From Halopelagius longus (lineage in GTDB: Archaea > Halobacteriota > Halobacteria > Halobacteriales > Haloferacaceae): a stretch of DNA of 64,000 bases. The first letter of the stretch is position 1. Each line of letters opens with the position of its first letter. The notes below the pieces were generated by a model, which saw nothing but the letters and a program-made list of their open reading frames with translations, was not told where the DNA came from and made no database searches. Location: contig NZ_FNKQ01000005.1 in NCBI RefSeq assembly GCF_900100875.1, forward strand, positions 62,001 through 126,000, given 5' to 3'. Positions 1-64,000 of the stretch are shown here, in pieces. The translations under genes were made by a program, and so were the position numbers.

Positions 1-925
1 GGAACGTCTTCACGATGCGAATCGGCGTGAAGCCGTCCACGATATCGATGTTCCTCCCGTTTTTCATCGCAGCCCATTTCTGCTGGCTCGACGCGAAGTA
101 TTCGAGTTCGTACACCGGAAACGCTATCTGGCCCGCATCCGGATGGTCCTCGTACTTCGTTAACGTCAGTACTTGTTGGTTTGCGGATCTGTATTCGCAC
201 GGCCCACATCCGAGCGGTTCGCTCGGCTGATAGTCCTGCACGTCGCCTTGAACCGCCTGTTTCTCTTCTTCGGAGGAGGCGTTACGGAACCGCTCAGCGA
301 ACTCGCCGTACTTGCTTGCGGGAGTATTCATCCACTTCCCGGCAACCACGACTAAGATCGTCTTTTCTCCGTAGTCCTTCTTGAGCGTGTACGTTATCGT
401 CGATTCGTCGACCGCCTCGACACTGTCGATGTAGTTCGTGATCTCGTAGCCGAACCCCTTGTCGATCGTAAACTTAGTGACGAAATCCTCCGCCGTAACG
501 GGGTCTCCGTTGTGCCACGTCTGCCCCTCCCTGATGCTCATCGTGAGCGTCTTTCCGTCCTTCTGCCAGTCTCGGAGAACGTACGGAATAAGCTCCTCCG
601 TTTTCTGATTGTACCTGAGGAAGGGATCGAACACCATCTTTCCGGCCACCTCAGCGTAATTACTCGGAGCGTACGGATTCCACTGTGTCTCGGCCGGGAT
701 AAACCGAGACGGTATGGTCAAACTCTGCTCGTCCGAGGCGGCGGACCCACCCGAGTCGGTGGAAACAGAACCTTCGCCGCCGGTGAGAGTGCTCACGTTT
801 CCGCCACCCTCGGCCGAGGGCTCCGACGAACATCCCGCGAGCGTAACTGCACCTGCCGTCCCGCTTAGTTTGAGGAAGTGCCTCCGCGCGAAGCCGCTTT
901 TGTCAGTATTGGTACCACTACTCAT
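1..925 (-). CDS. Solute-binding lipoprotein of a peptide-type ABC importer (SBP family 5), C-terminus cut by the window edge
   Basis: The reading frame is open on the minus strand from the ATG at 925 to the window edge, about 308 codons with no stop. The N-terminus has a twin-arginine-like stretch (FARRHFLKLSG) followed by the lipobox LAGC near residue 32, then a Ser/Gly/acidic linker, so it should be exported and lipid-anchored. The mature part carries the SBP_bac_5 signature REGQTWHNGDPVTAEDF and the usual early block (WNPYAPSNYAEVAGKMVFDPF). Family members bind peptides, nickel or oligosaccharides; in a polysaccharide locus an oligosaccharide is plausible but unproven. Permease and ATPase genes would be expected beyond the left edge. 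An AT-rich box at 951-960 lies about 30 bp upstream, which fits a leaderless transcript. Confidence 0.9.
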   Translation of the reverse strand, partial: MSSGTNTDKSGFARRHFLKLSGTAGAVTLAGCSSEPSAEGGGNVSTLTGGEGSVSTDSGGSAASDEQSLTIPSRFIPAETQWNPYAPSNYAEVAGKMVFDPFLRYNQKTEELIPYVLRDWQKDGKTLTMSIREGQTWHNGDPVTAEDFVTKFTIDKGFGYEITNYIDSVEAVDESTITYTLKKDYGEKTILVVVAGKWMNTPASKYGEFAERFRNASSEEEKQAVQGDVQDYQPSEPLGCGPCEYRSANQQVLTLTKYEDHPDAGQIAFPVYELEYFASSQQKWAAMKNGRNIDIVDGFTPIRIVKTF

Positions 926-950
926 GCGCTTCTGCAGTATACATCATAAT

Positions 951-960
951 TATTTATAAT
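951..960 (-). promoter_or_regulatory. TATA box of the solute-binding lipoprotein gene
   Basis: Read on the minus strand it is ATTATAAATA, centred about 30 bp before the ATG at 925. This is the distance expected for a leaderless archaeal transcript. Confidence 0.65.
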
Positions 961-1219
961 TTTTCATCTGTCAGACATGAAGAGGGAGCGAGGGTAGCTC
1001 GGTCCTCCTTTTGGGGCAGGCAAATTAACGAATCGCGCCCGCCACCGCCAAAATTCTACGATAGAGAACGGACACGTAGAACGGATACGTCGATTCACAC
1101 TTCTACGGTCCGTTACGTACGCTCTGCCGCCGAGAGATTCTCCTTTCGTTCTATATGTGAGAAAAACGCCGCTTCCGAACTGAATCGGATTGTGCCAGAT
1201 GAACCCGTTACGCTCAACA

Positions 1220-1239
1220 TTACACTGATAGGCGTGTAA
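1220..1239. promoter_or_regulatory. 20-bp palindromic operator candidate, copy 1 (TTACA-N4-TA-N5-GTAA)
   Basis: TTACACTGATAGGCGTGTAA, with perfect 6-bp arms TTACAC/GTGTAA around a central TA. It lies in the 620-bp gap upstream of the solute-binding protein gene, about 295 bp from its start. Five related copies occur elsewhere in the window. Apart from this site and the 36-codon frame at 1378-1488, I see nothing in the gap 926-1546. Confidence 0.6.
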
Positions 1240-1377
1240 TCAGTTCTCGGCGATTAATTCTGATATTGAGAACGCCGAGGAGATACAGACGACGGCGCAC
1301 ACGCCGAGAATCCGAGTAGTTATCCGCGGAATCGGTTTGGTCCCGGCTTCGTCGCCGAACCACGGCGTACGAATCCC

Positions 1378-1488
1378 ATGACGGACAACGAGGACGGCGA
1401 TCCGGACGGCGAGTATCGCGAAGGCGAACTCGTCACTGACGACGACGGTGAGAGCTCCGTCCCGATAGGGGACTTCGCCGTCGAGTAG
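1378..1488 (+). CDS. Possible 36-aa acidic small protein
   Basis: A short ATG frame encodes a very acidic peptide (MTDNEDGDPDGEYREG..., ending GDFAVE). Its composition is typical of haloarchaeal coding DNA, and its stop falls just before the convergent DoxX-like gene. It has no recognisable domain and no clear TATA box at the right distance. It could be a real small protein or a chance frame in GC-rich DNA. Confidence 0.3.
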   Translation: MTDNEDGDPDGEYREGELVTDDDGESSVPIGDFAVE

Positions 1489-1546
1489 CCGCCTTCTCTG
1501 TGGGACTTCTCGCCGGTGACCCCCTCTTAAGCGGGGGTGGAACGCG

Positions 1547-1936
1547 TTACTTCCGCGCTTCCCGCAGGAAGACCAGCGCCGCCCCGAACAGCGAGAGGTT
1601 CTTCATGAACGCGATCTTCTGCGAACTGCGCTCGTCCTCGTCGGCGTTCCAGTAGTCGTGCATCACCGGCGTGACGCCCGCGAGGAACGTCGCCACCGCG
1701 CCCGCAGAGAGCGTCGGCAGTCGCCACAGGGCGATGCCGAGACTCCCGAACGCGAGCATCCCGCCGGTGAACGGCACCATCGTCTCCGCGTTCGGCACGT
1801 CCTTCGACTCGGCGTACGCTATCTGTCCTTCGAGGTTGCGGAACGTATCGACGGCGAGAGAGCCGACCCCCGCCGCGAACAGCAGGCGACCGAGCAAAGA
1901 GGGTGCGCCGTCGGTTTCGGTCGTCTCGGTGGTCAT
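1547..1936 (-). CDS. DoxX-like small membrane protein
   Basis: 129 residues starting at the ATG at 1936 (MTTETTETDGAPS). Longer upstream frames are only readable because of high GC and lack protein-like composition. Three to four hydrophobic segments can be seen: LLFAAGVGSLAVDTF, a central GGMLAFGSLGIALW stretch, SAGAVATFLAGVTPVM and a final LSLFGAALVFL. The pattern and size match haloarchaeal DoxX-like proteins, whose role is poorly defined and sometimes linked to quinone or thiosulfate metabolism. It sits alone between an acidic mini-ORF and a Bat-type regulator read on the same strand, and nothing ties it to the sugar genes. Confidence 0.7.
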   Translation of the reverse strand: MTTETTETDGAPSLLGRLLFAAGVGSLAVDTFRNLEGQIAYAESKDVPNAETMVPFTGGMLAFGSLGIALWRLPTLSAGAVATFLAGVTPVMHDYWNADEDERSSQKIAFMKNLSLFGAALVFLREARK

Positions 1937-2052
1937 GTGTCGGTTCTCGCGCCGTATTTGCTTGAATCCTGTGGCCCCAGAAACGCCGATACCCGGGGCT
2001 CGGTACCCCGAAAACGGTCGTCTCGTCGAACGGAGGTGCGCGGAGCGACCGC

Positions 2053-2802
2053 TCACAGCGACGACTCGACGAACCGCCGGACGATGAGGTCCTCCGCCGT
2101 CCGGAGGCGGTACTGAACGGTCGAACGCGGCGTGTCGAGTAGTTCCGCGAGGTCGGCGACGGTCACCTCTCTGGGACGGGAGTAGTAGCCGCGTTCGACC
2201 GCCGTCTCCAACGTCTCCCAGTGGGCGGGCGAGAGTTCCGCGGCCACCTGCGACTCCGTGTCCCAGTTGCCCGCGCGACTCAGGTGAGACACCTTGAGGT
2301 GGAGGCCGTCGCGCAGGTTCTCCTCGATGGCCGAGTACAGTTCGCCGATGGGCTGGTCGCCGGGGTAGAGGATGCGCCACCGGTACTCCCGCCCGGCGCG
2401 CCGCGACTCGAAGACGACGCCGTCGCCGACGTGGTCGACGACGTGGTGCGGAATCGAGTGACAGCGGTGCACCTCGTCGCGGTAGGTGTACACCGTCCGG
2501 GAGTTGGCCTTCCGGTCGAGGACGTGGTACTCGCGGTGCGTGTGGCAGTTCGAAACGTCGAGACACTCGTTGCACCGCGTCTCGTCCAAGAAGATGTCGT
2601 CGAGTCGTTCGAGCGCTTCGCTCGGGCCGCGCGCGTGGTCGATGCGCCACATCGAGCGCTCCGTCGAGGTGCAGACCGACGACCGCATCGTCAACGACGG
2701 ATACTCCGCGAAGACGTCCATCAGGTCGTCGCTCCCGTCCTCGAAGTGGACGATGAACTCGAACTCGCGCATCTGATCCGCTGACTGGGTTTTGGAAGGC
2801 AT
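2053..2802 (-). CDS. Bat-type transcriptional regulator with C-terminal HTH_10 domain
   Basis: 249 residues. The C-terminal 55 residues form the bacterio-opsin-activator-type helix-turn-helix: LSPAHWETLETAVERGYYSRPREVTVADLAEL, then LDTPRSTVQYRLRTAEDLIVRRFV. The N-terminal two thirds are a sensor-like module containing a Cys/His cluster (RCNECLDVSNCHTHREYH) that could bind metal or sense redox state. Haloarchaeal genomes carry many such regulators, usually of unknown target. The nearby genes (DoxX-like, RidA) do not reveal its regulon. The start at 2802 is the first ATG of the frame; MREFEF at 2769 is an alternative. Confidence 0.85.
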   Translation of the reverse strand: MPSKTQSADQMREFEFIVHFEDGSDDLMDVFAEYPSLTMRSSVCTSTERSMWRIDHARGPSEALERLDDIFLDETRCNECLDVSNCHTHREYHVLDRKANSRTVYTYRDEVHRCHSIPHHVVDHVGDGVVFESRRAGREYRWRILYPGDQPIGELYSAIEENLRDGLHLKVSHLSRAGNWDTESQVAAELSPAHWETLETAVERGYYSRPREVTVADLAELLDTPRSTVQYRLRTAEDLIVRRFVESSL

Positions 2803-3182
2803 CTAGTTCCTGCTAACTGAGTCTCAAGGGACGTAGGGGTGAAAAACGACCGGTATTGGCGGCTTGTACCTCATCCGAAACCCATCCTAGCTATAGCCAA
2901 CGGTATTCACAAGTCCGCGACCGCCGTACGACGTGATGAAGCGTACGATGAGCGACACCGAACGTCCCGGCGAACGCGCGAGGACCGAACCGGGCGGCGC
3001 ACCGTCCCCGGCGGACGGCCGCCGCCACGACTCCGGGCACCAGACACGTTCCGTCCCTCTCTGTCCGATAGGTGACGCACACGGACGGGAGTCGCAAGCG
3101 CCACGCCGCGACGGGCCGATTCGGTCGTCGTTCGCGCGACGAACTCCTCGGACTGCGAACGAAACTCGATAACACAGACTCT

Positions 3183-3560
3183 ATGCAGAAGAACGTAACA
3201 CGACACGAAAGCGACAGACTGAGCGCACTCGGCGGATACGGCGTCCGAAAGCGGGGACTCCAACTCGTCTTCTTCGACGGGCAGACGCCCGACGAACGGA
3301 CGGCGTTGCGGCGCGGCGTGAAAGAACAGACGATAGCCGCCCTCGACCGGGTCACGTCCGTCGCCGCTGAGTCCGACGTCGAAGCCGACGACATCATGCG
3401 GACGACGGTGTACCTCACGAAGATGGACCGACTCCCGGAGGTGGAGTCCGCGTACGAGGAGTTCTTCGACGGACGACGACCCTCGATGACCGTCGTCGGC
3501 GTCGGCGCACTCCCGAACGACGCCGACGTGCAGATCGAAGCGACGGGCGTCGATAGGTGA
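3183..3560 (+). CDS. RidA/YjgF-family protein with atypical active-site region
   Basis: 125 residues from the ATG at 3183 (MQKNVTRHESDRL); the frame upstream of it is arginine-rich and does not look coding. RidA-family features are the GVKEQTIAALDRV helix, the DIMRTTVYLTKM strand and the C-terminal LPNDADVQIEATGV block. RidA proteins are trimeric and hydrolyse reactive enamines or imines to keto acids plus ammonia. Here the position normally occupied by the catalytic Arg in the P-x-R motif reads PSM, and the C-terminal Glu is Gln, so imine deaminase activity is doubtful. It may be a non-canonical Rid subfamily enzyme. Confidence 0.8.
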   Translation: MQKNVTRHESDRLSALGGYGVRKRGLQLVFFDGQTPDERTALRRGVKEQTIAALDRVTSVAAESDVEADDIMRTTVYLTKMDRLPEVESAYEEFFDGRRPSMTVVGVGALPNDADVQIEATGVDR

Positions 3561-3793
3561 GGACGGTCGACGACTCGGACGGACGCACGGCGTCGGACCA
3601 CGACGCCTCGTTCGACCGGTAGCGGCACTCCCCCGTTCGGGCACTCCCGACAGACCCAATGGACAGCCCACGACGGAGGCACCCTCAAAATACAAATATT
3701 TCTGTCCGAACGGTCCGTCGGGCCGCGCGGACGAACGTCGGAGCCGACCGTTCGAGCGCCGTCCGGTAGTGCGCGGATCGGTACCGGAACGAC

Positions 3794-4315
3794 CTACAAC
3801 TCCTCCGCGGCGACGGTCATCTGACGGCGTCGCGTCTCGAAGCCGAGCGTTTCGTACACGGAGCGAGCGTGCTCGTTATCGGCGTCGACGTCGAGTGTGA
3901 GCTCCGAACATCCGGTCTCTCGCGCCCGCTTTGCGGCGCGGGAGAGAAGTTCGCGGGCGATGCCCCGACCGCGGTACGGCCCGCGGACGTAGATATCGCC
4001 GACGACCAGTCGGTCCGGACGGTCGAACACGACCGGCGACTCGTCGACGTCGGTGGCGACGAAGCCGGCGAGTTCGCCGTCGAGGCCGCCTCTCGACCCG
4101 TCGCTATCGGTTCCGTCGACCGCAATCCACGTTCGGTGGCTCTCGGTTTCGAGCAGGTCGAGTCGGAACTCGGTCTCCTCGGCGACGAGGTCGATATCGT
4201 CGGCGAGGGCGTGGGCGTCGACGGTCGCTTCGAGGTGGCGGTGGTAGGGAAGCCACAGTTCCTCGACGTAGCGGCGGACTGCGGCCTCGTCGGCGGGGAG
4301 CCGGCGGATTTCCAT
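3794..4315 (-). CDS. GNAT-family N-acetyltransferase
   Basis: 173 residues with the start placed at MEIRRLPADEAAV (ATG at 4315), since the upstream extension to 4438 is basic and not protein-like. The acetyl-CoA-binding motif VRGPYRGRGIARELLSRA (R/Q-x-x-G-x-G/A type) is followed by LTLDVDADNEHARSVYETLGF, the usual GNAT motif B. The substrate cannot be predicted. It converges with the RidA gene and lies downstream of the polygalacturonase gene in the same orientation, separated by about 200 bp. Confidence 0.88.
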   Translation of the reverse strand: MEIRRLPADEAAVRRYVEELWLPYHRHLEATVDAHALADDIDLVAEETEFRLDLLETESHRTWIAVDGTDSDGSRGGLDGELAGFVATDVDESPVVFDRPDRLVVGDIYVRGPYRGRGIARELLSRAAKRARETGCSELTLDVDADNEHARSVYETLGFETRRRQMTVAAEEL

Positions 4316-4521
4316 ACGGACCAGTACGCGAGGTCCCCGCTTAGTCGTACTTCTCCTTCCTCGACCGTCGACAACTCCGTCTTCGCTTCGGTTCGCATTC
4401 CGGTCCGTCCTGCGTGCTTGGCGCATACTCGAATACAATTAATTGGACTCTACCGGGCCGGATCGCCCTCCGAAAGTACCGACGGACGTCGAAGACGCGG
4501 CGGGGGCGCGACGCTCGTCGC

Positions 4522-6135
4522 TCACAGTGGGGGGACGTTCCCCGACGTCTCGAACCGTTCGACGTCGCCGGGAGTCTCGGCGTCGAGTACGTCGTTGCTC
4601 GTCAGCAGGCGTTCGTCCTCCGTCCCGTCGAGGGCGAGGAACGTCGTCGTCCCGTCGGCGGCGCGCGAGTCCCGAACGGTGATGTCGCGGGTGTTCGAGA
4701 GGCGGACCGCCGCGCCGTCGTTCCCCTCGCGGTGGGCCTGTCTGCCGACGAACCCCTCGACGAGCACTCCCTCGACGTTCGAGCAGGTCAGTCCGTCCCG
4801 GTAGTACTCCGGCAGGTCGTCACCCCACGAGAGTTCCAGGTCGCGCATCGCCACGTTCCGGGCGTTCTCGACGTGGACGCCCGCGATGTCGTTTTCGAAG
4901 ATGGGGGGCACGACGGACGTGGGTTGCAGGTCGAAGTTCCCGCCGACGAGTTCGGCGTTCTCGCTGCCGGTGAGTTCGATGCGCACGTCGTCGAACGTCA
5001 CGTTCTCGATGTCCGATCCCTCGGCACCGTAGACGAGTGCGCCGTTCTCGCTCCGGGCGACGACGTTCTCGAAGCGGACGTTGCGAATCGCGCCGAGTTC
5101 GGTGTCATCGTCGCGGGGGACGGAGGAGACGTGGATGGGTTCGCCCTTCCCCCACCACGGGCCGGGGAGCAGGTTCGAGTCGACGACGATGTCGGTGAAG
5201 AGCACGTTCTCCACGTCGCCCGAGTCGCGGTGTTGGATGCCGAGTCCCCGGTTCGACTCCTGTACGACGATGTTCTGAAACACGCAGTCGCGGATGGTGT
5301 CGTCGGTGCCCGACCCGAACTTGATGGCGCAGGCGCTGGAGGAGAGCGTGCAGTTCGTGACGGTGACGCTCTCGCACGTCGTCTCCACGTCGGGCCGCGC
5401 GCCGAACGTGATGCTGTCGTCGCACGACCGGATGGTGCAGTCGGAGACGTGGACGTTCCGACTGTCGCCGATGTGGACGCCGTCGCAGTTCGGGATGAGC
5501 ATGTGGTTGAGGATATCCACCCCGAGTACGTCTATCTCCTCGGACCCGTGGAAACTCAGCGTCCACGCCGGCATGTCCCGGAGCGTCACGTCCCGCACCG
5601 TCACGTCCGTGCAGCGGTCGAACCGGAACATCGGCCCCGGTCTGAAGTCGGGTTTCGCGACGGGCCACCCCTCCGTTCCGTCGCTTCGGGCGAGGTATCG
5701 CTCTCCCTGTCGGGCCTCGTGCGGACCGTTCGAGACGAGGGGGTGGCTCGTGCTCTCGTCGGAGTGGCCCTGAATCGGGGCGTCCATCCGCATGAACTCC
5801 GTGCCGCGGCCGTCGAACTCGCCCTCGCCGACGATGGCGACGTTTTCTGCGTCCTCCGCGAGGAGGAACACGCGCTCGCCGTCCGGGCCGACGTACTTCG
5901 AGGTGAACGCCGACTCCTCCGTCGTCGGGCGCACCACCGCGCCCGCCTCCAAGCGAAGTGTCACGTCACTCCGCAGGCGAATCGTCCCCGTCGTATATTC
6001 GCCGCTCGGGACGACGACGGTGCCGCCGCCGGCGTCCGCGCAGGCGTCTATCGCACCCCGGAACGCGTCGGTGTGGAGGCCGTCGTCCGGGTCGCCGAAC
6101 TCTGTCACGTCGTACGCACTCGCTACGGGTGGCAT
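4522..6135 (-). CDS. GH28-family polygalacturonase-like glycoside hydrolase
   Basis: 537 residues from the ATG at 6135 (MPPVASAYDVTEFGD). The N-terminal segment YDVTEFGDPDDGLHTDAFRG with a GGGTVVVPSGEYTTG block is the classic opening of pectinase beta-helices. The GH28 acid cluster is visible as NCDGVHIGDS and, 25 residues on, SCDDSITFG. The usual G-H-G and R-I-K motifs are not obvious. No signal peptide is seen, so it probably acts inside the cell on imported galacturonides, or on a related uronide or rhamnosyl linkage. The gene diverges from a degraded sulfatase fragment and lies next to a uronate-dehydrogenase-like gene, which supports a role in pectin breakdown. Confidence 0.85.
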   Translation of the reverse strand: MPPVASAYDVTEFGDPDDGLHTDAFRGAIDACADAGGGTVVVPSGEYTTGTIRLRSDVTLRLEAGAVVRPTTEESAFTSKYVGPDGERVFLLAEDAENVAIVGEGEFDGRGTEFMRMDAPIQGHSDESTSHPLVSNGPHEARQGERYLARSDGTEGWPVAKPDFRPGPMFRFDRCTDVTVRDVTLRDMPAWTLSFHGSEEIDVLGVDILNHMLIPNCDGVHIGDSRNVHVSDCTIRSCDDSITFGARPDVETTCESVTVTNCTLSSSACAIKFGSGTDDTIRDCVFQNIVVQESNRGLGIQHRDSGDVENVLFTDIVVDSNLLPGPWWGKGEPIHVSSVPRDDDTELGAIRNVRFENVVARSENGALVYGAEGSDIENVTFDDVRIELTGSENAELVGGNFDLQPTSVVPPIFENDIAGVHVENARNVAMRDLELSWGDDLPEYYRDGLTCSNVEGVLVEGFVGRQAHREGNDGAAVRLSNTRDITVRDSRAADGTTTFLALDGTEDERLLTSNDVLDAETPGDVERFETSGNVPPL

Positions 6136-6192
6136 GTACTCGTCGAGGCGTCCGGCCGCGCCTTTACGATACCGGTGGTCGAAGTGACGCGG

Positions 6193-6360
6193 GTGCCGGA
6201 CGACCAGCCGAACGTCCTCTTCCTGATGACGGACCGACAGCGATACGACACCGTTCGCGCGTCGGGGAACGCGCGAATCCACACCCCGAACATCGACCGT
6301 CCGGTCGAACGAGGGGCCTCCTTCACCCCCGCCTACTCGCCGGACCCCCTGCATCCCCCG
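6193..6360 (+). pseudogene. Remnant of a sulfatase gene (N-terminal about 55 codons only)
   Basis: Between the divergent start of the GH28 gene and the end of the dehydrogenase gene, the plus strand encodes QPNVLFLMTDRQRYDTV, then GNARIHTPNIDR, then ASFTPAYSPDPLHPP. This matches the N-terminus of type I sulfatases (P-N-V-L-F-I-M-T-D-x-Q-R-x-D, then H-T-P-N-L-D-R-L and F-x-x-A-Y-x-x-x-P). The fragment stops where the catalytic C-x-P-S-R would lie, and Cys is not seen. A family member is about 450-550 aa, so at least 85 percent is missing. No start codon with a promoter is evident beyond GTG at 6193. It suggests that the locus once handled a sulfated polysaccharide. Confidence 0.75.
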
Positions 6361-6399
6361 CCAGAGACACCGTCCGAACGGGGTGCGAAGCGACGAGGC

Positions 6400-7239
6400 T
6401 CACTCCGGCGGGCTATCCCACTCTTCGCCGTCGTCCTGCGGGTTGTAGCCGATGCGGGCGCGGGCGTGTTCCAAGTCGTACCACCGGCGTTGGTTGTCGC
6501 TGACGCCGCTGAAGATGCCGAACTCCACGTCGTCGTCCCGCAGACAGCAGTCTATCTCGTGGGCGAAGTCGCGGCGGGACTGCCACATCGCCTTCATGCG
6601 GGCGACCATCTCCTCGTACTCGGCGCTTCCGCGTTCCGTCCTGCCCTCGTCGACGGCGTGTTCCGCGTCCCCGTAAGGGTGGTCGTACTCGGGCATGTTT
6701 ACGGTGCACACTCGAAGCGCGTAGAACTGCTTCGGGTACTCGTAGTTCTCGAGGTAGTAGCGACCCATGTCCTCGCCGTAGGCCTTCGTCATCCCGTAGA
6801 AGGAGTCCGGACGGACCGGGTCGGTGTGGTCGAGGACCAAGTCGTGGTCGGGGTAGTAGATGTCGGGGGCGAACTCCTGTTCGTACCCGCCCATGACGTG
6901 GTTCGTCGAGAGGAAGACGAACGACTCCATCTCCGCCTCGCGCGCGGCCTCTAAGGCGTTGTACATCCCGATGATGTTCGGTTCGAACACGTCGTCCCAA
7001 CTGCCGTCAGTGTCCGGGTACGCCGCCATGTGGACCATCGCGTCCTGCCCCTCCGCGGCGGACCGAAGCGCAACGGCGTCGGCGACGTCTCCGACGACGG
7101 TGTCGTAGCCGCCGTAGGGGTGGTCCTCCGGGCGGTCGGACCGATTGAAGTACGTGAAGTCGTACTCGTCTCGGTCGTGGAGGTGGTCTATCACTGCAGT
7201 GCCGCACCGACCGTACGCGCCGGTCATCAGCACGTCCAT
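6400..7239 (-). CDS. NAD-dependent SDR-type epimerase/dehydratase, uronate dehydrogenase-like
   Basis: 279 residues starting MDVLMTGAYGRCGTAV, with the extended-SDR glycine motif T-G-x-x-G-x-x-G at residues 6-13. Further features are NIIGMYNALEAAR, FLSTNHVMGGY, and the catalytic Y-x-x-x-K in SFYGMTKAYGED. These three blocks resemble bacterial uronate dehydrogenases (N-I-I-G-x-Y-N-x-x-E-A-A-R; S-x-N-H-x-x-G; R-P-D-x-x-Y-G-x-x-K), which oxidise galacturonate or glucuronate to the aldarolactone. Length is close to the 265-aa norm. Its position beside GH28 and divergent from a DapA-type gene fits an oxidative uronate pathway. A sugar-nucleotide epimerase remains possible. Confidence 0.75.
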   Translation of the reverse strand: MDVLMTGAYGRCGTAVIDHLHDRDEYDFTYFNRSDRPEDHPYGGYDTVVGDVADAVALRSAAEGQDAMVHMAAYPDTDGSWDDVFEPNIIGMYNALEAAREAEMESFVFLSTNHVMGGYEQEFAPDIYYPDHDLVLDHTDPVRPDSFYGMTKAYGEDMGRYYLENYEYPKQFYALRVCTVNMPEYDHPYGDAEHAVDEGRTERGSAEYEEMVARMKAMWQSRRDFAHEIDCCLRDDDVEFGIFSGVSDNQRRWYDLEHARARIGYNPQDDGEEWDSPPE

Positions 7240-7433
7240 GCCTTCTCACTCCGACGTGTCCGTAATAAGTTGATGGGTTCGCACGAGAGCGCTCCGCCCC
7301 GTCCCCGCGAGGCGTTCTCTCCGACGACGGTTCTCGTCCGGCGACGAACTCCGCCGCAAACGGGCCTCCTCGAACGCCCGATTCGGCCGTTCTCCGCCGT
7401 AGAGCGGGGCGACAGTTACGTACTGACGGAGAG

Positions 7434-7441
7434 TTTATATA
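7434..7441 (+). promoter_or_regulatory. TATA box of the DapA-type gene at 7465
   Basis: TTTATATA, centred about 27 bp before the ATG at 7465, with no ribosome-binding site between. This implies a leaderless mRNA. Confidence 0.75.
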
Positions 7442-7464
7442 CGAAGACTTTGAGAGTACCACTC

Positions 7465-8403
7465 ATGCCACTGTCAGAGGCGAACCTACGGCGACGCCTG
7501 CGCGGCGTCGCAGCCGGGCTGCTGACGCCGTTCGACGACGAGTTACGCGTCGTCCACCACAAGCTGGCGGAGAACGCGCGGACGCTCTCCGAGGAGGGGA
7601 TAGAGACGTTCCTCGCGGCCGCGAACATCAGCGAGTACCACTCCCTCTCGCACCGGGAACGCATCGAGGTGACGGAAACGAGCGTCGATGCGGTTCCGTC
7701 CGACGCCTGCGTCCTCGCGGGCGTCGGCGGGTCCACCGCGAACGCTCGGGAACTCATCGAGGCGTACGACAGAATCGGCGTGGACGGGATGATGATAATG
7801 CCGCCCGACCACTCCTACGTCCACGAACGCGGGCTCATCCGCTACTACGAGAAACTCGACGAAGTCACCGACACACCGCTCGTTCCCTACGTCAAAGGGT
7901 TCGACCCGTCCGTCGCGTACCTCCGCGACCTCACTCGCGTCGACGGCGTGGTCGGCATCAAGTACGCCTTGAAGGACCCGGTGAAACTGGGCGCCGGGGT
8001 CGAGGCCGGCGCGGACGACGTGGTGTGGGTCGACGGCCTCGCGGAACCGTACGCCGTCGCGTTTTGGAACGAGGGCATCGAGGGATTCTCCGCCGGCGTC
8101 AGCAACTTCCGACCGGAGGTCGGACTCGCACTGTACGACGCCCTCGAAGCCGAAGACTGGGAACGCGCCCGGAAGATCCGGAACATCGCGCTTCCCTTCC
8201 AGAACTTCCGCGACTCCACCGGCGAAGACAACGAAATTCCGGGTGCGATAAGCGTCTCCGCCGTGAAGAAGGGCCTCGAACTCGCCGGCCTCCACGGGGG
8301 GCCGGTCAGGGAACCGATCCGGTCGCTCTCGCCCGAAGACGAACGCCGCGCCGAGCAACTCTACGCCAACCTCGACGACGATATCGAGCGAGTACTCGAC
8401 TAA
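7465..8403 (+). CDS. DapA-superfamily aldolase/dehydratase acting on a keto-deoxy sugar acid (paralogue 1)
   Basis: 312 residues, start MPLSEANLRRRLRGVAAGLL set by the TATA box. The family blocks are GLLTPFDDE, the ANISEYHSLSHRER loop (in place of T-T-G-E), PLVPYVKGFD with Tyr142, and the Schiff-base lysine Lys166 in GVVGIKYALKD, followed by GFSAGVSNFRPE. Such enzymes act as 2-keto-3-deoxygluconate aldolase, 5-keto-4-deoxyglucarate dehydratase or relatives. The neighbouring uronate-dehydrogenase-like gene favours an acid derived from galacturonate or rhamnose. It is closely related along its whole length, and identical in size, to the gene at 62461-63399. Confidence 0.85.
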   Translation: MPLSEANLRRRLRGVAAGLLTPFDDELRVVHHKLAENARTLSEEGIETFLAAANISEYHSLSHRERIEVTETSVDAVPSDACVLAGVGGSTANARELIEAYDRIGVDGMMIMPPDHSYVHERGLIRYYEKLDEVTDTPLVPYVKGFDPSVAYLRDLTRVDGVVGIKYALKDPVKLGAGVEAGADDVVWVDGLAEPYAVAFWNEGIEGFSAGVSNFRPEVGLALYDALEAEDWERARKIRNIALPFQNFRDSTGEDNEIPGAISVSAVKKGLELAGLHGGPVREPIRSLSPEDERRAEQLYANLDDDIERVLD

Positions 8404-8628
8404 CGCCGTCCGACCGCCGCGTCGCCGTCCGGTTCTCCGTCCCGAGCAGTCCCTTCGTCGCATCTCCCACCGCGTCGCGGTACCGACCTCGTGTCCTCGG
8501 CTTTCACCATCAGAGCGCCGTCGCCTCCGAAACACTGCGAGCAGACCCATTCTCGACAGCCGATCCGTTCGCGGTTGGGGAACGGAATCAGGGGGGTACT
8601 CCCGGCCGGGCCGAAACCCCGCCCGACT

Positions 8629-8645
8629 GTTCCCGAGAGGGGAAA
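8629..8645. promoter_or_regulatory. 17-bp palindromic operator candidate, copy 1 (GTTCCCG-N3-CGGGAAC)
   Basis: GTTCCCGAGAGGGGAAA, the least symmetric copy: the last base and the first base of the right arm differ from the perfect palindrome. It lies downstream of DapA paralogue 1, 267 bp before the esterase start. Confidence 0.5.
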
Positions 8646-8771
8646 TTTTCACAAAGGCTCGTGTCTGCCGACTATCGGACGTTCAACCGATTTTCGTCGC
8701 TGATTCGTCGTTCTGAGACGGTTCTACCGGCGCGAAAATCCCCCTCGAACGGACGTACGCCGGGTGATGTG

Positions 8772-8791
8772 TTACAGATCTACACCCGTAA
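8772..8791. promoter_or_regulatory. 20-bp palindromic operator candidate, copy 2
   Basis: TTACAGATCTACACCCGTAA, with the conserved TTACA, central TA and GTAA. It lies 121 bp upstream of the SGNH esterase start. Confidence 0.6.
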
Positions 8792-8911
8792 CGGTTCGGC
8801 GGCGGGGAACCGAGGTACGGCGGCCGCGGCCGAGTGCGCCGGGCGATTCGTCCGACCGCGCCTCGGCGTCGGGGACACCGATAAGTAGGTGTGCCGCGCA
8901 GGAGAGCGTAC

Positions 8912-9943
8912 ATGCGACGAGACGGTATCCAGTTTCACAACGTTCGAGCGCTTCGAGACGTCGAAGGCGACGGCCTGCGACTCCAGCGAGTGCCCGAGGA
9001 CGTTCGGACTCGACTGAACGAGGGCGCACGGACCCGGATGTGCCATCCCGCCGGCGTCGAACTCCGGTTCGTTCCCGACGGACCCGTGCGAGTGACGCTC
9101 TCCTCTCGCGTTCGCGACAGCGTCGTTCGACCGTTCTGGGGCGACTTTCAGGCCGCCGGCGAGGAAGTCGTCGTCGGGGAGGAACCCCGGACCATCGAGC
9201 TCGAACGCCCCGAGAAACTCACCGACCTGCGCCCCTCCGTTCGAGATGGCCTCCGGTACGACCCGCACCTCTGTCGCCTCGTCCTCCCGGGGGAACACCG
9301 GGGCGGACACGTCCGCTTCCACGGCGTCGAGGGAGAGGTACGCCCTCCCCGGGAGTCGGAGGTGCCCTCGCTACGGTACCTCGCCTACGGCACTTCGATA
9401 ACGGAGGGCGAAGCGCCCGGTAGCGAGACGCTCACGTACGTCAATCAGACGGCGCGGCGACTCGGCGCGGACCCGATAAATCTCGGCTCCTGCGGCACCG
9501 CCTACTGCGACGAGGCGATGGCCGAACACATCGCGGGCCGGGACGACTGGGACGTGGCGACGCTCTCGCTCTCGGTGAACATGGTCGGGACGTTCTCGGT
9601 CGAAACGTTCCGCGAACGGGCGGCCGCGATGGTCGACACCGTCGCGGGGGCACACCCCGACCGGCCCGTCGCCTGCATCACCATCTTCCCGAACGCCCGC
9701 GACTACCGCGTCGACCACGAGGAGGGCGAGGAGTGCGAACGCTTCCGAGAGGCGCTCCGGTCCGTCGTCGCCGGCTCCGACCGCGAGAACGTCCACCTCG
9801 TCGAGGGTCCGGACGTGCTTCCGACGGCCGCCGGACTGACGACGGACCTCGTCCACCCCGGCGACGACGCCATGGTGCGGATGGGCGAGAACCTCGCACG
9901 CGAGTTGAAGCCCCTCCTGCCGGCGGTGGAGTCGTCGGCCTGA
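8912..9943 (+). CDS. SGNH/GDSL-type hydrolase, possible carbohydrate esterase
   Basis: 343 residues from the ATG at 8912 (MRRDGIQFHNVRAL); a GTG 21 bp upstream is less likely because the TATA-like box sits 28 bp before the ATG. Residues 1-150 form a beta-rich N-terminal module. The catalytic half has AYGTSITEG (Ser162, block I), NLGSCGTAYCDEAM (block II region), SLSVNMVG (block III, Asn223) and DLVHPGDDAM (Asp312 and His315). This arrangement is seen in carbohydrate acetylesterases, which remove acetyl groups from xylan or rhamnogalacturonan. No signal peptide is visible, so it probably acts on imported oligosaccharides. The upstream region holds both recurring operator-like palindromes. Confidence 0.82.
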   Translation: MRRDGIQFHNVRALRDVEGDGLRLQRVPEDVRTRLNEGARTRMCHPAGVELRFVPDGPVRVTLSSRVRDSVVRPFWGDFQAAGEEVVVGEEPRTIELERPEKLTDLRPSVRDGLRYDPHLCRLVLPGEHRGGHVRFHGVEGEVRPPRESEVPSLRYLAYGTSITEGEAPGSETLTYVNQTARRLGADPINLGSCGTAYCDEAMAEHIAGRDDWDVATLSLSVNMVGTFSVETFRERAAAMVDTVAGAHPDRPVACITIFPNARDYRVDHEEGEECERFREALRSVVAGSDRENVHLVEGPDVLPTAAGLTTDLVHPGDDAMVRMGENLARELKPLLPAVESSA

Positions 9944-10080
9944 CGCACCGGTTGGCCCAACCGCTAACCGCGTAAAATCGGCTCCTGCGACCGTCTACGG
10001 TGAGGAGGTACAAATACGGTTCGGCGACCGTCGCCCCCGAGAACGCAAGAGACAAACCCCCGACGGCACTCCGACCGACC

Positions 10081-10989
10081 ATGAGTGTCGTACTGAAGTT
10101 GGGTTACATGCTCGCGCTCCTCGGCGTCGGCCTCGTCGCCAAGTCTACGGGCGTCGTCACCGAGTCTCGGCGCGACAGACTCACCGTCTTCGCGTTCTAC
10201 GTCGCTCTCCCGGCCTTGGTGTTCTCCTCGACGTACGCCCAACCCATCAGCGAAGTCGTCACGCCGACGCTGATGCTCGGCCTGTGGGCGGTGATGTTCC
10301 TGATGATAGGCGTCAGCCTCCTCGTCCACCGGTCCGTCGCGGGGCGCGGGGCCCGAAGCGTCGCCATCGTCCAGTCGTACCACAGCAACTTCGGCTTCCT
10401 CGGACTCCCCCTCGTCGCCTCCACCTTCGGACCTCTCACCACAGCGAAGGCGAGCATCATCCTCGGCGTCGGGTCCCTCACGCAGGTCCCCGTCACCGTC
10501 GCGGTACTCGTCTCCATCAACGACGCGGACGTGGCGTTCAGGGACGAACTGGTCGAGATGTTCAAGACGCCGGTCATCCCGGCTCTCGTGACCGGACTGC
10601 TGTTCTCGTACTTCGGACTCGGGGTCCCCTCGGTGGTCGCCGCCGGGTTGGACGCGGTTGCGAGTCTCGCGCTTCCCGTCGCCCTCGTCTGCGTCGGCGC
10701 GTCTCTCTCCGCGGAGACGGGGTCGTTCGACGTCCGCACGGTCGGGTCCGTGGTCGGGCTGAAGGTGTTCCTCATGCCGATTCTCGCGCTCCTCGTGTTC
10801 TCGGCGATGGGGTCGGACTGGTCCACCGTCCAAGCGGGCGTGACGATGCTCGCCGCGCCGACGGCCGTCTCGACGTTCGTCTACGCGACCGAACTCGGCG
10901 GCGACCCCCGGTTGGCCTCGATGAACGTGTTCGTGACCACCGTCGTCTCGGTCGGAACGCTCCTCGCGGTGCTCCGGTTCCTCCTCTGA
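10081..10989 (+). CDS. AEC-family (auxin efflux carrier-like) transporter
   Basis: 302 residues, start MSVVLKLGYMLALLG. About ten hydrophobic helices are visible, arranged as two five-helix repeats: the N half ends near VAVLVSINDADV and the C half begins at KTPVIPALVTGLLF. The sequence YHSNFGFLGLPLV is the family's broken-helix motif, and LALPVALVCVGASLS is its counterpart in the second half. AEC carriers move small organic anions such as malate or malonate, or auxin. Here it could export or import an organic acid produced from uronate breakdown. It follows the esterase gene in the same direction after about 140 bp. Confidence 0.88.
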   Translation: MSVVLKLGYMLALLGVGLVAKSTGVVTESRRDRLTVFAFYVALPALVFSSTYAQPISEVVTPTLMLGLWAVMFLMIGVSLLVHRSVAGRGARSVAIVQSYHSNFGFLGLPLVASTFGPLTTAKASIILGVGSLTQVPVTVAVLVSINDADVAFRDELVEMFKTPVIPALVTGLLFSYFGLGVPSVVAAGLDAVASLALPVALVCVGASLSAETGSFDVRTVGSVVGLKVFLMPILALLVFSAMGSDWSTVQAGVTMLAAPTAVSTFVYATELGGDPRLASMNVFVTTVVSVGTLLAVLRFLL

Positions 10990-11173
10990 TGCGCCCGCCG
11001 GAAATATAATGTTCGATAGTTTTATTATCTTCGCCGCGCAGTTGCGTACCGTCCCGCGTTCGACGCCGGGACTGTGATGTCGTCGCTCCCACACATCACA
11101 CTGCGACCGACCGCCGCCACCGCCCGCGGAGATGTTCAACCAGCACCGTCTATCCATGTCGCCCTCCGCGGGA

Positions 11174-11205
11174 GGCCGGTCCGTCCGTTCCTTGGCGGAC
11201 CGGCC
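11174..11205. repeat. GC-rich perfect inverted repeat (10-bp arms)
   Basis: Arms GGCCGGTCCG (11174-11183) and CGGACCGGCC (11196-11205) are separated by 12 nt. It lies 185 bp after the AEC gene in the non-coding stretch 10990-11705, which otherwise holds only a 17-bp operator copy at 11407-11423. It could form a strong RNA hairpin (terminator or processing site) or be a protein site. Confidence 0.5.
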
Positions 11206-11406
11206 GCAACGGTCGCCGCTACCCCGTACAACCGATACTCGTAGCCTATCCCCGTCGTCCGGCCACCGACAGACTGTGATGTTTCACGCATTACTCCTTA
11301 GACTTCCGTGACCCCCGGCTGACGCCACCGCCGCACCGCAATTCCATCGAGGAGGGAGGAGTTTCCGAGACTACCGACCGCGGGCCGCCGCCCGCGACGA
11401 TTCGGC

Positions 11407-11423
11407 GTTCCCGAATCGGGAAC
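11407..11423. promoter_or_regulatory. 17-bp palindromic operator candidate, copy 2
   Basis: GTTCCCGAATCGGGAAC, a perfect palindrome with 8-bp arms around one base. It lies beyond the 3' end of the IclR gene, in a gap where no gene starts. Confidence 0.6.
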
Positions 11424-11705
11424 CCACTCCCTCAGCATCCGAGACGCCGGACGGTGGGCGGGTCACGACCTGACGAGGTGGACGCCGAAGACGGTGTCCG
11501 CTTCCGCGGGCAGATTCGGCCGCGAGGGACCGATTCGCCGGTGAGACGTTGCGTCGCCCCGACCGTTGGAGTTCGGATGGCGGGAACGCCCGGGCGGAGT
11601 CGCGAGGCGACGGAGGGGGCCGGAGGTAACAGGCGATGAGAGCGGAGAGATGCGAGGCGGGGCGTCGGAGGGAGCAGAGACGGAGAGGACCGTCGGTCGC
11701 CCGAC

Positions 11706-12476
11706 TCACGAGAACTTCGTGTTCAGTTCGATGACGTTGGCCGCCCGGCGGACGTGATCCGAGAGTTCCCCGTGGAGTTGGTCCTTCGTGAAACGACTCG
11801 ACGGACCGGTGATGCTGACCGCGCCGAGGATCGCCTCGTCGTTCTTGACCGGCGCGGAGACGCAGCGAAGGCCTTCGATGTTCTCCTCGTCGTCGATGCC
11901 GAACCCCCGTTCGCGGATGGCTTCGAGGTTCTCGTACAGTTCCTCTTCGCTCGTCACCGTGTTGGCGGTCATCGGTTCGAACGACATCGACCGGACAATC
12001 TCCTCGGTGCGTTCCGGCGGGAGGTACGCGAGGATGGTCTTCCCTAACGACGTGGAGTACATGGGCGCCTGCGTCCCCACCCGGGAGCGGGTTTCGACGG
12101 CGTACTCGCCGGCGGCCTTGTAGAGGTACGACACCTGTCCGTGCTCCTCGATGCCGAACTGAACGATTTCGCCCGTCTCCTCGGCCAGGGAATCGACCTC
12201 CTCTCGGATGACGTCGTAGTTGCCGACCTGTTCTCTGACGTGCGTCGCCATGTCGAGAAAGCGGAGGCTGAGGCGGTAGCCGTCCGTCTCTCGGACGAGT
12301 ATCTTTCGCTCCTCCAGCGTTCGGAGGTGACTGTGGACGGTGCTCTTGGAGTGGCCGAGTTCGTCCGCGATTTCGGTCACCCCGATTCGACCCCGTTCCT
12401 GCAGGAGGTCGATTATATTGAACGCTATCTTTACCGAACGGATGGTGCGCCCCCGGCGTTCGTTTGCGTTTGCCAT
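11706..12476 (-). CDS. IclR-family transcriptional regulator (intact)
   Basis: 256 residues, start MANANERRGRTIRSV at 12476. The N-terminal winged HTH spans about residues 10-75 (SVKIAFNIIDLLQERGRIGVTEIADELGHSKSTVHSHLRTLEER, quoted in parts). The effector domain follows, with GQVSYLYKAAG, TSLGKTILAYLPPER, and the C-terminal GLRCVSAPVKNDEAILGAVS and ITGPSSRFT. IclR proteins in haloarchaea regulate sugar-acid pathways, as repressors or activators. The gene diverges from the FAH-family gene. A 17-bp palindrome at 12510-12526 abuts its TATA box, which suggests autoregulation or regulation by a partner. Confidence 0.92.
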   Translation of the reverse strand: MANANERRGRTIRSVKIAFNIIDLLQERGRIGVTEIADELGHSKSTVHSHLRTLEERKILVRETDGYRLSLRFLDMATHVREQVGNYDVIREEVDSLAEETGEIVQFGIEEHGQVSYLYKAAGEYAVETRSRVGTQAPMYSTSLGKTILAYLPPERTEEIVRSMSFEPMTANTVTSEEELYENLEAIRERGFGIDDEENIEGLRCVSAPVKNDEAILGAVSITGPSSRFTKDQLHGELSDHVRRAANVIELNTKFS

Positions 12477-12500
12477 ACGACAACCGACGGCACGACCACC

Positions 12501-12510
12501 CATAAATTTG
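12501..12510 (-). promoter_or_regulatory. TATA box of the IclR gene
   Basis: On the minus strand CAAATTTATG, about 29 bp before the ATG at 12476. The adjoining 17-bp palindrome would cover the BRE position. Confidence 0.65.
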
Positions 12511-12526
12511 TTCCCGAGCGGGGAAC
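12510..12526. promoter_or_regulatory. 17-bp palindromic operator candidate, copy 3, abutting the IclR promoter
   Basis: GTTCCCGAGCGGGGAAC, with arms GTTCCC/GGGAAC. It touches the TATA box of the IclR gene and lies about 110 bp upstream of the divergent FAH-family gene. A protein bound here would block the general factor TFB. Confidence 0.7.
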
Positions 12527-12635
12527 GAGAGCGGACCTCGTCCGACCTCCTCGTCGGCTAGTTGGCCCCCTGCGTCGCGGGCGAGACACGTTCGCTCCCG
12601 AAGAATTATGCCGGAGTGCGTCGCACGACCGGGTG

Positions 12636-13484
12636 ATGCGATTCGTACGATTCACTGCCGACGGAAGCGTCGCGTGGGGCGTTCGAGAAGACGACCGAAT
12701 TCACGACCTGCGGGCGCACGCGACGGGCGCGCCCTCGTACGGCGACGTCGCCTCCGCGGGCTATCGGAACCGAGTCCGGGACGCGGTCGAAGGGGAGTCG
12801 CTCCCGACGCACGACGCCGAGGACGTGAAGGTGTTAGCGCCGGTTCCCCGGCCGGGCAAGATAATCTGCGTCGGACTCAACTACCACGACCACGCCGCGG
12901 AACAGGACGAGGAGGTGCCCGAGAAGCCGATGCTCTTCGCGAAGGCGCCCTCGGCGGTGACGAACCCCGAGGACCCCATCGTCCACCCCGCGGACGTCGA
13001 ACAGGTGGACTACGAGGTGGAACTCGGCGTCGTCGTCGGACGGACCACTCGAAACGTCGACGCGGCCGACGCCGACGACTACGTGGCCGGGTACACCGTC
13101 GTCAACGACGTGAGCGCGCGCGACGCTCAGTTCGAGGACGAACAGTTCTTCCGGGGGAAGAGCTACGACACGTTCGCGCCGATGGGTCCGGCCCTCGTCA
13201 CCGGCGACGAACTCGACCCTAACGACCTCGACGTCGAGTGTACCGTCAACGGCGACGTGAAGCAGTCCTCGACGACGGCGGAGTTCATCTTCGACGTCGG
13301 CGAACTCGTCGAGTACCTCTCCCATCGGATGACGCTGGAACCCGGCGACGTCATCTCGACGGGGACGCCCGGCGGCGTCGGCATCTTCCGGGACCCGCCG
13401 GAACTCCTCGAGGCGGGCGACTCCGTCACCGTCTCCGTGGAGGGCATCGGCGACCTGACGAACTCCGTCGTCGCCGACGACTGA
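12636..13484 (+). CDS. Fumarylacetoacetate hydrolase (FAH) family enzyme
   Basis: 282 residues, start MRFVRFTADGSVAWG. The FAH core begins with KIICVGLNYHDHAAEQ. It is followed by PMLFAKAPSAV, the metal ligands in DYEVELGVVVG (the E-x-E pattern), GYTVVNDVSARDAQ, FRGKSYDTFAPMGPALV and ISTGTPGGVGIF. Members hydrolyse or hydrate 2,4-diketo acids. In archaeal L-rhamnose breakdown by the diketo-hydrolase route an enzyme of this family cleaves 2,4-diketo-3-deoxyrhamnonate to pyruvate and lactate, which would suit a rhamnogalacturonan locus. It is divergent from the IclR gene and probably under its control. A TATA-like AATTATG sits about 30 bp upstream. Confidence 0.85.
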   Translation: MRFVRFTADGSVAWGVREDDRIHDLRAHATGAPSYGDVASAGYRNRVRDAVEGESLPTHDAEDVKVLAPVPRPGKIICVGLNYHDHAAEQDEEVPEKPMLFAKAPSAVTNPEDPIVHPADVEQVDYEVELGVVVGRTTRNVDAADADDYVAGYTVVNDVSARDAQFEDEQFFRGKSYDTFAPMGPALVTGDELDPNDLDVECTVNGDVKQSSTTAEFIFDVGELVEYLSHRMTLEPGDVISTGTPGGVGIFRDPPELLEAGDSVTVSVEGIGDLTNSVVADD

Positions 13485-13755
13485 GTCCGGTCTCGGCCGC
13501 GCAGGAACGTTCGGTGGCGCGCGGTGACGGCGCTCCGTCTCTCTCACTCTCCTCTGCAGCGGTTCTCTCTCGACGGATATCGCGACCTGCGGCTATCGTT
13601 ACCTCGACAGGAATTAACAAATACGTCCGTTATGATTTCTGACTCACAGTTGTTACTCTCTCGATTGCTATCTCCGGTCGGTCGAAGCGACTGCGTCCGC
13701 TTGAGAGTCGTCGTCCCGTCGTGAGCGCAAGAAGAGGGGTAGTCGTTCCGGTCGG

Positions 13756-14436
13756 TTACCCGACGAGCAGTCGCGCGACCCACGCCCGGATGCCCGGTCC
13801 GACGGCGTCGGAATCGACGGCGACGGGGTCGTCGGTCACGTCGAGGAACGTTCGCTCGTCGCCGTCGCGGGTCCAGACGAGGCTCCGTCCCCCGTCGGCC
13901 GCGTTCGCGTCGCCGCGGAGTTCGTACCCGGGCGGCGCGCGGAGCGTGAATCGGTCGGTTCCGAGGTAGCGCGGCCCCTCGCCGCCCATGGCGAACGGGA
14001 CGTCGGGCCCCTCGGGGGACAAGGGCGAGAACACGATTGTTCCGGCAGGCGATTCCGTTGCGCCGGTGTCGCGGTAGCGGACGATGAGCGTCTCGCCGTC
14101 GATTCGACTGTAAATCGCCTCGGGGTCCGCGACGCTCCGCCTCGTCACCTCCTCGACGACTGCGCGCCGGAACGACTCGTTCTCGGCGAGGGCGTCGCTT
14201 CCGGACGCGAGTTCGACGTTCGCCCGCCACGTCGTCGAACCGTTCTCGTGGAGCGAGACGGTCAACGTGCTGTCGCCGGCCGTGACGGGGGTTCCGTCCG
14301 GCGCCGTTCGGTCGAGCGAACAGACGCCGCAGACCGGCGTCGGAGGCGCCCGCGCGTCCGCGGACGGAACGGCGGCGACGGCGGATAGCGCGAGGAGGAG
14401 GGCGATTACGACCGCGGTGGTTGCGTGGGGACGCAT
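13756..14436 (-). CDS. Secreted or membrane-anchored haloarchaeal protein of unknown function
   Basis: 226 residues. The N-terminus (ATTAVVIALLLALSAVAAVPSADA) is a Sec-type signal peptide with cleavage predicted near residue 28. The next segment carries a C-x-x-C pair (VCGVCS) that could form a disulfide or bind metal. The remainder is a beta-rich region (TLTVSLHENGSTTWRANVEL, TLIVRYRDTGATES, DRFTLRAPPGYELRG). The C-terminal GIRAWVARLLVG is only weakly hydrophobic. I recognise no catalytic motif. It lies immediately downstream of the GH3 gene in the same direction, so it may be cotranscribed. Confidence 0.65.
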   Translation of the reverse strand: MRPHATTAVVIALLLALSAVAAVPSADARAPPTPVCGVCSLDRTAPDGTPVTAGDSTLTVSLHENGSTTWRANVELASGSDALAENESFRRAVVEEVTRRSVADPEAIYSRIDGETLIVRYRDTGATESPAGTIVFSPLSPEGPDVPFAMGGEGPRYLGTDRFTLRAPPGYELRGDANAADGGRSLVWTRDGDERTFLDVTDDPVAVDSDAVGPGIRAWVARLLVG

Positions 14437-14512
14437 ACCCGACAGTCGGTCTGACAGAACATATCAGTTTCGGGGAGCAAATCCCCCGTCCCAACGGGGG
14501 CGGACCGACGCC

Positions 14513-16747
14513 TCAGTTCCGCCCGCGTTCGACGGTCAGCGACGCCGTCTCCCCCTCGCAGGAGAAGACGAACTCGCCGGGTTCGACCCGGTCGCAGTCG
14601 CCGGCGCGCACGGCGAGGGATTCGACGGGCACCGTCATCTCCAGTTCGGCCGATTCGCCGGGGTCCAGTGACGCCTTGGCGAACCCGACGTGCTCCCGGA
14701 CGGGCGTGACGCGCGAACTGACCGCGTCTTCGACGAACAGGTCCACCGACCGCTCGCCCGCGCGGTCACCGACGTTCTCGACGGTCACCGACGCCGTCAC
14801 CGTCCCCGCGGGGCCGACGCTCTCGGCGGAGAGCGTCAGGTCCGACACCTCGAAGTCGGTGAAGCTCAGGCCGTGGCCGAACGGGTAGAGGGGGTCGTAC
14901 GAGTCGGGGTGTTCGTCCGCGCCGATGGGCGTCGGGTGCGGCAGGTGGTCGAACAGCGTCGGCAGGTGCGCCGCGGACCGCGGGACGGAGACGGGGAGGC
15001 GACCGCTCGGGTTGTGGCGGCCGAACAGCGTCTCGGCCACGGCCGTCCCGCCGTCCATCCCGGGGTAGTACGCCGCGAGGATGCCCGGGACGTTCTCGTC
15101 GGCCCACGGAATCGAGAGGGGACGGCCCGACACGAGGACGAGAACCGTCGGCGTCCCCGTCTCCCGTACCGCTTCCAGCAGGTCCCGTTGGGCCTCGGGC
15201 AGTTCCAACCGCGTCCGCGTCGGGAACTCGCCGGTCGGACGGTTCATCTGCTGGGGGCCGAACTCGTGGATGTACCAGTCCTCGCCGAGGACGACGACGG
15301 CGGCGTCGGCGCTCTCGGCCGCGTCCGCGGCGGCATCGATGCCCGCGTCCTCGGTGATGGTCGCCCCCTCCTCGTACGTCACCGACTCCGCGCCGACCAC
15401 GTTCTCGACGCCCTCCCGGACTGTCACGCCCTGCAGGTTCGAATCGTCCATCACGCTCCATCCGCCGAACTGGTGGTGCAGGTCGTCGGCGTTCGGCCCC
15501 GTCACGAGTACGTCGTCCAACGACTCGGAGAGTGGGAGGACGCCGTCGTTCTTCAGGAGCGTCATCGACTCGCGGGCCGCCTCCAGCGACGCGTCGCGGT
15601 GGTCCTCGGCCGAAAGCGCCTCCGTCACGGCGTCGGGTTCGACGTAGGGGTCCTCGAACAGGCCGAGTCGCGCCTTCAGTTCGAGGACGCGGCGAACGCT
15701 CTCGTCGAGGCGGCGTTCCGACAACTCCTCCGCTCGGACGAGTTCGACTAACTCCTCGGCGTAGTCGGGGCCGCCGACGGAGACGAGGTCTAACCCGGCG
15801 GTGAACGCCTGGAACGCGGAGGTGCGCCGCGAGTCCGAGGTGCGGTGGTCCTCGTGGAGGTGGTCCACGCCGCCCCAGTCGGAGGTGACGAAGCCGTCGA
15901 AGCCGAGTTCGCCGCGCAGGAGGTCCGTCAGGAAGCGCTCTGACCCGTGGGCCGGTTCGCCGTCGATGGAGTTGTAACACGGCATCACCACGTCGACGCC
16001 CTCCGCCAGAACTCGCTCGAACGCCGGGAGGAACGTCCGCCGGAACGTGGATTCGGACACCTCGACCACCGAGGCGTCCTCGCCGCGTTCCGGTTTCCCG
16101 TAGGCGGGGAAGTGCTTCGCCGTCGTTGCGATGGTCGGGTCGTTATCGTCTGACCCGCGCAGGCCGCGCGCCTCCGCGGCGGCGAGTTCGCCACAGAGGT
16201 ACGGACTCTCGCCGTACGTCTCGAACACCCGCCCCCAGCGCTGGTCGCGGGCCACGTCCACCGTCGGCCCGTAGTTCAGCGTCGCGCCCGTCGCACGCGC
16301 CTCCCGAGCGGTCACCTCGCCGCCGCGTTCGACCAGTTCGGTGTCGCGCGCCGCGGCCATCCCGACGTTGTGCGGGAAGATGGTCGCGCCGTTGATGTAC
16401 GCGTGCCCGTGGACGGCGTCTACGGGGACCAAAAGCGGGATTCCGAGGCGCGTCTCCTCGATTGCGTGCCGTTGGAGGCGGTTCGCCGCCTCCGCGGCCC
16501 GTGCGGGTTCGTCGAGCGTCGTGATGCCGATACCGAACGGCGACACAGCGCCGATGTGGCTCTCGGCGATTTCTCGCTCGGCGTCCTCGAACGTCTTCTC
16601 GGTACCTAGCTTCCCGACGTACGTTCCGGCGAGTTGCCCCGCCTTCTCCTCGAGGGTCATCTCCGCGAGCAACTCGTCGATGTCGTCCGCCGAAACGTCC
16701 GGAAGCGCTCCGTCGGACCGCCGGCCGTTCTCCGTGTCGGAGTCCAT
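14513..16747 (-). CDS. GH3-family beta-glycosidase with C-terminal fibronectin III-like domain
   Basis: 744 residues. The N-terminal GH3 barrel has LTLEEK-type motif MTLEEKAGQL, PLLVPVDAVHG, the RWGRVFETYGE block, KHFPAYGK (211-218) and the nucleophile Asp290 in GFVTSDWGG. The alpha/beta C-domain follows (MTLLKNDGVLPL, VVVLGEDWYIHEFG, GVPVVLV-like VLVLVSGRPLSI, and YYPGMDGGTAVAETLFG with NPSGRLPVS). The last 110 residues (YPFGHGLSFTDFEVSDL onward) form the fibronectin III-like domain. No signal peptide is seen, so it should hydrolyse imported beta-glucosides, beta-xylosides or galactosides in the cytoplasm. It diverges from the AGE-family gene. Confidence 0.93.
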   Translation of the reverse strand: MDSDTENGRRSDGALPDVSADDIDELLAEMTLEEKAGQLAGTYVGKLGTEKTFEDAEREIAESHIGAVSPFGIGITTLDEPARAAEAANRLQRHAIEETRLGIPLLVPVDAVHGHAYINGATIFPHNVGMAAARDTELVERGGEVTAREARATGATLNYGPTVDVARDQRWGRVFETYGESPYLCGELAAAEARGLRGSDDNDPTIATTAKHFPAYGKPERGEDASVVEVSESTFRRTFLPAFERVLAEGVDVVMPCYNSIDGEPAHGSERFLTDLLRGELGFDGFVTSDWGGVDHLHEDHRTSDSRRTSAFQAFTAGLDLVSVGGPDYAEELVELVRAEELSERRLDESVRRVLELKARLGLFEDPYVEPDAVTEALSAEDHRDASLEAARESMTLLKNDGVLPLSESLDDVLVTGPNADDLHHQFGGWSVMDDSNLQGVTVREGVENVVGAESVTYEEGATITEDAGIDAAADAAESADAAVVVLGEDWYIHEFGPQQMNRPTGEFPTRTRLELPEAQRDLLEAVRETGTPTVLVLVSGRPLSIPWADENVPGILAAYYPGMDGGTAVAETLFGRHNPSGRLPVSVPRSAAHLPTLFDHLPHPTPIGADEHPDSYDPLYPFGHGLSFTDFEVSDLTLSAESVGPAGTVTASVTVENVGDRAGERSVDLFVEDAVSSRVTPVREHVGFAKASLDPGESAELEMTVPVESLAVRAGDCDRVEPGEFVFSCEGETASLTVERGRN

Positions 16748-16873
16748 GCCCCTAACTGTCCTACCGGCGACATAACCTCTGGGGAACAGTCAGCGATTCC
16801 AACCACCGACGACGGACTCCGGCGGCCCGCGACGGTGCGGTGACTTTTTTGACCGCGACGACGAGAGTCCGCT

Positions 16874-18073
16874 ATGACAGACACGCCGTACCGAACGCCC
16901 GCGTGGTTGCGTCGGGACGCTCTCGGCGTCCTCGACTTCCACAGAGAGCGGTCGCTGGACACACACTTCGGCGGCTACACCGCACAGGTCAGCGACATCG
17001 ACGGGGCCGTCTACGACCAGCGAACGAAACACCTCGTCCCGACGGCGCGGTTCGTCTTCGGGTTCAGCGTCGGGAAACTGTTGGACGGCCCGGTCTGGTG
17101 CGAACCGGCCGCCGAACACGGCCTCTCGTACCTCCGAAACGTCGCGTACGACGAGGAACACGACGGCTACGGCTGGCAGTTCGAGGGCCGCGACGTCGTG
17201 GACGACACCCGGGCGACCTACGGCCACGCGTTCGTCCTCCTCGCGTACGCGACGGCCGCACGCGCGGGCATCGGCAACGTCGAACACCTCGTCACCGAGA
17301 CGGCGGACCTACTCGACGACCGGTTCTTCGAACCGGAGCACGGCGCGTACGCGAGCAACCGGACGGCCGAGTGGGACCCGGTCGAACCGTCCTACCGCGG
17401 GCAGAACGCCAACATGCACGCCTGCGAGGCGTTGCTGGCGGCGTACGAGGCGGTCGGCGACGACCGCTGCCTCGACCGCGCGACCACCGTCGCGGAGAAG
17501 ATAGCCCTCGACAGGGCGGACGCCGCCGACGGCTTGCTGTGGGAGCACTTCACCGAGGACTGGGCGGTCGATTGGGAGTACAACCGCGACCAGAAGGCCG
17601 ACCTGTTCCGCCCGTGGGGCTACCAGCCCGGCCACCTCTTGGAGTGGTCGAAACTGCTCGTCCAACTCGACGAACACGACGACGCGGACTGGTACATCGA
17701 CCGCGCGGAGAGATTCTTCGAGGCGGCCGTCGAGGACGGGTGGGACGACGAACGCGGCGGGTTCTACTACACGTTCGACCGCGACGGGTCGCCCATCGTC
17801 GAGGACAAGTACACGTGGGCGCTGGAGGAGGGTCTCGGGGCGGCCGCCCGCCTCGGCGCGGCCACCGGCGACGACGACTACTGGGAGTGGTTCGACACCA
17901 TCCACGCCTACCTCGACGAGTACGCGACGAACCACTCGCTCGGCATCCGCTACGAACGCCTCACGCCCGACGGCGACGTCCACCCGACCATCGACGAGAC
18001 GCCGAAGGTCAAGAGCGGCTACCACCACGTGAACTCCTGCTACGAGGCCCTGCGGGCGTTGGACGCCGTCTGA
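16874..18073 (+). CDS. N-acylglucosamine 2-epimerase (AGE) family sugar epimerase/isomerase
   Basis: 399 residues with the (alpha/alpha)6-barrel pattern of the family. Visible motifs are YGHAFVLLAYATAARAG, the QNANMHACEALLAAYEA helix, PWGYQPGHLLEWSKLL and KVKSGYHHVNSCYEAL, whose histidines are the usual catalytic pair. Members interconvert N-acetylglucosamine and N-acetylmannosamine, epimerise cellobiose, or isomerise mannose, glucose or sulfoquinovose. Aldose-ketose isomerase activity on a released sugar is the simplest guess. It diverges from GH3 and precedes two oxidoreductase genes in the same direction. Confidence 0.85.
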   Translation: MTDTPYRTPAWLRRDALGVLDFHRERSLDTHFGGYTAQVSDIDGAVYDQRTKHLVPTARFVFGFSVGKLLDGPVWCEPAAEHGLSYLRNVAYDEEHDGYGWQFEGRDVVDDTRATYGHAFVLLAYATAARAGIGNVEHLVTETADLLDDRFFEPEHGAYASNRTAEWDPVEPSYRGQNANMHACEALLAAYEAVGDDRCLDRATTVAEKIALDRADAADGLLWEHFTEDWAVDWEYNRDQKADLFRPWGYQPGHLLEWSKLLVQLDEHDDADWYIDRAERFFEAAVEDGWDDERGGFYYTFDRDGSPIVEDKYTWALEEGLGAAARLGAATGDDDYWEWFDTIHAYLDEYATNHSLGIRYERLTPDGDVHPTIDETPKVKSGYHHVNSCYEALRALDAV

Positions 18074-18228
18074 GCGGACCGCCCCGTTCCGGAGATTCTT
18101 CCCCGACCTGCTCCTTCGTAGGCCGCGATTCGACGCTTCGGCGTCTCCGACCGACGCCGTGAGACCGCTTGCGGGCGGTGTCTGCGACGAAATGACTATG
18201 TGCTCTGTCTGTCACGACGTACACGGAT

Positions 18229-19326
18229 ATGAACGGATACACAGTCGCCGTCGTTGGAACCGGGCCGGACCCGAGCAACCCCACGGTCGAGGGGTTCGCC
18301 ATGGGGTATCGACACGCGGAAGCGTACGCGACCGACGACCGCTGCGAACTCGTCGCGTGCGCCGACATCGTCCGCGAGAACGCCGAGGCGTTCGCCGCGA
18401 CGTTCGGCGTGCCCGAGACGGGCGTCTACGAGGACTACGAACGGATGCTCTCGGAGGCGGAACCGGACGTGGTGAGCGTCTGCGTCCCGCCGGCTATCCA
18501 CCGCGACGTGGTGGTCGACTGCGCGCGAAGCGGCGTCGTCTCCGCCGTTCACTGCGAGAAGCCGATGGCCGACTCGTTGGCGGACGCCCGCGAGATGGTC
18601 CGAGAGTGCCGAGAGTGCGACGTGCAACTCACGTTCAACCGCCAGCGACGCTTCGGCGCGCCGTTCACCGAGGCGAAACGCCTGCTCGACGACGGCCGAA
18701 TCGGCGACCTGACGCGGATCGAAATCGGGTGGGGGGACTTCTACGACACCGGCGCGCACACGGTCGACCTGGCGGGGATGTTCAACGACGAACACCCCGC
18801 CGAGTGGGTCATCGCGGCGCTCGACTACCGCGAGGAGGACGTTCGGTTCGGTTCACACCAAGAAAACCAGATGTGGGCGCAGTGGCGCTACGAGAACGGC
18901 GTCTACGGCGTCCTCTCGTCGGGCGAGGGGAGCGACTTCACCGACGCGGCGTTCCTCCTCCGGGGCACCGAGGGCGTCGTCCGAATCAACGTCGAGGGCG
19001 GTCCGATGCTCGAACTCGAACGCGGCGGCGAACGCAGCCCCGTGGACGTCGGCACCGAGACGATGCACCGCACGGGGACGGAGACGGACCGATTCGGGTC
19101 ACACTACCACGACCGGGCGATAGCGGAGGTGTTCGACGCGCTCGAAGAAGGCAGAGAGCCGACGCTGAGCGGCCGTCTCGGACTCAACACCGCGGAAATC
19201 CTGTTCGCGGGCTATGAGTCCGTCCGGCGTCGCGGGCGGGTCGACCTCCCGTTCGACGCCGACGACCATCCGTTCGAGGCGATGGTAGAATCCGGCGAGC
19301 TAGCGCCCGAACCGTCGAACGACTGA
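18229..19326 (+). CDS. Gfo/Idh/MocA-family NAD(P)-dependent oxidoreductase (copy 1)
   Basis: 365 residues. The N-terminal Rossmann domain starts YTVAVVGTGPDPSNP and includes LVACADIV. The family's catalytic lysine lies in VHCEKPMADSLADA. The C-terminal substrate domain has the GWGDFYDTGAHTVDLAGMF block, with its conserved D and H, and GTEGVVRINVEGGPML. Such enzymes oxidise sugars, inositols or deoxy-sugar derivatives. Here it may dehydrogenate a monosaccharide delivered by the AGE enzyme upstream. It is followed by the iron-type alcohol dehydrogenase gene after about 190 bp that contain a 20-bp palindrome. Confidence 0.88.
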   Translation: MNGYTVAVVGTGPDPSNPTVEGFAMGYRHAEAYATDDRCELVACADIVRENAEAFAATFGVPETGVYEDYERMLSEAEPDVVSVCVPPAIHRDVVVDCARSGVVSAVHCEKPMADSLADAREMVRECRECDVQLTFNRQRRFGAPFTEAKRLLDDGRIGDLTRIEIGWGDFYDTGAHTVDLAGMFNDEHPAEWVIAALDYREEDVRFGSHQENQMWAQWRYENGVYGVLSSGEGSDFTDAAFLLRGTEGVVRINVEGGPMLELERGGERSPVDVGTETMHRTGTETDRFGSHYHDRAIAEVFDALEEGREPTLSGRLGLNTAEILFAGYESVRRRGRVDLPFDADDHPFEAMVESGELAPEPSND

Positions 19327-19413
19327 CCTGAATCCCTCCGCTTTCGATTCGCTCTCGGGGGAGGCGTCCCCTCGGGCGACGTCGGCCCCTGATTCTACGG
19401 TATTCAGACGGGG

Positions 19414-19433
19414 TTACACTTCTACATCTGTAA
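19414..19433. promoter_or_regulatory. 20-bp palindromic operator candidate, copy 3
   Basis: TTACACTTCTACATCTGTAA, 83 bp upstream of the alcohol dehydrogenase start and about 50 bp upstream of its TATA box. This is the best placed of the six copies for control of a specific promoter. Confidence 0.65.
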
Positions 19434-19483
19434 TGACCGTCCGATTCGCGCGTAAACCACCGCTACGGCCCCCTGCTCCGCAC

Positions 19484-19490
19484 TTTTTAT
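19484..19490 (+). promoter_or_regulatory. TATA box of the iron-type alcohol dehydrogenase gene
   Basis: TTTTTAT, centred about 28 bp before the ATG at 19516. Confidence 0.65.
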
Positions 19491-19515
19491 CCCTCTCACG
19501 GATGTAAGTCGAGTA

Positions 19516-20742
19516 ATGACCACCGACGGACCGCAGTTCGAGTTCGAGTACAGTCCCGGCAAGATAGTCTGCGGCGAGGGGTGCGTCGCGGGCCTCGGCG
19601 ACGAACTCACCCGACGGAACCTCTCGCGGGCGATGGTCGTCTCCGGTTCGACGGTCGGTTCGACGCCGGGCGTGATGGACCCCGTCCGCGACGGACTCGG
19701 CGATGCGCTGGTCGAACTGTTCGACGAGACGACGCCAGAGAAGTATCTGAAGACGGCCGTCGAGGGCGCACGGGTCGCACGCGTGCACGACGTGGACGTT
19801 CTCGTCGCCGTCGGCGGCGGCAGCAGTCTGGACACGGCGAAGACGATGAGCGCGCTGCTATCGCACGACGCGCCGCCGGCGGAGACGGCCGAGGCGGCAA
19901 TCGAGGAGGGGACCGTCCCCGTCGCGCCGGACGGCGACCCGGCGCCCGTCGCGGCCGTCCCGACGACGCTCGCGGGCGCGGACCTCTCGGTCATCGCGGG
20001 CGTGAAACTCACGCTCGACCCCGGGGAAGCCCCCGACCGAGAGATTCCGAACGGGTCGGTGAGCGACTCCCGCCTGATGCCCGCGGCGCTCTTTTACGAC
20101 CCCGACCTCTACCGGACGACGCCGGCGTCCGTCCTCGCGCCGTCGGCGATGAACGGCTTCAACAAGGGTGTGGAGATGCTGTACTCGCCGTACGCGACGC
20201 CCGTCACCGACGGGACGGCCGTCCGCGGCCTCCGACTCCTGCAGTCCGGTCTCGGGACCCTTCGGGACGACCCGATGGACGACGAGCGACTGCTCGAAAC
20301 GCTCTCGGGCGTCGTGAACGTCCAGTACGGCATCTCGACGCCCGGGCGGTACAAGGCCTCCATCGTCCACGCCTTCGGACACGGGTTCTCCCACGACTAC
20401 GACGCGCACCAAGGGACGGTCCACGGCATCGTGACGCCGCACGTCCTGCGGTACGTCTTCGACGAGGCGGACGCCCGTCGCGACCTGTTGGCGGAGGCGT
20501 TCGACGTCCGCACCGACGACAAGAGCGACGAGGAGGTGGCTGGCGCCGTCGTCGATGCCGTCGTCGGCGTCCGCGACGACCTCGAACTCCCCACCCGCCT
20601 GCGGGAGATGGACGGCCTCGAACGCGACCACCTCCCGAGCGTCGCCGAAGAGATTCGCGGGGACGGACTGATGGACGCCGCGCCCGAGGGTGTTGACCCG
20701 ACGGTGGCGGAGATTACGGAGATTCTCGAAGCGGCGTGGTGA
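19516..20742 (+). CDS. Iron-containing alcohol dehydrogenase family protein
   Basis: 408 residues. The N-terminal dinucleotide domain has VLVAVGGGSSLDTAKTMSAL, the family's GGGS-x-x-D motif. The metal-binding helices contain HAFGHGFSHDYDAHQGTVHG, with three conserved histidines, and the substrate loop reads VPTTLAGADLSVIAG. Members reduce or oxidise lactaldehyde, glyceraldehyde, fructuronate-like acids or maleylacetate. In this locus it could interconvert a rhamnose-derived lactaldehyde, or glyceraldehyde made by a DapA-type aldolase. The start is set by the TATA box, giving a leaderless transcript. Confidence 0.88.
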   Translation: MTTDGPQFEFEYSPGKIVCGEGCVAGLGDELTRRNLSRAMVVSGSTVGSTPGVMDPVRDGLGDALVELFDETTPEKYLKTAVEGARVARVHDVDVLVAVGGGSSLDTAKTMSALLSHDAPPAETAEAAIEEGTVPVAPDGDPAPVAAVPTTLAGADLSVIAGVKLTLDPGEAPDREIPNGSVSDSRLMPAALFYDPDLYRTTPASVLAPSAMNGFNKGVEMLYSPYATPVTDGTAVRGLRLLQSGLGTLRDDPMDDERLLETLSGVVNVQYGISTPGRYKASIVHAFGHGFSHDYDAHQGTVHGIVTPHVLRYVFDEADARRDLLAEAFDVRTDDKSDEEVAGAVVDAVVGVRDDLELPTRLREMDGLERDHLPSVAEEIRGDGLMDAAPEGVDPTVAEITEILEAAW

Positions 20743-20845
20743 ACGCCCCGGGTGGGCTCTCCACCGGGAGGACGCGACGATGGACGCGGGCGGCGACCGA
20801 CGACGCGCGTCCGAACTATCGTTTCGGTTCGATAATTTCGAACGA

Positions 20846-21052
20846 CTACGAGTACTCGATGTTCAGTTCGAGTTCGTTCGCCGCGCCGAGGAGGAAGTCC
20901 GGCAACTCCTCTTCGAACCACTCGCCTTTCAGTCGGTGCGACGGGCCGGAGACGCTCATCCCGCCGCCGACCTTCAGACACTCCACGACGTCGAACATCG
21001 TCCGAGCCGAACGGACGGTGTCTACCTCGCCCGCGTCGTCGGGTTCGCTCAT
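20846..21052 (-). pseudogene. Internally deleted IclR-family gene: 68-aa in-frame remnant with intact promoter
   Basis: The frame joins the first helix of an IclR winged HTH (EVDTVRSARTMFDVVECLK) directly to the extreme C-terminus of an IclR effector domain (MSVSGPSHRLKGEWFEEELPD, then a tail ending ANELELNIEYS). The two intact IclR proteins in the window show the same N- and C-terminal blocks separated by about 190 residues, so the middle was lost in frame. An AT-rich CACTTTAG box about 30 bp upstream suggests it may still be transcribed. It cannot bind DNA or ligand in the usual way. The C-terminal helix alone could at most interact with a full-length IclR. Confidence 0.85.
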
Positions 21053-21227
21053 GGCGAGAGGGAGGACTCGAACGAACTAAAGTGTGGTCGATAACGTCGA
21101 ACGACGGCGAGGGCCGGGGAGCCGAACGCTCAACTGCCGAGGTGGTGGAGTAAGCTACCGTGCCATCTGAGTCGCCGGAGCGACGCCTGAGCGAGTTCGC
21201 CGCGGGGTTCGTCGCTCGCTGCCGCCG

Positions 21228-22418
21228 TCAGTCCGCGGCCGCGGTGACGTCCTCCGGCGGTTCGGTGAGGAGGACCCGGACGACGAACACGGCACCGACG
21301 AGTGCGAGTGCCGCGAGCATAAGCCAACTCCACCGGTAGCCGACGGCGTCCGAGAGGTAGCCGAACGCCGGCGGCGCGAACAGCGCACCCGAGGTGAGCG
21401 CCAACTGCCCGCCGCCCGTCGCTCCGCCCATCTCGTCCGCCGAGACGAGCGTCGCCATGCAGGAGTAGTAGACGCCGGTGAAGCCGAGGACGAAGAAACC
21501 GAGGACGACGAACGCCGCGGCGGCGAGCGTCGTCCCCTCGACGAAGGCCACGCCGACGAAAAGCGCCGCGCTCGCGAGCGACTGGACGAGCAGAATCGAG
21601 CCGATTCGGCGGCGGGGCTCCCCCGGAAGCGCGTCGCTCAACCACCCCGTGAGGACTCGCCCGGCGCTTCCGGACACCTGTAGCGCCGCGAGGACGATGC
21701 CGCCGAAGGCGACGGACGCGCCCACCGACTCGTCGATGTAGAGTATCGTGTACCCCGTGGTGGTGAAGAGACCCGCGCCGAGGCAGACGCCGGCGGCGGC
21801 GAGCGAGCGGTAGGGGCGGTTCCGAAGTAGCCTGCCGAAGTCGGGGTAACTCGCCTCTTCGGTGCTGTCGGACCCGCGGTAGACGAGCCAAAACGTCACC
21901 GCGACGGCGAGTCCGCTCACCGCGGCGGCGTAGAATCCTACCTCCCAGTACAACACGCCGGCGATACCGGTGACGAGAAGCGCGCTCGCCCCGCTTCCGG
22001 CGGTGACGCCGACCTGTTTCACCCCGACGGCGAGGTTCTGCCGCCCGGGCGGCGTGCTGTCGAAGATCGCCTTGTTCGTCCCGGGCATCGCCGTCCCGTA
22101 GAGCGACCCGAGCAGGAACGCGCTGACGAGCAACGCCGGGTACGACCACGCTCGGGCGACGAAAATCGACGCGAGGGAGAGTCCGAGCAAGCCGACGGTG
22201 AGCGTTCGGTGTTCGCCGAACCGGTCCGTGAGCGCTCCGAGTGGGAGCAGAAACACCGCGTACCCGAGCGTGAGCGACGTGACGACCAACCCGACGGCCG
22301 TTCCCGAAAGCCCGAACTGGTCGCGGAAGAACGGCGTCGCCGCGAACACCGCGTAGTAGCAGATGCTCGCGGCCAACTGCCAGACGAAGATTAGCGATAC
22401 GACTCGGTAGATGCCCAT
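21228..22418 (-). CDS. Major facilitator superfamily transporter
   Basis: 396 residues from MGIYRVVSLIFVWQLA; the 43 codons upstream are not membrane-like. Twelve hydrophobic helices can be traced. The loop between helices 2 and 3 carries GALTDRFGEHRTL, the MFS motif A (G-x-x-x-D-R-x-G), and the counterpart GWLSDALPGEPRRR lies between helices 8 and 9. Related proteins carry organic acids, uronates or sugars. It lies downstream of the deleted IclR gene on the same strand and may import a mono- or disaccharide of the locus. A lower-confidence alternative is an efflux role. Confidence 0.87.
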   Translation of the reverse strand: MGIYRVVSLIFVWQLAASICYYAVFAATPFFRDQFGLSGTAVGLVVTSLTLGYAVFLLPLGALTDRFGEHRTLTVGLLGLSLASIFVARAWSYPALLVSAFLLGSLYGTAMPGTNKAIFDSTPPGRQNLAVGVKQVGVTAGSGASALLVTGIAGVLYWEVGFYAAAVSGLAVAVTFWLVYRGSDSTEEASYPDFGRLLRNRPYRSLAAAGVCLGAGLFTTTGYTILYIDESVGASVAFGGIVLAALQVSGSAGRVLTGWLSDALPGEPRRRIGSILLVQSLASAALFVGVAFVEGTTLAAAAFVVLGFFVLGFTGVYYSCMATLVSADEMGGATGGGQLALTSGALFAPPAFGYLSDAVGYRWSWLMLAALALVGAVFVVRVLLTEPPEDVTAAAD

Positions 22419-23038
22419 TCCCGACGGGACACTTCTCGGGCAGACGCTAAAACCGTCGGGTTCCGGAACGGCCGTTCGGTTCTCCCGTCCGTCGGCTACC
22501 CGTCCTCTCCGGAATCGTCTCGGGGCAAACATAATTACCTGTACCACCTCAAATTAGGAGTCAGATGCGGAGATTAAAAACGCAATCTGGTATCTAGAAA
22601 ATAAGGAAGTAGTGGCTATTGAAGATACGATATCAATGATACGCGCCCCGTATCTCGGCATACATCACCGAAGAGGAATTGGAGGAGAATCCTGCTGTAT
22701 GAGTATATATGTAATCCTCTGCCGGCGTTACACCACCTACACGTACTTCTCGTTTCGTTCCGACTGCGGACTACCCTCTCTCCTCTCTACGCGTCGGCCG
22801 TCTCGCGGGATTACACCCGTATTCTTGTAACACACCAATTCTCTAGTTGAGCTGTGGATTTCCAGTCAGTCTGGTACTACCACCTGCCCGGCGTTCGGAG
22901 CGACCGCCGTTCGAATCCGGTGGGTCGAGCCTCCGACGTATCGGGGGTCGTCGGGCGAGGGAGAGACTGCTCCGAGACGAGGGAAAGAGCCGAGACGAGG
23001 GGGGCGCAACTGCTCGCACGCGGCCGTCCGAACGCGGA
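22419..23038. other. 620-bp intergenic region, locally AT-rich
   Basis: No gene is seen. 22540-22720 is markedly richer in A and T than the surroundings. It holds a 20-bp palindrome at 22811-22830, a degenerate TTACAC half site at 22728, and an outward-facing TGTAA/TTACA pair around 22700-22732. A GTTCGAATCC near 22908 resembles a tRNA T-loop but no cloverleaf can be built around it. Confidence 0.6.
22811..22830. promoter_or_regulatory. 20-bp palindromic operator candidate, copy 4
   Basis: TTACACCCGTATTCTTGTAA, with the arms TTACA/TTGTAA and the central TA. It is about 390 bp upstream of the MFS gene and 200 bp past the end of the next gene. Confidence 0.55.
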
Positions 23039-24424
23039 TTACCCGTGTCCGAGGGCGTCTCGGGCGGTTCCGAAGTCCATGCACTGCTGGCCGGACTGCG
23101 GTTGCGTCTTTTCGAGCCACTGAACCTCCATCAGAGAGAGCCTGTAGTGGCACGTCGACGGTTCGATGCGGTTCCAGTAGATGTACCGAATCTCGGGGAC
23201 GGAGTCTATCGCCTGTACCTCCTCGGCCCGGTCGTTCGTCTGCAGGTCGTCCATGGGAACCGGGCCGGGCGTCTCGACGGGCGAGAACACGAGCCCGAAA
23301 CTCCCCAACAGGACGACGTTCACCACGAGAACGGCCGCGACTGCCCCGCCGAGATACCGTCGCCGACGGACGTCGTCGAGACGCGCGGCGACGACGCCGA
23401 CGCCGATTGCGAGGAACGCTAAGGGCGGAATCAGGTCCGTGTACCCGCCGATTTCGAAGTCCACGAAGAGGATGATGAACCCGAACCACCCCGCGCCGGC
23501 GAGAATCCACCAGTCGTCGCGCCCGATGGGGTCGTTCCGGTCGGTCAGCACGTCCACCGCGACTCGGACGAGACCGGCCGCGCCGAGGAGGACGAGCGGC
23601 GATGCCCACTTGAAGTGGATGACGCCGCCGGCGAGACGGTTCAGAAGCGGCGTCGATTCGCTCACCGAAATCGGGACGAGGACGGTCTGTACCAGCATCT
23701 CCGACGTGGAGTCCCAGAGGAACACCACCGGCAACAGCATCGCGGCGGTGAACGCGACTCCGCCGGCGATAGTGCGGAGGAGGTTCCTTCGGTCGCCGTC
23801 CTTGAGGGCCATTCCGACGACGATACACGGGAAGATGATCGCCGCCTGCCAGTAGCCGACGCTGGCCGCGGCGGCCGCACCGCTGAGAGCAGGGTACCCG
23901 CGGGTGTACGCGTAAATCGCCAACAACCCCGCAAACACTAACGCGTACTTCGATTTGAAGCCGTAGGCGGGTCGAACCAGAAAGCCCGGCAGGAGGAACA
24001 TCGAGAACCCGGCGAGCGACGCGGCGAATCGGTCGCGCGTGCTGTGCCAAACGAGAACGGCGACGAGTCCGACGATGCCGCAGGCGGTGACCATCATCAA
24101 CAACACGTTCAGCAAGTGGAGGAGATACACGTCGCCCCCCGAGAGGAGGGCGAGGAGCCCGGTCGTCTCGTAGGAGAGCGGCGGTTTCACCTCCCACGCG
24201 TCCACGTACAGGCGGGCACCTCGCGTCAGGAACCACCCGATGTGTTGGAAGATTCCGGCGTCGGGCGTCATCGGCGGTCGAGCGCTTCCGAGCGTGATAT
24301 CGAAGAAAAAGTACAGCTCTACGACCGCGGCGGTCAGAACGGGGAGGGCTAACCACTGGTCGACCGGAGCGAGAGCCGGTAACCACTCCAGACTTAGAGC
24401 GGCGTCCAATTGTTTCCTGCTCAC
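23039..24424 (-). CDS. Polytopic membrane glycosyltransferase-like protein (dolichol-phosphate mannosyltransferase type)
   Basis: 461 residues with ten or more hydrophobic segments. An early extracytoplasmic loop contains PPMTPDAGIFQHIGWFLTRG followed by VDAWEVKPPLSYE. The acidic residues in this loop and the later W-E/D-x-K-P-P motif are typical of GT39/GT-C type transferases that use lipid-linked sugars. It probably takes part in surface glycan or N-glycan assembly. The C-terminal 70 residues are soluble (YIYWNRIEPSTCHYRLSLME) and contain Cys residues. It is isolated between two non-coding stretches, and no other glycosylation genes are visible here. Confidence 0.7.
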   Translation of the reverse strand: MSRKQLDAALSLEWLPALAPVDQWLALPVLTAAVVELYFFFDITLGSARPPMTPDAGIFQHIGWFLTRGARLYVDAWEVKPPLSYETTGLLALLSGGDVYLLHLLNVLLMMVTACGIVGLVAVLVWHSTRDRFAASLAGFSMFLLPGFLVRPAYGFKSKYALVFAGLLAIYAYTRGYPALSGAAAAASVGYWQAAIIFPCIVVGMALKDGDRRNLLRTIAGGVAFTAAMLLPVVFLWDSTSEMLVQTVLVPISVSESTPLLNRLAGGVIHFKWASPLVLLGAAGLVRVAVDVLTDRNDPIGRDDWWILAGAGWFGFIILFVDFEIGGYTDLIPPLAFLAIGVGVVAARLDDVRRRRYLGGAVAAVLVVNVVLLGSFGLVFSPVETPGPVPMDDLQTNDRAEEVQAIDSVPEIRYIYWNRIEPSTCHYRLSLMEVQWLEKTQPQSGQQCMDFGTARDALGHG

Positions 24425-24808
24425 GCCTCCCCGTACAGATTCGTTTGTATTAATAACGGATACTATAACCCGTAAACAGATACCTGAAATGACGATAATC
24501 TGTCGTTAACCGGTCGCGTACGCGACGACGAGAGCGTATCGCCCGTCGTGAACGTCTCGCGAACGCGACTGGGGTCGGAAGAGGGATGCTCGACACAACT
24601 CTGGTCGTTGGTAGTTCGCGCCCGATAAACGCGGGTTTGGCGACGCCCAACGGTGGCGTTCCGTCCCGGTTGACGGGACGAATTCGAATCAGCCGCGGCT
24701 TCGGCCCGGAATTTACCCCCGGACAGGTTAGGTCCCGCCGTGGTAATCGACATTCGCCGGTCGGACCAAAATCGCCATACTACCGCGCTCCGCAGCACGG
24801 TCCGTCGC
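24425..24808. other. 384-bp divergent intergenic region
   Basis: Spacer between the membrane glycosyltransferase gene and the Tat-exported protein gene. I see AT-rich patches near 24450-24490 that can serve the minus-strand promoter, and nothing else. Confidence 0.5.
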
Positions 24809-25411
24809 ATGAACGAAAGGCAATCGGGCCCGACAGACGACGGAGAGGCGTACGACTCTACGACGCGGCGACGACTGCTCAAAGGGACTCTCGGGACGGC
24901 GATGTCGGTCGCTTCTATTCCCGCTCTGAGCGGCGTTGCGGCGGCGCACTTCCCCGACAAACTCGATATCGATATCCAACCCGGAAACGAGGAGAACTTC
25001 ATCGACGTGGACGACCACGAGTCGGTGTCTGTCGTCGTCCATCCCTCCGAGTTCCTCGACGGCGACGGCGAACGCAAGACGTTCGACCCCACCGACGAAC
25101 CCGTCCGCTATCGGTTCGGGCCGCGATTCGCAGTACAGGACGGGGAGGGCGCACGGCCGAGAGACGAGGGAGAGGTCACCCGCGTCGAGAGCGACTCCGG
25201 CGACGACCACGAGGCGCTAGTCTTGCGTTTTCCGGTCGGCGAGGCGGGGTTCGACGGCGAGGAGGAGACCGGCTGGCTCTACTGGGAGCGCGACGACGGC
25301 GGAAAGCACGGCTACGCCGGATTCGATTCCGTTCGCGTCTACGGGACTCGGGCGTCGAACTCGAACTTGATCGAACTGCTCAAACGCGAGTTCGGCGCGG
25401 GAGACAACTGA
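24809..25411 (+). CDS. Tat-exported haloarchaeal protein of unknown function
   Basis: 200 residues from MNERQSGPTDDGEAYD (ATG at 24809); the 23 codons upstream are basic and unlikely to be used. The twin-arginine motif TTRRRLLKG is followed by a hydrophobic stretch ending SGVAAAH, so it is exported folded. The mature part begins PDKLDIDIQPGNEENFIDVDDHESVSVVV and continues as a beta-rich acidic domain with KTFDPTDEPVRYRFG. It resembles the haloarchaeal extracellular proteins that start with an F-P-x-x-L-x-I-D-I-x-P segment. No enzymatic motif is seen. Confidence 0.75.
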   Translation: MNERQSGPTDDGEAYDSTTRRRLLKGTLGTAMSVASIPALSGVAAAHFPDKLDIDIQPGNEENFIDVDDHESVSVVVHPSEFLDGDGERKTFDPTDEPVRYRFGPRFAVQDGEGARPRDEGEVTRVESDSGDDHEALVLRFPVGEAGFDGEEETGWLYWERDDGGKHGYAGFDSVRVYGTRASNSNLIELLKREFGAGDN

Positions 25412-25474
25412 CGAACGGAACGACGCGTGCGGGGGTGGTTGTCGCAGTCGTCGCGACGAGGGAATACGGCCGCC

Positions 25475-25924
25475 TCAGGTGCTGATGGCTGGTGGGTGCC
25501 GCCGGCCACCGGAACCGGCCAGCCAGCCGCCGATTCTCCCGCCGATTACACCGACGAGTCCGGACAGTCCGAAGACCAACGCGGCGACGACGGCGACGAA
25601 CCCGAGTGCGAGCGCGATGCCCACCGCGACGAACCACGTCGGACCGGCGAGTCCCGACGTGGCCGCGAGAACGTCGGCCAACACCAAGAGGACCGGAAGC
25701 CCGCCGACCAGTCCGGCTCGGAACCCGACGCCGCTACTCGTTCCGGTGTTTCGCTGAGCCAGATATCCGGCGAGCAGACCCCCGAACAGTACCGGGGACA
25801 GCGACAGTTCGGAACCGGTCTCCAAGTATCCGAGGGTCGTAAACGGAATCGAAGCCAGTCCCCCGAGGAGGGCGTACTTCCACGTGTCGCTTACTTCGAA
25901 CGCGACGGGACCTATTTTGGGCAT
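25475..25924 (-). CDS. DUF5518-like small membrane protein
   Basis: 149 residues starting MPKIGPVAFEVSDTWK at 25924. Four hydrophobic segments are visible, each glycine-rich, in a pattern typical of this haloarchaeal family: YALLGGLASIPF, LSPVLFGGLLAGYLA, GLPVLLVLADVLAA and FVAVGIALALGFVAVVAALVFGLSGLVGV. The start codon is preceded by AT-rich DNA. The function is unknown. It converges with the Tat-exported protein gene upstream and has no obvious partner. Confidence 0.75.
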   Translation of the reverse strand: MPKIGPVAFEVSDTWKYALLGGLASIPFTTLGYLETGSELSLSPVLFGGLLAGYLAQRNTGTSSGVGFRAGLVGGLPVLLVLADVLAATSGLAGPTWFVAVGIALALGFVAVVAALVFGLSGLVGVIGGRIGGWLAGSGGRRHPPAIST

Positions 25925-26464
25925 ACGTGGTATTGTCGATAGAAATACATAATTCCTCCGTACGGCTCCATCGAATCCACGGAGGAAAGCGGGAGCGAAG
26001 CGAAACCGGATCCGGGCGTTTTTGCGACGGTCGTCCCCGTCATAGGCCCGATATTCGGAGTCGGCCTCGCGCGATACGGGATGACAATCCAGCACTTCTC
26101 GCCGAGCACGCTTCACCGACTGTTCGGTATAACGGGGATGCACTTCGAGACGGTCGGTCCCCGGGGCGGCGGTCTGTTCGGCCGCCGTCGCAGTGGGGGA
26201 GCCTCTCGGAAACGCAGAGGTACGTCCGTTTCGACTTATTATTTCACACGCGGGAGGCCGATACACTCGCCGACCCGCGATACAGTCCGTTTCTGCTTCG
26301 CCTCCGACGGTCTACCGGCCCCACTGGGAACCTCGACCTGCTCAGAGAAGTCCGAAAAACGGGAAATCGACTGTCGTTTTTGACCGGGACTCGTCCGTCG
26401 GGAACGCGTTGCCCCTCGAAGTAGGTGTCCTCTGAACCTATTCAGTTGGATTCTTATTCCTTCA
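25925..26464. other. 540-bp intergenic region with a possible decayed reading frame
   Basis: No intact gene. The plus-strand frame from about 25951 to 26080 reads IESTEESGSEAKPDPG then VFATVVPVIGPIFGVGLARYG, which looks like the linker plus transmembrane tail of a membrane protein. It has no start codon and runs on into non-protein-like sequence to 26383, so it may be a remnant. Confidence 0.35.
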
Positions 26465-27205
26465 ATGACAATATATCGGTACCGTCAGATGTCCCTGAAT
26501 CGGTCCCACGTCGCTACCCTCCTCCTCACCGTGTTCGCTCTCACGGCCCTCGGTGTAGCCGCGGGTACGCTACACTCCGCCCATCCGAACGATACACCAA
26601 AGTCCGGAAGTGGGGACGATCTAACTTCCGGAGGGAAGGGTACTGCGAAGGGCCAAATGCTGACCGGTGGTTCGGAGAGCGCCCACCTCGTCCTCCCGGA
26701 GGTGAACGTCGGAAACGATCTTCGAGACGAACAGACACGGTCCGGCGGCGTACTTCCCCGTCTCGTCCTCGGCGTCGTTCTGCTGTTCTTCGGCGCGGCA
26801 CTCGTCCTGTGGCGTCTCACCAGCGACGAGTCGTCCGCAGACGTCGCGGTTGACGACGAGGCCGATTCCCTCGTCGAGGAACGGACGCCGCACACGCCGT
26901 CACCGGGCGCACGGAACGTACCGCCGACGAACGGCGTCTATCGCGCGTGGCAGGCTATGATTGCCGCCCTCGACGTCGACACGGTGGACAACAAGACGCC
27001 CGCTGAACTCGCCGAGGCCGCGGTCGAATCAGGATTTCCGGCGTCTCACGTCGCCGCTCTTACCGAGACGTTCCGCAACGTACGGTACGGCGGAACGACA
27101 CCGACTACCGAGCACGAACAGCGCGCACGGGAAGCGCTCGAGGGGATTCGTCAGGTCGCTCCACGGGACAACTCGAATCAGTCCGACTCCCCGCCCGAAC
27201 CATGA
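26465..27205 (+). CDS. DUF4129-containing membrane protein
   Basis: 246 residues. The first hydrophobic helix is ATLLLTVFALTALGVAAG and the second is RLVLGVVLLFFGAALVLW, with an outside loop of about 80 residues between. The cytoplasmic C-terminus holds the DUF4129 signature NGVYRAWQAMIAALDV followed by TPAELAEAAVESGFP and ALTETFRNVRYG. In bacteria and archaea this domain accompanies transglutaminase-like and DUF58 proteins. The stop overlaps the next start by 4 nt (ATGA), so the genes are translationally coupled. A second possible start lies at 26489. Confidence 0.8.
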   Translation: MTIYRYRQMSLNRSHVATLLLTVFALTALGVAAGTLHSAHPNDTPKSGSGDDLTSGGKGTAKGQMLTGGSESAHLVLPEVNVGNDLRDEQTRSGGVLPRLVLGVVLLFFGAALVLWRLTSDESSADVAVDDEADSLVEERTPHTPSPGARNVPPTNGVYRAWQAMIAALDVDTVDNKTPAELAEAAVESGFPASHVAALTETFRNVRYGGTTPTTEHEQRAREALEGIRQVAPRDNSNQSDSPPEP

Positions 27206-29175
27206 GCCGGATGCGTCGCTCCGTGCTGGCTCTCGGCCTCACGTCGAGCCTTCTCGGTATCCTGCTCATCGTACTGCCGTCACTCGGCGGTATCATCTCT
27301 CCGTCCGGAGCAGTCCGGACGGTACCGTTCGCCCTCATCGGAGTACTATCTCTCGTTTTCGCCGCTGGATACGCCCTCGCCGGCACTCGCTCGTCTGCAG
27401 AAGGCGGAGACGGGCACCGATCGGACGGCGTTGGACTTCCGACTCCGGAGAACCGGCCCCAGTATAGGGAGGTCGGAGCGACACTCGCGCGACGCCTCGA
27501 TACGATCGAGTGGACCGATAGGCGTGAAGAGGAACCGACGAACCGTCTTCAGCTCCGTACCGAGCTCCGAGAAGCGGCGGTACGAGTGCTCTCGCGGACG
27601 GAAGACTGGACACGCACGGAAATCGAGACGCTGCTCGACGACGGGAGGTGGTCGGATGACGGCCGAGCGACGGCGTTCTTCTCCGACGACGTCGTGCCGA
27701 CGCTCTCACTCCGCCAACAGCTCCGAATGCTGCGGCGGACCGAGCCCGTGTTCGCTCGGCGGGCGCGGCACGCAATCGCCGAAATCGCCGGCCGATCGGC
27801 CGCGATCGATGTCTCGTCCTCGCTTTCCGACTCGGCTCGACGAGCGCTCGACGACTCTCCGCCGGTCTCGGTCCGGCAGTACTGGCCTCCGGACGCCGAC
27901 GAGTCGACTCGAGAGTTCCGAACCGGAGACACACGCGTCGTGACCGCAGCGGCGCTTGCGGCGGGCGGTCTCGGCGTCCTGACGCTTCGTCCGGCGCTCT
28001 TCCTCCTCGCCGTGTTCGGGATTACAGTTGCCGGATACGCCCGTGTCGCTTCTGCACCGACGGGAGCTATCGATGTCAGGCGAACGCTCAGCGACGACGA
28101 ACCCGACCCGGGAGCGGAGGTAGAGGTGACCGTCGTCGTTCGAAACGTAAGCGACACGACGATTACGGACCTCCGGCTAATCGACGGTGTCCCCGCCGGA
28201 CTCACCGTCGTCGAAGGGTCGCCACGCTTCAGTACTGCTCTTCGCCCCGGAAAGGAGGCGACGTTCACGTACTCGGTCGAGGCCGTTTACGGTGTCCACG
28301 CGTTCGACCCCGCACTCCTAATCACGCGCGACGTGACCGGAATATACAAACGCGAGACTCTCGTCGAAACCGCGGCCACGACGCTCTCCTGTCGGCTTCC
28401 AACTCACCCCGTAGACAACCCGCCTCGACGGCGAACGACGGTCCACGCCGGTCGGGCCCGGTCGACGGTCGCGGGGTCGGGCGTCGAGTTCCACTCGGTT
28501 CGTGACCACCGACCTGGCGACCCTCTCTCGCGAATCGACTGGAAGCGTAAAGCGAAGACCGGCGAACTCACCACGGTTGACTTCCACGAAACCCGTCTCG
28601 AGAACGTTCTCGTTCTCATCGATGCGCGCGCGGAGGCGTACGTTACGGCGTCACGTGACGGTGACGAGCCGATCATCCGGAAGGGCGTTACTGCCGGACA
28701 CCACATCACGTCTCGACTGCTCGCGGAGAGCGTTCCGGTCGGGCTTATGGCACTCTCACCGCGTTCGTGTTGGCTGGCACCGAGCGTCGGTGACGCGCAT
28801 CACCGTCGGATTCAGAACACGCTCGCGGGTCATCCGTCGTTCGGGTGGACCGCTCCCGACGGCGACTTTGATTCGACTGCGGCGCTCCGAGTGCTGTCTC
28901 AGCGCCTCTCTCTCGACACGCAGATTATCTTTATCTCGCCACTCTGCGATGATGCCGCGGCGGGCGTGGCGCGACGGCTCGATGCCTACGGCTACGCCGT
29001 CTCCGTGGTCAGCCCGGATCCGACGGCATCGGCCTCCTCGAAGCCGAGTTGCGACTGGGGCTATGCGGTACTCGAGCGGCGGTTTCGTCTCAGTAGTCTC
29101 CGGAACGCTCAGATTCCGGTCGTAGACTGGAACCCCACCGAGTCGTTCGCAGGGGTGATGCGCCGTGAAGTGTAG
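27202..29175 (+). CDS. DUF58 domain-containing membrane protein
   Basis: 657 residues. The first two hydrophobic helices are near the N-terminus (GLTSSLLGILLIVLPSLGG and VPFALIGVLSLVFAAGYAL); a further pair lies near residues 250-280. A beta-sandwich-like segment follows (EVEVTVVVRNVSDTTITDLRL). The DUF58 core reads GVEFHSVRDHRPGDPLSRIDW then KRKAKTGELTTVDF, followed by the VWA-like ENVLVLIDARAEA. DUF58 proteins usually partner a MoxR AAA ATPase in envelope or stress functions. No moxR gene is present here. It is coupled to the DUF4129 gene upstream and overlaps the next gene. Confidence 0.85.
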   Translation: MSRMRRSVLALGLTSSLLGILLIVLPSLGGIISPSGAVRTVPFALIGVLSLVFAAGYALAGTRSSAEGGDGHRSDGVGLPTPENRPQYREVGATLARRLDTIEWTDRREEEPTNRLQLRTELREAAVRVLSRTEDWTRTEIETLLDDGRWSDDGRATAFFSDDVVPTLSLRQQLRMLRRTEPVFARRARHAIAEIAGRSAAIDVSSSLSDSARRALDDSPPVSVRQYWPPDADESTREFRTGDTRVVTAAALAAGGLGVLTLRPALFLLAVFGITVAGYARVASAPTGAIDVRRTLSDDEPDPGAEVEVTVVVRNVSDTTITDLRLIDGVPAGLTVVEGSPRFSTALRPGKEATFTYSVEAVYGVHAFDPALLITRDVTGIYKRETLVETAATTLSCRLPTHPVDNPPRRRTTVHAGRARSTVAGSGVEFHSVRDHRPGDPLSRIDWKRKAKTGELTTVDFHETRLENVLVLIDARAEAYVTASRDGDEPIIRKGVTAGHHITSRLLAESVPVGLMALSPRSCWLAPSVGDAHHRRIQNTLAGHPSFGWTAPDGDFDSTAALRVLSQRLSLDTQIIFISPLCDDAAAGVARRLDAYGYAVSVVSPDPTASASSKPSCDWGYAVLERRFRLSSLRNAQIPVVDWNPTESFAGVMRREV

Positions 29176-29686
29176 CGGTCGATGGGTCGCCTCCGAGACG
29201 CCGCCGACGTTGAGTAGCGCTATCGCGCTCGTGGCGACCCTGGGGGTGCTCTTCATCACAGCGGTCTCTGTCTACCCCCTCGGTGCGAGCATAACCGGCA
29301 TCGTTCTCACTGCTGTCAGTCTCGTACGGGGGTCTACCCGTCTGTTCTCGCTCGGGGTCGGAGCGCTCTTCGGCGCGGTCCTTCTCGCAGGACTGCTCGG
29401 GACGGCCCCCGTGTTCCTTCTCGCCGCTTCGTTTCTCTTAGTCGTCGCGTGGAGCGTCGGACGTAACGGGTTCAGCATCGCCGCGGAACTCGGACGCGGA
29501 GTGTCGACATTCCGCATCGAGATCATTCGTGCGGTCAGTTGTATCGTCGTGTTCGCGGCCGGGTCGAGCGTCGGCTATGCTGTGTTCCTCGGTATGACTG
29601 GACGGCAGCCGGTTCTCGCACTCTTCGCGCTTCTCGTCGGCGTCGTGGCGTTACTCGTCGCGCTTCAGGGATGGACCCGATCGTAA
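29165..29686 (+). CDS. Small polytopic membrane protein of the DUF58 cluster
   Basis: 173 residues starting at GTG 29165, 11 nt inside the end of the DUF58 gene. Six hydrophobic segments can be seen, for example LSSAIALVATLGVLFITAVSVYPL split by a short loop from SITGIVLTAVSLVRG, then LGVGALFGAVLLAGLLG, FLLAASFLLVVAWSVG, SCIVVFAAGSSVGYAVF and LFALLVGVVALLVALQGW. It matches the third gene (DUF7519-like) often found after DUF58 in haloarchaea. No active-site residues are apparent. Confidence 0.75.
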   Translation: MKCSGRWVASETPPTLSSAIALVATLGVLFITAVSVYPLGASITGIVLTAVSLVRGSTRLFSLGVGALFGAVLLAGLLGTAPVFLLAASFLLVVAWSVGRNGFSIAAELGRGVSTFRIEIIRAVSCIVVFAAGSSVGYAVFLGMTGRQPVLALFALLVGVVALLVALQGWTRS

Positions 29687-29729
29687 ACCTCGCCTACCGC
29701 TGGGTCTGTTCGACCTCGACGGTCGGAAC

Positions 29730-30584
29730 TCATGTGAGGTCTTTCTCTCTGAAACTGAGGTATCCGAAGAGGAGTGAGACGAGCGACCACCCCACGAGGG
29801 AGAGCAGATCGAACCACGTTTTGGCGTGTAGTCGCTGTCGCTCACTCGGCGAGGGCTGTGGAATATATTCGTACCGCTCTGCAACAGTGGCAAAGACCGG
29901 TTCTACAATGCCACCGTACGCCGGATACGGGGTCAAACTCTTCACGAGACGCTCCGTAGACTGGGTGACCGACGTCCCCGTTGTATCGCCGATAGCACCG
30001 AGAAGTGTCTCCAAATTCATGTACGGCGCAACGCCGAGGACGAACGGGACGAGAACGAAGTAGGCGCCGAAGGAGGCGAGCATCGCTGCTGGCTGGCTGT
30101 CCACTGACGCGGAAATCGCCATGAAGATACTCGTGAACGTTACCAAGAAGAGCGCCGTCGATCCGGTGAAGAGAGCGAACCGCAGAACGTTCGGCGGCTT
30201 GGTAAACGCGACAGCGGAGATGACGTAGCCGAGCACGAGGCTGCCGACCGTTGCAGCGATCACGAAGCCACCTCGTGCCAAGACCTTCCCGGCGAAGTAC
30301 TCGGCGCGGGTGTTCGGAAGCCCCATGGTGAACTTGATTCGGCCGCTGGTTCGGTCTCCGACGATTGCCTGATAGCACAGCGCAGCCACGAGAATCGGCT
30401 CGACGAGAATAACCGCTTTCTGAACGTCCCAGAGGGCACGAACCGGATACTCGTAGATGGAGCTCTCCGAGGCGAACGTGAAGGCGGTCAGCCCGAGGAA
30501 CGCCGTCACGATACCGACAATCAAATACGACTTTGCGCCGTTTTTGAAATCGTCTCTGGCGACGGTGTAGACGCCCACGGTCAT
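29730..30584 (-). CDS. ABC-2 type transporter permease (system 1)
   Basis: 284 residues with six hydrophobic helices. The N-terminus (YTVARDDFKNGAKSYLIVGIVT) is typical of the NosY/ABC-2 family, and the block CYQAIVGDRTSGRIKFTMGLP followed by NTRAEYFAGKVLARGGFVI is the conserved E/G-R-x-x-G-x-x-x-x-L-x-x-P-x-x-R motif. It forms an export system with the ATPase gene just upstream, whose stop overlaps this start by 4 nt. The substrate is unknown. The gene converges with the DUF58 cluster. Confidence 0.88.
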   Translation of the reverse strand: MTVGVYTVARDDFKNGAKSYLIVGIVTAFLGLTAFTFASESSIYEYPVRALWDVQKAVILVEPILVAALCYQAIVGDRTSGRIKFTMGLPNTRAEYFAGKVLARGGFVIAATVGSLVLGYVISAVAFTKPPNVLRFALFTGSTALFLVTFTSIFMAISASVDSQPAAMLASFGAYFVLVPFVLGVAPYMNLETLLGAIGDTTGTSVTQSTERLVKSLTPYPAYGGIVEPVFATVAERYEYIPQPSPSERQRLHAKTWFDLLSLVGWSLVSLLFGYLSFREKDLT

Positions 30585-31534
30585 TCACCTCCGGCGTCGA
30601 CGCCGGAACGGTCGTCGGTGTCGTGGTCTACGGTAGCATCGTCGCTCGTGAACGTCTCGAAGAGTGATTCCAGCGACGTATCTTCCGTTTCGAACTCCTG
30701 CACCGTCGTGAATCGGTCCAGTCGATTGAGGATTTGAATCTGCTCCGCTTCCGGCGTGCACGCCAGTCGGACAGTCGTCTCGGTCACTGTGACATCAGAC
30801 ACACCGGCGATATCACGGACCCGTGCCGCGTCTGGCGGCGATTCGACGGTTACCGTGATGACGTTCCCTCCCGTCTTTTCGCGAAGCGTATCGATATCGC
30901 CGACCGTCGCGAGCGATCCGTCTCGCATGATGCCGATTCGATCGCAGACCTTCTCTACCTGTTCGAGGTGATGCGAAGAGAAGAACACAGTCGTGCCTCG
31001 ATCGGCCTCTTCGCGGACGATCTCACGGACGTGCTTGATGCCCGTTGGGTCGAGGCCGCTCGATGGCTCGTCCAAGATGAGGAGCTCCGGATTCCCGACG
31101 AGTGCGATTCCGAGTGTGAGCCGTTGGGCCATCCCCTTCGAATAGCCACCGACAGGGCGGTGGGCAGCGTCAGAGGCTAACCCAACACGCTCGAGAATCC
31201 TGTCTGGGTCGTCGCTGGCGCGCTTCGTCTCTATGGCCGAGACGATGTGGTGGCGTCCAGTCAGATTCTCGTAGAGATGATACCCCTCCGGAAGGAGCCC
31301 GATCCGGGAACGCACGGATTTCGATTCGGTGACGGCATCGCGTCCGAGGACGGTCGCTCGGCCAGCGGTCGGGGACGTGAATCCGAGCAGTACGTTGATC
31401 GTCGTCGATTTCCCCGCGCCGTTCGGCCCGAGGAAGCCGAACACCTCGCCTTCTTCCACGGTGAGGTCGAGATCGTTCACAGCGGTCACACCGCCGTATC
31501 GTTTGGTCAGTCGGTTGGTCGTGATCGCAGTCAT
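30581..31534 (-). CDS. ABC transporter ATP-binding protein (system 1)
   Basis: 317 residues, start MTAITTNRLTKRYGG at 31534; the 111 codons upstream are AT-rich non-coding DNA. Walker A is GFLGPNGAGKST, the signature is GGYSKGMAQRLTLGIAL (YSKGM in place of LSGGQ, as usual for ABC-2 exporters), Walker B is ELLILDEPSSGLDP, and the switch His is in FFSSHHLEQVEKV. The C-terminal 90 residues form an ABC-2 accessory domain. It is coupled to the permease. A nested set of inverted repeats at 31586-31625 lies 52-91 bp upstream. Confidence 0.92.
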   Translation of the reverse strand: MTAITTNRLTKRYGGVTAVNDLDLTVEEGEVFGFLGPNGAGKSTTINVLLGFTSPTAGRATVLGRDAVTESKSVRSRIGLLPEGYHLYENLTGRHHIVSAIETKRASDDPDRILERVGLASDAAHRPVGGYSKGMAQRLTLGIALVGNPELLILDEPSSGLDPTGIKHVREIVREEADRGTTVFFSSHHLEQVEKVCDRIGIMRDGSLATVGDIDTLREKTGGNVITVTVESPPDAARVRDIAGVSDVTVTETTVRLACTPEAEQIQILNRLDRFTTVQEFETEDTSLESLFETFTSDDATVDHDTDDRSGVDAGGE

Positions 31535-31585
31535 CACCTCACCCCGAACGATCCTCAGATAATAAAGGGCCGAGACCGTTTGTAT

Positions 31586-31625
31586 CGTATATCGCCAGTA
31601 TATGGCTATATACGCCCGATATACG
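31586..31625. repeat. Nested inverted repeats upstream of divergent ABC transporter genes
   Basis: Outer arms CGTATATCG (31586-31594) and CGATATACG (31617-31625) enclose an inner pair GTATAT-GGCT-ATATAC. Four copies of a GTATAT half site thus occur within 40 bp. The block lies between the minus-strand ATPase gene (TATA-like box near 31559-31565) and the plus-strand gene at 31761, so it is well placed as an operator. Confidence 0.65.
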
Positions 31626-31760
31626 CATATTCGGCCCGCTACGGACGGGAGGAGTATATCCTCGACGTACGCCCTCAGCAACACGGTATTGCGATACAGC
31701 AATTCCCTCGTAACTCTAACGATCGGTGAATCTAATACCTGTACCGGCGGTATTCGAAAC

Positions 31761-32507
31761 ATGGCCGGTAACTCGGCGTCGTTGCTCACGAAGACACAAC
31801 GGAACCGGATTCGAGACGACTTCGACGAACTCGTCGAGGAGAAGAAACGCCGTGACCAACAACGCATCCGCGAGCGGATCAGGTCCGGTCTCTTCGATTT
31901 TCACCTCCTCGCTGACTATCCGGATCGGCAGTTCGCGCTGACGTTCGACGAGACGCCCGACGATGAGTTGCGGACGGCGCTCGCAGACACCACTCTCGTC
32001 GTCGAACGACTCCGCGAACTCCACGGCATCGACCGGGCGGAAGTGATCGAGGAGGCCCGAACGCGCGCCGAAACAGTCTCGGATGCGACGACGGGAACCG
32101 AGACCCTGAGCCGAGTCGAGCTTCGAACCGCGGCCGAGATTCGACGCGAAACCGAAGCCGAGGTGAAGGAACGGGTTGGAACGGGACGCTGGGACACGCG
32201 CGCGGATAGATTGGCTAAACTGGGCGCGAGTGCGTTTATCCCGCTCGCACTCATCGGAATCTTCGACTGGTACGTCAGTGGAAACCTCTTAGGGGCAACC
32301 GCTCCCGTCTCGTCGTTGCTCATGGCTATTCTCGCCGTGAGCATGATCGGATGGTTGCTTATCGTGGCAGCACAGGCGTTGAAACACGACGTTCTTCCCG
32401 CCTTCAGGAAGTTAATGAGGAATCCCGAAGCGGCGGTGCGAGGAGCAGTTACGAACCTGTTCGAGGACCCTAAAGAGACGCTACGAGAGTCCTGGGAGGA
32501 ACTGTAA
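31761..32507 (+). CDS. Coiled-coil membrane protein of unknown function
   Basis: 248 residues starting MAGNSASLLTKTQRNRIRDDF at 31761. The N-terminal 170 residues are charged and helical (DELVEEKKRRDQQRIRERI; ELRTAAEIRRETEAEVKERV), consistent with coiled coil. Two transmembrane helices follow: ASAFIPLALIGIFDWYV and SSLLMAILAVSMIGWLLIVAA. A short basic-acidic C-terminal tail is cytoplasmic (RKLMRNPEAAVRGAV). I recognise no catalytic domain. It precedes ABC export system 2 and may be its accessory subunit. Confidence 0.65.
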   Translation: MAGNSASLLTKTQRNRIRDDFDELVEEKKRRDQQRIRERIRSGLFDFHLLADYPDRQFALTFDETPDDELRTALADTTLVVERLRELHGIDRAEVIEEARTRAETVSDATTGTETLSRVELRTAAEIRRETEAEVKERVGTGRWDTRADRLAKLGASAFIPLALIGIFDWYVSGNLLGATAPVSSLLMAILAVSMIGWLLIVAAQALKHDVLPAFRKLMRNPEAAVRGAVTNLFEDPKETLRESWEEL

Positions 32508-32710
32508 TCAGTGAAACGCGGCGTATCGAGCGCTATCCCGCGATCCCGGTGGACGTGTTTGAGACGTGTCCGTTCGAATCAGGCGGTGGAGAACCCAACT
32601 CGACACCCACCGCTCGTAGCGTCGCGGATTCTCTCTCCAGTTCCAGTCACCTTCCGACGAGTGACGGTCGAACCAATAGGTATTTTGTCACTGTCTCCGG
32701 TCCCTTGTTT

Positions 32711-33595
32711 GTGCAGTGGTCCCCGCTTGCGCGTCAAGAGTGTCGAACAGTCCTCTTCTCCAAGGGAACGTGGATACTGGCGCTACTCGTCGTCCTCTGG
32801 GGGTATCGCCCCACGTACGCCGGCTGGGAAGCTGTCGGCAGGAACATCACGATCGGGTACATCCAGATCGGTGCGAGCCTCTTCCTTCCGACCGGTGTCC
32901 TCCTCCTCTGCTATCAGTCGCTCATCGGCGAGCGAACCAGTGGGAGTATCAAGCTCCTCCTCGCGTTGCCGCTAACGCGGACGCACATAGTCTTCGGAAA
33001 GGCATTCGGACGGTTCCTCGGTATCGGCGCGGCTACCCTTCTCGCCGTGTTCGCTCTCGTAACCGCCGGATTCGTCGACCACGGTCCGTTCGCCATACTC
33101 CCCTTCCTCGCGACGCTTCTCGCGACGCTTCTCCTCGTCGCCGTCTTCGTCGTGCTCGGGATTCTGCTCTCGGCGGTCACACAGCGAACTGTGGCCGCCG
33201 CGAGTGCAATCGTGGCGTACTTCCTCGTTTCGATGTTCTGGAATCAGATCGTCTCGACGGTTTATTCGGCCGTGACTGGGACTCCAGTCGATCCGTACAG
33301 TCCCCCGGCGAACGGACCGTTGTTTTTCGCGCTCCGTCTCGCACCGACCGGCGCCTACAAAGCCGTGACGAACTGGATTCTCGGCGTCGGAAACTCCACG
33401 GAACTCTTTCAGATCGTCCAGATGAAACTCACGCCCGGAGTGGGCATCAACGCGTTCGTCGTCGAGTCGGCGTTCCAGGGAGCGCCGGTTCCGTGGTACC
33501 TCCATCCGGCGGTGGGTCTCGTTATACTGCTCGTCTGGCTGATTGTTCCACTCGGGGTCGCTCGTTTCGCGTTCGAACGGGGTGACGCGCTATGA
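32711..33595 (+). CDS. ABC-2 type transporter permease (system 2)
   Basis: 294 residues if translated from GTG at 32711 (VQWSPLARQECRTVLFSKGTW). This start fits a TATA-like TAGGTATTTT about 27 bp upstream; an ATG at 32549 would add 54 residues of non-hydrophobic low-complexity sequence. Six to seven helices are visible. The motif CYQSLIGERTSGSIKLLLALP followed by LTRTHIVFGKAFGRF is the same ABC-2 signature seen in system 1. It overlaps the following ATPase gene by 4 nt. The substrate is unknown. Confidence 0.85.
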   Translation: MQWSPLARQECRTVLFSKGTWILALLVVLWGYRPTYAGWEAVGRNITIGYIQIGASLFLPTGVLLLCYQSLIGERTSGSIKLLLALPLTRTHIVFGKAFGRFLGIGAATLLAVFALVTAGFVDHGPFAILPFLATLLATLLLVAVFVVLGILLSAVTQRTVAAASAIVAYFLVSMFWNQIVSTVYSAVTGTPVDPYSPPANGPLFFALRLAPTGAYKAVTNWILGVGNSTELFQIVQMKLTPGVGINAFVVESAFQGAPVPWYLHPAVGLVILLVWLIVPLGVARFAFERGDAL

Positions 33596-34347
33596 GCGAG
33601 TCGGAGTTCGCAATCGAGACGGACGGGTTGACGAAGCAGTACGGGAGTACGCGTGCAGTCGACGGTCTCAGTCTCACCGTGGAGAGCGGAGAGACGTACG
33701 GCTTCCTCGGTCCGAACGGCGCGGGCAAATCGACGACGATCGGGCTCCTTCTCGACTACCTCCGTCTCACAGAAGGATCGGCGCGCGTTCTCGGTTGCGA
33801 CCCGCGTGACGATTTAGTCGCAGTTCACGAACGGCTCGGCGTCCTCCCCGATCGGTTCGGTCTCTACGAGGGCCGGTCGGCTCGCCAACACGTGACGTTC
33901 GTCGCCGAAACCAAAGGACGAGACGACGACCCCGAGCGACTCCTCTCGCGGGTCGGACTCGCCGATTCGATGGAGATGCCCGTGGGGGAGTATTCGCGGG
34001 GGATGCAGCAGCGTCTCGCACTCGCGATGGCGCTCGTTGGCGAGCCGGAGCTGTTGATCCTCGACGAACCGTTCTCCGGCCTCGATCCCAACGGGGCACG
34101 CCGAGTGCGCAGGATCGTTCACGAGGAGAACGAGCGCGGTGCGACGGTTTTCTTCTCGTCGCACGTGCTCGGACAGGTCGAACTCGTCTGCGACCGCGTT
34201 GGCGTCCTCCACGGCGGTCGGTTAGTTGCGGAAGGAACCCTCGACGAGTTACGCGACCGAGCGGACCTGTCCGGTGATGCGTCGATGGAGGACATCTTCG
34301 TCGCACTGACCGACTCCGGCGTCGATCGGGGAGGTGAATTAGAGTGA
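33592..34347 (+). CDS. ABC transporter ATP-binding protein (system 2)
   Basis: 251 residues. Walker A GFLGPNGAGKST, signature GEYSRGMQQRLALAMAL, Walker B ELLILDEPFSGLDP and the switch His in FFSSHVLGQVELV are all intact. It is shorter at the C-terminus than the system 1 ATPase. It is translationally coupled to the permease before it and to the lipoprotein after it (GTGA overlap), so the three form one operon for an exporter plus surface protein. Confidence 0.92.
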   Translation: MSESEFAIETDGLTKQYGSTRAVDGLSLTVESGETYGFLGPNGAGKSTTIGLLLDYLRLTEGSARVLGCDPRDDLVAVHERLGVLPDRFGLYEGRSARQHVTFVAETKGRDDDPERLLSRVGLADSMEMPVGEYSRGMQQRLALAMALVGEPELLILDEPFSGLDPNGARRVRRIVHEENERGATVFFSSHVLGQVELVCDRVGVLHGGRLVAEGTLDELRDRADLSGDASMEDIFVALTDSGVDRGGELE

Positions 34348-34925
34348 AGCGTCGAGCCGTCCTCGCCACGGGCGCGCTATCTCTGGTAGGACTCGCAGGC
34401 TGCCTCGGCGATACGGAGTACCGCGTGACGGATGCGACCGTGGAGTCTTCCCCCGGTCCGCTTGCGCTGTCGGTACGCATCACTACTCCGGGGGCCGTCA
34501 TCGAGCATCCGGCCGATCTGGAACTTACGCTCACGAACCAGGGCGAGCGACCGGTCCAGATCCGGAGCTACGGCGTTTGGCCGTTCGGTGCTCTCTCGCT
34601 CACTACTTCGTCCACATCGGACGAGAATCGGCTCGACGTCCATCTCTACTCGCCGGCCTACGAGGAAAGCGATTCCGTCGAGGTCGGGCCGGGTCGTGCG
34701 TCGATGCGGGTCGACGGCGAGCCACTGACTCGAACGCTCGACGCAGGTGCGTCTGCGACCACGCTGTATCACCTGTACGGAGACGATCTCTCACGTCCGG
34801 GAACCTACTACGTAGTACAGACGTTCGACGGGAACGAGTCGGAGTACTCCACCGGGAACGAGTGGACGACGTTCGACCCGCGCGTCGCTGTAACCATCGA
34901 AGAAGTGAGCCAACTCCCGCTGTAA
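34344..34925 (+). CDS. Lipoprotein linked to ABC system 2
   Basis: 193 residues, GTG start overlapping the ATPase stop. The N-terminus KRRAVLATGALSLVGLAGC combines a twin-arginine-like pair with a lipobox (LAGC). The mature domain is beta-rich and begins DTEYRVTDATVESSPG. It contains LELTLTNQGERPVQIRSYG, a pattern of small Ig-like or transglutaminase-associated domains. It is probably a membrane-anchored partner or cargo of the exporter. No catalytic residues are apparent. Confidence 0.8.
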   Translation: MKRRAVLATGALSLVGLAGCLGDTEYRVTDATVESSPGPLALSVRITTPGAVIEHPADLELTLTNQGERPVQIRSYGVWPFGALSLTTSSTSDENRLDVHLYSPAYEESDSVEVGPGRASMRVDGEPLTRTLDAGASATTLYHLYGDDLSRPGTYYVVQTFDGNESEYSTGNEWTTFDPRVAVTIEEVSQLPL

Positions 34926-35258
34926 CGGTCGATCGATCCGTACGTACTCGATCCGGAGGGCGGTTGGCCTCCTCGTGCAGGTCGGATCGACTGGTGAGTA
35001 CGACCGGTCACCCCTCGTCATCGCGAATGCTGTTCTGACGATGCTGAAGAAGCAGACAGAGGTTGGAGGGGCTCGTCTCTCGTTTGATGTCCTCCCGATG
35101 AGCGGCGGGTCTGCCCGGACACTCGCAGTTCAGCAGAAACATTAGTGTTTTTAGAATAAACCGCCATCGAGACGAGGAATCGAAGTGGTCATTCTTCCTC
35201 AGTTCGGTTCCTGCTACACATCAGAACTACTCTCTGCCAGGTGGAGTCTCATCTCTCC
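34926..35258. other. 333-bp intergenic region with an orphan open frame
   Basis: A plus-strand frame is open to the stop at 35143 and reads protein-like near its end (SPLVIANAVLTMLKKQ, then GGARLSFDVLPMSGGSA). It has no upstream start or ribosome signal and overlaps the previous stop region, so it could be a gene tail or chance. GC content falls from about 35140 onward. Confidence 0.35.
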
Positions 35259-35504
35259 TCACTCGAAATAGACGAAGAGAGCGATAAACGGGACTGGTAA
35301 GAGAGTCCCTCCAACAACCGTAGCGAGGACGGAAACGAAACTTAGAGACCCTATACCAGATGTGAACAAGGGTGTAAGAAATAGATACGTTAGTATAATT
35401 CCGATCGGTGGGAGCAGGGCTATTATACACCCAGTGAGGATCGGATGGTTGAGTTCCTCCTTGCCGAAGAACCCGTTGATGGTAGATCTCAAATTATCTG
35501 ACAT
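35259..35504 (-). CDS. Small membrane protein (81 aa) of unknown function
   Basis: The frame starting at MSDNLRSTINGFFGKEEL contains two strong helices: ILTGCIIALLPPIGIILTYLF and SFVSVLATVVGGTLLPVPFIALFVYF. A longer frame to 35651 adds a charged leader that does not look coding. Base composition is lower in GC than in the sugar loci. It sits with two other small membrane or lipoprotein genes on the same strand and may be recently acquired. Confidence 0.5.
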   Translation of the reverse strand: MSDNLRSTINGFFGKEELNHPILTGCIIALLPPIGIILTYLFLTPLFTSGIGSLSFVSVLATVVGGTLLPVPFIALFVYFE

Positions 35505-35791
35505 GACCGCGAGTTCTGTCTGTTGGCATATTAGGTTTACTCGGGTCTCACGTCCACTCCTCTCCTCACCGCTCACACGCAATTGCGTCAAGGCAATCGA
35601 TAGCGGATTTCTGCGCGGCGGCGGGCTTTCTCGAGTTAGTTCGTTAGACATCTCGTCGAGTACCTCGCGTTGCTCCGCGCCAGCGGTATCGGCACCGCTT
35701 CTCCTTACTCAACCCGCTGACTTCGAGAACGAACTCGACATTCAGCAGAGGTGCATATACATACGACTCCTCTACAAAAGTTACTTTCTGA

Positions 35792-36067
35792 CTACGTTTG
35801 ACCGTTGACTGTTCTCCAAAGAATCGCCGTGCAACCGCTCAATACGATTACCATCCCGATAGAAAACAGAACTACTCCGATGAGAATCGGAGGAAGCACG
35901 ACTTCGGGCGACATCCGCCCAAATAGCACGGCTGGGTCAAATAGTACTGACAATGGTTGCCAGCTGATGCCGAGTATAATTCCACCACCAATTACTACGA
36001 AGTAGAGTTTGAGGTACTCGCTGCTGAGAGCCCGACGGAGGGAGTCGGTTGCGGAATAGGGAGCCAT
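35792..36067 (-). CDS. Small membrane protein (91 aa) of unknown function
   Basis: MAPYSATDSLRRALSSEY is followed by LKLYFVVIGGGIILGISW, a short loop, and PPILIGVVLFSIGMVIVLSG. These are two transmembrane helices with the loop outside. No family is recognised. It shares strand and lower GC content with its neighbours at 35259 and 36231. Confidence 0.5.
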   Translation of the reverse strand: MAPYSATDSLRRALSSEYLKLYFVVIGGGIILGISWQPLSVLFDPAVLFGRMSPEVVLPPILIGVVLFSIGMVIVLSGCTAILWRTVNGQT

Positions 36068-36230
36068 ACGAATGGATCGAACTGACTGATTTAGATATTT
36101 CCGTTTTGGATGACAAATATAGATTCACCGCCTGACCGGTAGCGACTGGCAAAGAACAACGTATCTTTCGACAGAGCCGAAGTGTAAGGGATAGAGCGCA
36201 GGTTCTCTATCGGACTTGGCTAATTATCGA

Positions 36231-36701
36231 CTATGGAAGCGTCCCGTCGTCCGCGTAGCAATTGAACCGGATGCGTACGGCCGCAATTTGGGCATCGTCC
36301 GGATCGACTAATGCGACCGTGTATTCGCCGTGAACTGGCGGGCGACCGAGAGGCACTGCGTACAGTTCGCCTTCTCCAGAACCAAACACCGAGTAGTCCT
36401 CGGAATCGACACCGCTCATATCACGATTGCTCAACAGCGGAACCGAGGAAACGAGGTTGCCGTCGCTGTCGCGTATCCTGATCGCGTGATAGGCGTCCTC
36501 AGAAACGGCTTGGGTCGAAACCAGTACTCCAAGAGCCACTCGTTCGTTACCTTCTATCGGTGCGACCCGGCGGAGATGTTGGGAATCGCCTCCCACTCCT
36601 CGACTGCCGCAACGAGCGATGGGGTCCTCGTTACCGAGACAGCCAGCAGTCATACCCACGCTACCGACTACTCCTGCGAGGAGTTCGCGTCTGGAGGGCA
36701 T
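36231..36701 (-). CDS. Lipoprotein of unknown function
   Basis: 156 residues starting MPSRRELLAGVVGSVGM at 36701. The twin-arginine motif SRRELLAG and lipobox MTAGC indicate Tat-dependent export and lipid anchoring. The mature part is beta-rich (NERVALGVLVSTQAV, YHAIRIRDSDGNLVSSVPL, GEYTVALVDPDDAQIAAVRI) and ends in a Cys-containing RFNCYADDG, which with the early CGSRG Cys could form a disulfide. No enzymatic motif is recognised. Confidence 0.7.
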   Translation of the reverse strand: MPSRRELLAGVVGSVGMTAGCLGNEDPIARCGSRGVGGDSQHLRRVAPIEGNERVALGVLVSTQAVSEDAYHAIRIRDSDGNLVSSVPLLSNRDMSGVDSEDYSVFGSGEGELYAVPLGRPPVHGEYTVALVDPDDAQIAAVRIRFNCYADDGTLP

Positions 36702-36759
36702 CGTTCGTGATATCAAATCGAGGTAGTTTAACGATGTGGATAGCGCCACGTACGCACCC

Positions 36760-37002
36760 CTAGTGGTCAGAGACTCCTTCTACGCTGTAAATAAGCCGCG
36801 CAGCAAATTCATCCTCCGAGGTTTGGTAAACGGCCGCCTCGATATTTTGTATAGCGCGATGTGGTTCATTATTGTGTTTCGGTGCGCGGAAAGCGTGATA
36901 CCTGAGGCATGAGTCCGTAGAGGAGGTATCCGGAACGAGGAGTCCCACTTTCGCGTAGGGCGATAGAATCGAACGGGATGCCGGTGCTTTCGTTTCGGCC
37001 AC
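36760..37002 (-). CDS. Doubtful 80-aa reading frame
   Basis: An ATG frame (MAETKAPASRSILSPYAKVG ... DEFAARLIYSVEGVSDH). Its composition is not clearly haloarchaeal and it has no hydrophobic segment or motif. It may be a remnant or chance frame in DNA of lowered GC content. Confidence 0.25.
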   Translation of the reverse strand: MAETKAPASRSILSPYAKVGLLVPDTSSTDSCLRYHAFRAPKHNNEPHRAIQNIEAAVYQTSEDEFAARLIYSVEGVSDH

Positions 37003-37301
37003 TAAATCGGCGGCACAGACACCGATATACCTATTTCAACGCAGAAGCGCAGCAATTCGATCCTTCGTCGGATATCAGTTGCCGCCCACCGTCGAACTCC
37101 GTCGGAACCGGTTGACAGCCCACCGTCTGAACTCCAGTTCCGAGACCGATATTCGCGATGTTGGTTGACCCTCGTTGACGACGGGTCGGTTACAGCGCTG
37201 TGCGGACGCCTCAAGCTATAGCGGAGAGAAAAATGAGACCCCGGAGAGAGCCACTTCACGAATGCGATAGGAGTGCCACAACTAGAACCGAATCCGAGGC
37301 A

Positions 37302-37321
37302 TTACACTCCTATTATCGTAA
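37302..37321. promoter_or_regulatory. 20-bp palindromic operator candidate, copy 5
   Basis: TTACACTCCTATTATCGTAA, preserving TTACA, the central TA and GTAA. No gene start lies within 600 bp. The nearest regulator is the IclR gene ending at 37699. Confidence 0.5.
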
Positions 37322-37698
37322 TAGACGGCCTATCCGGAGTAACGAGACTGACGCTAACACGCCCTAATCGAACGTGACAGACATCGCTACCCTCCGTTTC
37401 CTTTCGCTCCGTGGCGATTCGTCCAATATAACTCACCAATTTCGTCCTTCGTCTCACTTTCACTCCGGTTACTGATTCAGAATTCTGATTGTAGCTGATA
37501 TCTGGAATTCATCTCTTTCATCTATTGTGCTCCCTCGTTCACTTATACTAAATCCAATTCAGTATCTGCGAATACTATCGGAGTGTTAATACTGGAGAAT
37601 TACGCAAATGACGTCGATAGATAATTACAATATGATCATTCAGTATCGCTGGACGAGAGGCTGCCAAAGTGAAACGGCTATTGGCTAATAAACGACGA

Positions 37699-38466
37699 TT
37701 ACGTGTAGGTGATGTTGAGTTCGATGACGTTGGCGACGCTCTGGAGTTTCGCGGGCAGTTCCTCCCGGAAGCGCTCGTCCTGAAACCGACTGGTCGGTCC
37801 GGAGACGCTGATCGCTCCTTCTACCTCGTCGTTGTTGTTGATTATCGGGACGGCTACGCAACGGAGTCCTTTGACGCGCGCCTCGTCGTCGAGCGCGTAC
37901 CCGTTCTCGCGGACGCGCTCTAACTCCTCGAACAGTTCGTTTCGGTCCGTAATGGTTCGGTCGGTCGAGGCGGGCATCCCGTGACGGTCGAGTATCCGGT
38001 CCACCCGGTCGCGGGGGAGGTGGGCGAGTATCGCGTTTCCGAGGCCGGTGTTGTGGAGGTACACCCGTTGTCCGATGTAGGAGTCGGTCTTCACCGCGTC
38101 GACCCCGTGCGCTCGGTGGAGGTAGACGCCCATCCCGTGCTCTTCGACCAGCAGGTTCGCCAGTTCCCCCGTCTCCTCGGCGAGCGCCGTGACCTCCTCC
38201 TTTGCGATGTCGTATATCTGCTTCTTCCGCCGGGCGTGGCCCCCGAGGTCGAGGAGTCGGAGTCCGACCCGATAGGTGTTACCGGATTTCACGACGTATC
38301 CGTCCCGTTCGAGCGTACTGAGGTAGTTGTGGACGCTACTCTTCGAGAGGTCGACGGCGTCCGTCAACTCGGTCACCGTCGCCTCGTTTCGGCGCTTCAA
38401 CTCTTCGAGAATTCTGAACGTCGTCCGCGCGGTTTTGACCTCGTTGGGGTTTTCCTGGTCGACCAT
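37699..38466 (-). CDS. IclR-family transcriptional regulator (second intact copy)
   Basis: 255 residues from MVDQENPNEVKTARTTFRI at 38466. This start was chosen because the box AGATTTATC at 38491-38499 lies 29 bp upstream; the ATG at 38490 would start inside that box. Winged HTH: RILEELKRRNEATVTELTDA, then VDLSKSSVHNYLSTLERDGYV. Effector domain: GMGVYLHRAHGVDAV, LHNTGLGNAILAHLP, GLRCVAVPIINNNDEVEGA and ISVSGPTSRFQDERF. It presumably controls the second sugar block; the nearest downstream candidates are the beta-helix and ABC genes. Its C-terminal block is the closest match in the window to the tail kept in the deleted IclR gene at 20846. Confidence 0.92.
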   Translation of the reverse strand: MVDQENPNEVKTARTTFRILEELKRRNEATVTELTDAVDLSKSSVHNYLSTLERDGYVVKSGNTYRVGLRLLDLGGHARRKKQIYDIAKEEVTALAEETGELANLLVEEHGMGVYLHRAHGVDAVKTDSYIGQRVYLHNTGLGNAILAHLPRDRVDRILDRHGMPASTDRTITDRNELFEELERVRENGYALDDEARVKGLRCVAVPIINNNDEVEGAISVSGPTSRFQDERFREELPAKLQSVANVIELNITYT

Positions 38467-38821
38467 GGGTGATTCTACCTGTCCGTTCATGATAAATCTA
38501 TTCACACGCATACTGACCGTCGTCCAGTATAACTGGACGCTCGTCGGCACAACCGCTCTTCGGAGGCGAATCACTCCGGCGTGACGACGCTCTCCGACTC
38601 ACCTCGCGGGGACATCGACCGTCTCCGTCCGGAACTCGCGGGCCCGACCCGGTACGGGCGCGTTTCTCGCCGAGGACACCGACGACAAACGACTCTCCGC
38701 GGCGAACGACCGAATCGACGCGGAAGAGATGGTGACGGGGTCGGCGGCGTTCACCGTTGCAGGCGAGGCGATGCCGCGGCGCGGACGAACTGTCCGACCC
38801 GTTCGTCCGAGCGCCGGGCGT
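38467..38821. other. 355-bp intergenic region with a possible gene fragment
   Basis: Besides the IclR promoter, the plus-strand frame from about 38642 to 38790 reads RPGTGAFLAEDTDDKRLSAA, then NDRIDAEEMVTGSAAFTVAG, which is more protein-like than the other frames. It has no start and runs into the antisense of the next gene. I cannot name the family; it may be a decayed gene end. Confidence 0.35.
38491..38499 (-). promoter_or_regulatory. TATA box of the second IclR gene
   Basis: AGATTTATC on the minus strand, 29 bp before the ATG at 38466. It decides between the two candidate starts. Confidence 0.6.
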
Positions 38822-40333
38822 CTACTCGCCGTCGTCCTGCTCGACGGCTTCGGTGACGAGTTCGCCGTCGTTGTCGACGTGAAGGAGGTACTGCCCCGAC
38901 CCGTCGGGCGTCGTCAGGACGACGCCGTTTCCGTCTCCGGGGACGCGAACGTCGTCCTCGTCGACGACGAGGGAGGGGCCGTCGCCGGCGTGGAACGCGT
39001 ACGACTGGGCCGTCTCGTGCCGTTCGACGCCGTCGTCGAACCAGCGCGTCGACCCGGACACCTCGTCGCCGACCGTCGGTTTCGGCCGGACGTTCTGCTG
39101 GTCCAGGTGGGTCACGTACTCGACGTCGGTGCCGTACTCCGCGTTGTAACAGTCGACGTTCTGGACGTAGACGCCGTCGTGCCTGTCCCCGGCGCCGTCT
39201 GTCACGTCGGCGACGTGGACGCCGCTGTGGTACTCCATCGCGTTGTGACGCTCGCGGACGTTCGAGATGGAGACCTTCCGGGTCGACGTGACCGAGTTCT
39301 CCAACTTGACGATGCTCTCGCTGACCGACTGGAGCGGGTGACCGCCGCACTGGATCGAGTCGAGGTTGATGGCGACGCCGCCGTCGATTCGGATGCTGTG
39401 CTCGCCGCCCCCGCCGCGCCAGTTGTAGATGTCGAGGTCGAAGGCGGGCCCGTACGGGACGTCCTCACTGCCGTGTTCTGCGAGGAACGCGTCGCGACAG
39501 CCCGTAACCTCCGTGTCGGTGACGGTGAGTTCGCTGCTCCCGTGGTAGTCCTTGAGGCGAATCCCGGCCGGAACGGTGTTGCGCCCCTCCAGATTCTGGA
39601 GGTACATCCGGGAGATGTGCATGTGGCCGATACCCTGGATATCCACGAAGGAGCGTTCGAGGTTCTCCTGCGCGTAGAACATCCCGCCGTTGAGCGTGAT
39701 GTTCTCCGTCTTCTCGTCCGGGCCGATGACGAAGAAGCTCTCTATCGACTCGGTGGCGTAGATGAGCGTCCAGCCCATGTCGAAGACGAGTTTCCCCGTG
39801 TTCTTCCCGACGACGATGGGCGACTCGACGCGCCACGCCGGGAGTCCGTCGGCCGCGGCGGCGTCGTCCGGGTCGGGTGCCGGAATCACGATTCGGTGTC
39901 CGGGCTGTTGATTCGGGATGTCGTCGCCGTCCGGGAGTTCCGCGAAGACGTTTTCGAGTTTCTGATCGAGCGTCTCGCCGGGGTACTCGGTCACCACGTG
40001 GATGGACTCCGGCGTCCCGCCGCCGGCGTTCAGAACGCCCTCGTCCACCGAGAGGTTCTCCCCGGCGAAGTCGGATATCTCCGCGTCGTTCGCCGCCATC
40101 GAGAGCGCACCGAGGTTGCTCAACGCGTGTTCGCCGGCGTCGACGTCCGACTCCCACCGATACCACGGTTGATTGCCGCCGCCGTCGCCGCCGTCGTCGC
40201 CCTCTTCTGCCGTCGCGGACCCGGCCGCGAGTCCGCCCAACCCCGCGGCACCGAGGAGTGTCAGTGCGCCGCGTCGCGGAAGTCTGTAGTCGGATGACGA
40301 TGCGTCGTCGGTCGTGTCGTTGTCGTTACTCAT
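38822..40333 (-). CDS. Tat-exported right-handed beta-helix protein, probable polysaccharide lyase or hydrolase
   Basis: 503 residues starting MSNDNDTTDDASSSDYRL at 40333. The Tat signal (LPRRGALTLLGAAGLGG, ending near GSATA at 42) is followed by a Gly/Asp linker and the segment NQPWYRW (54-60) with DVDA. The body is made of short beta-helix rungs (ENITLNGGMFYAQENLERSFV; HMHISRMYLQNLEGRN; RKVSISNVRERHNAM; DGVYVQNVDCYNAE). Such folds occur in pectate lyases, polygalacturonases and rhamnogalacturonan lyases, and in adhesins. The N-terminal motif is shared with the protein at 47080. The gene diverges from the sugar ABC operon, so depolymerisation and uptake may be coregulated. Confidence 0.78.
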   Translation of the reverse strand: MSNDNDTTDDASSSDYRLPRRGALTLLGAAGLGGLAAGSATAEEGDDGGDGGGNQPWYRWESDVDAGEHALSNLGALSMAANDAEISDFAGENLSVDEGVLNAGGGTPESIHVVTEYPGETLDQKLENVFAELPDGDDIPNQQPGHRIVIPAPDPDDAAAADGLPAWRVESPIVVGKNTGKLVFDMGWTLIYATESIESFFVIGPDEKTENITLNGGMFYAQENLERSFVDIQGIGHMHISRMYLQNLEGRNTVPAGIRLKDYHGSSELTVTDTEVTGCRDAFLAEHGSEDVPYGPAFDLDIYNWRGGGGEHSIRIDGGVAINLDSIQCGGHPLQSVSESIVKLENSVTSTRKVSISNVRERHNAMEYHSGVHVADVTDGAGDRHDGVYVQNVDCYNAEYGTDVEYVTHLDQQNVRPKPTVGDEVSGSTRWFDDGVERHETAQSYAFHAGDGPSLVVDEDDVRVPGDGNGVVLTTPDGSGQYLLHVDNDGELVTEAVEQDDGE

Positions 40334-40430
40334 GGGACTATGCGCTGTAGTACCACAGCGCAATTGGAAATCTTATCTTCGATACTTATATTTTATGACC
40401 TACAGGTTTACCCGACCCTCCGAGCAGTAG

Positions 40431-40440
40431 TTTTATATTT
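40431..40440 (+). promoter_or_regulatory. TATA box of the first sugar-binding protein gene
   Basis: TTTTATATTT, centred 26 bp before the ATG at 40462; the mRNA should be leaderless. Confidence 0.7.
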
Positions 40441-40461
40441 AATCATAGTTCATGTACCGGT

Positions 40462-41985
40462 ATGAGACGCGACAGCAACGATATCAGTCGATCTAATCGT
40501 ACCGCCGACCGCCCCGTCTCACGGCGTCGGTTCGTCGCCGCCGCCGGTGCGACGGGCCTCGCGGTGGGTCTAGCCGGGTGTTCGTCCGGGGGCGGCTCAG
40601 AGAACGGGAACGGAGCGGGCGGAGGCGGTCGATCCGTGACAGAGGGCGATTTAGAGTACGACGGGTCCGACGTAACCGTCGAGTACAGTACCGCGCCGCT
40701 GTTCGGAAACGTCTCCGACATGATCCAGCAGACGCTGTACGACGTGGGTCTCCCCGAGAGCATCAACGTCGAGTTCTCGACGACCGTTTGGGGTGCCGAC
40801 GACCTCCAAGCCCGCTACAACCAGATTCTCTCGGCGGGCCGCAAGACGCCGGACATGATGCTGACGAACTTCGCGTACACGCCCTTCTTCGCCCCGAGAG
40901 GCTGGTTGCTCGACCTCACGCAGGTGTTCGGCGAGGAGAAACTGAACGCACTCGAGAACGACTACTCGCAGGTGATGGTCGACTCGATGCGGTGGGACGG
41001 TGGGCTGTACGGCATCCCACAGTTCATCGACATTCCGACCATCCAGTACCGGAAAGACCTCGTCAAGGAAGCCGGGTACGACCCCGAAGGGGAGAACTGG
41101 GCGACCGAACCGCTCACGTGGGAGCGATTCGCCGAGGTGACGAAGGACACCCAAGAGCAAGCCGGCACCGACCACGGGTACACGACCGCGATGAACCAGC
41201 GAAACCTCGGGTCCATCTCGGGGTACGAGCATCTGGTGACGAACGGCGGCAACTACTTCGGCGACATGTCGAATCAGAACGGCCCCATCGGCGACCGCCC
41301 GGTCACCGTCGACGACGAGCGGACCATCCACACGCTGCGTCAGTTCCGGACGTTCCTCTACGGGAGCGACGACGACCACGCTCTCGACGGACTCGCCGGC
41401 GGAATCACGCCCTCCGAGGCGCTCGGGTGGGACACGAACCCGTCGATGGAGTCGTTCTCCGCGGGCGAGGCGGTCACGCACCGCAACTGGTCGTTCGCCA
41501 TCGCGCAGTACGGGAGCGAAGAGAACTTCGGCGAGGACCTCGGCGTCATGCCGTTCCCCTACGGGATGACCGAAAAGAAGGCGCCGTACGAGGGCGCGGG
41601 CGGGTCGAACGCCAAACTCGGCGGCTGGCACCTCTCGATAAACCCGAACACCGAGCGACTGGCCGCGACCGTCGAAGTCATCAAAGCGATGACGACCGAC
41701 GAGTTCTACCTCACGATATTCGAGGAGTTGGGTTCGACGCCGCCCAAACCGGGACTGTTCGAGTCTGACCGCGCACAGGAGATAGACGTCATGAGTCGGT
41801 ATCTCGATACGCTCCAGTACCAGGCGAAAAACCAGTTCGCACCGCCGATCAACGCCGTCTGGGACGCCCAAAAGTCGGCCATCGGCCAAGAGTTCCACGC
41901 CTGCCTCAATCAGGAGAAGTCGCCCGAGGACGCCGTCGCGGCGGCGCAAGACCAAGTCAAGCAGATCGAACAGCAGGAGTCGTAA
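40462..41985 (+). CDS. ABC sugar importer solute-binding lipoprotein, copy 1 (SBP family 1)
   Basis: 507 residues. The twin-arginine motif SRRRFVAAAG and lipobox VGLAGC near residue 40 give a Tat-exported, lipid-anchored protein with a Ser/Gly linker. The mature protein follows the MalE-like pattern: GADDLQARYNQILSAGRKTPD, FFAPRGWLLDLTQVFGE, GLYGIPQFIDIPTIQYRKDL, GEAVTHRNWSFAIAQYG and GGSNAKLGGWHLSINPNTE. The likely ligand is a pectin-derived oligosaccharide, judging from neighbours. It is followed by a close paralogue and then by permease and ATPase genes. Confidence 0.92.
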   Translation: MRRDSNDISRSNRTADRPVSRRRFVAAAGATGLAVGLAGCSSGGGSENGNGAGGGGRSVTEGDLEYDGSDVTVEYSTAPLFGNVSDMIQQTLYDVGLPESINVEFSTTVWGADDLQARYNQILSAGRKTPDMMLTNFAYTPFFAPRGWLLDLTQVFGEEKLNALENDYSQVMVDSMRWDGGLYGIPQFIDIPTIQYRKDLVKEAGYDPEGENWATEPLTWERFAEVTKDTQEQAGTDHGYTTAMNQRNLGSISGYEHLVTNGGNYFGDMSNQNGPIGDRPVTVDDERTIHTLRQFRTFLYGSDDDHALDGLAGGITPSEALGWDTNPSMESFSAGEAVTHRNWSFAIAQYGSEENFGEDLGVMPFPYGMTEKKAPYEGAGGSNAKLGGWHLSINPNTERLAATVEVIKAMTTDEFYLTIFEELGSTPPKPGLFESDRAQEIDVMSRYLDTLQYQAKNQFAPPINAVWDAQKSAIGQEFHACLNQEKSPEDAVAAAQDQVKQIEQQES

Positions 41986-42100
41986 CCCCGCCTCCCCGCC
42001 GTTCGCCGACTGCAACCGACTTCGGAAGGCGTTCGGCGAACCTGCGCGCGCCGAGTGGCCGTCTCCGTATCTCTCCGGCCGCCCCAATTGTTAAGGATAG

Positions 42101-42107
42101 TTTTATC
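42101..42107 (+). promoter_or_regulatory. TATA box of the second sugar-binding protein gene
   Basis: TTTTATC, 27 bp before the ATG at 42131. The second copy therefore appears to have its own promoter. Confidence 0.65.
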
Positions 42108-42130
42108 AGTTTTGGCGCGATACGCATGGT

Positions 42131-43633
42131 ATGGTTCGTGATAGCGATGCGGTCGAGACAGGTAGTCGAAGCGACGGTTCCTACGCTTCGCGTCGCCGAT
42201 TCCTCTCGGCGGCCGCCTCAGCCGGGATCACCGTCGGTTTGGCCGGTTGTTCTAGCGGCGGCGGAAGCGGTCAGAGTAACGGCGAGAACACGGTTGCGCC
42301 GGAGGACGCGGAGTACGACGGGTCGGACGTGACCGTCGAGTACAGCACCGCGCCGCTGTTCGGAAATAGCAAGGAGACGCTCATGCAGACGCTGTACGAC
42401 GTGGGGCTCCCCAAGAGCATCGACGTCAACTTCACCACGACCGTCTGGGGAGCGGACGACCTTCAGGACCGGTACAACCAGATACTCTCGGCCGGTCGGT
42501 CGACGCCGGACCTGATGTTGACCAACTTCGCCTACACCCCGTTCTTCGCGCCGCGAGAGTGGCTCCTCGATCTGAATCAGGTGCTGAGCGAGGAGAAACT
42601 CGGGGAACTCGACGACCACTCGCAGGTGATCGTCGATTCGATGACGTGGGACGGCGGACTGTACGGCTTCCCGCAGATAATGGGCATCCCGACGATCGTC
42701 TACCGGAAGGACCTCGTCGAGGAGGCCGGGTACGACCCCGAAGGGGAGAACTGGGCGACCGAACCGCTCACGTGGAAGCGATTCGCCGAGGTGACGAAGG
42801 ATACCCAAGAGCAAGCCGGCACCGACCACGGGTACACGACCGCGATGAACCAGCGGAACGCAGGTAGCATCACCGGGTACGAACACCTGATGACGAACGG
42901 CGGCAACTACTTCGGAGACGTCTCGAACCAGGACGGTCCCATCGGCGACCGGCCGGTGACCCTCGACGACGGCCCCGTCATCGACACGCTCCGACAGTTA
43001 CGCACGTTCATGTACGGGAACGAGGACGAACACAGCATCGACGGTCTGTCGGGAGGCATCCTGCCCTCCGAGTCGCTCGGGTGGGACACGAACCCCTCGC
43101 TGGAATCGTTCTCCGCGGGCGAAGCGATCATGCACCGCAACTGGACGTTCGCCATCGCGAAGTTCGGCGCCGAGGACGCCTTCGGCAAGGATATGGGAGT
43201 GATGCCGTACCCGTACGGCGTCTCCGAATCCGACGCGAAGTACAAGGGAACGGGCGGTTCGAACGCCAAGCTCGGCGGTTGGCACCTCTCGGTGAACCCG
43301 AACACGGAGAAGCTCGGAGCGACGCTGGAGGTCATCAAGGCGATGACGACCGACGAGTACTACCTCAAGGTGTTCGAGGTGACGGGCGAGGCGCCCCCCA
43401 AGCCCGGCCTCATCGAGGAGGCGACGAACGTCGACGTCATGAGCCGGTACCTCGATACGCTCAAGTATCAGGCGAAAAATCAGTTCGCACCGCCGATCAA
43501 CGCCGTCTGGGACGCCCAAAAGTCGGCCATCGGCCAGGAGTTCCAGGCCTGCCTCAACCGGGAGAAGACGCCCGAAGACGCCGCGGCGGCGGCGCAAGAC
43601 CAAGTCAAGCAGATCGAACAGCAGGAGTCATGA
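42131..43633 (+). CDS. ABC sugar importer solute-binding lipoprotein, copy 2
   Basis: 500 residues. The export signal reads ASRRRFLSAAASAG with lipobox VGLAGC. It aligns end to end with the upstream copy. Several blocks are identical, for example AGYDPEGENWATEPLTW and NQFAPPINAVWDAQKSAIG, while the segment after the lipobox and the ligand-cleft loops differ (FPQIMGIPTIVYRKDL against IPQFIDIPTIQYRKDL). The pair arose by tandem duplication. One copy may have shifted ligand preference while still docking on the same permease. Confidence 0.92.
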   Translation: MVRDSDAVETGSRSDGSYASRRRFLSAAASAGITVGLAGCSSGGGSGQSNGENTVAPEDAEYDGSDVTVEYSTAPLFGNSKETLMQTLYDVGLPKSIDVNFTTTVWGADDLQDRYNQILSAGRSTPDLMLTNFAYTPFFAPREWLLDLNQVLSEEKLGELDDHSQVIVDSMTWDGGLYGFPQIMGIPTIVYRKDLVEEAGYDPEGENWATEPLTWKRFAEVTKDTQEQAGTDHGYTTAMNQRNAGSITGYEHLMTNGGNYFGDVSNQDGPIGDRPVTLDDGPVIDTLRQLRTFMYGNEDEHSIDGLSGGILPSESLGWDTNPSLESFSAGEAIMHRNWTFAIAKFGAEDAFGKDMGVMPYPYGVSESDAKYKGTGGSNAKLGGWHLSVNPNTEKLGATLEVIKAMTTDEYYLKVFEVTGEAPPKPGLIEEATNVDVMSRYLDTLKYQAKNQFAPPINAVWDAQKSAIGQEFQACLNREKTPEDAAAAAQDQVKQIEQQES

Positions 43634-43712
43634 GTCCGTCATCGGGACCCGTCGGTGTCGCCACGTCGAAACGTTCAAGCCGCTGTGATAGGGATACGGT
43701 AACACACAGACT

Positions 43713-44669
43713 ATGACGAACAAGATACAGCAGGTAGTATCGCCCATCTTTTACAAGATAGAGCAGTTGGAGGAGGACACGTACGGGTACCTCCTCATCG
43801 CACCGGTGTTCGTGACGCTCTCGGTGCTCGCGTTCTACCCGCTGGCCAGAACGCTGTTCTTCTCGCTCCACGACGACGACCTGACCGGGATCGACCCCGT
43901 CGGCGAGTTCGTCGCGGTCGAGAACTACGTCCAACTCCTCAACGGGGACCTGAACTCGATCCTGAGCTATCCGTTCATGGACCTGCAGAACCCGTTCTCC
44001 AGCGCGCTCTTCCTCACGGTGCTCATCACCGTCGTGAGCGTCGGAATCGGGACGCTGCTCGGACTCGGGATGGCGCTCATCCTCAACAAGGAGTTCCGCG
44101 GACGCGCGTACGCCCGTACCATCGTCATCCTCCCGTGGTCGGTTCCGATCGTAATCCAGGGGATGATGTTCTACCTCCTGTTCCAGCCGTCGATCAGTTT
44201 CTTCGTCGAACCCCTCGCGAACCTCGGGCTGTTCTCGGCGAACCCGCTGGTCAGCAGTCGGGACTCGACGATCATCGTCATCCTCATCGATATCTGGCGC
44301 AAAATTCCGTTCATCGCGCTCATCATCATGGCGGGATTGGCGAGCATCGACCGGAGCCTCTACGACGTGGCGAAGGTCGCGGGCGCGACGAAGTGGCAGC
44401 AGTTCCGGTACATCACCCTGCCGCTGGTCAAGCCGGTGCTGTTCATCGGGATGATCTTCTACACGATCAGTTCGATGAAGATCTACGGGATCGTCGAGGC
44501 GTCCGCGGGGTGCGGGACCGTCCCGACGCTCACGTGTCTCGTCGTCGCGACGTTCAGACAGCAGCGCTGGCCGACCGCGTCAGCCATCGCGTTCCTCACC
44601 GCGCTCCTCATCGGCGCGATCGTGATGCTGTACGTCCTCAGATTCAGGGAGTCGATGACGAATGAGTAA
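43713..44669 (+). CDS. ABC sugar importer permease, MalF-type
   Basis: 318 residues with six core helices. It starts MTNKIQQVVSPIFYKIEQLEE and has the first helix at YLLIAPVFVTLSVLAFYPLA. The cytoplasmic EAA loop, which contacts the ATPase, reads YDVAKVAGATKWQQFRYITLP. A charged N-terminal segment is usual for the MalF type. It overlaps the next permease gene by 8 nt. Confidence 0.92.
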   Translation: MTNKIQQVVSPIFYKIEQLEEDTYGYLLIAPVFVTLSVLAFYPLARTLFFSLHDDDLTGIDPVGEFVAVENYVQLLNGDLNSILSYPFMDLQNPFSSALFLTVLITVVSVGIGTLLGLGMALILNKEFRGRAYARTIVILPWSVPIVIQGMMFYLLFQPSISFFVEPLANLGLFSANPLVSSRDSTIIVILIDIWRKIPFIALIIMAGLASIDRSLYDVAKVAGATKWQQFRYITLPLVKPVLFIGMIFYTISSMKIYGIVEASAGCGTVPTLTCLVVATFRQQRWPTASAIAFLTALLIGAIVMLYVLRFRESMTNE

Positions 44670-45573
44670 AAACGAGTACAGCGGTCTCGCCGGCCGCGCC
44701 GTCAAATACGCCGTGTACAACGCGGGCGACATCTACCGACTCGGCTTCTACGTCGGGTTGGCGTCGTTCATCATCATCACGCTGTTCCCGTTCTACTGGC
44801 TGTTCGTGCTGGCGATAACGCCGAGCGATCAGCTCTACCAGATGGGAGTCGTCCCGGAGAACTTCGACCCGAGCGTGTTCATCACCGTCTTCCAGCAGTA
44901 CCCCCTGCACCACTACATCTTCAACAGCATCATCATCGCGTCCATCACGGTGGTCGTGTGCATCACGTTGGGGAGCCTGGCGGGGTACGCGTTCGGTCGC
45001 ATCGACTTCCCCGGGAAGGGACCGTTACTACTCTTGCTGTTGGTCATCTCGTACTTCCCGGGCATCGCGTTCCTCATCCCGCTGTTCGAGCTGTTGACGG
45101 GGTCGCTCAGCGCCCTCGGATTCTCGACGCCGGACCTCTACAACACGCCGTGGGGGATGGTGTTCCCCTTCACGATGCTCAGCCTCCCCATCACCATCTT
45201 CATCCTCACGACGTTCTACAGTCAGATTCCCGACGGACTGGAGGACGCCGCGAGGGTGGAGGGGACGACGCGACTCGGAGCGCTGTTCCGCGTCATCATG
45301 CCGCTGTCGGCGCCCGGCGTCGTCACCGCCGCGATCATCGTGTTCATCGGCGTCTACCGCGAGTTCTTCTTCTCGTTCATCATGACGGACGGGTCGCCGG
45401 AGAACTGGGCGGTGCTGGTCTACGGCATCCTGAACTTCCAGCAGCAGTACACCACGCAGTACAACCTCATGGCCGCTGCGAGCCTCATGGGAGTGATCCC
45501 GATCGCAGTGCTCGTGATACTAGCGCAAGAACACATCGTCAGCGGACTCACCGCTGGCGGACTCAAGGAGTGA
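44662..45573 (+). CDS. ABC sugar importer permease, MalG-type
   Basis: 303 residues with six helices. The EAA loop is LEDAARVEGTTRLGALFRVIM followed by PLSAPG. The C-terminus ends LAQEHIVSGLTAGGLKE, the typical MalG tail. It pairs with the MalF-type permease upstream and precedes the ATPase gene by 6 nt. Confidence 0.92.
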   Translation: MSKNEYSGLAGRAVKYAVYNAGDIYRLGFYVGLASFIIITLFPFYWLFVLAITPSDQLYQMGVVPENFDPSVFITVFQQYPLHHYIFNSIIIASITVVVCITLGSLAGYAFGRIDFPGKGPLLLLLLVISYFPGIAFLIPLFELLTGSLSALGFSTPDLYNTPWGMVFPFTMLSLPITIFILTTFYSQIPDGLEDAARVEGTTRLGALFRVIMPLSAPGVVTAAIIVFIGVYREFFFSFIMTDGSPENWAVLVYGILNFQQQYTTQYNLMAAASLMGVIPIAVLVILAQEHIVSGLTAGGLKE

Positions 45574-45579
45574 TTACAC

Positions 45580-46731
45580 ATGGGAGACGTTAACCTAACA
45601 AACGTTCGCAAACAGTACGACGACGTCGTCGCAGTCGAGGGAATGGACCTGACAATCGAAGACGGAGAGTTCGTGACCCTCGTCGGACCGTCCGGGTGCG
45701 GCAAGTCGACGACCCTGGAGACCATCGCCGGACTGACCACCCCCACGAGCGGTACGATCGAGATAGACGGCGTCGACGTGACGCGCAAACCGCCGAAGGA
45801 CCGGGACATCGCGATGGTGTTCCAGAACATCGCGCTGTTCCCGCACATGACCGTCTACGAGAACATCTCGTTCGGTCTCAGACTGCGCAACTACGACAAA
45901 GAGGAGATCGACCGGCGGGTGCAGGAGGCGGTCGAAATCGTCCAGTTGGAGGGGATGCTCGACCGGAGCCCGGACGAACTCTCCGGCGGACAACAGCAGC
46001 GCGTCGGTATCGCCCGCGCCATCGTGCGCGAACCCGAGGTGTTCCTGATGGACGAACCGCTGGCGAACCTCGACGCCAAGCTCCGAGTCTCGATGCGGAC
46101 CGAGATCCAGCGACTCCAGAAGGAACTCGGCGTCACCTCCATCTACGTGACGCACGACCAGGAGGAGGCGATGACGATGTCCGACCGAATCGCCATCATC
46201 AACGACGGGGAACTCCAGCAGTGTTCGCCCCCGCTGGTCTGCTACAACCAGCCCGCGAACACCTTCGTCGCGCAGTTCATCGGGAGCCCGTCGATGAACA
46301 TGTTCGACGGGCGCGTGTCCGGAAACTCCCTCGACGTCGGGGAGTTCGACGTCGGGTTCGACCCCGGGACCATCGGACTGCAGGACGGCGACTCCGTCAC
46401 CGTCGGCGTCCGACCTGAGGACATCTACCTCGCGGAGGACGCCGGAGCCCTCGCGCACCCGAGTACGCCGGTCACGGTGAACGTCGACGTGCTCGAACCG
46501 GTCGGGGACCAAACGTACGCCTACCTGCTCATCGGGGAGGGTGACGACGCCAAAGAACTGCTCATGAGCGCCGCCCCCGACAAGACGCTCGAAGCGGGCG
46601 AGACCGTCGACGTCGTGTTCGCCCGCGACAACATCCACGTCTTCGAAGGGACGACGGGCGACGCCGTCGCTCACAGTCTCGTCGGATCGGCGACGTCCGG
46701 CGGCGAGACGACCGTCGGAGGTGAGGTCTGA
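45580..46731 (+). CDS. ABC sugar importer ATPase, MalK/UgpC-type
   Basis: 383 residues. Walker A is GPSGCGKST, the Q-loop VFQNIALFPHMTVYENI, the signature LSGGQQQRVGIARAI, Walker B VFLMDEPLANLD and the switch His in YVTHDQEEAMTM. The C-terminal 140 residues are the OB-fold/TOBE regulatory domain (VTVGVRPEDIYL). It energises the MalF/MalG-type permeases. Its stop codon overlaps the start of a 57-codon gene. Confidence 0.94.
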   Translation: MGDVNLTNVRKQYDDVVAVEGMDLTIEDGEFVTLVGPSGCGKSTTLETIAGLTTPTSGTIEIDGVDVTRKPPKDRDIAMVFQNIALFPHMTVYENISFGLRLRNYDKEEIDRRVQEAVEIVQLEGMLDRSPDELSGGQQQRVGIARAIVREPEVFLMDEPLANLDAKLRVSMRTEIQRLQKELGVTSIYVTHDQEEAMTMSDRIAIINDGELQQCSPPLVCYNQPANTFVAQFIGSPSMNMFDGRVSGNSLDVGEFDVGFDPGTIGLQDGDSVTVGVRPEDIYLAEDAGALAHPSTPVTVNVDVLEPVGDQTYAYLLIGEGDDAKELLMSAAPDKTLEAGETVDVVFARDNIHVFEGTTGDAVAHSLVGSATSGGETTVGGEV

Positions 46732-46904
46732 TGTTGACGACGGAGGGGATGCTCTACATCGTCGCGATGACCGCTCTGTTCGGCCTCTGGGCCTACGGCG
46801 CGGTGTCGCTGTACTTCGACCTTCGGTATCGCTTCCTGCCCAAACTGTACGCGTGGATCCGCAGCGACGAGGAGGACGACGACAAGCGGCGGCAGTTGGT
46901 GTAA
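46731..46904 (+). CDS. 57-aa membrane protein ending the sugar ABC operon
   Basis: The ATG overlaps the last base of the ATPase stop (TGATG), so translation is coupled. The protein is MLTTEGMLYIVAMTALFGLW, one transmembrane helix continuing AYGAVSLYF, then DLRYRFLPKLYAWI and a charged tail (RSDEEDDDKRR). No family name can be assigned. Tight coupling to an importer operon suggests a small accessory subunit that stabilises or regulates the permease complex. Confidence 0.7.
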   Translation: MLTTEGMLYIVAMTALFGLWAYGAVSLYFDLRYRFLPKLYAWIRSDEEDDDKRRQLV

Positions 46905-47053
46905 CTCACCCCCCATTCGCGCCGTTCGATCCGAGCGGTTCCGAGAGCTGGCTGTGTCGATTTCGTCCCTTTTCAGCGCCGAGCGCGACGAATTCGTTCA
47001 GTTCCGTCGACAGTTCCTAACTTATAATTCGCGGCAACGTGATAGATAATTGT

Positions 47054-47069
47054 GGCGTGTTATCACGCC
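47054..47069. promoter_or_regulatory. Perfect hairpin just upstream of the beta-helix/lectin gene
   Basis: GGCGTG-TTAT-CACGCC, 6-bp arms with a 4-nt loop, ending 10 nt before the ATG at 47080. TATA-like DNA (ACTTATAATT) lies near 47020. The hairpin would fall in the 5' leader or near the start of transcription. Confidence 0.5.
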
Positions 47070-47079
47070 TCAGTATACT

Positions 47080-49134
47080 ATGACGAGAGAGATAGAATCC
47101 GACGGACGCGAAGAGGCGGGTATCGAATCGGACGGACTTCGACTCGGTCGCCGAGCGATGATGGCTGCGCTCGGGGTGGCCGGGTTCGGTGCGGTCGGGA
47201 GCGAACCGGCGCTCGCACGGCAGGAAGCGCAGGGCGGCGGGAACGCGAACCAACCCTGGCGAACGTGGGAGGGCGACGTCGACGCCGACGGCAACCGGCT
47301 GACGAATCTCCGCAGCGCGGACCCCGACCACCTCTACACCAGCGCACGTGAGGCGGACGTCGTCGTCTGGCGGGACTCCGAGGGCGTCTATCAGGCCGAC
47401 GGGCCGGACGGAACCGTCGCCACCGAGGAGGAACTGATGGCCGCGGTGCAGGCCGCGGTGGACAGTCTGAGCGACGACCGGGAGACGGCCGAGCGAGTCC
47501 TCGTCGCGTCGGGCGGCGTGGTCGACGCGACGGACGAGGTCACCGGCGTCGACCTGCCGAGCCACACGACCGTCGACGTGGCCGGCGAAATCACGGTCGA
47601 AGGCGAGACCGACGACCTGTTCTCCGCGGTCGGCGCCGAGAACGTCGAGATTCCGCGGCTGACGGTGAAGGGGCCCGCGAGCAGAGCGGTGTTCGTGGAC
47701 GACTGCTCGCGGGTCCGCCTCGGTCACCTCTGGATAGAGGGCGTCACGGTGCAGGGCGTTCGCATCCAGGGCGGGACGGAGGACGTACAGATAGACACCG
47801 CGTACGTCGCCGAGACGGGTCACCACGGCATCGAGACGTACGACGTCACGCGAATCCAGATCGGACAGGTCGTCGGCGTCGACCCGGGGAGTTCGGTCCT
47901 ACTCCTCAACGAGACGTTCGACGCGACGGTCGGACAGGTCATCGGGAAGAACCCGACGTTCGACTACGCCACCTTCCGGTTGGCGAACGGGTGTCGGAAC
48001 GTCACCTGCGGGCGCGTCGTCAGTCGGGGCGGCGTCCGCGGCGTATCGATAATCACGGGGACGCGCGACGTGACCGTCGGCGAGGTCCACGTCAACGGCG
48101 GCCGGAAGGCGGGGATACTGCTGGTGGACGTGCGGAACGTCAACATCCTCGGGGGCGTCATCAAAAACGTCGACGGCGCCGGCGTCAACATCTGGTCGAT
48201 CGGTCTCCAGGGGACCACCTCGGAGATAAACGAGTCCATCTCGCTCGGCAACCTCCGCATCGTCGACGAACGCCCCGAAGAGGAGCGGAGTCAGACGCAC
48301 GCCATCAGAGAGCGAGGGGCGTGCCTGCACAACCGGTTCCTCGACAACGACGTCCGCGGCGGCGGGACGGAGGAACTGATCGAGGTCGCCTCCGAGACGA
48401 CTATCGTCGACAGAAACGTCGGCGGCGGCCTCGCCTCGGGGACCGTGACGCTCGACCCCGGCGCGTCGCCCGCCGGGCGCGTCGAGGGGGTGACGACGCA
48501 TCGGGCGTCGTCGCTCTCCGTCCGCGCTCAACCCCTGGACGGACCCGACGCCGCGTTCGCCTGGGAAGAGTGGTTCGAGTGGACCGGATCGCAGTGGGAT
48601 CTGGTGTTCGACTGGCGGACCGACCCCGGCGAGTCGGTGACGCTCGAGTACGTCGTCGACCGGCCGCAAGGGACGACCGACCGCGAGTTCGACAGAGATG
48701 AGATCTGGGAGGAGTCCGTCCCGGACGTCGAGTCGGGGACCTACCGCATCGTCGCGGCGCACAGCGGGAAGGTGATGGAGGTCGCCGACGGAGCCGAATC
48801 GATGGGCGCGAACGTACAGCAGGGGACCTGGAACGACGAACCCCACCAGAGATGGAAGGTAAGCGTCAGCGACCGCGAGGATACCGGCTGGCGGGTCTAC
48901 GCCTCCGGTATCGCGGCCGAACACAGCGGACGGGGGCTCACCGTCTCGAACGGGGACGCCCGACAGGGCACCGGGCAGTCGTTCACGCTCGAACGCTACG
49001 AGAACGGCCACCAGATCAAGACCGACGACGGCCGACTGCAGGTCGAGGACGGTTCGACCGACGACGGCGCTAACGTCGTCGAAGGCGATTGGGAGGGGCG
49101 CGCGAACCAGATCTGGCTGTTCGAGGAGGTGTGA
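47080..49134 (+). CDS. Tat-exported beta-helix protein with C-terminal ricin-type lectin domain
   Basis: 684 residues. The Tat signal LGRRAMMAALGVAGFGAVG ends near PALA (residue 46). The motif NQPWRTWE at 57-64 with DVDADGNRLTNL follows. Residues about 110-440 are beta-helix rungs (DVAGEITVEGETDD; ENVEIPRLTVKGPAS; RDVTVGEVHVNGGRKAGILL; RNVNILGGVIKNVDGAGVNI). The last 140 residues form a beta-trefoil: GTYRIVAAHSGKVMEVADG, HQRWKV and NQIWLF are the repeated Q-x-W motifs of carbohydrate-binding module 13. It probably binds and cleaves, or attaches to, plant-type polysaccharide outside the cell. It follows the sugar importer operon in the same direction. Confidence 0.82.
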   Translation: MTREIESDGREEAGIESDGLRLGRRAMMAALGVAGFGAVGSEPALARQEAQGGGNANQPWRTWEGDVDADGNRLTNLRSADPDHLYTSAREADVVVWRDSEGVYQADGPDGTVATEEELMAAVQAAVDSLSDDRETAERVLVASGGVVDATDEVTGVDLPSHTTVDVAGEITVEGETDDLFSAVGAENVEIPRLTVKGPASRAVFVDDCSRVRLGHLWIEGVTVQGVRIQGGTEDVQIDTAYVAETGHHGIETYDVTRIQIGQVVGVDPGSSVLLLNETFDATVGQVIGKNPTFDYATFRLANGCRNVTCGRVVSRGGVRGVSIITGTRDVTVGEVHVNGGRKAGILLVDVRNVNILGGVIKNVDGAGVNIWSIGLQGTTSEINESISLGNLRIVDERPEEERSQTHAIRERGACLHNRFLDNDVRGGGTEELIEVASETTIVDRNVGGGLASGTVTLDPGASPAGRVEGVTTHRASSLSVRAQPLDGPDAAFAWEEWFEWTGSQWDLVFDWRTDPGESVTLEYVVDRPQGTTDREFDRDEIWEESVPDVESGTYRIVAAHSGKVMEVADGAESMGANVQQGTWNDEPHQRWKVSVSDREDTGWRVYASGIAAEHSGRGLTVSNGDARQGTGQSFTLERYENGHQIKTDDGRLQVEDGSTDDGANVVEGDWEGRANQIWLFEEV

Positions 49135-49215
49135 GCGGTCGCGGCGTGCGGTAGCGGCGCGGCCGGTCCGACGGAGACCCAAAGAAATATGCCGACTCCA
49201 GAGGACTCGTTTGGT

Positions 49216-50025
49216 ATGGCCGACTTACCAGCGATAGGGCTCGGAACGTGGCAGAACACCGACCCGGACGCCTGTGCCGAGAGCGTCCGAACCGCGCTCG
49301 AGATGGGGTACCGTCACATCGACACCGCGCAGTACTACGGCAACGAGGAGGCCGTCGGCGAAGGTATCGCCGCGGCCGACGTGGACCGCGACGACGTGTT
49401 CGTCGCGACGAAGGTCCACGCCGAGAAGTTCGGCCTCGCGCACGACGAGGTCATCGAGGGTCTGGAGGTCAGCCTCGACCGTCTCGGCCTCGACTACCTC
49501 GACTTGCTGTACGTCCACTGGCCGGTCGGCAACTACGACGCGGCCGAGACGATGGCGGGGTTCGACGAACTCGTCGACCGCGGCCTCATCGACCACGTCG
49601 GCGTCAGCAACTTCAGCGTCGAACTGATCGAGGAGGCCGTCGACCACCTCGACGCGCCGCTTTTCGCCCACCAGGCCGAGACGCATCCGCTCCTCCCGCA
49701 GGAGGAACTCCGGGCGCACGCGAAAGAGCACGACTACTACCACGTCGCGTACTCGCCGCTGGCCCGCGGTAACGTGTTCGACATCGACGAGATCGTCGAC
49801 ATCGCCGAGGCGCACGACGCCAGTCCGGCGCAGGTGTCTCTCGCGTGGCTCCTCTCGAAGGAGAACGTCCGCGCCATCCCGAAGGCGTCGAGCGAGGAAC
49901 ACATCCGCGACAACTTCGGCGCGCTCGACCTCGACCTCGACGACGACGAGATCGAACGGATAGACGACCTGGATCAGTCCGAGCGCTTCGTCGAGCGCGA
50001 GGGCGCGCCGTGGCTGGACGAGTGA
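49216..50025 (+). CDS. Aldo/keto reductase
   Basis: 269 residues; the start MADLPAIGLGTW at 49216 is supported by an AAATAT box 29 bp upstream, in preference to an ATG at 49189. The catalytic tetrad is visible: Asp36 and Tyr41 in HIDTAQYYGNE, Lys in FVATKVHAEKFG and His in LDLLYVHWPVG. The NADP-binding end reads IPKASSEEHIRDNFGALDLDL. Such enzymes reduce aldehydes or keto-sugars with NADPH. In this locus glyceraldehyde, lactaldehyde or a keto-uronate is plausible. It converges with a Gfo/Idh/MocA gene. Confidence 0.9.
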   Translation: MADLPAIGLGTWQNTDPDACAESVRTALEMGYRHIDTAQYYGNEEAVGEGIAAADVDRDDVFVATKVHAEKFGLAHDEVIEGLEVSLDRLGLDYLDLLYVHWPVGNYDAAETMAGFDELVDRGLIDHVGVSNFSVELIEEAVDHLDAPLFAHQAETHPLLPQEELRAHAKEHDYYHVAYSPLARGNVFDIDEIVDIAEAHDASPAQVSLAWLLSKENVRAIPKASSEEHIRDNFGALDLDLDDDEIERIDDLDQSERFVEREGAPWLDE

Positions 50026-50100
50026 CCGAGTGAAGAAGTAGAATCGAATCGAAGCAGGTGACCGGCCGCCCTCACCGTCGCGGCGCGGACGCCGACGAGG

Positions 50101-51198
50101 TCACCACGACGTGATCGAAATCTCGCGGAGCGGTTTGGCCAGCGGAACGTCGATGGTCGAAGAGGTGTAGTGCGAGAGGTAGAACCCGACGATGATTTCG
50201 AGCGAGCGAGCGGCGTCGACACCCGGCGAGTAGTTCTCGGCCTCGCCGTTCAGGAGGTCCTCGACGTGTCTCGCCGCGTTCGCGAACGAGCGCTTGTAGT
50301 CGTCCTCCCACGTCCACGCGCCGTCGACACCGGGAAGCGGTCGCTCGACGTGCTCGCCGTCCTCTAAGGCCCAGTAGCGCCACTCGCCGTCGTCGTTGTT
50401 CATGTACAGTTTCCCCTCGGTCCCGATGAAGTTGAACGTCATCGACGAGATGTCGCGGGGGATGGTGCAGTCGACGGTGACGAACGACCCGTCGTCCATG
50501 ACGATGTGCCCGCCGCCCCCGGCGTCGACGACCTCCTCGTCGACGTCTAAGGCGTCGAGGGCCTCGTTCTCGCCCGTGATGTAGCCGCTCACCCGTTCCG
50601 CGCGCGCGTCTAACAGGTAGACGAGCGTATCGAGCACGTGCGTCGAGTTGCGCATCAGTTCCATGCGGTACTGGGTGCTCACGGATTTGACCTCGCCGAG
50701 CAGGTTCTCCTCGTGGATGAGGTTGTGAAGCCGCTGGAGTTTGTCGGTGAACCGGAACGAGTGGTTGACGACCAGTTCGGTGTCGGTCTCCTCGCAGGCC
50801 GCCACCATCTCCTCCGCGGCGCTGACCTGCGAGGCGATGGGCTTCTCACACCAGATGACGTCGGGCGCGGCGGCCGACCGCGCGGCGTCTATCGCGTGTT
50901 CGTGGTGGAGAAACGACGGCGTACAGATGGAGACCACGTCGAGGTCCTCCTCCGCGAGCATCGACTCGTGGCCGAGATACTGGCGCTCCGTGGGGATGTC
51001 CCACGCCTCGCCGAACGTCGCGAGGTTCTCCTCGTCGACGTCCGCGACGGCGACGAGTTCTATCTCGTCGGTGCTCGCGTACCCGCCGGCGTGGCTCGCG
51101 TCGATTTTCTCTTTTCCGATGGCCTCCTCGTCGTGCATGCCGAGGATACCCATCCCTGCGATACCGCCCGTACCGATGACGCCTGCTCGATATGTCAT
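50101..51198 (-). CDS. Gfo/Idh/MocA-family oxidoreductase (copy 2)
   Basis: 365 residues from MTYRAGVIGTGGIAGMG at 51198. The Rossmann segment, LVAVADVDEENLATFG, VIWCEKPIASQVSAAEE (catalytic lysine) and the C-terminal GTEGKLYMNNDDGEWRYW are visible. The start has a ribosome-binding site (GGAGGT, 51209-51214) ten bases upstream. The AT-rich box (near 51306-51320) is more than 100 bp away, so unlike most genes here its mRNA should have a leader. It probably oxidises a sugar or sugar acid of the second block. Confidence 0.88.
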   Translation of the reverse strand: MTYRAGVIGTGGIAGMGILGMHDEEAIGKEKIDASHAGGYASTDEIELVAVADVDEENLATFGEAWDIPTERQYLGHESMLAEEDLDVVSICTPSFLHHEHAIDAARSAAAPDVIWCEKPIASQVSAAEEMVAACEETDTELVVNHSFRFTDKLQRLHNLIHEENLLGEVKSVSTQYRMELMRNSTHVLDTLVYLLDARAERVSGYITGENEALDALDVDEEVVDAGGGGHIVMDDGSFVTVDCTIPRDISSMTFNFIGTEGKLYMNNDDGEWRYWALEDGEHVERPLPGVDGAWTWEDDYKRSFANAARHVEDLLNGEAENYSPGVDAARSLEIIVGFYLSHYTSSTIDVPLAKPLREISITSW

Positions 51199-51208
51199 AG
51201 CTGTAGCT

Positions 51209-51214
51209 ACCTCC
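51209..51214 (-). promoter_or_regulatory. Ribosome-binding site deciding the start of the oxidoreductase gene
   Basis: GGAGGT on the minus strand with 10 nt to the ATG at 51198. Most genes nearby are leaderless. Confidence 0.65.
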
Positions 51215-51495
51215 GTCACCGGTCGCGGATGTCGCTGTAGCAGCCGGATACAGCATTCACAGCTACTGAAACGGTCCACCACCGGCTTTTTCGGATTGCC
51301 GTGATTGACCTAACAGTACCAGTCGTAATAAATCTTTGAATGGGGGCCGTCTCACCGCCTCGGTCCGCGTCGTACGTGCGGTCTCCGTACGGAACGACGC
51401 ACTCCCGCGAGAATAGAACCGGACGCGAGAATGCGACGCCGGGACCCCACTCGGGACGGGCGGTGCGCCCGGAGAGTGACCCGAGAGGAGAGCGG

Positions 51496-52845
51496 TTATT
51501 CGCGGAGCGACGGGGCGGCGAACTGCCCGTCCTCGAACGCGATCGGTTCGGGTTCCTCGACGACGCGCAGGTCGTCGCGCGAACGAGCCTCCTCGACGAG
51601 CGCGGTCGAGGCGTACATGCGGTGCAGGTGCATCGTGTCGGCGGCGCGGATCACGCGCACAGTGTCGGGGTCGACGACGCCGATGGTCGAAAGCGCGGCG
51701 ACCATCCCCGCGCGGTCCGACTCGACGACCGGCGGGAGTTTCACGCCGCGGATGGTGCTGGCGGTGAGCGCGTTGATGAGCGTCGTCGTCGCCTCCAGGT
51801 CGGCGGCGATGTCCTCGTGGACGACGTCGGCGGAACCCATCCCCATCGCGTTGCCGTGGGTCTTCTCCGTCAACGCGCGCGTGTAGATGCGCTTTATGTC
51901 AGGTTTCTCCGGGGCGGGTTCGTTGATGGAGAACGGCCGCCTGCCGATGACGTTCGTGTCCATACCCTGCCCGCTTATCTCCTTGCCCTGGCGGTCGAAC
52001 ACCACCAAGTCGAGTTCGTCGAACGGGAGTTTCGGCATGAGGTCGTACGCGAGTTCCAGCAGTTCCCGCTCCCGGTCGAGGAAGCCGCTCGGCGGCACCC
52101 CCTCGACGAGCGTCGTCTCGTCGTGTTGGTCCTCGACGATGGCGACGCCGCCGACGACGGGGAGTTCCGCCAACAACTGCTCCGTTATCTCCGGGATCAT
52201 GTTCCGGAAACTCCAGTCGACGGCCCACTTGTGGGCGATCTGTGCGCCGCGCTGTTTGCCCATCCCGATGACGAGCATCTTCGAGAGACCGCTCTCGACG
52301 GAGCCGTCGAAGTCCGTGTGCGGCTTCACGCGGTTGATCGGGACGATGGCGTCGGCCTCGACGGCGTTGGCGTCGGCGACGACCGGCACGTCGCGGTCGG
52401 GCGTCCGCCCGACTTCGACGACGTCCATGCTCGACCGAATCTCGCAACCGATTCGCTCCTCGGTCACGCCGAGTTCGTTCAGCATCTCCCGTTGCCCCTC
52501 GCCGGTCGCGCCGCCGTGGCTTCCCATCGCCGGGAAGACGAACGGTTCGTAGCCCGCATCGGAGACGGCGGCGACGACGCCCGCGACGATGTCGGGGAGG
52601 TTGTGGATGCCGCGACTCCCGACGCCGAGCGCCACCGTGCCGCCGTCGGGGACGCCGGCAAAGGAGAGCGATTCGACGGCGTCCGCGGCGCGTTCGCCCA
52701 CCTCGCCGGGCGGGATCGGATCCGTCTCCCACACCTGTTCGATGACTCCCATCTCGGGTAACTCCGGATGTCCGCACGCTTCGAGGATGACGTCCTCCGG
52801 AACAGAGAGATGGTTCGCCGGACTCTCACCGCTGTCGGAGCTCAT
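51496..52845 (-). CDS. LarA-like (DUF2088) protein, possible sugar-acid racemase/epimerase
   Basis: 449 residues. The start at 52845 (MSSDSGESPANHLSVPE) is set by GGTTTATG at 52870-52877, 28 bp upstream. Motifs: VALGVGSRGIHNLPDIV, FPAMGSHGGATGEGQ, the I-N-R-V-K-P-H-T-D-F segment and MLVIGMGKQRGAQIAHK. This corresponds to the LarA N-terminal domain architecture, whose characterised members use a nickel-pincer cofactor to racemise lactate or epimerise other 2-hydroxy acids. The classic nickel-ligand motif cannot be confirmed by eye. In a rhamnose/uronate locus, lactate or an aldonate could be the substrate. Confidence 0.7.
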   Translation of the reverse strand: MSSDSGESPANHLSVPEDVILEACGHPELPEMGVIEQVWETDPIPPGEVGERAADAVESLSFAGVPDGGTVALGVGSRGIHNLPDIVAGVVAAVSDAGYEPFVFPAMGSHGGATGEGQREMLNELGVTEERIGCEIRSSMDVVEVGRTPDRDVPVVADANAVEADAIVPINRVKPHTDFDGSVESGLSKMLVIGMGKQRGAQIAHKWAVDWSFRNMIPEITEQLLAELPVVGGVAIVEDQHDETTLVEGVPPSGFLDRERELLELAYDLMPKLPFDELDLVVFDRQGKEISGQGMDTNVIGRRPFSINEPAPEKPDIKRIYTRALTEKTHGNAMGMGSADVVHEDIAADLEATTTLINALTASTIRGVKLPPVVESDRAGMVAALSTIGVVDPDTVRVIRAADTMHLHRMYASTALVEEARSRDDLRVVEEPEPIAFEDGQFAAPSLRE

Positions 52846-52869
52846 GGCGAAATATTCGAAATGTTTCGA

Positions 52870-52877
52870 CATAAACC
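52870..52877 (-). promoter_or_regulatory. TATA box of the LarA-like gene
   Basis: GGTTTATG read on the minus strand, centred 28 bp before the ATG at 52845. Confidence 0.6.
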
Positions 52878-52989
52878 TGTCCGTGAGCGCCACGCGCACG
52901 CGTCCGTCCCCTCGTCAGTCGAGTCGGAAGCCGAAATCGAGGGCATCGGCACGCTGACCGATACGGTCGTGAGCGAGTGGCGACGGAAC

Positions 52990-54315
52990 TCACTCGGGGA
53001 CGACGACCACGACGACGTCGTTGACGTTCGTACCGGTCGGCCCCGTGCGAATCGTCGCACCGGCGTCGGAGAGGTACGTCCCGGCGTCGTTCGCCGCGAG
53101 GTGCGCCCGCGCGTCCTCGGCGTCCGTCGCCGTCGAGTCGTCGGCGACCGCACCCGCGACGTCCGAACTTCCGTCCTCGCCGTCGGTGTCGACGGCGGCG
53201 ACGACGTGCGGTTCGTCGAGTTCGAGCGCCGCCGAGAGGACGAGTTCCTGGTTCGGCCCGCCGCGTCCCCCCTCGCCCGCGACGCTGACGGTGCACTCGC
53301 CGCCGCCGAGGAGGACCGCCGGCGGTTCGACCGGATTTCCCGTCGCCGCGCACTCCTCGCCGACGGCGACTAGCGTCTTCGCCGCCTCGCGCGCCTCGCC
53401 CCGCAGACGCGAGGAGAGAAGCAACGGTTCGTAGCCAGCGTCGGCGGCGACCGACCGCGCGGCGTCCAAGGCGGTGGCGTTGCCTCCGACGACGTGGTTC
53501 TCGACGGCGTCGAACGCCGGGTCGTCCGCGAACGGCGTCTCGGCGGCGTCCCCGTCCGCGCCGGAAGCGAGGTAGCCCCGAACGGCCGCCGGCGGGTCGA
53601 TATCGTACCGCTCGAAGACCGCGAGAGCGTCGTCGAACGTCGTCTCGTCGGGGACCGTCGGACCGCTTCCGATCACGGAGGGGTCGTCGCCGACCACGTC
53701 CGAGAGGAGGAGTCCGACGACCGTCGCGGGCGACGCCCGGCTTGCCAGTTGTCCCCCCTTGCTCGTCGAGAGGTGCTTTCTGACGGCGTTGATCTCGCCG
53801 ATGGGGACGCCGCCTTCGAGCAGTCGCTCCGTCGTCTCTCGGAGGTCCGACACCGCGAGTTCGCCCGCGGGGGCCGTGAGAAGCGCGCTCGCCCCGCCGG
53901 TCAGCACGGACAGTACGAGCGTTCGCTCGTCGGCCGCGTCGACGAGTTCCAGCAGGTCAGCGGTCGCCGCCACGTTGCGCTCCGAGGGGAGGGGATGGTC
54001 TCCGACAGCGGAGCGGACCGTCTCCGCCTCGACCGGTTGTTTCGTGACGACGAGTCCGTCGGAGAGTCGGTCTCCGAGCATCGACTCGAGCGTCCGGGCG
54101 ACGCCGCCGGCCGCCTTCCCGCCGCCGACGAGGAGAACCTCGTCGTACCGGGCGAGGTCGTAGTCGGTGCCGCGGACGGTGAGTACGTCCCCGTCGAGTC
54201 CGACGTTCGACCGGACGGCCGCCTCCGGTGCCGCCGCGTCGATAGCGGCTTCGATGCAGTCGAGCGCGAGTTCGTGGTCGCGACTACTCGCGAGGGCGTC
54301 TCGGTTGCGTATCAC
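52990..54315 (-). CDS. Glycerate 2-kinase (GckA/MOFRL family)
   Basis: 441 residues. The N-terminal DUF4147 domain shows DEVLLVGGGKAAGGVARTLE, SVLTGGASALLTAP and INAVRKHLSTSKGGQLA. The C-terminal MOFRL domain shows LLGGGECTVSVAGEGGRGGPNQE and TGTNVNDVVVVV. These kinases phosphorylate D-glycerate at C2, delivering 2-phosphoglycerate to glycolysis. It lies directly after the GH105 gene on the same strand, with 55 bp between. This suggests that DapA-type cleavage here yields glyceraldehyde, which is oxidised to glycerate. It is the best genomic argument for a non-phosphorylated route. Confidence 0.92.
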   Translation of the reverse strand: MIRNRDALASSRDHELALDCIEAAIDAAAPEAAVRSNVGLDGDVLTVRGTDYDLARYDEVLLVGGGKAAGGVARTLESMLGDRLSDGLVVTKQPVEAETVRSAVGDHPLPSERNVAATADLLELVDAADERTLVLSVLTGGASALLTAPAGELAVSDLRETTERLLEGGVPIGEINAVRKHLSTSKGGQLASRASPATVVGLLLSDVVGDDPSVIGSGPTVPDETTFDDALAVFERYDIDPPAAVRGYLASGADGDAAETPFADDPAFDAVENHVVGGNATALDAARSVAADAGYEPLLLSSRLRGEAREAAKTLVAVGEECAATGNPVEPPAVLLGGGECTVSVAGEGGRGGPNQELVLSAALELDEPHVVAAVDTDGEDGSSDVAGAVADDSTATDAEDARAHLAANDAGTYLSDAGATIRTGPTGTNVNDVVVVVVPE

Positions 54316-54370
54316 ACGCTCTCTTCCACGCGCCCCGTTAAAAATCCGCTTCAGACGGACGTGCGGTCGC

Positions 54371-55438
54371 TCAGTCGAGGGCCGACGCGGCCATGAGATA
54401 CCAGCCCTGTCCGTACGGCGTCACCGTCAGGGGTGCCTCCGGTCCGCCGGGCGGCCCCGCGATTCGCCTCACCGCCCCTTCGTCGTCGACGACGCGGGTG
54501 ACCGCTTCGAGGGCGTCCGCCGCGGGCTGGCGGTACTCCGACTCGTCGAGAATCCCCTGTTCGATACCGCGGGCGAACGCGTACGCGAACATCAGCGTGC
54601 CGGACGACTCCAACGGCGTGTCGGTGTCGTCGACGAGGTTGTGCCAGAACCCGCTCCCGTCCTGCAGTGGGAGCAGCGTCTCGCAGTGGTCCGCGAACAG
54701 GTCGACGAGTTCGTCTCGGCGAGGGTGAGCGTCGGGCAGGCGTTCGAGGACGTCGACGGCCGCGGCGGCCGCCCACCCGTTCCCGCGCGCCCAGAACGTC
54801 CCCTGCGGGTAGTGGTCGGGCGTCTCGACCCAGATGTGGCGGAACAGTCCGGTTCGAGGGTCGCGGAGGTGGTCGGCGTGGACCAGTAACTGCTCGACCG
54901 CCTCGTCGTAGGCGTCCTCGTCGTCCGCCGCCGCGCCGTATCGACTGAAGAACGGACACATCATGTACACCGAGTCGATCCACAGCGACTTGATGCCCGC
55001 AACCTCGGGGTCGTGGTGCGGGATTCCCCCGTCTTCGGTTCGGTCGAACGAGCGGAGCGACTCGTACTCGCGGGCGGCCGCGTCGAGATACCGGTCGTCG
55101 CCCGTCCGTTCGTAGAAGTCGAGGACGCCGTGTCCGATAGCGGTGGTGTTGTTCGTGTTCATGCACTTCTTGACGGTCAACTCCCAACTCGCCTCGTACT
55201 CTCGGCCGTGGCTGAACACTTCGATGGGGTAGCTCGGACCGTAGCCGAGTTGGCCGTCGTCGTCCTGTGTCGCGACCGCTCTATCGACGAGCGATTTGGC
55301 CGCGCGAACGGATTCCTCGCTTCCCTCTGCGAGCAACCCGTTGATGGAGACGCCGGTGATCCACGACTGCCCGTCGACGTCAAGCGAGCGGAGATGCGAT
55401 GCAACACGTTCAGCTGTTGATGCAGGGTCTGGTGACAT
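54371..55438 (-). CDS. GH105 unsaturated rhamnogalacturonyl/glucuronyl hydrolase
   Basis: 355 residues, shaped as an (alpha/alpha)6 barrel. The family's catalytic Asp is Asp155 in KSLWIDSVYMMCPFF. FWARGNGWAAAA (215-226) and the C-terminal TPYGQGWYLMAAS are the other signature blocks, with HHDPEVAGIKSLW leading into the active site. The enzyme releases the unsaturated uronic acid left by pectate or rhamnogalacturonan lyases. No signal peptide is present, so it works on imported disaccharides. It is the most specific marker of rhamnogalacturonan or related uronide use in the window. Confidence 0.93.
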   Translation of the reverse strand: MSPDPASTAERVASHLRSLDVDGQSWITGVSINGLLAEGSEESVRAAKSLVDRAVATQDDDGQLGYGPSYPIEVFSHGREYEASWELTVKKCMNTNNTTAIGHGVLDFYERTGDDRYLDAAAREYESLRSFDRTEDGGIPHHDPEVAGIKSLWIDSVYMMCPFFSRYGAAADDEDAYDEAVEQLLVHADHLRDPRTGLFRHIWVETPDHYPQGTFWARGNGWAAAAAVDVLERLPDAHPRRDELVDLFADHCETLLPLQDGSGFWHNLVDDTDTPLESSGTLMFAYAFARGIEQGILDESEYRQPAADALEAVTRVVDDEGAVRRIAGPPGGPEAPLTVTPYGQGWYLMAASALD

Positions 55439-56061
55439 CGGATCGGTATCCGACCTTTCACGCGGAGGGGAAAAAATCTATGCCATGAGGCCCGCGAATC
55501 ACCGTTCCCCAGCGGCGAGATACTCGGTGCTCTCGAAGTAGAACCTCGCCTTCAGGACCGTCGGTGCTGCGGAACACCGGTTCGTGGACGCCTGTACGTC
55601 CCGTAGAGATGCTGTCTCGCCGCTTTCCCGGTCGAACCCGGAGATTCTCGGAGGTGACGACATACGGATACCGGTACAGCGTCGACCCGCCCAATCCCAC
55701 TTGGGCTTACTTCATTAAGCCAAAGTGGATTGTTCGGAATGCGATTTCGTGGATACGTCCCATCTACTCGGTGAAATCGCTATTCTTCCGTCTCGTCCGG
55801 TACTAATATACCGTATTTCGCTATATCAAATTCAAGAGTGGAGAGACACGTCTTCGGAGATCGCGTATTTTCGAGTGAGACCTACTGAACAGCAAGACTC
55901 AGAAGAGACTAGCTGCTCGCCATTTGGCAGACAGGAAAACGGGACGGTAGTCTACCGAATCCCTGTCTGCTTCTTGAGCAGCGTCAGGATATCTCAGTAC
56001 CACTCACCGAAACATTAATAGATAAAGCAGTCGGGTGAACAGGTAACGCTGGTGAAAAGAA
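55439..56061. other. 620-bp intergenic region, turning AT-rich
   Basis: The left 230 bp are GC-rich upstream DNA of the GH105 gene, with an AAAAAATCTATG patch at 55473-55485. From about 55690 the DNA becomes distinctly AT-rich and stays so into the HAD gene. No gene or repeat was recognised. Confidence 0.5.
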
Positions 56062-56676
56062 GTGTATGACACGCTTGTTTTCGATTTAGATAGTACACTG
56101 TATCAGAGTCCGGAACTCATCGACTATAGAACTGAACTTACGATAGACTGGATAGCAGAGCAATCGAACCTCGACCAAAGATCACCCCAGTCGTTTTACC
56201 AGAATCTCTCCGACGAATTTCAGCATCCCTACGACGGGTTCACCTCTATCGGACTCACGATCGATGATTATTTTGAGAACGTCTCTTACGAGATAACGCC
56301 ATCCGACTTTGTACAAAAGAACGAGGCTCTTGCCAAGATATTTTCGAGAGTAGAATCGGAGATTATTATAACCTCACTCGCCCCTCATTCCTATATTCGA
56401 GAAATGATAGATACGATCGGAGTTAGCGAACATGTCTCTGCGATCTACAACCCATATCAGGATGCGGATTCGCACAGTAAATATAGTATCTACAAACAGT
56501 TCTCCGATGGAGATGTTCTAGTGACTGGCGACTCATACGCAAGAGATATTCAACCAGCTATCGAGCTTGACTTCGATACCGTACATCTGGACCCGGACTG
56601 CTCAATTCACGAGTCTCATCCGTGTATAGACCGTATCGAAGAAATAGAAAGTTACATTCCAACATCCAATTCGTGA
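56062..56676 (+). CDS. HAD-superfamily hydrolase, AT-rich and probably acquired
   Basis: 204 residues from GTG at 56062. HAD motif I is VFDLDSTLYQ (Asp8, Asp10), motif II is IIITSLAPHSY, and motif IV is VLVTGDSYARDIQPAIEL. A helical cap lies between motifs I and II (residues 20-90). The predicted role is a phosphatase or haloacid-dehalogenase-like enzyme of unknown substrate. Codon usage is unlike the neighbours: A/T-ending codons, Ile ATA and Arg AGA are frequent. The protein is also less acidic, so horizontal transfer is likely. Confidence 0.82.
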   Translation: MYDTLVFDLDSTLYQSPELIDYRTELTIDWIAEQSNLDQRSPQSFYQNLSDEFQHPYDGFTSIGLTIDDYFENVSYEITPSDFVQKNEALAKIFSRVESEIIITSLAPHSYIREMIDTIGVSEHVSAIYNPYQDADSHSKYSIYKQFSDGDVLVTGDSYARDIQPAIELDFDTVHLDPDCSIHESHPCIDRIEEIESYIPTSNS

Positions 56677-57091
56677 GTGAGAATACGGTCTTAGAGAAAC
56701 GGTTTGGAATCATTCACGGTAGCAAGTGGTCATCATCTCATAGTCACTGATGCAGGGCATTCTAATCCCGTAGCTCGATCGGTCCATCGAAAACGACTTC
56801 CTTAGAAATTCTGACCGTCTGACAGAGTCGCCGCCGTCCTTGAAGCGGGCTCCGGTCTCGTTCGCGGGTACACTGCGACTACCATTGCGATGATGTTCGG
56901 GTACTAGCGCTAAGCGGCTTGCCCGGCGTAATCTACGCGATTGGCGTCACGGAAGGCGATAGCGATTGGTCGGTCTGTTCGGTTCGACGTCCTACCGGAC
57001 GGCTAATTCAGCCTCGACCGCGGTGGAACCGAATCGCCCGACACGAACTCGCATCCCGAACATTATACTCACGCCACAGCAACCGTCTCTC
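56677..57091. other. 415-bp intergenic region after the AT-rich HAD gene
   Basis: GC content returns to the regional level at about 56810. Only the acetyltransferase promoter (57061-57070) was recognised. No terminal repeats flanking the HAD gene could be found by eye. Confidence 0.5.
57061..57070 (+). promoter_or_regulatory. TATA box of the second GNAT gene
   Basis: CATTATACTC, centred 27 bp before the ATG at 57092. Confidence 0.65.
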
Positions 57092-57601
57092 ATGGAAATC
57101 CGCGACGCGAGGCCATCCGATGCCGACGCCGTTCGAGCGACTCACTCCGATTCTATCGAAGGACTCGGAACCGAGGCGTACAGCGACAAACAGGTCGATG
57201 CATGGGCGGAGGGATGTGAATCCGCAGACTACACCCCGGCTATCGAGTCCGAGAAATCGGAGTTCGTCGTAGCCGAGGCTGACGGCAAAGTCGTGGCGTT
57301 CGGGTCTCTGAAACGTGCGCCTCCCGAGGGATACGAGGCGGACGTAGATGCAGAAGTTACGGGCGTCTACGTCCACCCGTCTGTCGCCCGGGACGGCGTC
57401 GGGACGCGTATCTACGAGGAACTCGAACGACGAGCGCGAGCGCGGGACGTGCGGACGCTCGGACTCTCGGCGTCCCTCAACGCGGTACCGTTCTACGAGA
57501 ACTGCGGCTACGAACGAATCAGGGAGTACGCGCACGAGTTTTCGAGTCACGAATCGACGGGCGTGACCGGCGTCGTCGTCGAAATGAAGAAGGAACTCTA
57601 A
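57092..57601 (+). CDS. GNAT-family N-acetyltransferase (second)
   Basis: 169 residues, start MEIRDARPSDADAVRATHSD fixed by the TATA box. The acetyl-CoA loop VHPSVARDGVGTRIYEELERR is followed by LGLSASLNAVPFYENCGYERI, both standard GNAT motifs. The substrate is unknown. It stands alone between the AT-rich HAD gene and small hypothetical genes. Confidence 0.88.
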   Translation: MEIRDARPSDADAVRATHSDSIEGLGTEAYSDKQVDAWAEGCESADYTPAIESEKSEFVVAEADGKVVAFGSLKRAPPEGYEADVDAEVTGVYVHPSVARDGVGTRIYEELERRARARDVRTLGLSASLNAVPFYENCGYERIREYAHEFSSHESTGVTGVVVEMKKEL

Positions 57602-57697
57602 ATCTCCCCTCCGTACGCGCTACGCATCGCGTTTCCGTCACTCCCCGTCTGTTTTACGAGACAGGTTTCGTGCATTGGGACGTGTCAGTCACTTTCC

Positions 57698-57988
57698 TCA
57701 CTGACCCCCGTTCGACCACGACGAGTACTCTCCCCGCTGTACGGCGAAAACGAGGCATACGGCTACGATTCCGGCGCAGACGAACATGAGCGAATCGAAC
57801 AGTCTACTCCGAGCGAGAAGGCCGTTCGCCACGCCGAGTTCGACGCCGTATCCGACTGCCGCAGCGCCGAGTGCAGAACTGATACAATCAAATTCGGCTT
57901 CTCGAACGTAGTGCAGTACCGAGGTACCGACTGCACCGGCACCCAGTACCGCCACAATCGAAATCCAGACGAGAGCGGAATCGACCAT
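57698..57988 (-). CDS. Small membrane protein (96 aa) of unknown function
   Basis: Start MVDSALVWISIVAVLGAG at 57988; a longer frame to 58150 adds a basic leader that is probably not translated. Three hydrophobic segments can be seen: ALVWISIVAVLGAGAVG, SSALGAAAVGYGVELGVANG and LMFVCAGIVAVCLVFAV. No family is recognised. It converges with the GNAT gene. Confidence 0.55.
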   Translation of the reverse strand: MVDSALVWISIVAVLGAGAVGTSVLHYVREAEFDCISSALGAAAVGYGVELGVANGLLARSRLFDSLMFVCAGIVAVCLVFAVQRGEYSSWSNGGQ

Positions 57989-58291
57989 CGATACGTACTC
58001 TGGAATAGCCGCCTGACCGACAAATACCTTCGGAGAGCGAGAAGAGACTTCTCTTCGAGTTCTCGACCACGCGGTAGATTGTCGAGCAGGAACGCGCCGA
58101 AAACTCGGCCATTCCACACCGTATAGGTGACGGAGCGGTGGAGATAGCACCGCCGCCCGATCGTCACGGAGGAGTAAACATCCTCGGGAGATACGTTACT
58201 TCGACCGAAGACCCCTCACAGAACCGCGGATAAAGCCGACGTTATCGAGGGGAATCTCTGACCGACGAGGCGCGCGCGGAGACGCCGAACG
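57989..58291. other. 303-bp intergenic region
   Basis: Spacer between two minus-strand hypothetical genes. I see no gene or repeat in it. Confidence 0.5.
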
Positions 58292-58666
58292 CTACTCGTG
58301 GAACTCGGCCAACTCCTCCGGATTCCCCTTCGAGTCCCAAATCTGCATCAGAACGTCGGCGAACACTTCGGTCCGTTCGGGGACGCCCGACTCCGTCTGT
58401 TCCATCGACGCGTCGGCGACGCGTTCGGCGTACCCTCCGCCGAACGGTAGCCCGTCTATCGCCTCGCGCACCTCGAACGTGAACGTCCGGTCGTCGTCCG
58501 TCTCGACCCACGGGGCCGACGCCGCGCGCTCGTCGTACTCGATAGTGTACGACTCGCCGCCGACGAGGTCGTACAAGTCCGAAAGCGACCCGAGGTCGAG
58601 GCGACGGTCCTCGCCGGAGAGGAACACCGATTCGTCCTCGACTCGAATGTGTGCCTGCTTCGACAT
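58292..58666 (-). CDS. Conserved-looking haloarchaeal hypothetical protein (124 aa)
   Basis: MSKQAHIRVEDESVFLSGED opens a soluble, strongly acidic protein without membrane segments. The central part (SYTIEYDERAASAPWVETDD, FTFEVREAIDGLPFGGGY) is beta-strand-rich, and the C-terminus is helical (VFADVLMQIWDSKGNPEEL). It has typical haloarchaeal composition and is likely real. I assign no function. It is divergent from DapA paralogue 3. Confidence 0.65.
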   Translation of the reverse strand: MSKQAHIRVEDESVFLSGEDRRLDLGSLSDLYDLVGGESYTIEYDERAASAPWVETDDDRTFTFEVREAIDGLPFGGGYAERVADASMEQTESGVPERTEVFADVLMQIWDSKGNPEELAEFHE

Positions 58667-58826
58667 ACTCGAAGATACGACCGACGGTACAAGAACGTTT
58701 GCCGAAGATGCTCTCCGTGTGGGTGAGATTTGGAGGTCAAGCTACCGTCGCGAAGGCCACGAGACCTGACGAAGGTATCTCTGAGCCAAAGTATTATGTG
58801 GGTGCTACGCGTCGTTCCACCGAAGC

Positions 58827-59759
58827 ATGCGAGAGAGCTACAAGCAGGTGAAAGATGCGATCAAAGGTGGAGTCATCCCGGCGACCGTCACCCCACTCAC
58901 ACCCGACCTCGAAGTCGCGGAAGACGACCTCTACGGGCACATCCGTAACCTCACCTCGACGGACGGTATCGTCGCCACCGTCGCGAATGCCCACTCGGGC
59001 GAGTGTAAGATGTCTCCGCCGGAGGACAAGGAGCGAGTCATCGAAATCCATCAGGAGGCCTCCGAGGACGCGATGGTGTTCTCGGGCATCCACGGCGAGA
59101 GCACCGCTATGGCCGTCGAAGAGGCGAGGCGGGCCGAAGCGGCCGGCGCCGACGCCCTCATGCCCGTCCCCATCGACGTCTACAGCCACGGCGACCCCGA
59201 CATAATCGTCGAGTACTACAGCGACATCGCCGACGCCGTGGACATCCCGCTCATCGCCTTCCAGTTCGGCAACTTCGGCGACATCGCCCAACCGGTCAGC
59301 GCCTACGTCGAACTCTGCAAGCTAGACGGCGTCGTCGCCCTCAAGAACGCCACCTTCGACGTCACTCGCTACGAGGAGACCGTCCGCGCCCTCGAACCCT
59401 ACCGCGACGAGTTCACCCTCATGACCGGCGAGGACGTGTTCCTCTATCACTCCTACCTCCTCGGGGCCGAAACCGCCCTCATCTCCTACGCCAACCTCGT
59501 CCCCGACATGCACGTCGAGAAACTCCGCGCCGTCCGGGAAGGCGACATAGAACGCGCGAGGGAACTCCGCTCCGAGATGCTCCCGCTGACGAACTTCCTG
59601 TTCGGAGAACCCGTCGGCCGCAACCGCAACCGCATCAAAGCCGCCCTCCAGATGCAGGGCGTCTTCGAACACGACACCGTCCGTCCGCCCGCCCAGACTC
59701 TCGACCCGGAGGAACGCGACCGTCTCCGCGAAATCCTCCAGGACATGGACCGCCTGTAA
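58827..59759 (+). CDS. DapA-superfamily enzyme with substituted active-site tyrosine (paralogue 3)
   Basis: 310 residues, with a TATTATG box about 31 bp upstream. Family features: GGVIPATVTPLTPD, the ANAHSGECKMSP loop, PLIAFQFGNFG, the presumed Schiff-base lysine Lys173 in GVVALKNATFD, and TGEDVFLYHSYLLGAETAL. At the site where DapA/KDG aldolases have a Tyr in a Y-N-x-P-like motif, this protein has Phe-Gln-Phe (145-147), so its chemistry may differ. It is only distantly related to the two other copies. Possible roles are dihydrodipicolinate synthase-like aldolase or a sugar-acid dehydratase. Confidence 0.82.
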   Translation: MRESYKQVKDAIKGGVIPATVTPLTPDLEVAEDDLYGHIRNLTSTDGIVATVANAHSGECKMSPPEDKERVIEIHQEASEDAMVFSGIHGESTAMAVEEARRAEAAGADALMPVPIDVYSHGDPDIIVEYYSDIADAVDIPLIAFQFGNFGDIAQPVSAYVELCKLDGVVALKNATFDVTRYEETVRALEPYRDEFTLMTGEDVFLYHSYLLGAETALISYANLVPDMHVEKLRAVREGDIERARELRSEMLPLTNFLFGEPVGRNRNRIKAALQMQGVFEHDTVRPPAQTLDPEERDRLREILQDMDRL

Positions 59760-59766
59760 GCGCCGA

Positions 59767-59792
59767 GAGACGCCGCCGGCAACCGGCGTCTC
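59767..59792 (+). terminator. Hairpin terminator candidate after DapA paralogue 3
   Basis: GAGACGCCG and CGGCGTCTC form a perfect 9-bp stem around CCGGCAAC, starting 7 bp after the stop codon. A pyrimidine-rich stretch (CGCTCTTCTCG) follows, but no long U run. Confidence 0.6.
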
Positions 59793-59953
59793 CGCTCTTC
59801 TCGACCGTTCGACTGCGCTCTCCGTCCGAGCGTCGGCCGAATCTCCGACCCGCACCGGCGTTCGAGCAACGCTTCGAGATGCTTCGTTTCGTGCCGGAAC
59901 GCCCCCCTCGCCGCCTTTCCGGTTCGGAGACGACGTTTCGACGCTCCTTTTCC

Positions 59954-59970
59954 GTTCCCGTCTCGGGAAC
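59954..59970. promoter_or_regulatory. 17-bp palindromic operator candidate, copy 4
   Basis: GTTCCCGTCTCGGGAAC, perfect 7-bp arms with a 3-nt centre. Confidence 0.6.
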
Positions 59971-60075
59971 TCACTTCGTTCGTCCGTTTCAGCGACCGAG
60001 CGGGCCAAAAACGACCGCTCACTCGACGAATCGAACGCTCGGAGGTACGGCCCGAAAAGAGGTGTCGAACGCGCG

Positions 60076-60095
60076 TTACAGTCCTAACGGCGTAA
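60076..60095. promoter_or_regulatory. 20-bp palindromic operator candidate, copy 6
   Basis: TTACAGTCCTAACGGCGTAA, with TTACA, central TA and GTAA conserved. Confidence 0.55.
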
Positions 60096-60161
60096 CGGAT
60101 ATCGAGTCACGGTCACAGAGAGAGAAAATTTCCAACTGGCGGGGACGAAAGCAGATTCGTA

Positions 60162-60178
60162 GTTCCCGACAGAGGAAC
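60162..60178. promoter_or_regulatory. 17-bp palindromic operator candidate, copy 5
   Basis: GTTCCCGACAGAGGAAC; the outer 5-bp arms GTTCC/GGAAC remain paired. Confidence 0.5.
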
Positions 60179-60290
60179 GTTTTTGGCCCGGAAGAAGGGT
60201 CGATTCCGGAGGAGATCCTCGACTCGCCACCGTCGGGTCGGCGTCAGAACGGACGAACGGGGTCTCTCACTACAGGTCTGCGTGGGTTCC

Positions 60291-60307
60291 GTTCCCGTGT
60301 GCGGAAC
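60291..60307. promoter_or_regulatory. 17-bp palindromic operator candidate, copy 6
   Basis: GTTCCCGTGTGCGGAAC; outer arms GTTCC/GGAAC are paired, with the sixth pair mismatched. Confidence 0.5.
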
Positions 60308-60399
60308 GAACGCCGTCGCCTCCTCGAACGAGTCACAGGTCTCCGAGACCGTTCGATACGTCCGCCGAGGCGGCTATCGGGCGGAAACTCCGCCGGTTC

Positions 60400-62346
60400 T
60401 TATCGGGTGGCGTCCCAGGGCGGAGCGTAACTCGGGTCGTTCGCGAAGCGGTCCAACTCCGCCGTCACGGAGATTCGACGCCCGCTGGGGAGGTACACCC
60501 GCATCGCGTTCGACTCGTCGGATCCGTCGGCACTTCCCGCGTTCGGGGCGCTCTCCGCGTCTTCGATGCGCCGGCGGTCGCAGTCGGTTTCGACCGACGC
60601 GAATCGGTGTTCGCCGTACGCGCCCGCCTGTACGACCACCTCCTCGTTCGTCCCCCCCGCGTTGACGAGGGTCAGTTCGACTCCGTCCCGCGATACGTCC
60701 TCCACGAGTGCGGCGACGCCCTCGGGGAGTCCCGGCCGTTCTCTGCGGGCGTCGAAGTGCCGAACCTGCGCCATGACGAGGCCGCCGTAGTAGACGGGTT
60801 GCGGCGCACCCATCGTTAGTTGGAGGAACGCCTTGTGGAAGACGGGGTTCCGGTCGCGGAGGTAGTCCTCGTCGACCGTCGTGGGTTCGTTCCCTTCCGC
60901 CTCCATGAGGTCCAGTCGCTCGTGGACGTGTTCGCGGGTCGCTTCGAGAATCCGGTCGGGGTAGTCGGGGAACTCGCCGTCGAGGTACGCCAGCCACGCG
61001 TACTCGTGGCCGTCGCCGTGCTTCGTGGAGGCACGGGGGTCGACCCGCTTCCAGTCGCGCTTCCCCCAGTCGCGGAGTCGGCGGACCCGCGCTCTGTCCT
61101 CGTCGCTCATGGACATGTACCAGAGGTGGACGGCGTAGGGGTCGTCCCTGTGCGGCCGAAACTCGTACCAGCCGTCGCGCCAGAGAACTTCGCCGTCGTC
61201 CTCCGTGAGGACGCCCGAGGCGGCGTAGTGGTAGTCGCCCTCGCCGCCGTACTTGTGCGGGATGTAGAGCGTGCTGTGGACGTCGTCCTCGCTCACCTCG
61301 ATTCCGTTCTCCACGAGGACGTCCAGTTGCGACCGGGGGAACTCGAGGTACTCCCGGTCGCCCTCCAGCAGAACCGCGTTCTCGGCGGCGACGGTGGGGC
61401 CGATACCGACGTAGTGCCACCCGCCCCACGACCACCCGTAGTAGCCGCCGTACCACGACCCGTCGGTGTACTCGCCTATCTCGCCGGACCGGCCGACGTT
61501 GTCGGGGATTATCCCGCCGTTCTCCGCCGTTCGCTCCCGCCACGCCGCGAGGTAGTCCGTGACCCACTCCCGGTACCTGTCGTCGCCGGTGTGGAGGTAG
61601 GCGTTCGTCATCAGACTGGTGACGTTGAGGTTGAGCGGGATGTCCCCCTTCGCGCACCGGTCGTTCAACACCTCGAACAGTCGCTCCTCGTTGTCCGGGT
61701 CCAGAAGGTCCGCCGCCTCGTCGAACTCCAGGTCCCGCCACGGAAGTCCGTGTCGCGCCCACCGATAGTCCGCGCCGTACGGGTGGTGCTCGTACGCGGA
61801 GAAATCGCAGTAGTCGGGGCCCATGCTTCCGTTCATCGGGCCGCGAACGAGTCGCTTCTCGCCGTCGTAGTTGTTCGTATCGGACTCCTCGAAATAGAGG
61901 CCCGCGAACCGTTCGGCCCGGTCTACGACCGTCTCGTCGTCGGGGGCGGCCAGACCCATGTTGTACGTGTAGAGGTTCCCCTCGCCCATGTGGAACCAGT
62001 CTCGGCACTGCTCGAACTCGTCTACGACCATCGGGTGACCGAACGGCGTACTCGTCTCCGCGCCGCGTTCGAGTGCCGCCTCGTACAGGCGTCGGGCGTG
62101 GTCGAGGAGTCGTTCGTCGCCGCCCATCGCGTACAGCAACGGCCAGTTGTAGAACCCCTCGACGACGTCGTCGAAGCCGTCGACGCCGACGTGGTCCTTC
62201 GGCGGCCAGAACGGTTCGTACTCGGGACCGGTGTAGTCCGCGACGAACCGGTCTGCGACGTCCGCCATCAGGTCGAACAACTCCCGTTGTCGGCGCGCCC
62301 ACGACGGTACGCTCGACGCGTCGACGGTCGCTTCTACTTCGAACAT
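60400..62346 (-). CDS. 648-aa protein of unrecognised family, probable polysaccharide-active (alpha/alpha) barrel
   Basis: No signal peptide; it starts MFEVEATVDASSVPSWARRQ. The first about 500 residues show repeating helical pairs with aromatic and glycine-rich turns: GFYNWPLLYAMGGDERLLDHA; WFHMGEGNLYTYNMGLA; LTSLMTNAY-like VTSLMTNAYLHTGDDRYREWV; and GSWYGGYYGWSWGGWHYVG. This pattern is seen in glycoside hydrolases and lyases with (alpha/alpha)6 toroids. The last 120 residues are beta-rich (GVELTLVNAGGTNEEVVVQAG, then MRVYLPSGRRISVTAELD). It is transcribed after DapA paralogue 2 on the same strand. I cannot assign a CAZy family. Intracellular action on a uronide or rhamnoside oligomer is an inference from neighbours. 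Confidence 0.7.
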   Translation of the reverse strand: MFEVEATVDASSVPSWARRQRELFDLMADVADRFVADYTGPEYEPFWPPKDHVGVDGFDDVVEGFYNWPLLYAMGGDERLLDHARRLYEAALERGAETSTPFGHPMVVDEFEQCRDWFHMGEGNLYTYNMGLAAPDDETVVDRAERFAGLYFEESDTNNYDGEKRLVRGPMNGSMGPDYCDFSAYEHHPYGADYRWARHGLPWRDLEFDEAADLLDPDNEERLFEVLNDRCAKGDIPLNLNVTSLMTNAYLHTGDDRYREWVTDYLAAWRERTAENGGIIPDNVGRSGEIGEYTDGSWYGGYYGWSWGGWHYVGIGPTVAAENAVLLEGDREYLEFPRSQLDVLVENGIEVSEDDVHSTLYIPHKYGGEGDYHYAASGVLTEDDGEVLWRDGWYEFRPHRDDPYAVHLWYMSMSDEDRARVRRLRDWGKRDWKRVDPRASTKHGDGHEYAWLAYLDGEFPDYPDRILEATREHVHERLDLMEAEGNEPTTVDEDYLRDRNPVFHKAFLQLTMGAPQPVYYGGLVMAQVRHFDARRERPGLPEGVAALVEDVSRDGVELTLVNAGGTNEEVVVQAGAYGEHRFASVETDCDRRRIEDAESAPNAGSADGSDESNAMRVYLPSGRRISVTAELDRFANDPSYAPPWDATR

Positions 62347-62460
62347 GCTCTCGTCGGTGCAGTTCGGTCCGCTGTCTCGGTCGGTATCATTGGGTGGCGG
62401 TCAGTTTCCGCGCTCGTTCGGGTGCGGCAGTCGTTCCGGCGTCGCCCTCGTCGCTCCGCG

Positions 62461-63399
62461 TCAGGCGATGACACGTTCGATGTCGTCGTCGAGTTGCTCG
62501 TAGAGTTCCTCGGCGCGGCGTTCGTCCGCGGGCGAGAGCGGTTCGATGGGGTCGCGAACGTCGCCGCCGTGGAGGCCGGCGAGTTCGAGTCCCTTCTTCA
62601 CGGCGGAGACGCTTATCGCGCCCTCGATGGTGTTGTTCTCCCCGGTTTCGTCGCGGAAGTTCTGATAGGGGAGGCTGATGTTGCGGATTCGGCGGGCGCG
62701 CTCCCACTCCCCCGATTCGAGGGCGTCGTACAGTTCGAGTCCGACCTCCGGCCGGAAGTTGCTGACGCCGGCGGAGAACCCCTCGATACCCTCGTTCCAA
62801 AACGAGACGGCGAACGGTTCCGCGAGGCCGTTCATCCACACCACGTCGTCGGGGGAGGAACTGGTCGCCGCGCCGAGTTTCACCGCGTCCTCGATGGCGT
62901 ACTTGACGCCGACGACGCCGTCGACGTCCGCGAGGTTGCGGAGGTACGAGACGGACGGGTCGAACCCCTTGACGTACGGGACGAGGGGCGTCTCCGTCGC
63001 GGCGTCGAGTTTCTCGTAGTAGCGGATGAGTCCGCGTTCGTGGATGTAGGTGTGGTCCGGCGGCATCACCATCATCGCGTCCACGCCGATTCTGTCGTAC
63101 GCTCGGATAAGCTCCTGTGCGTCCGGCGTGCTCCCGCCGACGCCGGCGAGGACGCAGGCGTCCGAGGGAAGCGCGTCGACGGCCGTCTCCGTCACGTCTA
63201 CCCGCTCGGTCTGAGAGAGCGAGTGGTACTCGCTGATGTTCGCGGACGCGAGGAACGTCCGGATTCCGGCGTCGTAAAGCGCGTTCGCGTTCGCTTCCAA
63301 TTTAGGGTGTTCGACGAGGAGTTCGTCATCGAACGGGGTGAGGAGTCCGGCAGCGACGCCACGCAGGTGCTGACGCACACCGCTCTTGGAAAGTGGCAT
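62461..63399 (-). CDS. DapA-superfamily aldolase/dehydratase (paralogue 2, close to paralogue 1)
   Basis: 312 residues, identical in length to the gene at 7465 and with the same motifs: GVAAGLLTPFDDE, ASANISEYHSLSQTERV, PLVPYVKGFD with Tyr142, and the Schiff-base Lys166 in GVVGVKYAIED. The residues after that (GAATSSSPDDVVWMNGLAEP) differ most from paralogue 1. A box reading ATTTTATG on the minus strand (63421-63430) lies about 27 bp before the start, so it is leaderless like its paralogue. The 648-aa gene follows after about 115 bp. It may serve the same keto-deoxy acid under different control, or a stereoisomer. Confidence 0.86.
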   Translation of the reverse strand: MPLSKSGVRQHLRGVAAGLLTPFDDELLVEHPKLEANANALYDAGIRTFLASANISEYHSLSQTERVDVTETAVDALPSDACVLAGVGGSTPDAQELIRAYDRIGVDAMMVMPPDHTYIHERGLIRYYEKLDAATETPLVPYVKGFDPSVSYLRNLADVDGVVGVKYAIEDAVKLGAATSSSPDDVVWMNGLAEPFAVSFWNEGIEGFSAGVSNFRPEVGLELYDALESGEWERARRIRNISLPYQNFRDETGENNTIEGAISVSAVKKGLELAGLHGGDVRDPIEPLSPADERRAEELYEQLDDDIERVIA

Positions 63400-63420
63400 A
63401 TCCGATACAGCGAGTGCTCG

Positions 63421-63430
63421 AACATAAAAT
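63421..63430 (-). promoter_or_regulatory. TATA box of DapA paralogue 2
   Basis: ATTTTATGTT on the minus strand, centred about 27 bp before the ATG at 63399. Confidence 0.65.
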
Positions 63431-63594
63431 CTTTGGAGGGGGAGACGAAGTCGGCCGGTTTCGGGCGCGTCGGGTCGCTGACGGCGACGCCGCGACGGAA
63501 AGTGGGAGGAGAACCGGAGCGAGAGAATCGGCGGCGAGCGACTCGGCGCGGCAAAACAGTTATTGGTCGGATTTCTGTATGAGTAACCGTTCCC

Positions 63595-64000
63595 ATGGAG
63601 AGCCAGACTGAATCTTCCCCCGTTACAGTCGGACTCGTCGGCCTCGGAAGCCTCGGACGGAGACTCGGCCGCCAGTTCGTCGAACTGCCCCGCTCGGACC
63701 TCGTCGCGCTTTCGGACGTCGACGGCGACAGTCTCGCGGCCGCCGGACGCGAACTCGACGTCCCGGAGTCCGCTCGGTACGAATCGTACGAGAAGATGCT
63801 CGACTCGGAGGCGTTGGACGCGGTGGCGATAGCGACGCCCAACGGACTCCACTACGAGCAGACGACGGCCGCACTCGACCGCGACCTGCACGTGCTCTGT
63901 GAGAAACCGCTCGCGACGAGCGTCGAGGACGGGTACGAGGTCATGCAGCGGTCGGAGTCGAGCGACCGGACGGTGATGGTGGGCTACCAGCGGCATCTGA
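63595..64000 (+). CDS. Gfo/Idh/MocA-family oxidoreductase (copy 3), C-terminus beyond the window
   Basis: 135 codons are present from the ATG at 63595 (MESQTESSPVTVGLVGLGSLGRR). The Rossmann glycine motif G-L-G-S-L-G, LVALSDVDGDSLAAAG, AVAIATPNGLHYEQTTAALD and the catalytic-lysine motif LCEKPLATSVED are present, ending VMVGYQRHL at the edge. A TTATTG box lies about 30 bp upstream. It diverges from DapA paralogue 2 and may oxidise a sugar feeding that enzyme. Confidence 0.88.
   Translation, partial: MESQTESSPVTVGLVGLGSLGRRLGRQFVELPRSDLVALSDVDGDSLAAAGRELDVPESARYESYEKMLDSEALDAVAIATPNGLHYEQTTAALDRDLHVLCEKPLATSVEDGYEVMQRSESSDRTVMVGYQRHL

Follow-up and report, generated by a model that had tools for sequence, protein, structure and literature searches.

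A palindromic operator array between convergent genes of Halopelagius longus is probably an orphaned iclR/thuA control region

Introduction

Operators of group-1 IclR regulators have been described for bacteria, with the consensus GKTYCRYW3-4RYGRAMC (PMC8222616). In haloarchaea, the IclR regulators known so far activate sugar catabolism (PMC11519228). Here we report on a 64,000-nucleotide stretch of Halopelagius longus DNA (contig NZ_FNKQ01000005.1, positions 62,001 to 126,000), which we call the window and whose numbering we use unless a contig is given. A gap at 59760-60399 carries a cluster of palindromes between dapA2, a gene of the dihydrodipicolinate synthase (DHDPS) family (58827-59759, plus strand), and a gene for a 648-aa protein of unrecognised family (60400-62346, minus strand). 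The two genes are convergent. An earlier note on this DNA had offered an unrecognised small RNA or protein, a relic of a duplicated promoter, or decoy or architectural sites as explanations. We think that the gap is probably a control region of iclR and thuA that has been orphaned, with its operators intact and without a recognisable core promoter, which would explain a puzzling operator cluster as the remains of a control region.

Results

Palindromic sites in the gap

Three exact palindromes of the form GTTCCN7GGAAC (B17) and one of the form TTACN5TAN5GTAA (A20) are present in the gap; all sites are given without strand. Reading on the minus strand, the array starts with B17 site 1, GTTCCCGTGTGCGGAAC (60291-60307), whose counterpart in relatives is directly upstream of iclR. 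B17 site 2, GTTCCCGACAGAGGAAC (60162-60178), follows at 129 bp, centre to centre, and the A20 site, TTACAGTCCTAACGGCGTAA (60076-60095), at a further 84.5 bp. With a flanking G and C this A20 site extends to 22 bp at 60075-60096 (GTTAC-N12-GTAAC). B17 site 3, GTTCCCGTCTCGGGAAC (59954-59970), is the last one and matches a site that in most of the relatives' loci lies 83-87 bp upstream of the thuA start. We write the array as B-129-B-84.5-A-123.5-B, where the numbers are distances between site centres and, in the arrays below, a lower-case b is a site with one mismatch.

Markov simulations of the gap gave a chance expectation of 0.003 B17 and 0.00005-0.0001 A20 sites, and an exact B17 pair 115-145 bp apart occurs in 6 of 392 genomes of the order, once in each. 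Because the sites are far above the chance expectation and such a pair is rare in the order, we conclude that they are real. This much of the earlier note checked out directly: four palindromic sites lie in the gap, between two genes that end toward each other.

Other repeats in the gap include two perfect inverted repeats, of 13 bp (60001-60013/60178-60190) and 12 bp (59977-59988/60248-60259). We considered them as the ends of an inserted element and rejected this, because they are not collinear and the array spacing is ancestral. Directly after the dapA2 stop codon there is a 9-bp hairpin (59767-59792, plus strand) that looks like a terminator and may act as one.

The array after the 648-aa gene in relatives

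The 648-aa gene is conserved in haloarchaeal pectin clusters and served as the synteny anchor for gathering loci from relatives. Six Haloferax loci show B-127-b-82.5 to 83.5-A-124.5 to 125.5-B after this gene and then a 240-aa gene, thuA; the orthologue of thuA in Haladaptatus carries a ThuA-domain annotation. Halogeometricum pallidum has B-130-B-84.5-A-125.5-b at this place, again followed by thuA. The window array occupies the corresponding position after the 648-aa gene, is within 1-3 bp of the Haloferax and Halogeometricum spacing and has the same B-B-A-B order. Outside the sites there is little sequence similarity between the gap and these arrays. The earlier note had proposed comparing the gap with related strains, and it is in Haloferax and Halogeometricum that the same site types, order and spacing after the same gene turned up.

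In four genomes (Halogeometricum pallidum, a related second genome of that genus group, Haladaptatus halobius and 'Candidatus Halobonum tyrrellensis') the array is separated from the 648-aa gene by an IclR-family gene, which points back at the 648-aa gene. In several genera iclR diverges from thuA across the array. The thuA loci linked to the 648-aa gene have a TTTATM box 30 bp before the thuA start. In Haloferax the first two B sites persist without iclR, so these sites can serve thuA.

The 648-aa protein itself has no Pfam, NCBIfam or PDB match and is 62-84% identical across haloarchaeal pectin clusters, which makes it a candidate new enzyme family.

Missing genes at the locus

Neither iclR nor thuA flanks the gap as one or both do in the relatives' control region. 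We did not find thuA in the window, and tblastn searches of the gap with thuA and iclR as queries returned no significant match, thus no remnant. By analogy with relatives, the thuA TATA box and start codon would be expected at 59857-59953 on the minus strand, and both are missing there. A TATA box about 30 bp before a target start, as in relatives, was likewise not found in the gap.

The genome does retain a different divergent iclR-thuA pair elsewhere on this replicon, at a distance of about 25 kb (C5:146271-148184, with thuA at C5:147465). In trees, neither the C5 thuA nor the C5 iclR groups with the copies linked to the 648-aa gene, which form supported clades (support 96/91 and 98/94); the deeper placement of the C5 genes is weak. 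Since the C5 copies are outside the linked clades, the linked iclR/thuA copy has most likely been lost in this genome and the C5 pair would have a separate history. We found no genome with the same dapA2/648-aa junction; as a result the loss cannot be dated, and an assembly join at the gap is possible.

None of the 40 core bases in the four sites has changed. Under neutral drift this would have a probability of 0.13 if there were 0.05 changes per site and of 0.015 if there were 0.1, which points either to a recent loss or to a continuing hold of selection on the sites.

The neighbouring dapA2

In other genomes dapA2 orthologues mostly have an array upstream, and in most loci the arrays follow a recurrent grammar that puts the last B site 83-114 bp ahead of the start. 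In several genomes iclR is followed by dapA2 and thuA, and the array separates iclR from dapA2. The region upstream of the window dapA2 has no site that matches B17 or A20 within the tolerance that we applied. We considered whether dapA2 had simply been flipped away from an array of its own, and do not favour this: the spacing of the window array is of the thuA type and not of the dapA2 type, so a replacement or insertion is likelier than a flip of dapA2.

The pectin cluster has three DHDPS-family paralogues, at 7480-8403, 58827-59759 and 62461-63366 (the starts of the first and third are approximate). The second of them, dapA2, scores below the curated cut-offs of every named NCBIfam family.

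B17 and an IclR-family regulator

The window contains an IclR-family gene, iclR1 (11706-12503, minus strand), with a B17 site at 12510-12526 that ends 7 bp from the annotated start. A B17 lies 22-27 bp upstream of the projected iclR1 start in 20 of 23 orthologue rows (>60% identity) and in 0 of 7 more distant IclR genes, with a few loci counted twice. B17 thus lies upstream of its presumed cognate regulator gene, as group-1 operators do. The outer half-sites GTTCC/GGAAC are inverted over 17 bp and agree with the bacterial group-1 GKTYC/GRAMC over 17-18 bp, but the inner bases match neither the RY dinucleotides nor the W3-4 centre (for example GTTCC-CG-TCT-CG-GGAAC). From the position of the sites and the half-sites we infer that the iclR1 product binds B17. 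This would pair a haloarchaeal IclR subgroup with a 17-bp operator in a way that can be tested.

Translation of iclR1 may begin nine codons further in than annotated; the TTTATG at the annotated start could then be the TATA box of the later start.

The comparison region at 8404-8911

The earlier note had likened the gap to the region after DapA paralogue 1 (8404-8911). A gene does start there: this region leads up to a GDSL hydrolase gene (8912-9943, plus strand), which is the likely target of its sites. These are B17-like sites with one mismatch at 8567-8583 and 8629-8645, an A20 site at 8772-8791 and a third B17-like site with one mismatch at 8794-8810, whose centre is about 110 bp upstream of the GDSL start. 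The array reads b-62-b-144.5-A-20.5-b; its counterpart in the second genome of the genus reads b-64-b-146.5-A-20.5-b and conserves the single mismatch in each of the three B sites. This is likely an ordinary promoter array for the GDSL gene. The likeness therefore stands as far as the kinds of site and, if one region is inverted, their order; their resemblance comes from arrays that are built of the same types of site.

A decamer had also been named as an ingredient shared by both regions, and this did not hold up. It lies at 60124-60133 in the gap (GAAAATTTCC, plus strand) and at 8641-8650, where GGAAATTTTC overlaps the second B17-like site. The exact decamer GAAAATTTCC/GGAAATTTTC occurs 3 times in the 3.87 Mb genome, with about 2 predicted from base composition, and was not found at the matching place in any relative compared. 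In the second genome of the genus the B site that overlaps GGAAATTTTC is kept and the decamer is missing. We rejected GGAAATTTTC as a functional element because it is not conserved and occurs at chance frequency, and GAAAATTTCC in the gap is probably a coincidence. Of the earlier note's observation as a whole, the sites and their order remain; the decamer as an element does not, and 8404-8911 is no geneless gap.

Discussion

We base our reading of the gap on the sites, their spacing, the synteny, the missing genes and the missing thuA TATA box, all of which we observed. The protein-DNA pairing, activation, silence and order of events are what we would add to them. The ancestral unit, which relatives still have, would be the 648-aa gene, iclR pointing back at it, the B-B-A-B array and thuA reading away. 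Regulators of the IclR type would bind B17. Judging by position, the regulator would control its own gene through the site adjoining iclR, and activation would go through the last B site, which lies some 50-60 bp upstream of the thuA TATA box. Halopelagius longus would have lost iclR, thuA and the thuA TATA box together from the locus, and dapA2 now ends facing the array. Since the operators are intact, the regulator probably still binds them; without a core promoter, little or no transcript would result. Of the three explanations in the earlier note, the relic of a duplicated promoter is thus the best supported, with the change that the gap would be the relic of an iclR/thuA region and not a duplicate of 8404-8911.

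There are other ways to account for the gap. It could still be a functional control region whose product, be it a small RNA, a small protein or an antisense RNA, has escaped recognition; an example would be a transcript running leftwards into the dapA2 3' end. In favour of this, the operators are all intact at ancestral spacing, and the polarity of the array points to the minus strand, leftwards. Against it, we found no TATA-like hexamer (at most 1 mismatch) on either strand of the gap where 4.4 were expected; the chance of finding none is 0.06, which is weak alone. We found no promoter that a small-RNA gene could call its own, no stable structure and no known family: an Rfam search of the gap gave no match even at E 1, and its RNA folds no more strongly than shuffles (z -0.97 and -0.28). 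The open frames encode basic, arginine-rich peptides unlike haloarchaeal proteins, and none was picked as coding. We took the gap's DNA matches elsewhere in the family, 24-71 bp long and in differing frames, as chance. A productive transcript from the gap is unlikely, and so is this explanation. The earlier note's small RNA or protein is not supported, with no TATA-like hexamer, Rfam match, unusual folding or thuA/iclR remnant. A fresh duplicate of the 8404-8911 array or of the genome's own iclR-thuA array would have the same kinds of site in the same order, as observed. We consider it highly improbable, because we found no sequence similarity outside the sites and the spacing differs: A-20.5-b at 8404-8911 and A-24.5-b in the own iclR-thuA array compared with A-123.5-B in the gap, with which the Haloferax array at the same place agrees.

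The remaining alternatives give the sites a role of their own. As decoys or a store, they would titrate an IclR-type regulator or an A20-binding protein. High-quality sites with no recognisable promoter would fit this, and selection would account for their intactness; however, one more A20 adds little to the genome's 40, and selection for titration alone would not preserve the spacing, so we find it quite unlikely. An architectural role, with the replicon organised by the array or just its A20 site, or with either of them looping to remote promoters (that of dapA3, for example), draws on the distribution of A20, a 20-bp palindrome nearly confined to secondary replicons that was exposed here as a by-product. 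Of the 40 A20 sites, 39 are on four secondary contigs (C4-C7) that make up 23% of the genome, and the reversed A20 pattern has none in the genome. The window has A20 at 1220, 8772, 19414, 22811, 37302 and 60076. None of the own A20 sites that we examined falls within a called gene, and roughly one third have no adjoining gene start as far as a rough gene call shows; several sit where two genes converge or at a distance from any start. In Halopiger, the convergent gap after the same 648-aa gene contains an A20. On the other hand, A20 holds a fixed place in the relatives' promoter arrays, its counts of 0 to 94 in 20 other genomes fit a catabolic regulon equally well, and the gene calls around the own sites are rough. 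We regard an architectural role as improbable. The broader idea that selection has kept the array despite the lost genes, to titrate a regulator or organise the replicon, with A20 a genome-wide element of secondary replicons and not a simple operator, seems doubtful to us. A stretch of about 2.7 kb elsewhere in the window (34925-37699), with lower G+C and few convincing genes, also contains one A20 site.

Comparison with known systems

Like group-1 IclR operators, B17 is found upstream of an iclR gene and of catabolic genes. It differs from these bacterial operators in that three sites share one array at fixed spacing. The haloarchaeal IclR activators XacR, RhcR, GacR and MscR (PMC11519228) likewise belong to plant-sugar clusters and have sites upstream of catabolic genes, whereas the array in the window gap has no target gene, and activation here is presumed. 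The closest system is the divergent iclR/thuA control region of the Haloferax, Halogeometricum and Haladaptatus pectin clusters. The gap differs from it in having no iclR, thuA or thuA TATA box and in having dapA2 converge on it, and shares with it the site types, their order, their spacing and the neighbouring gene.
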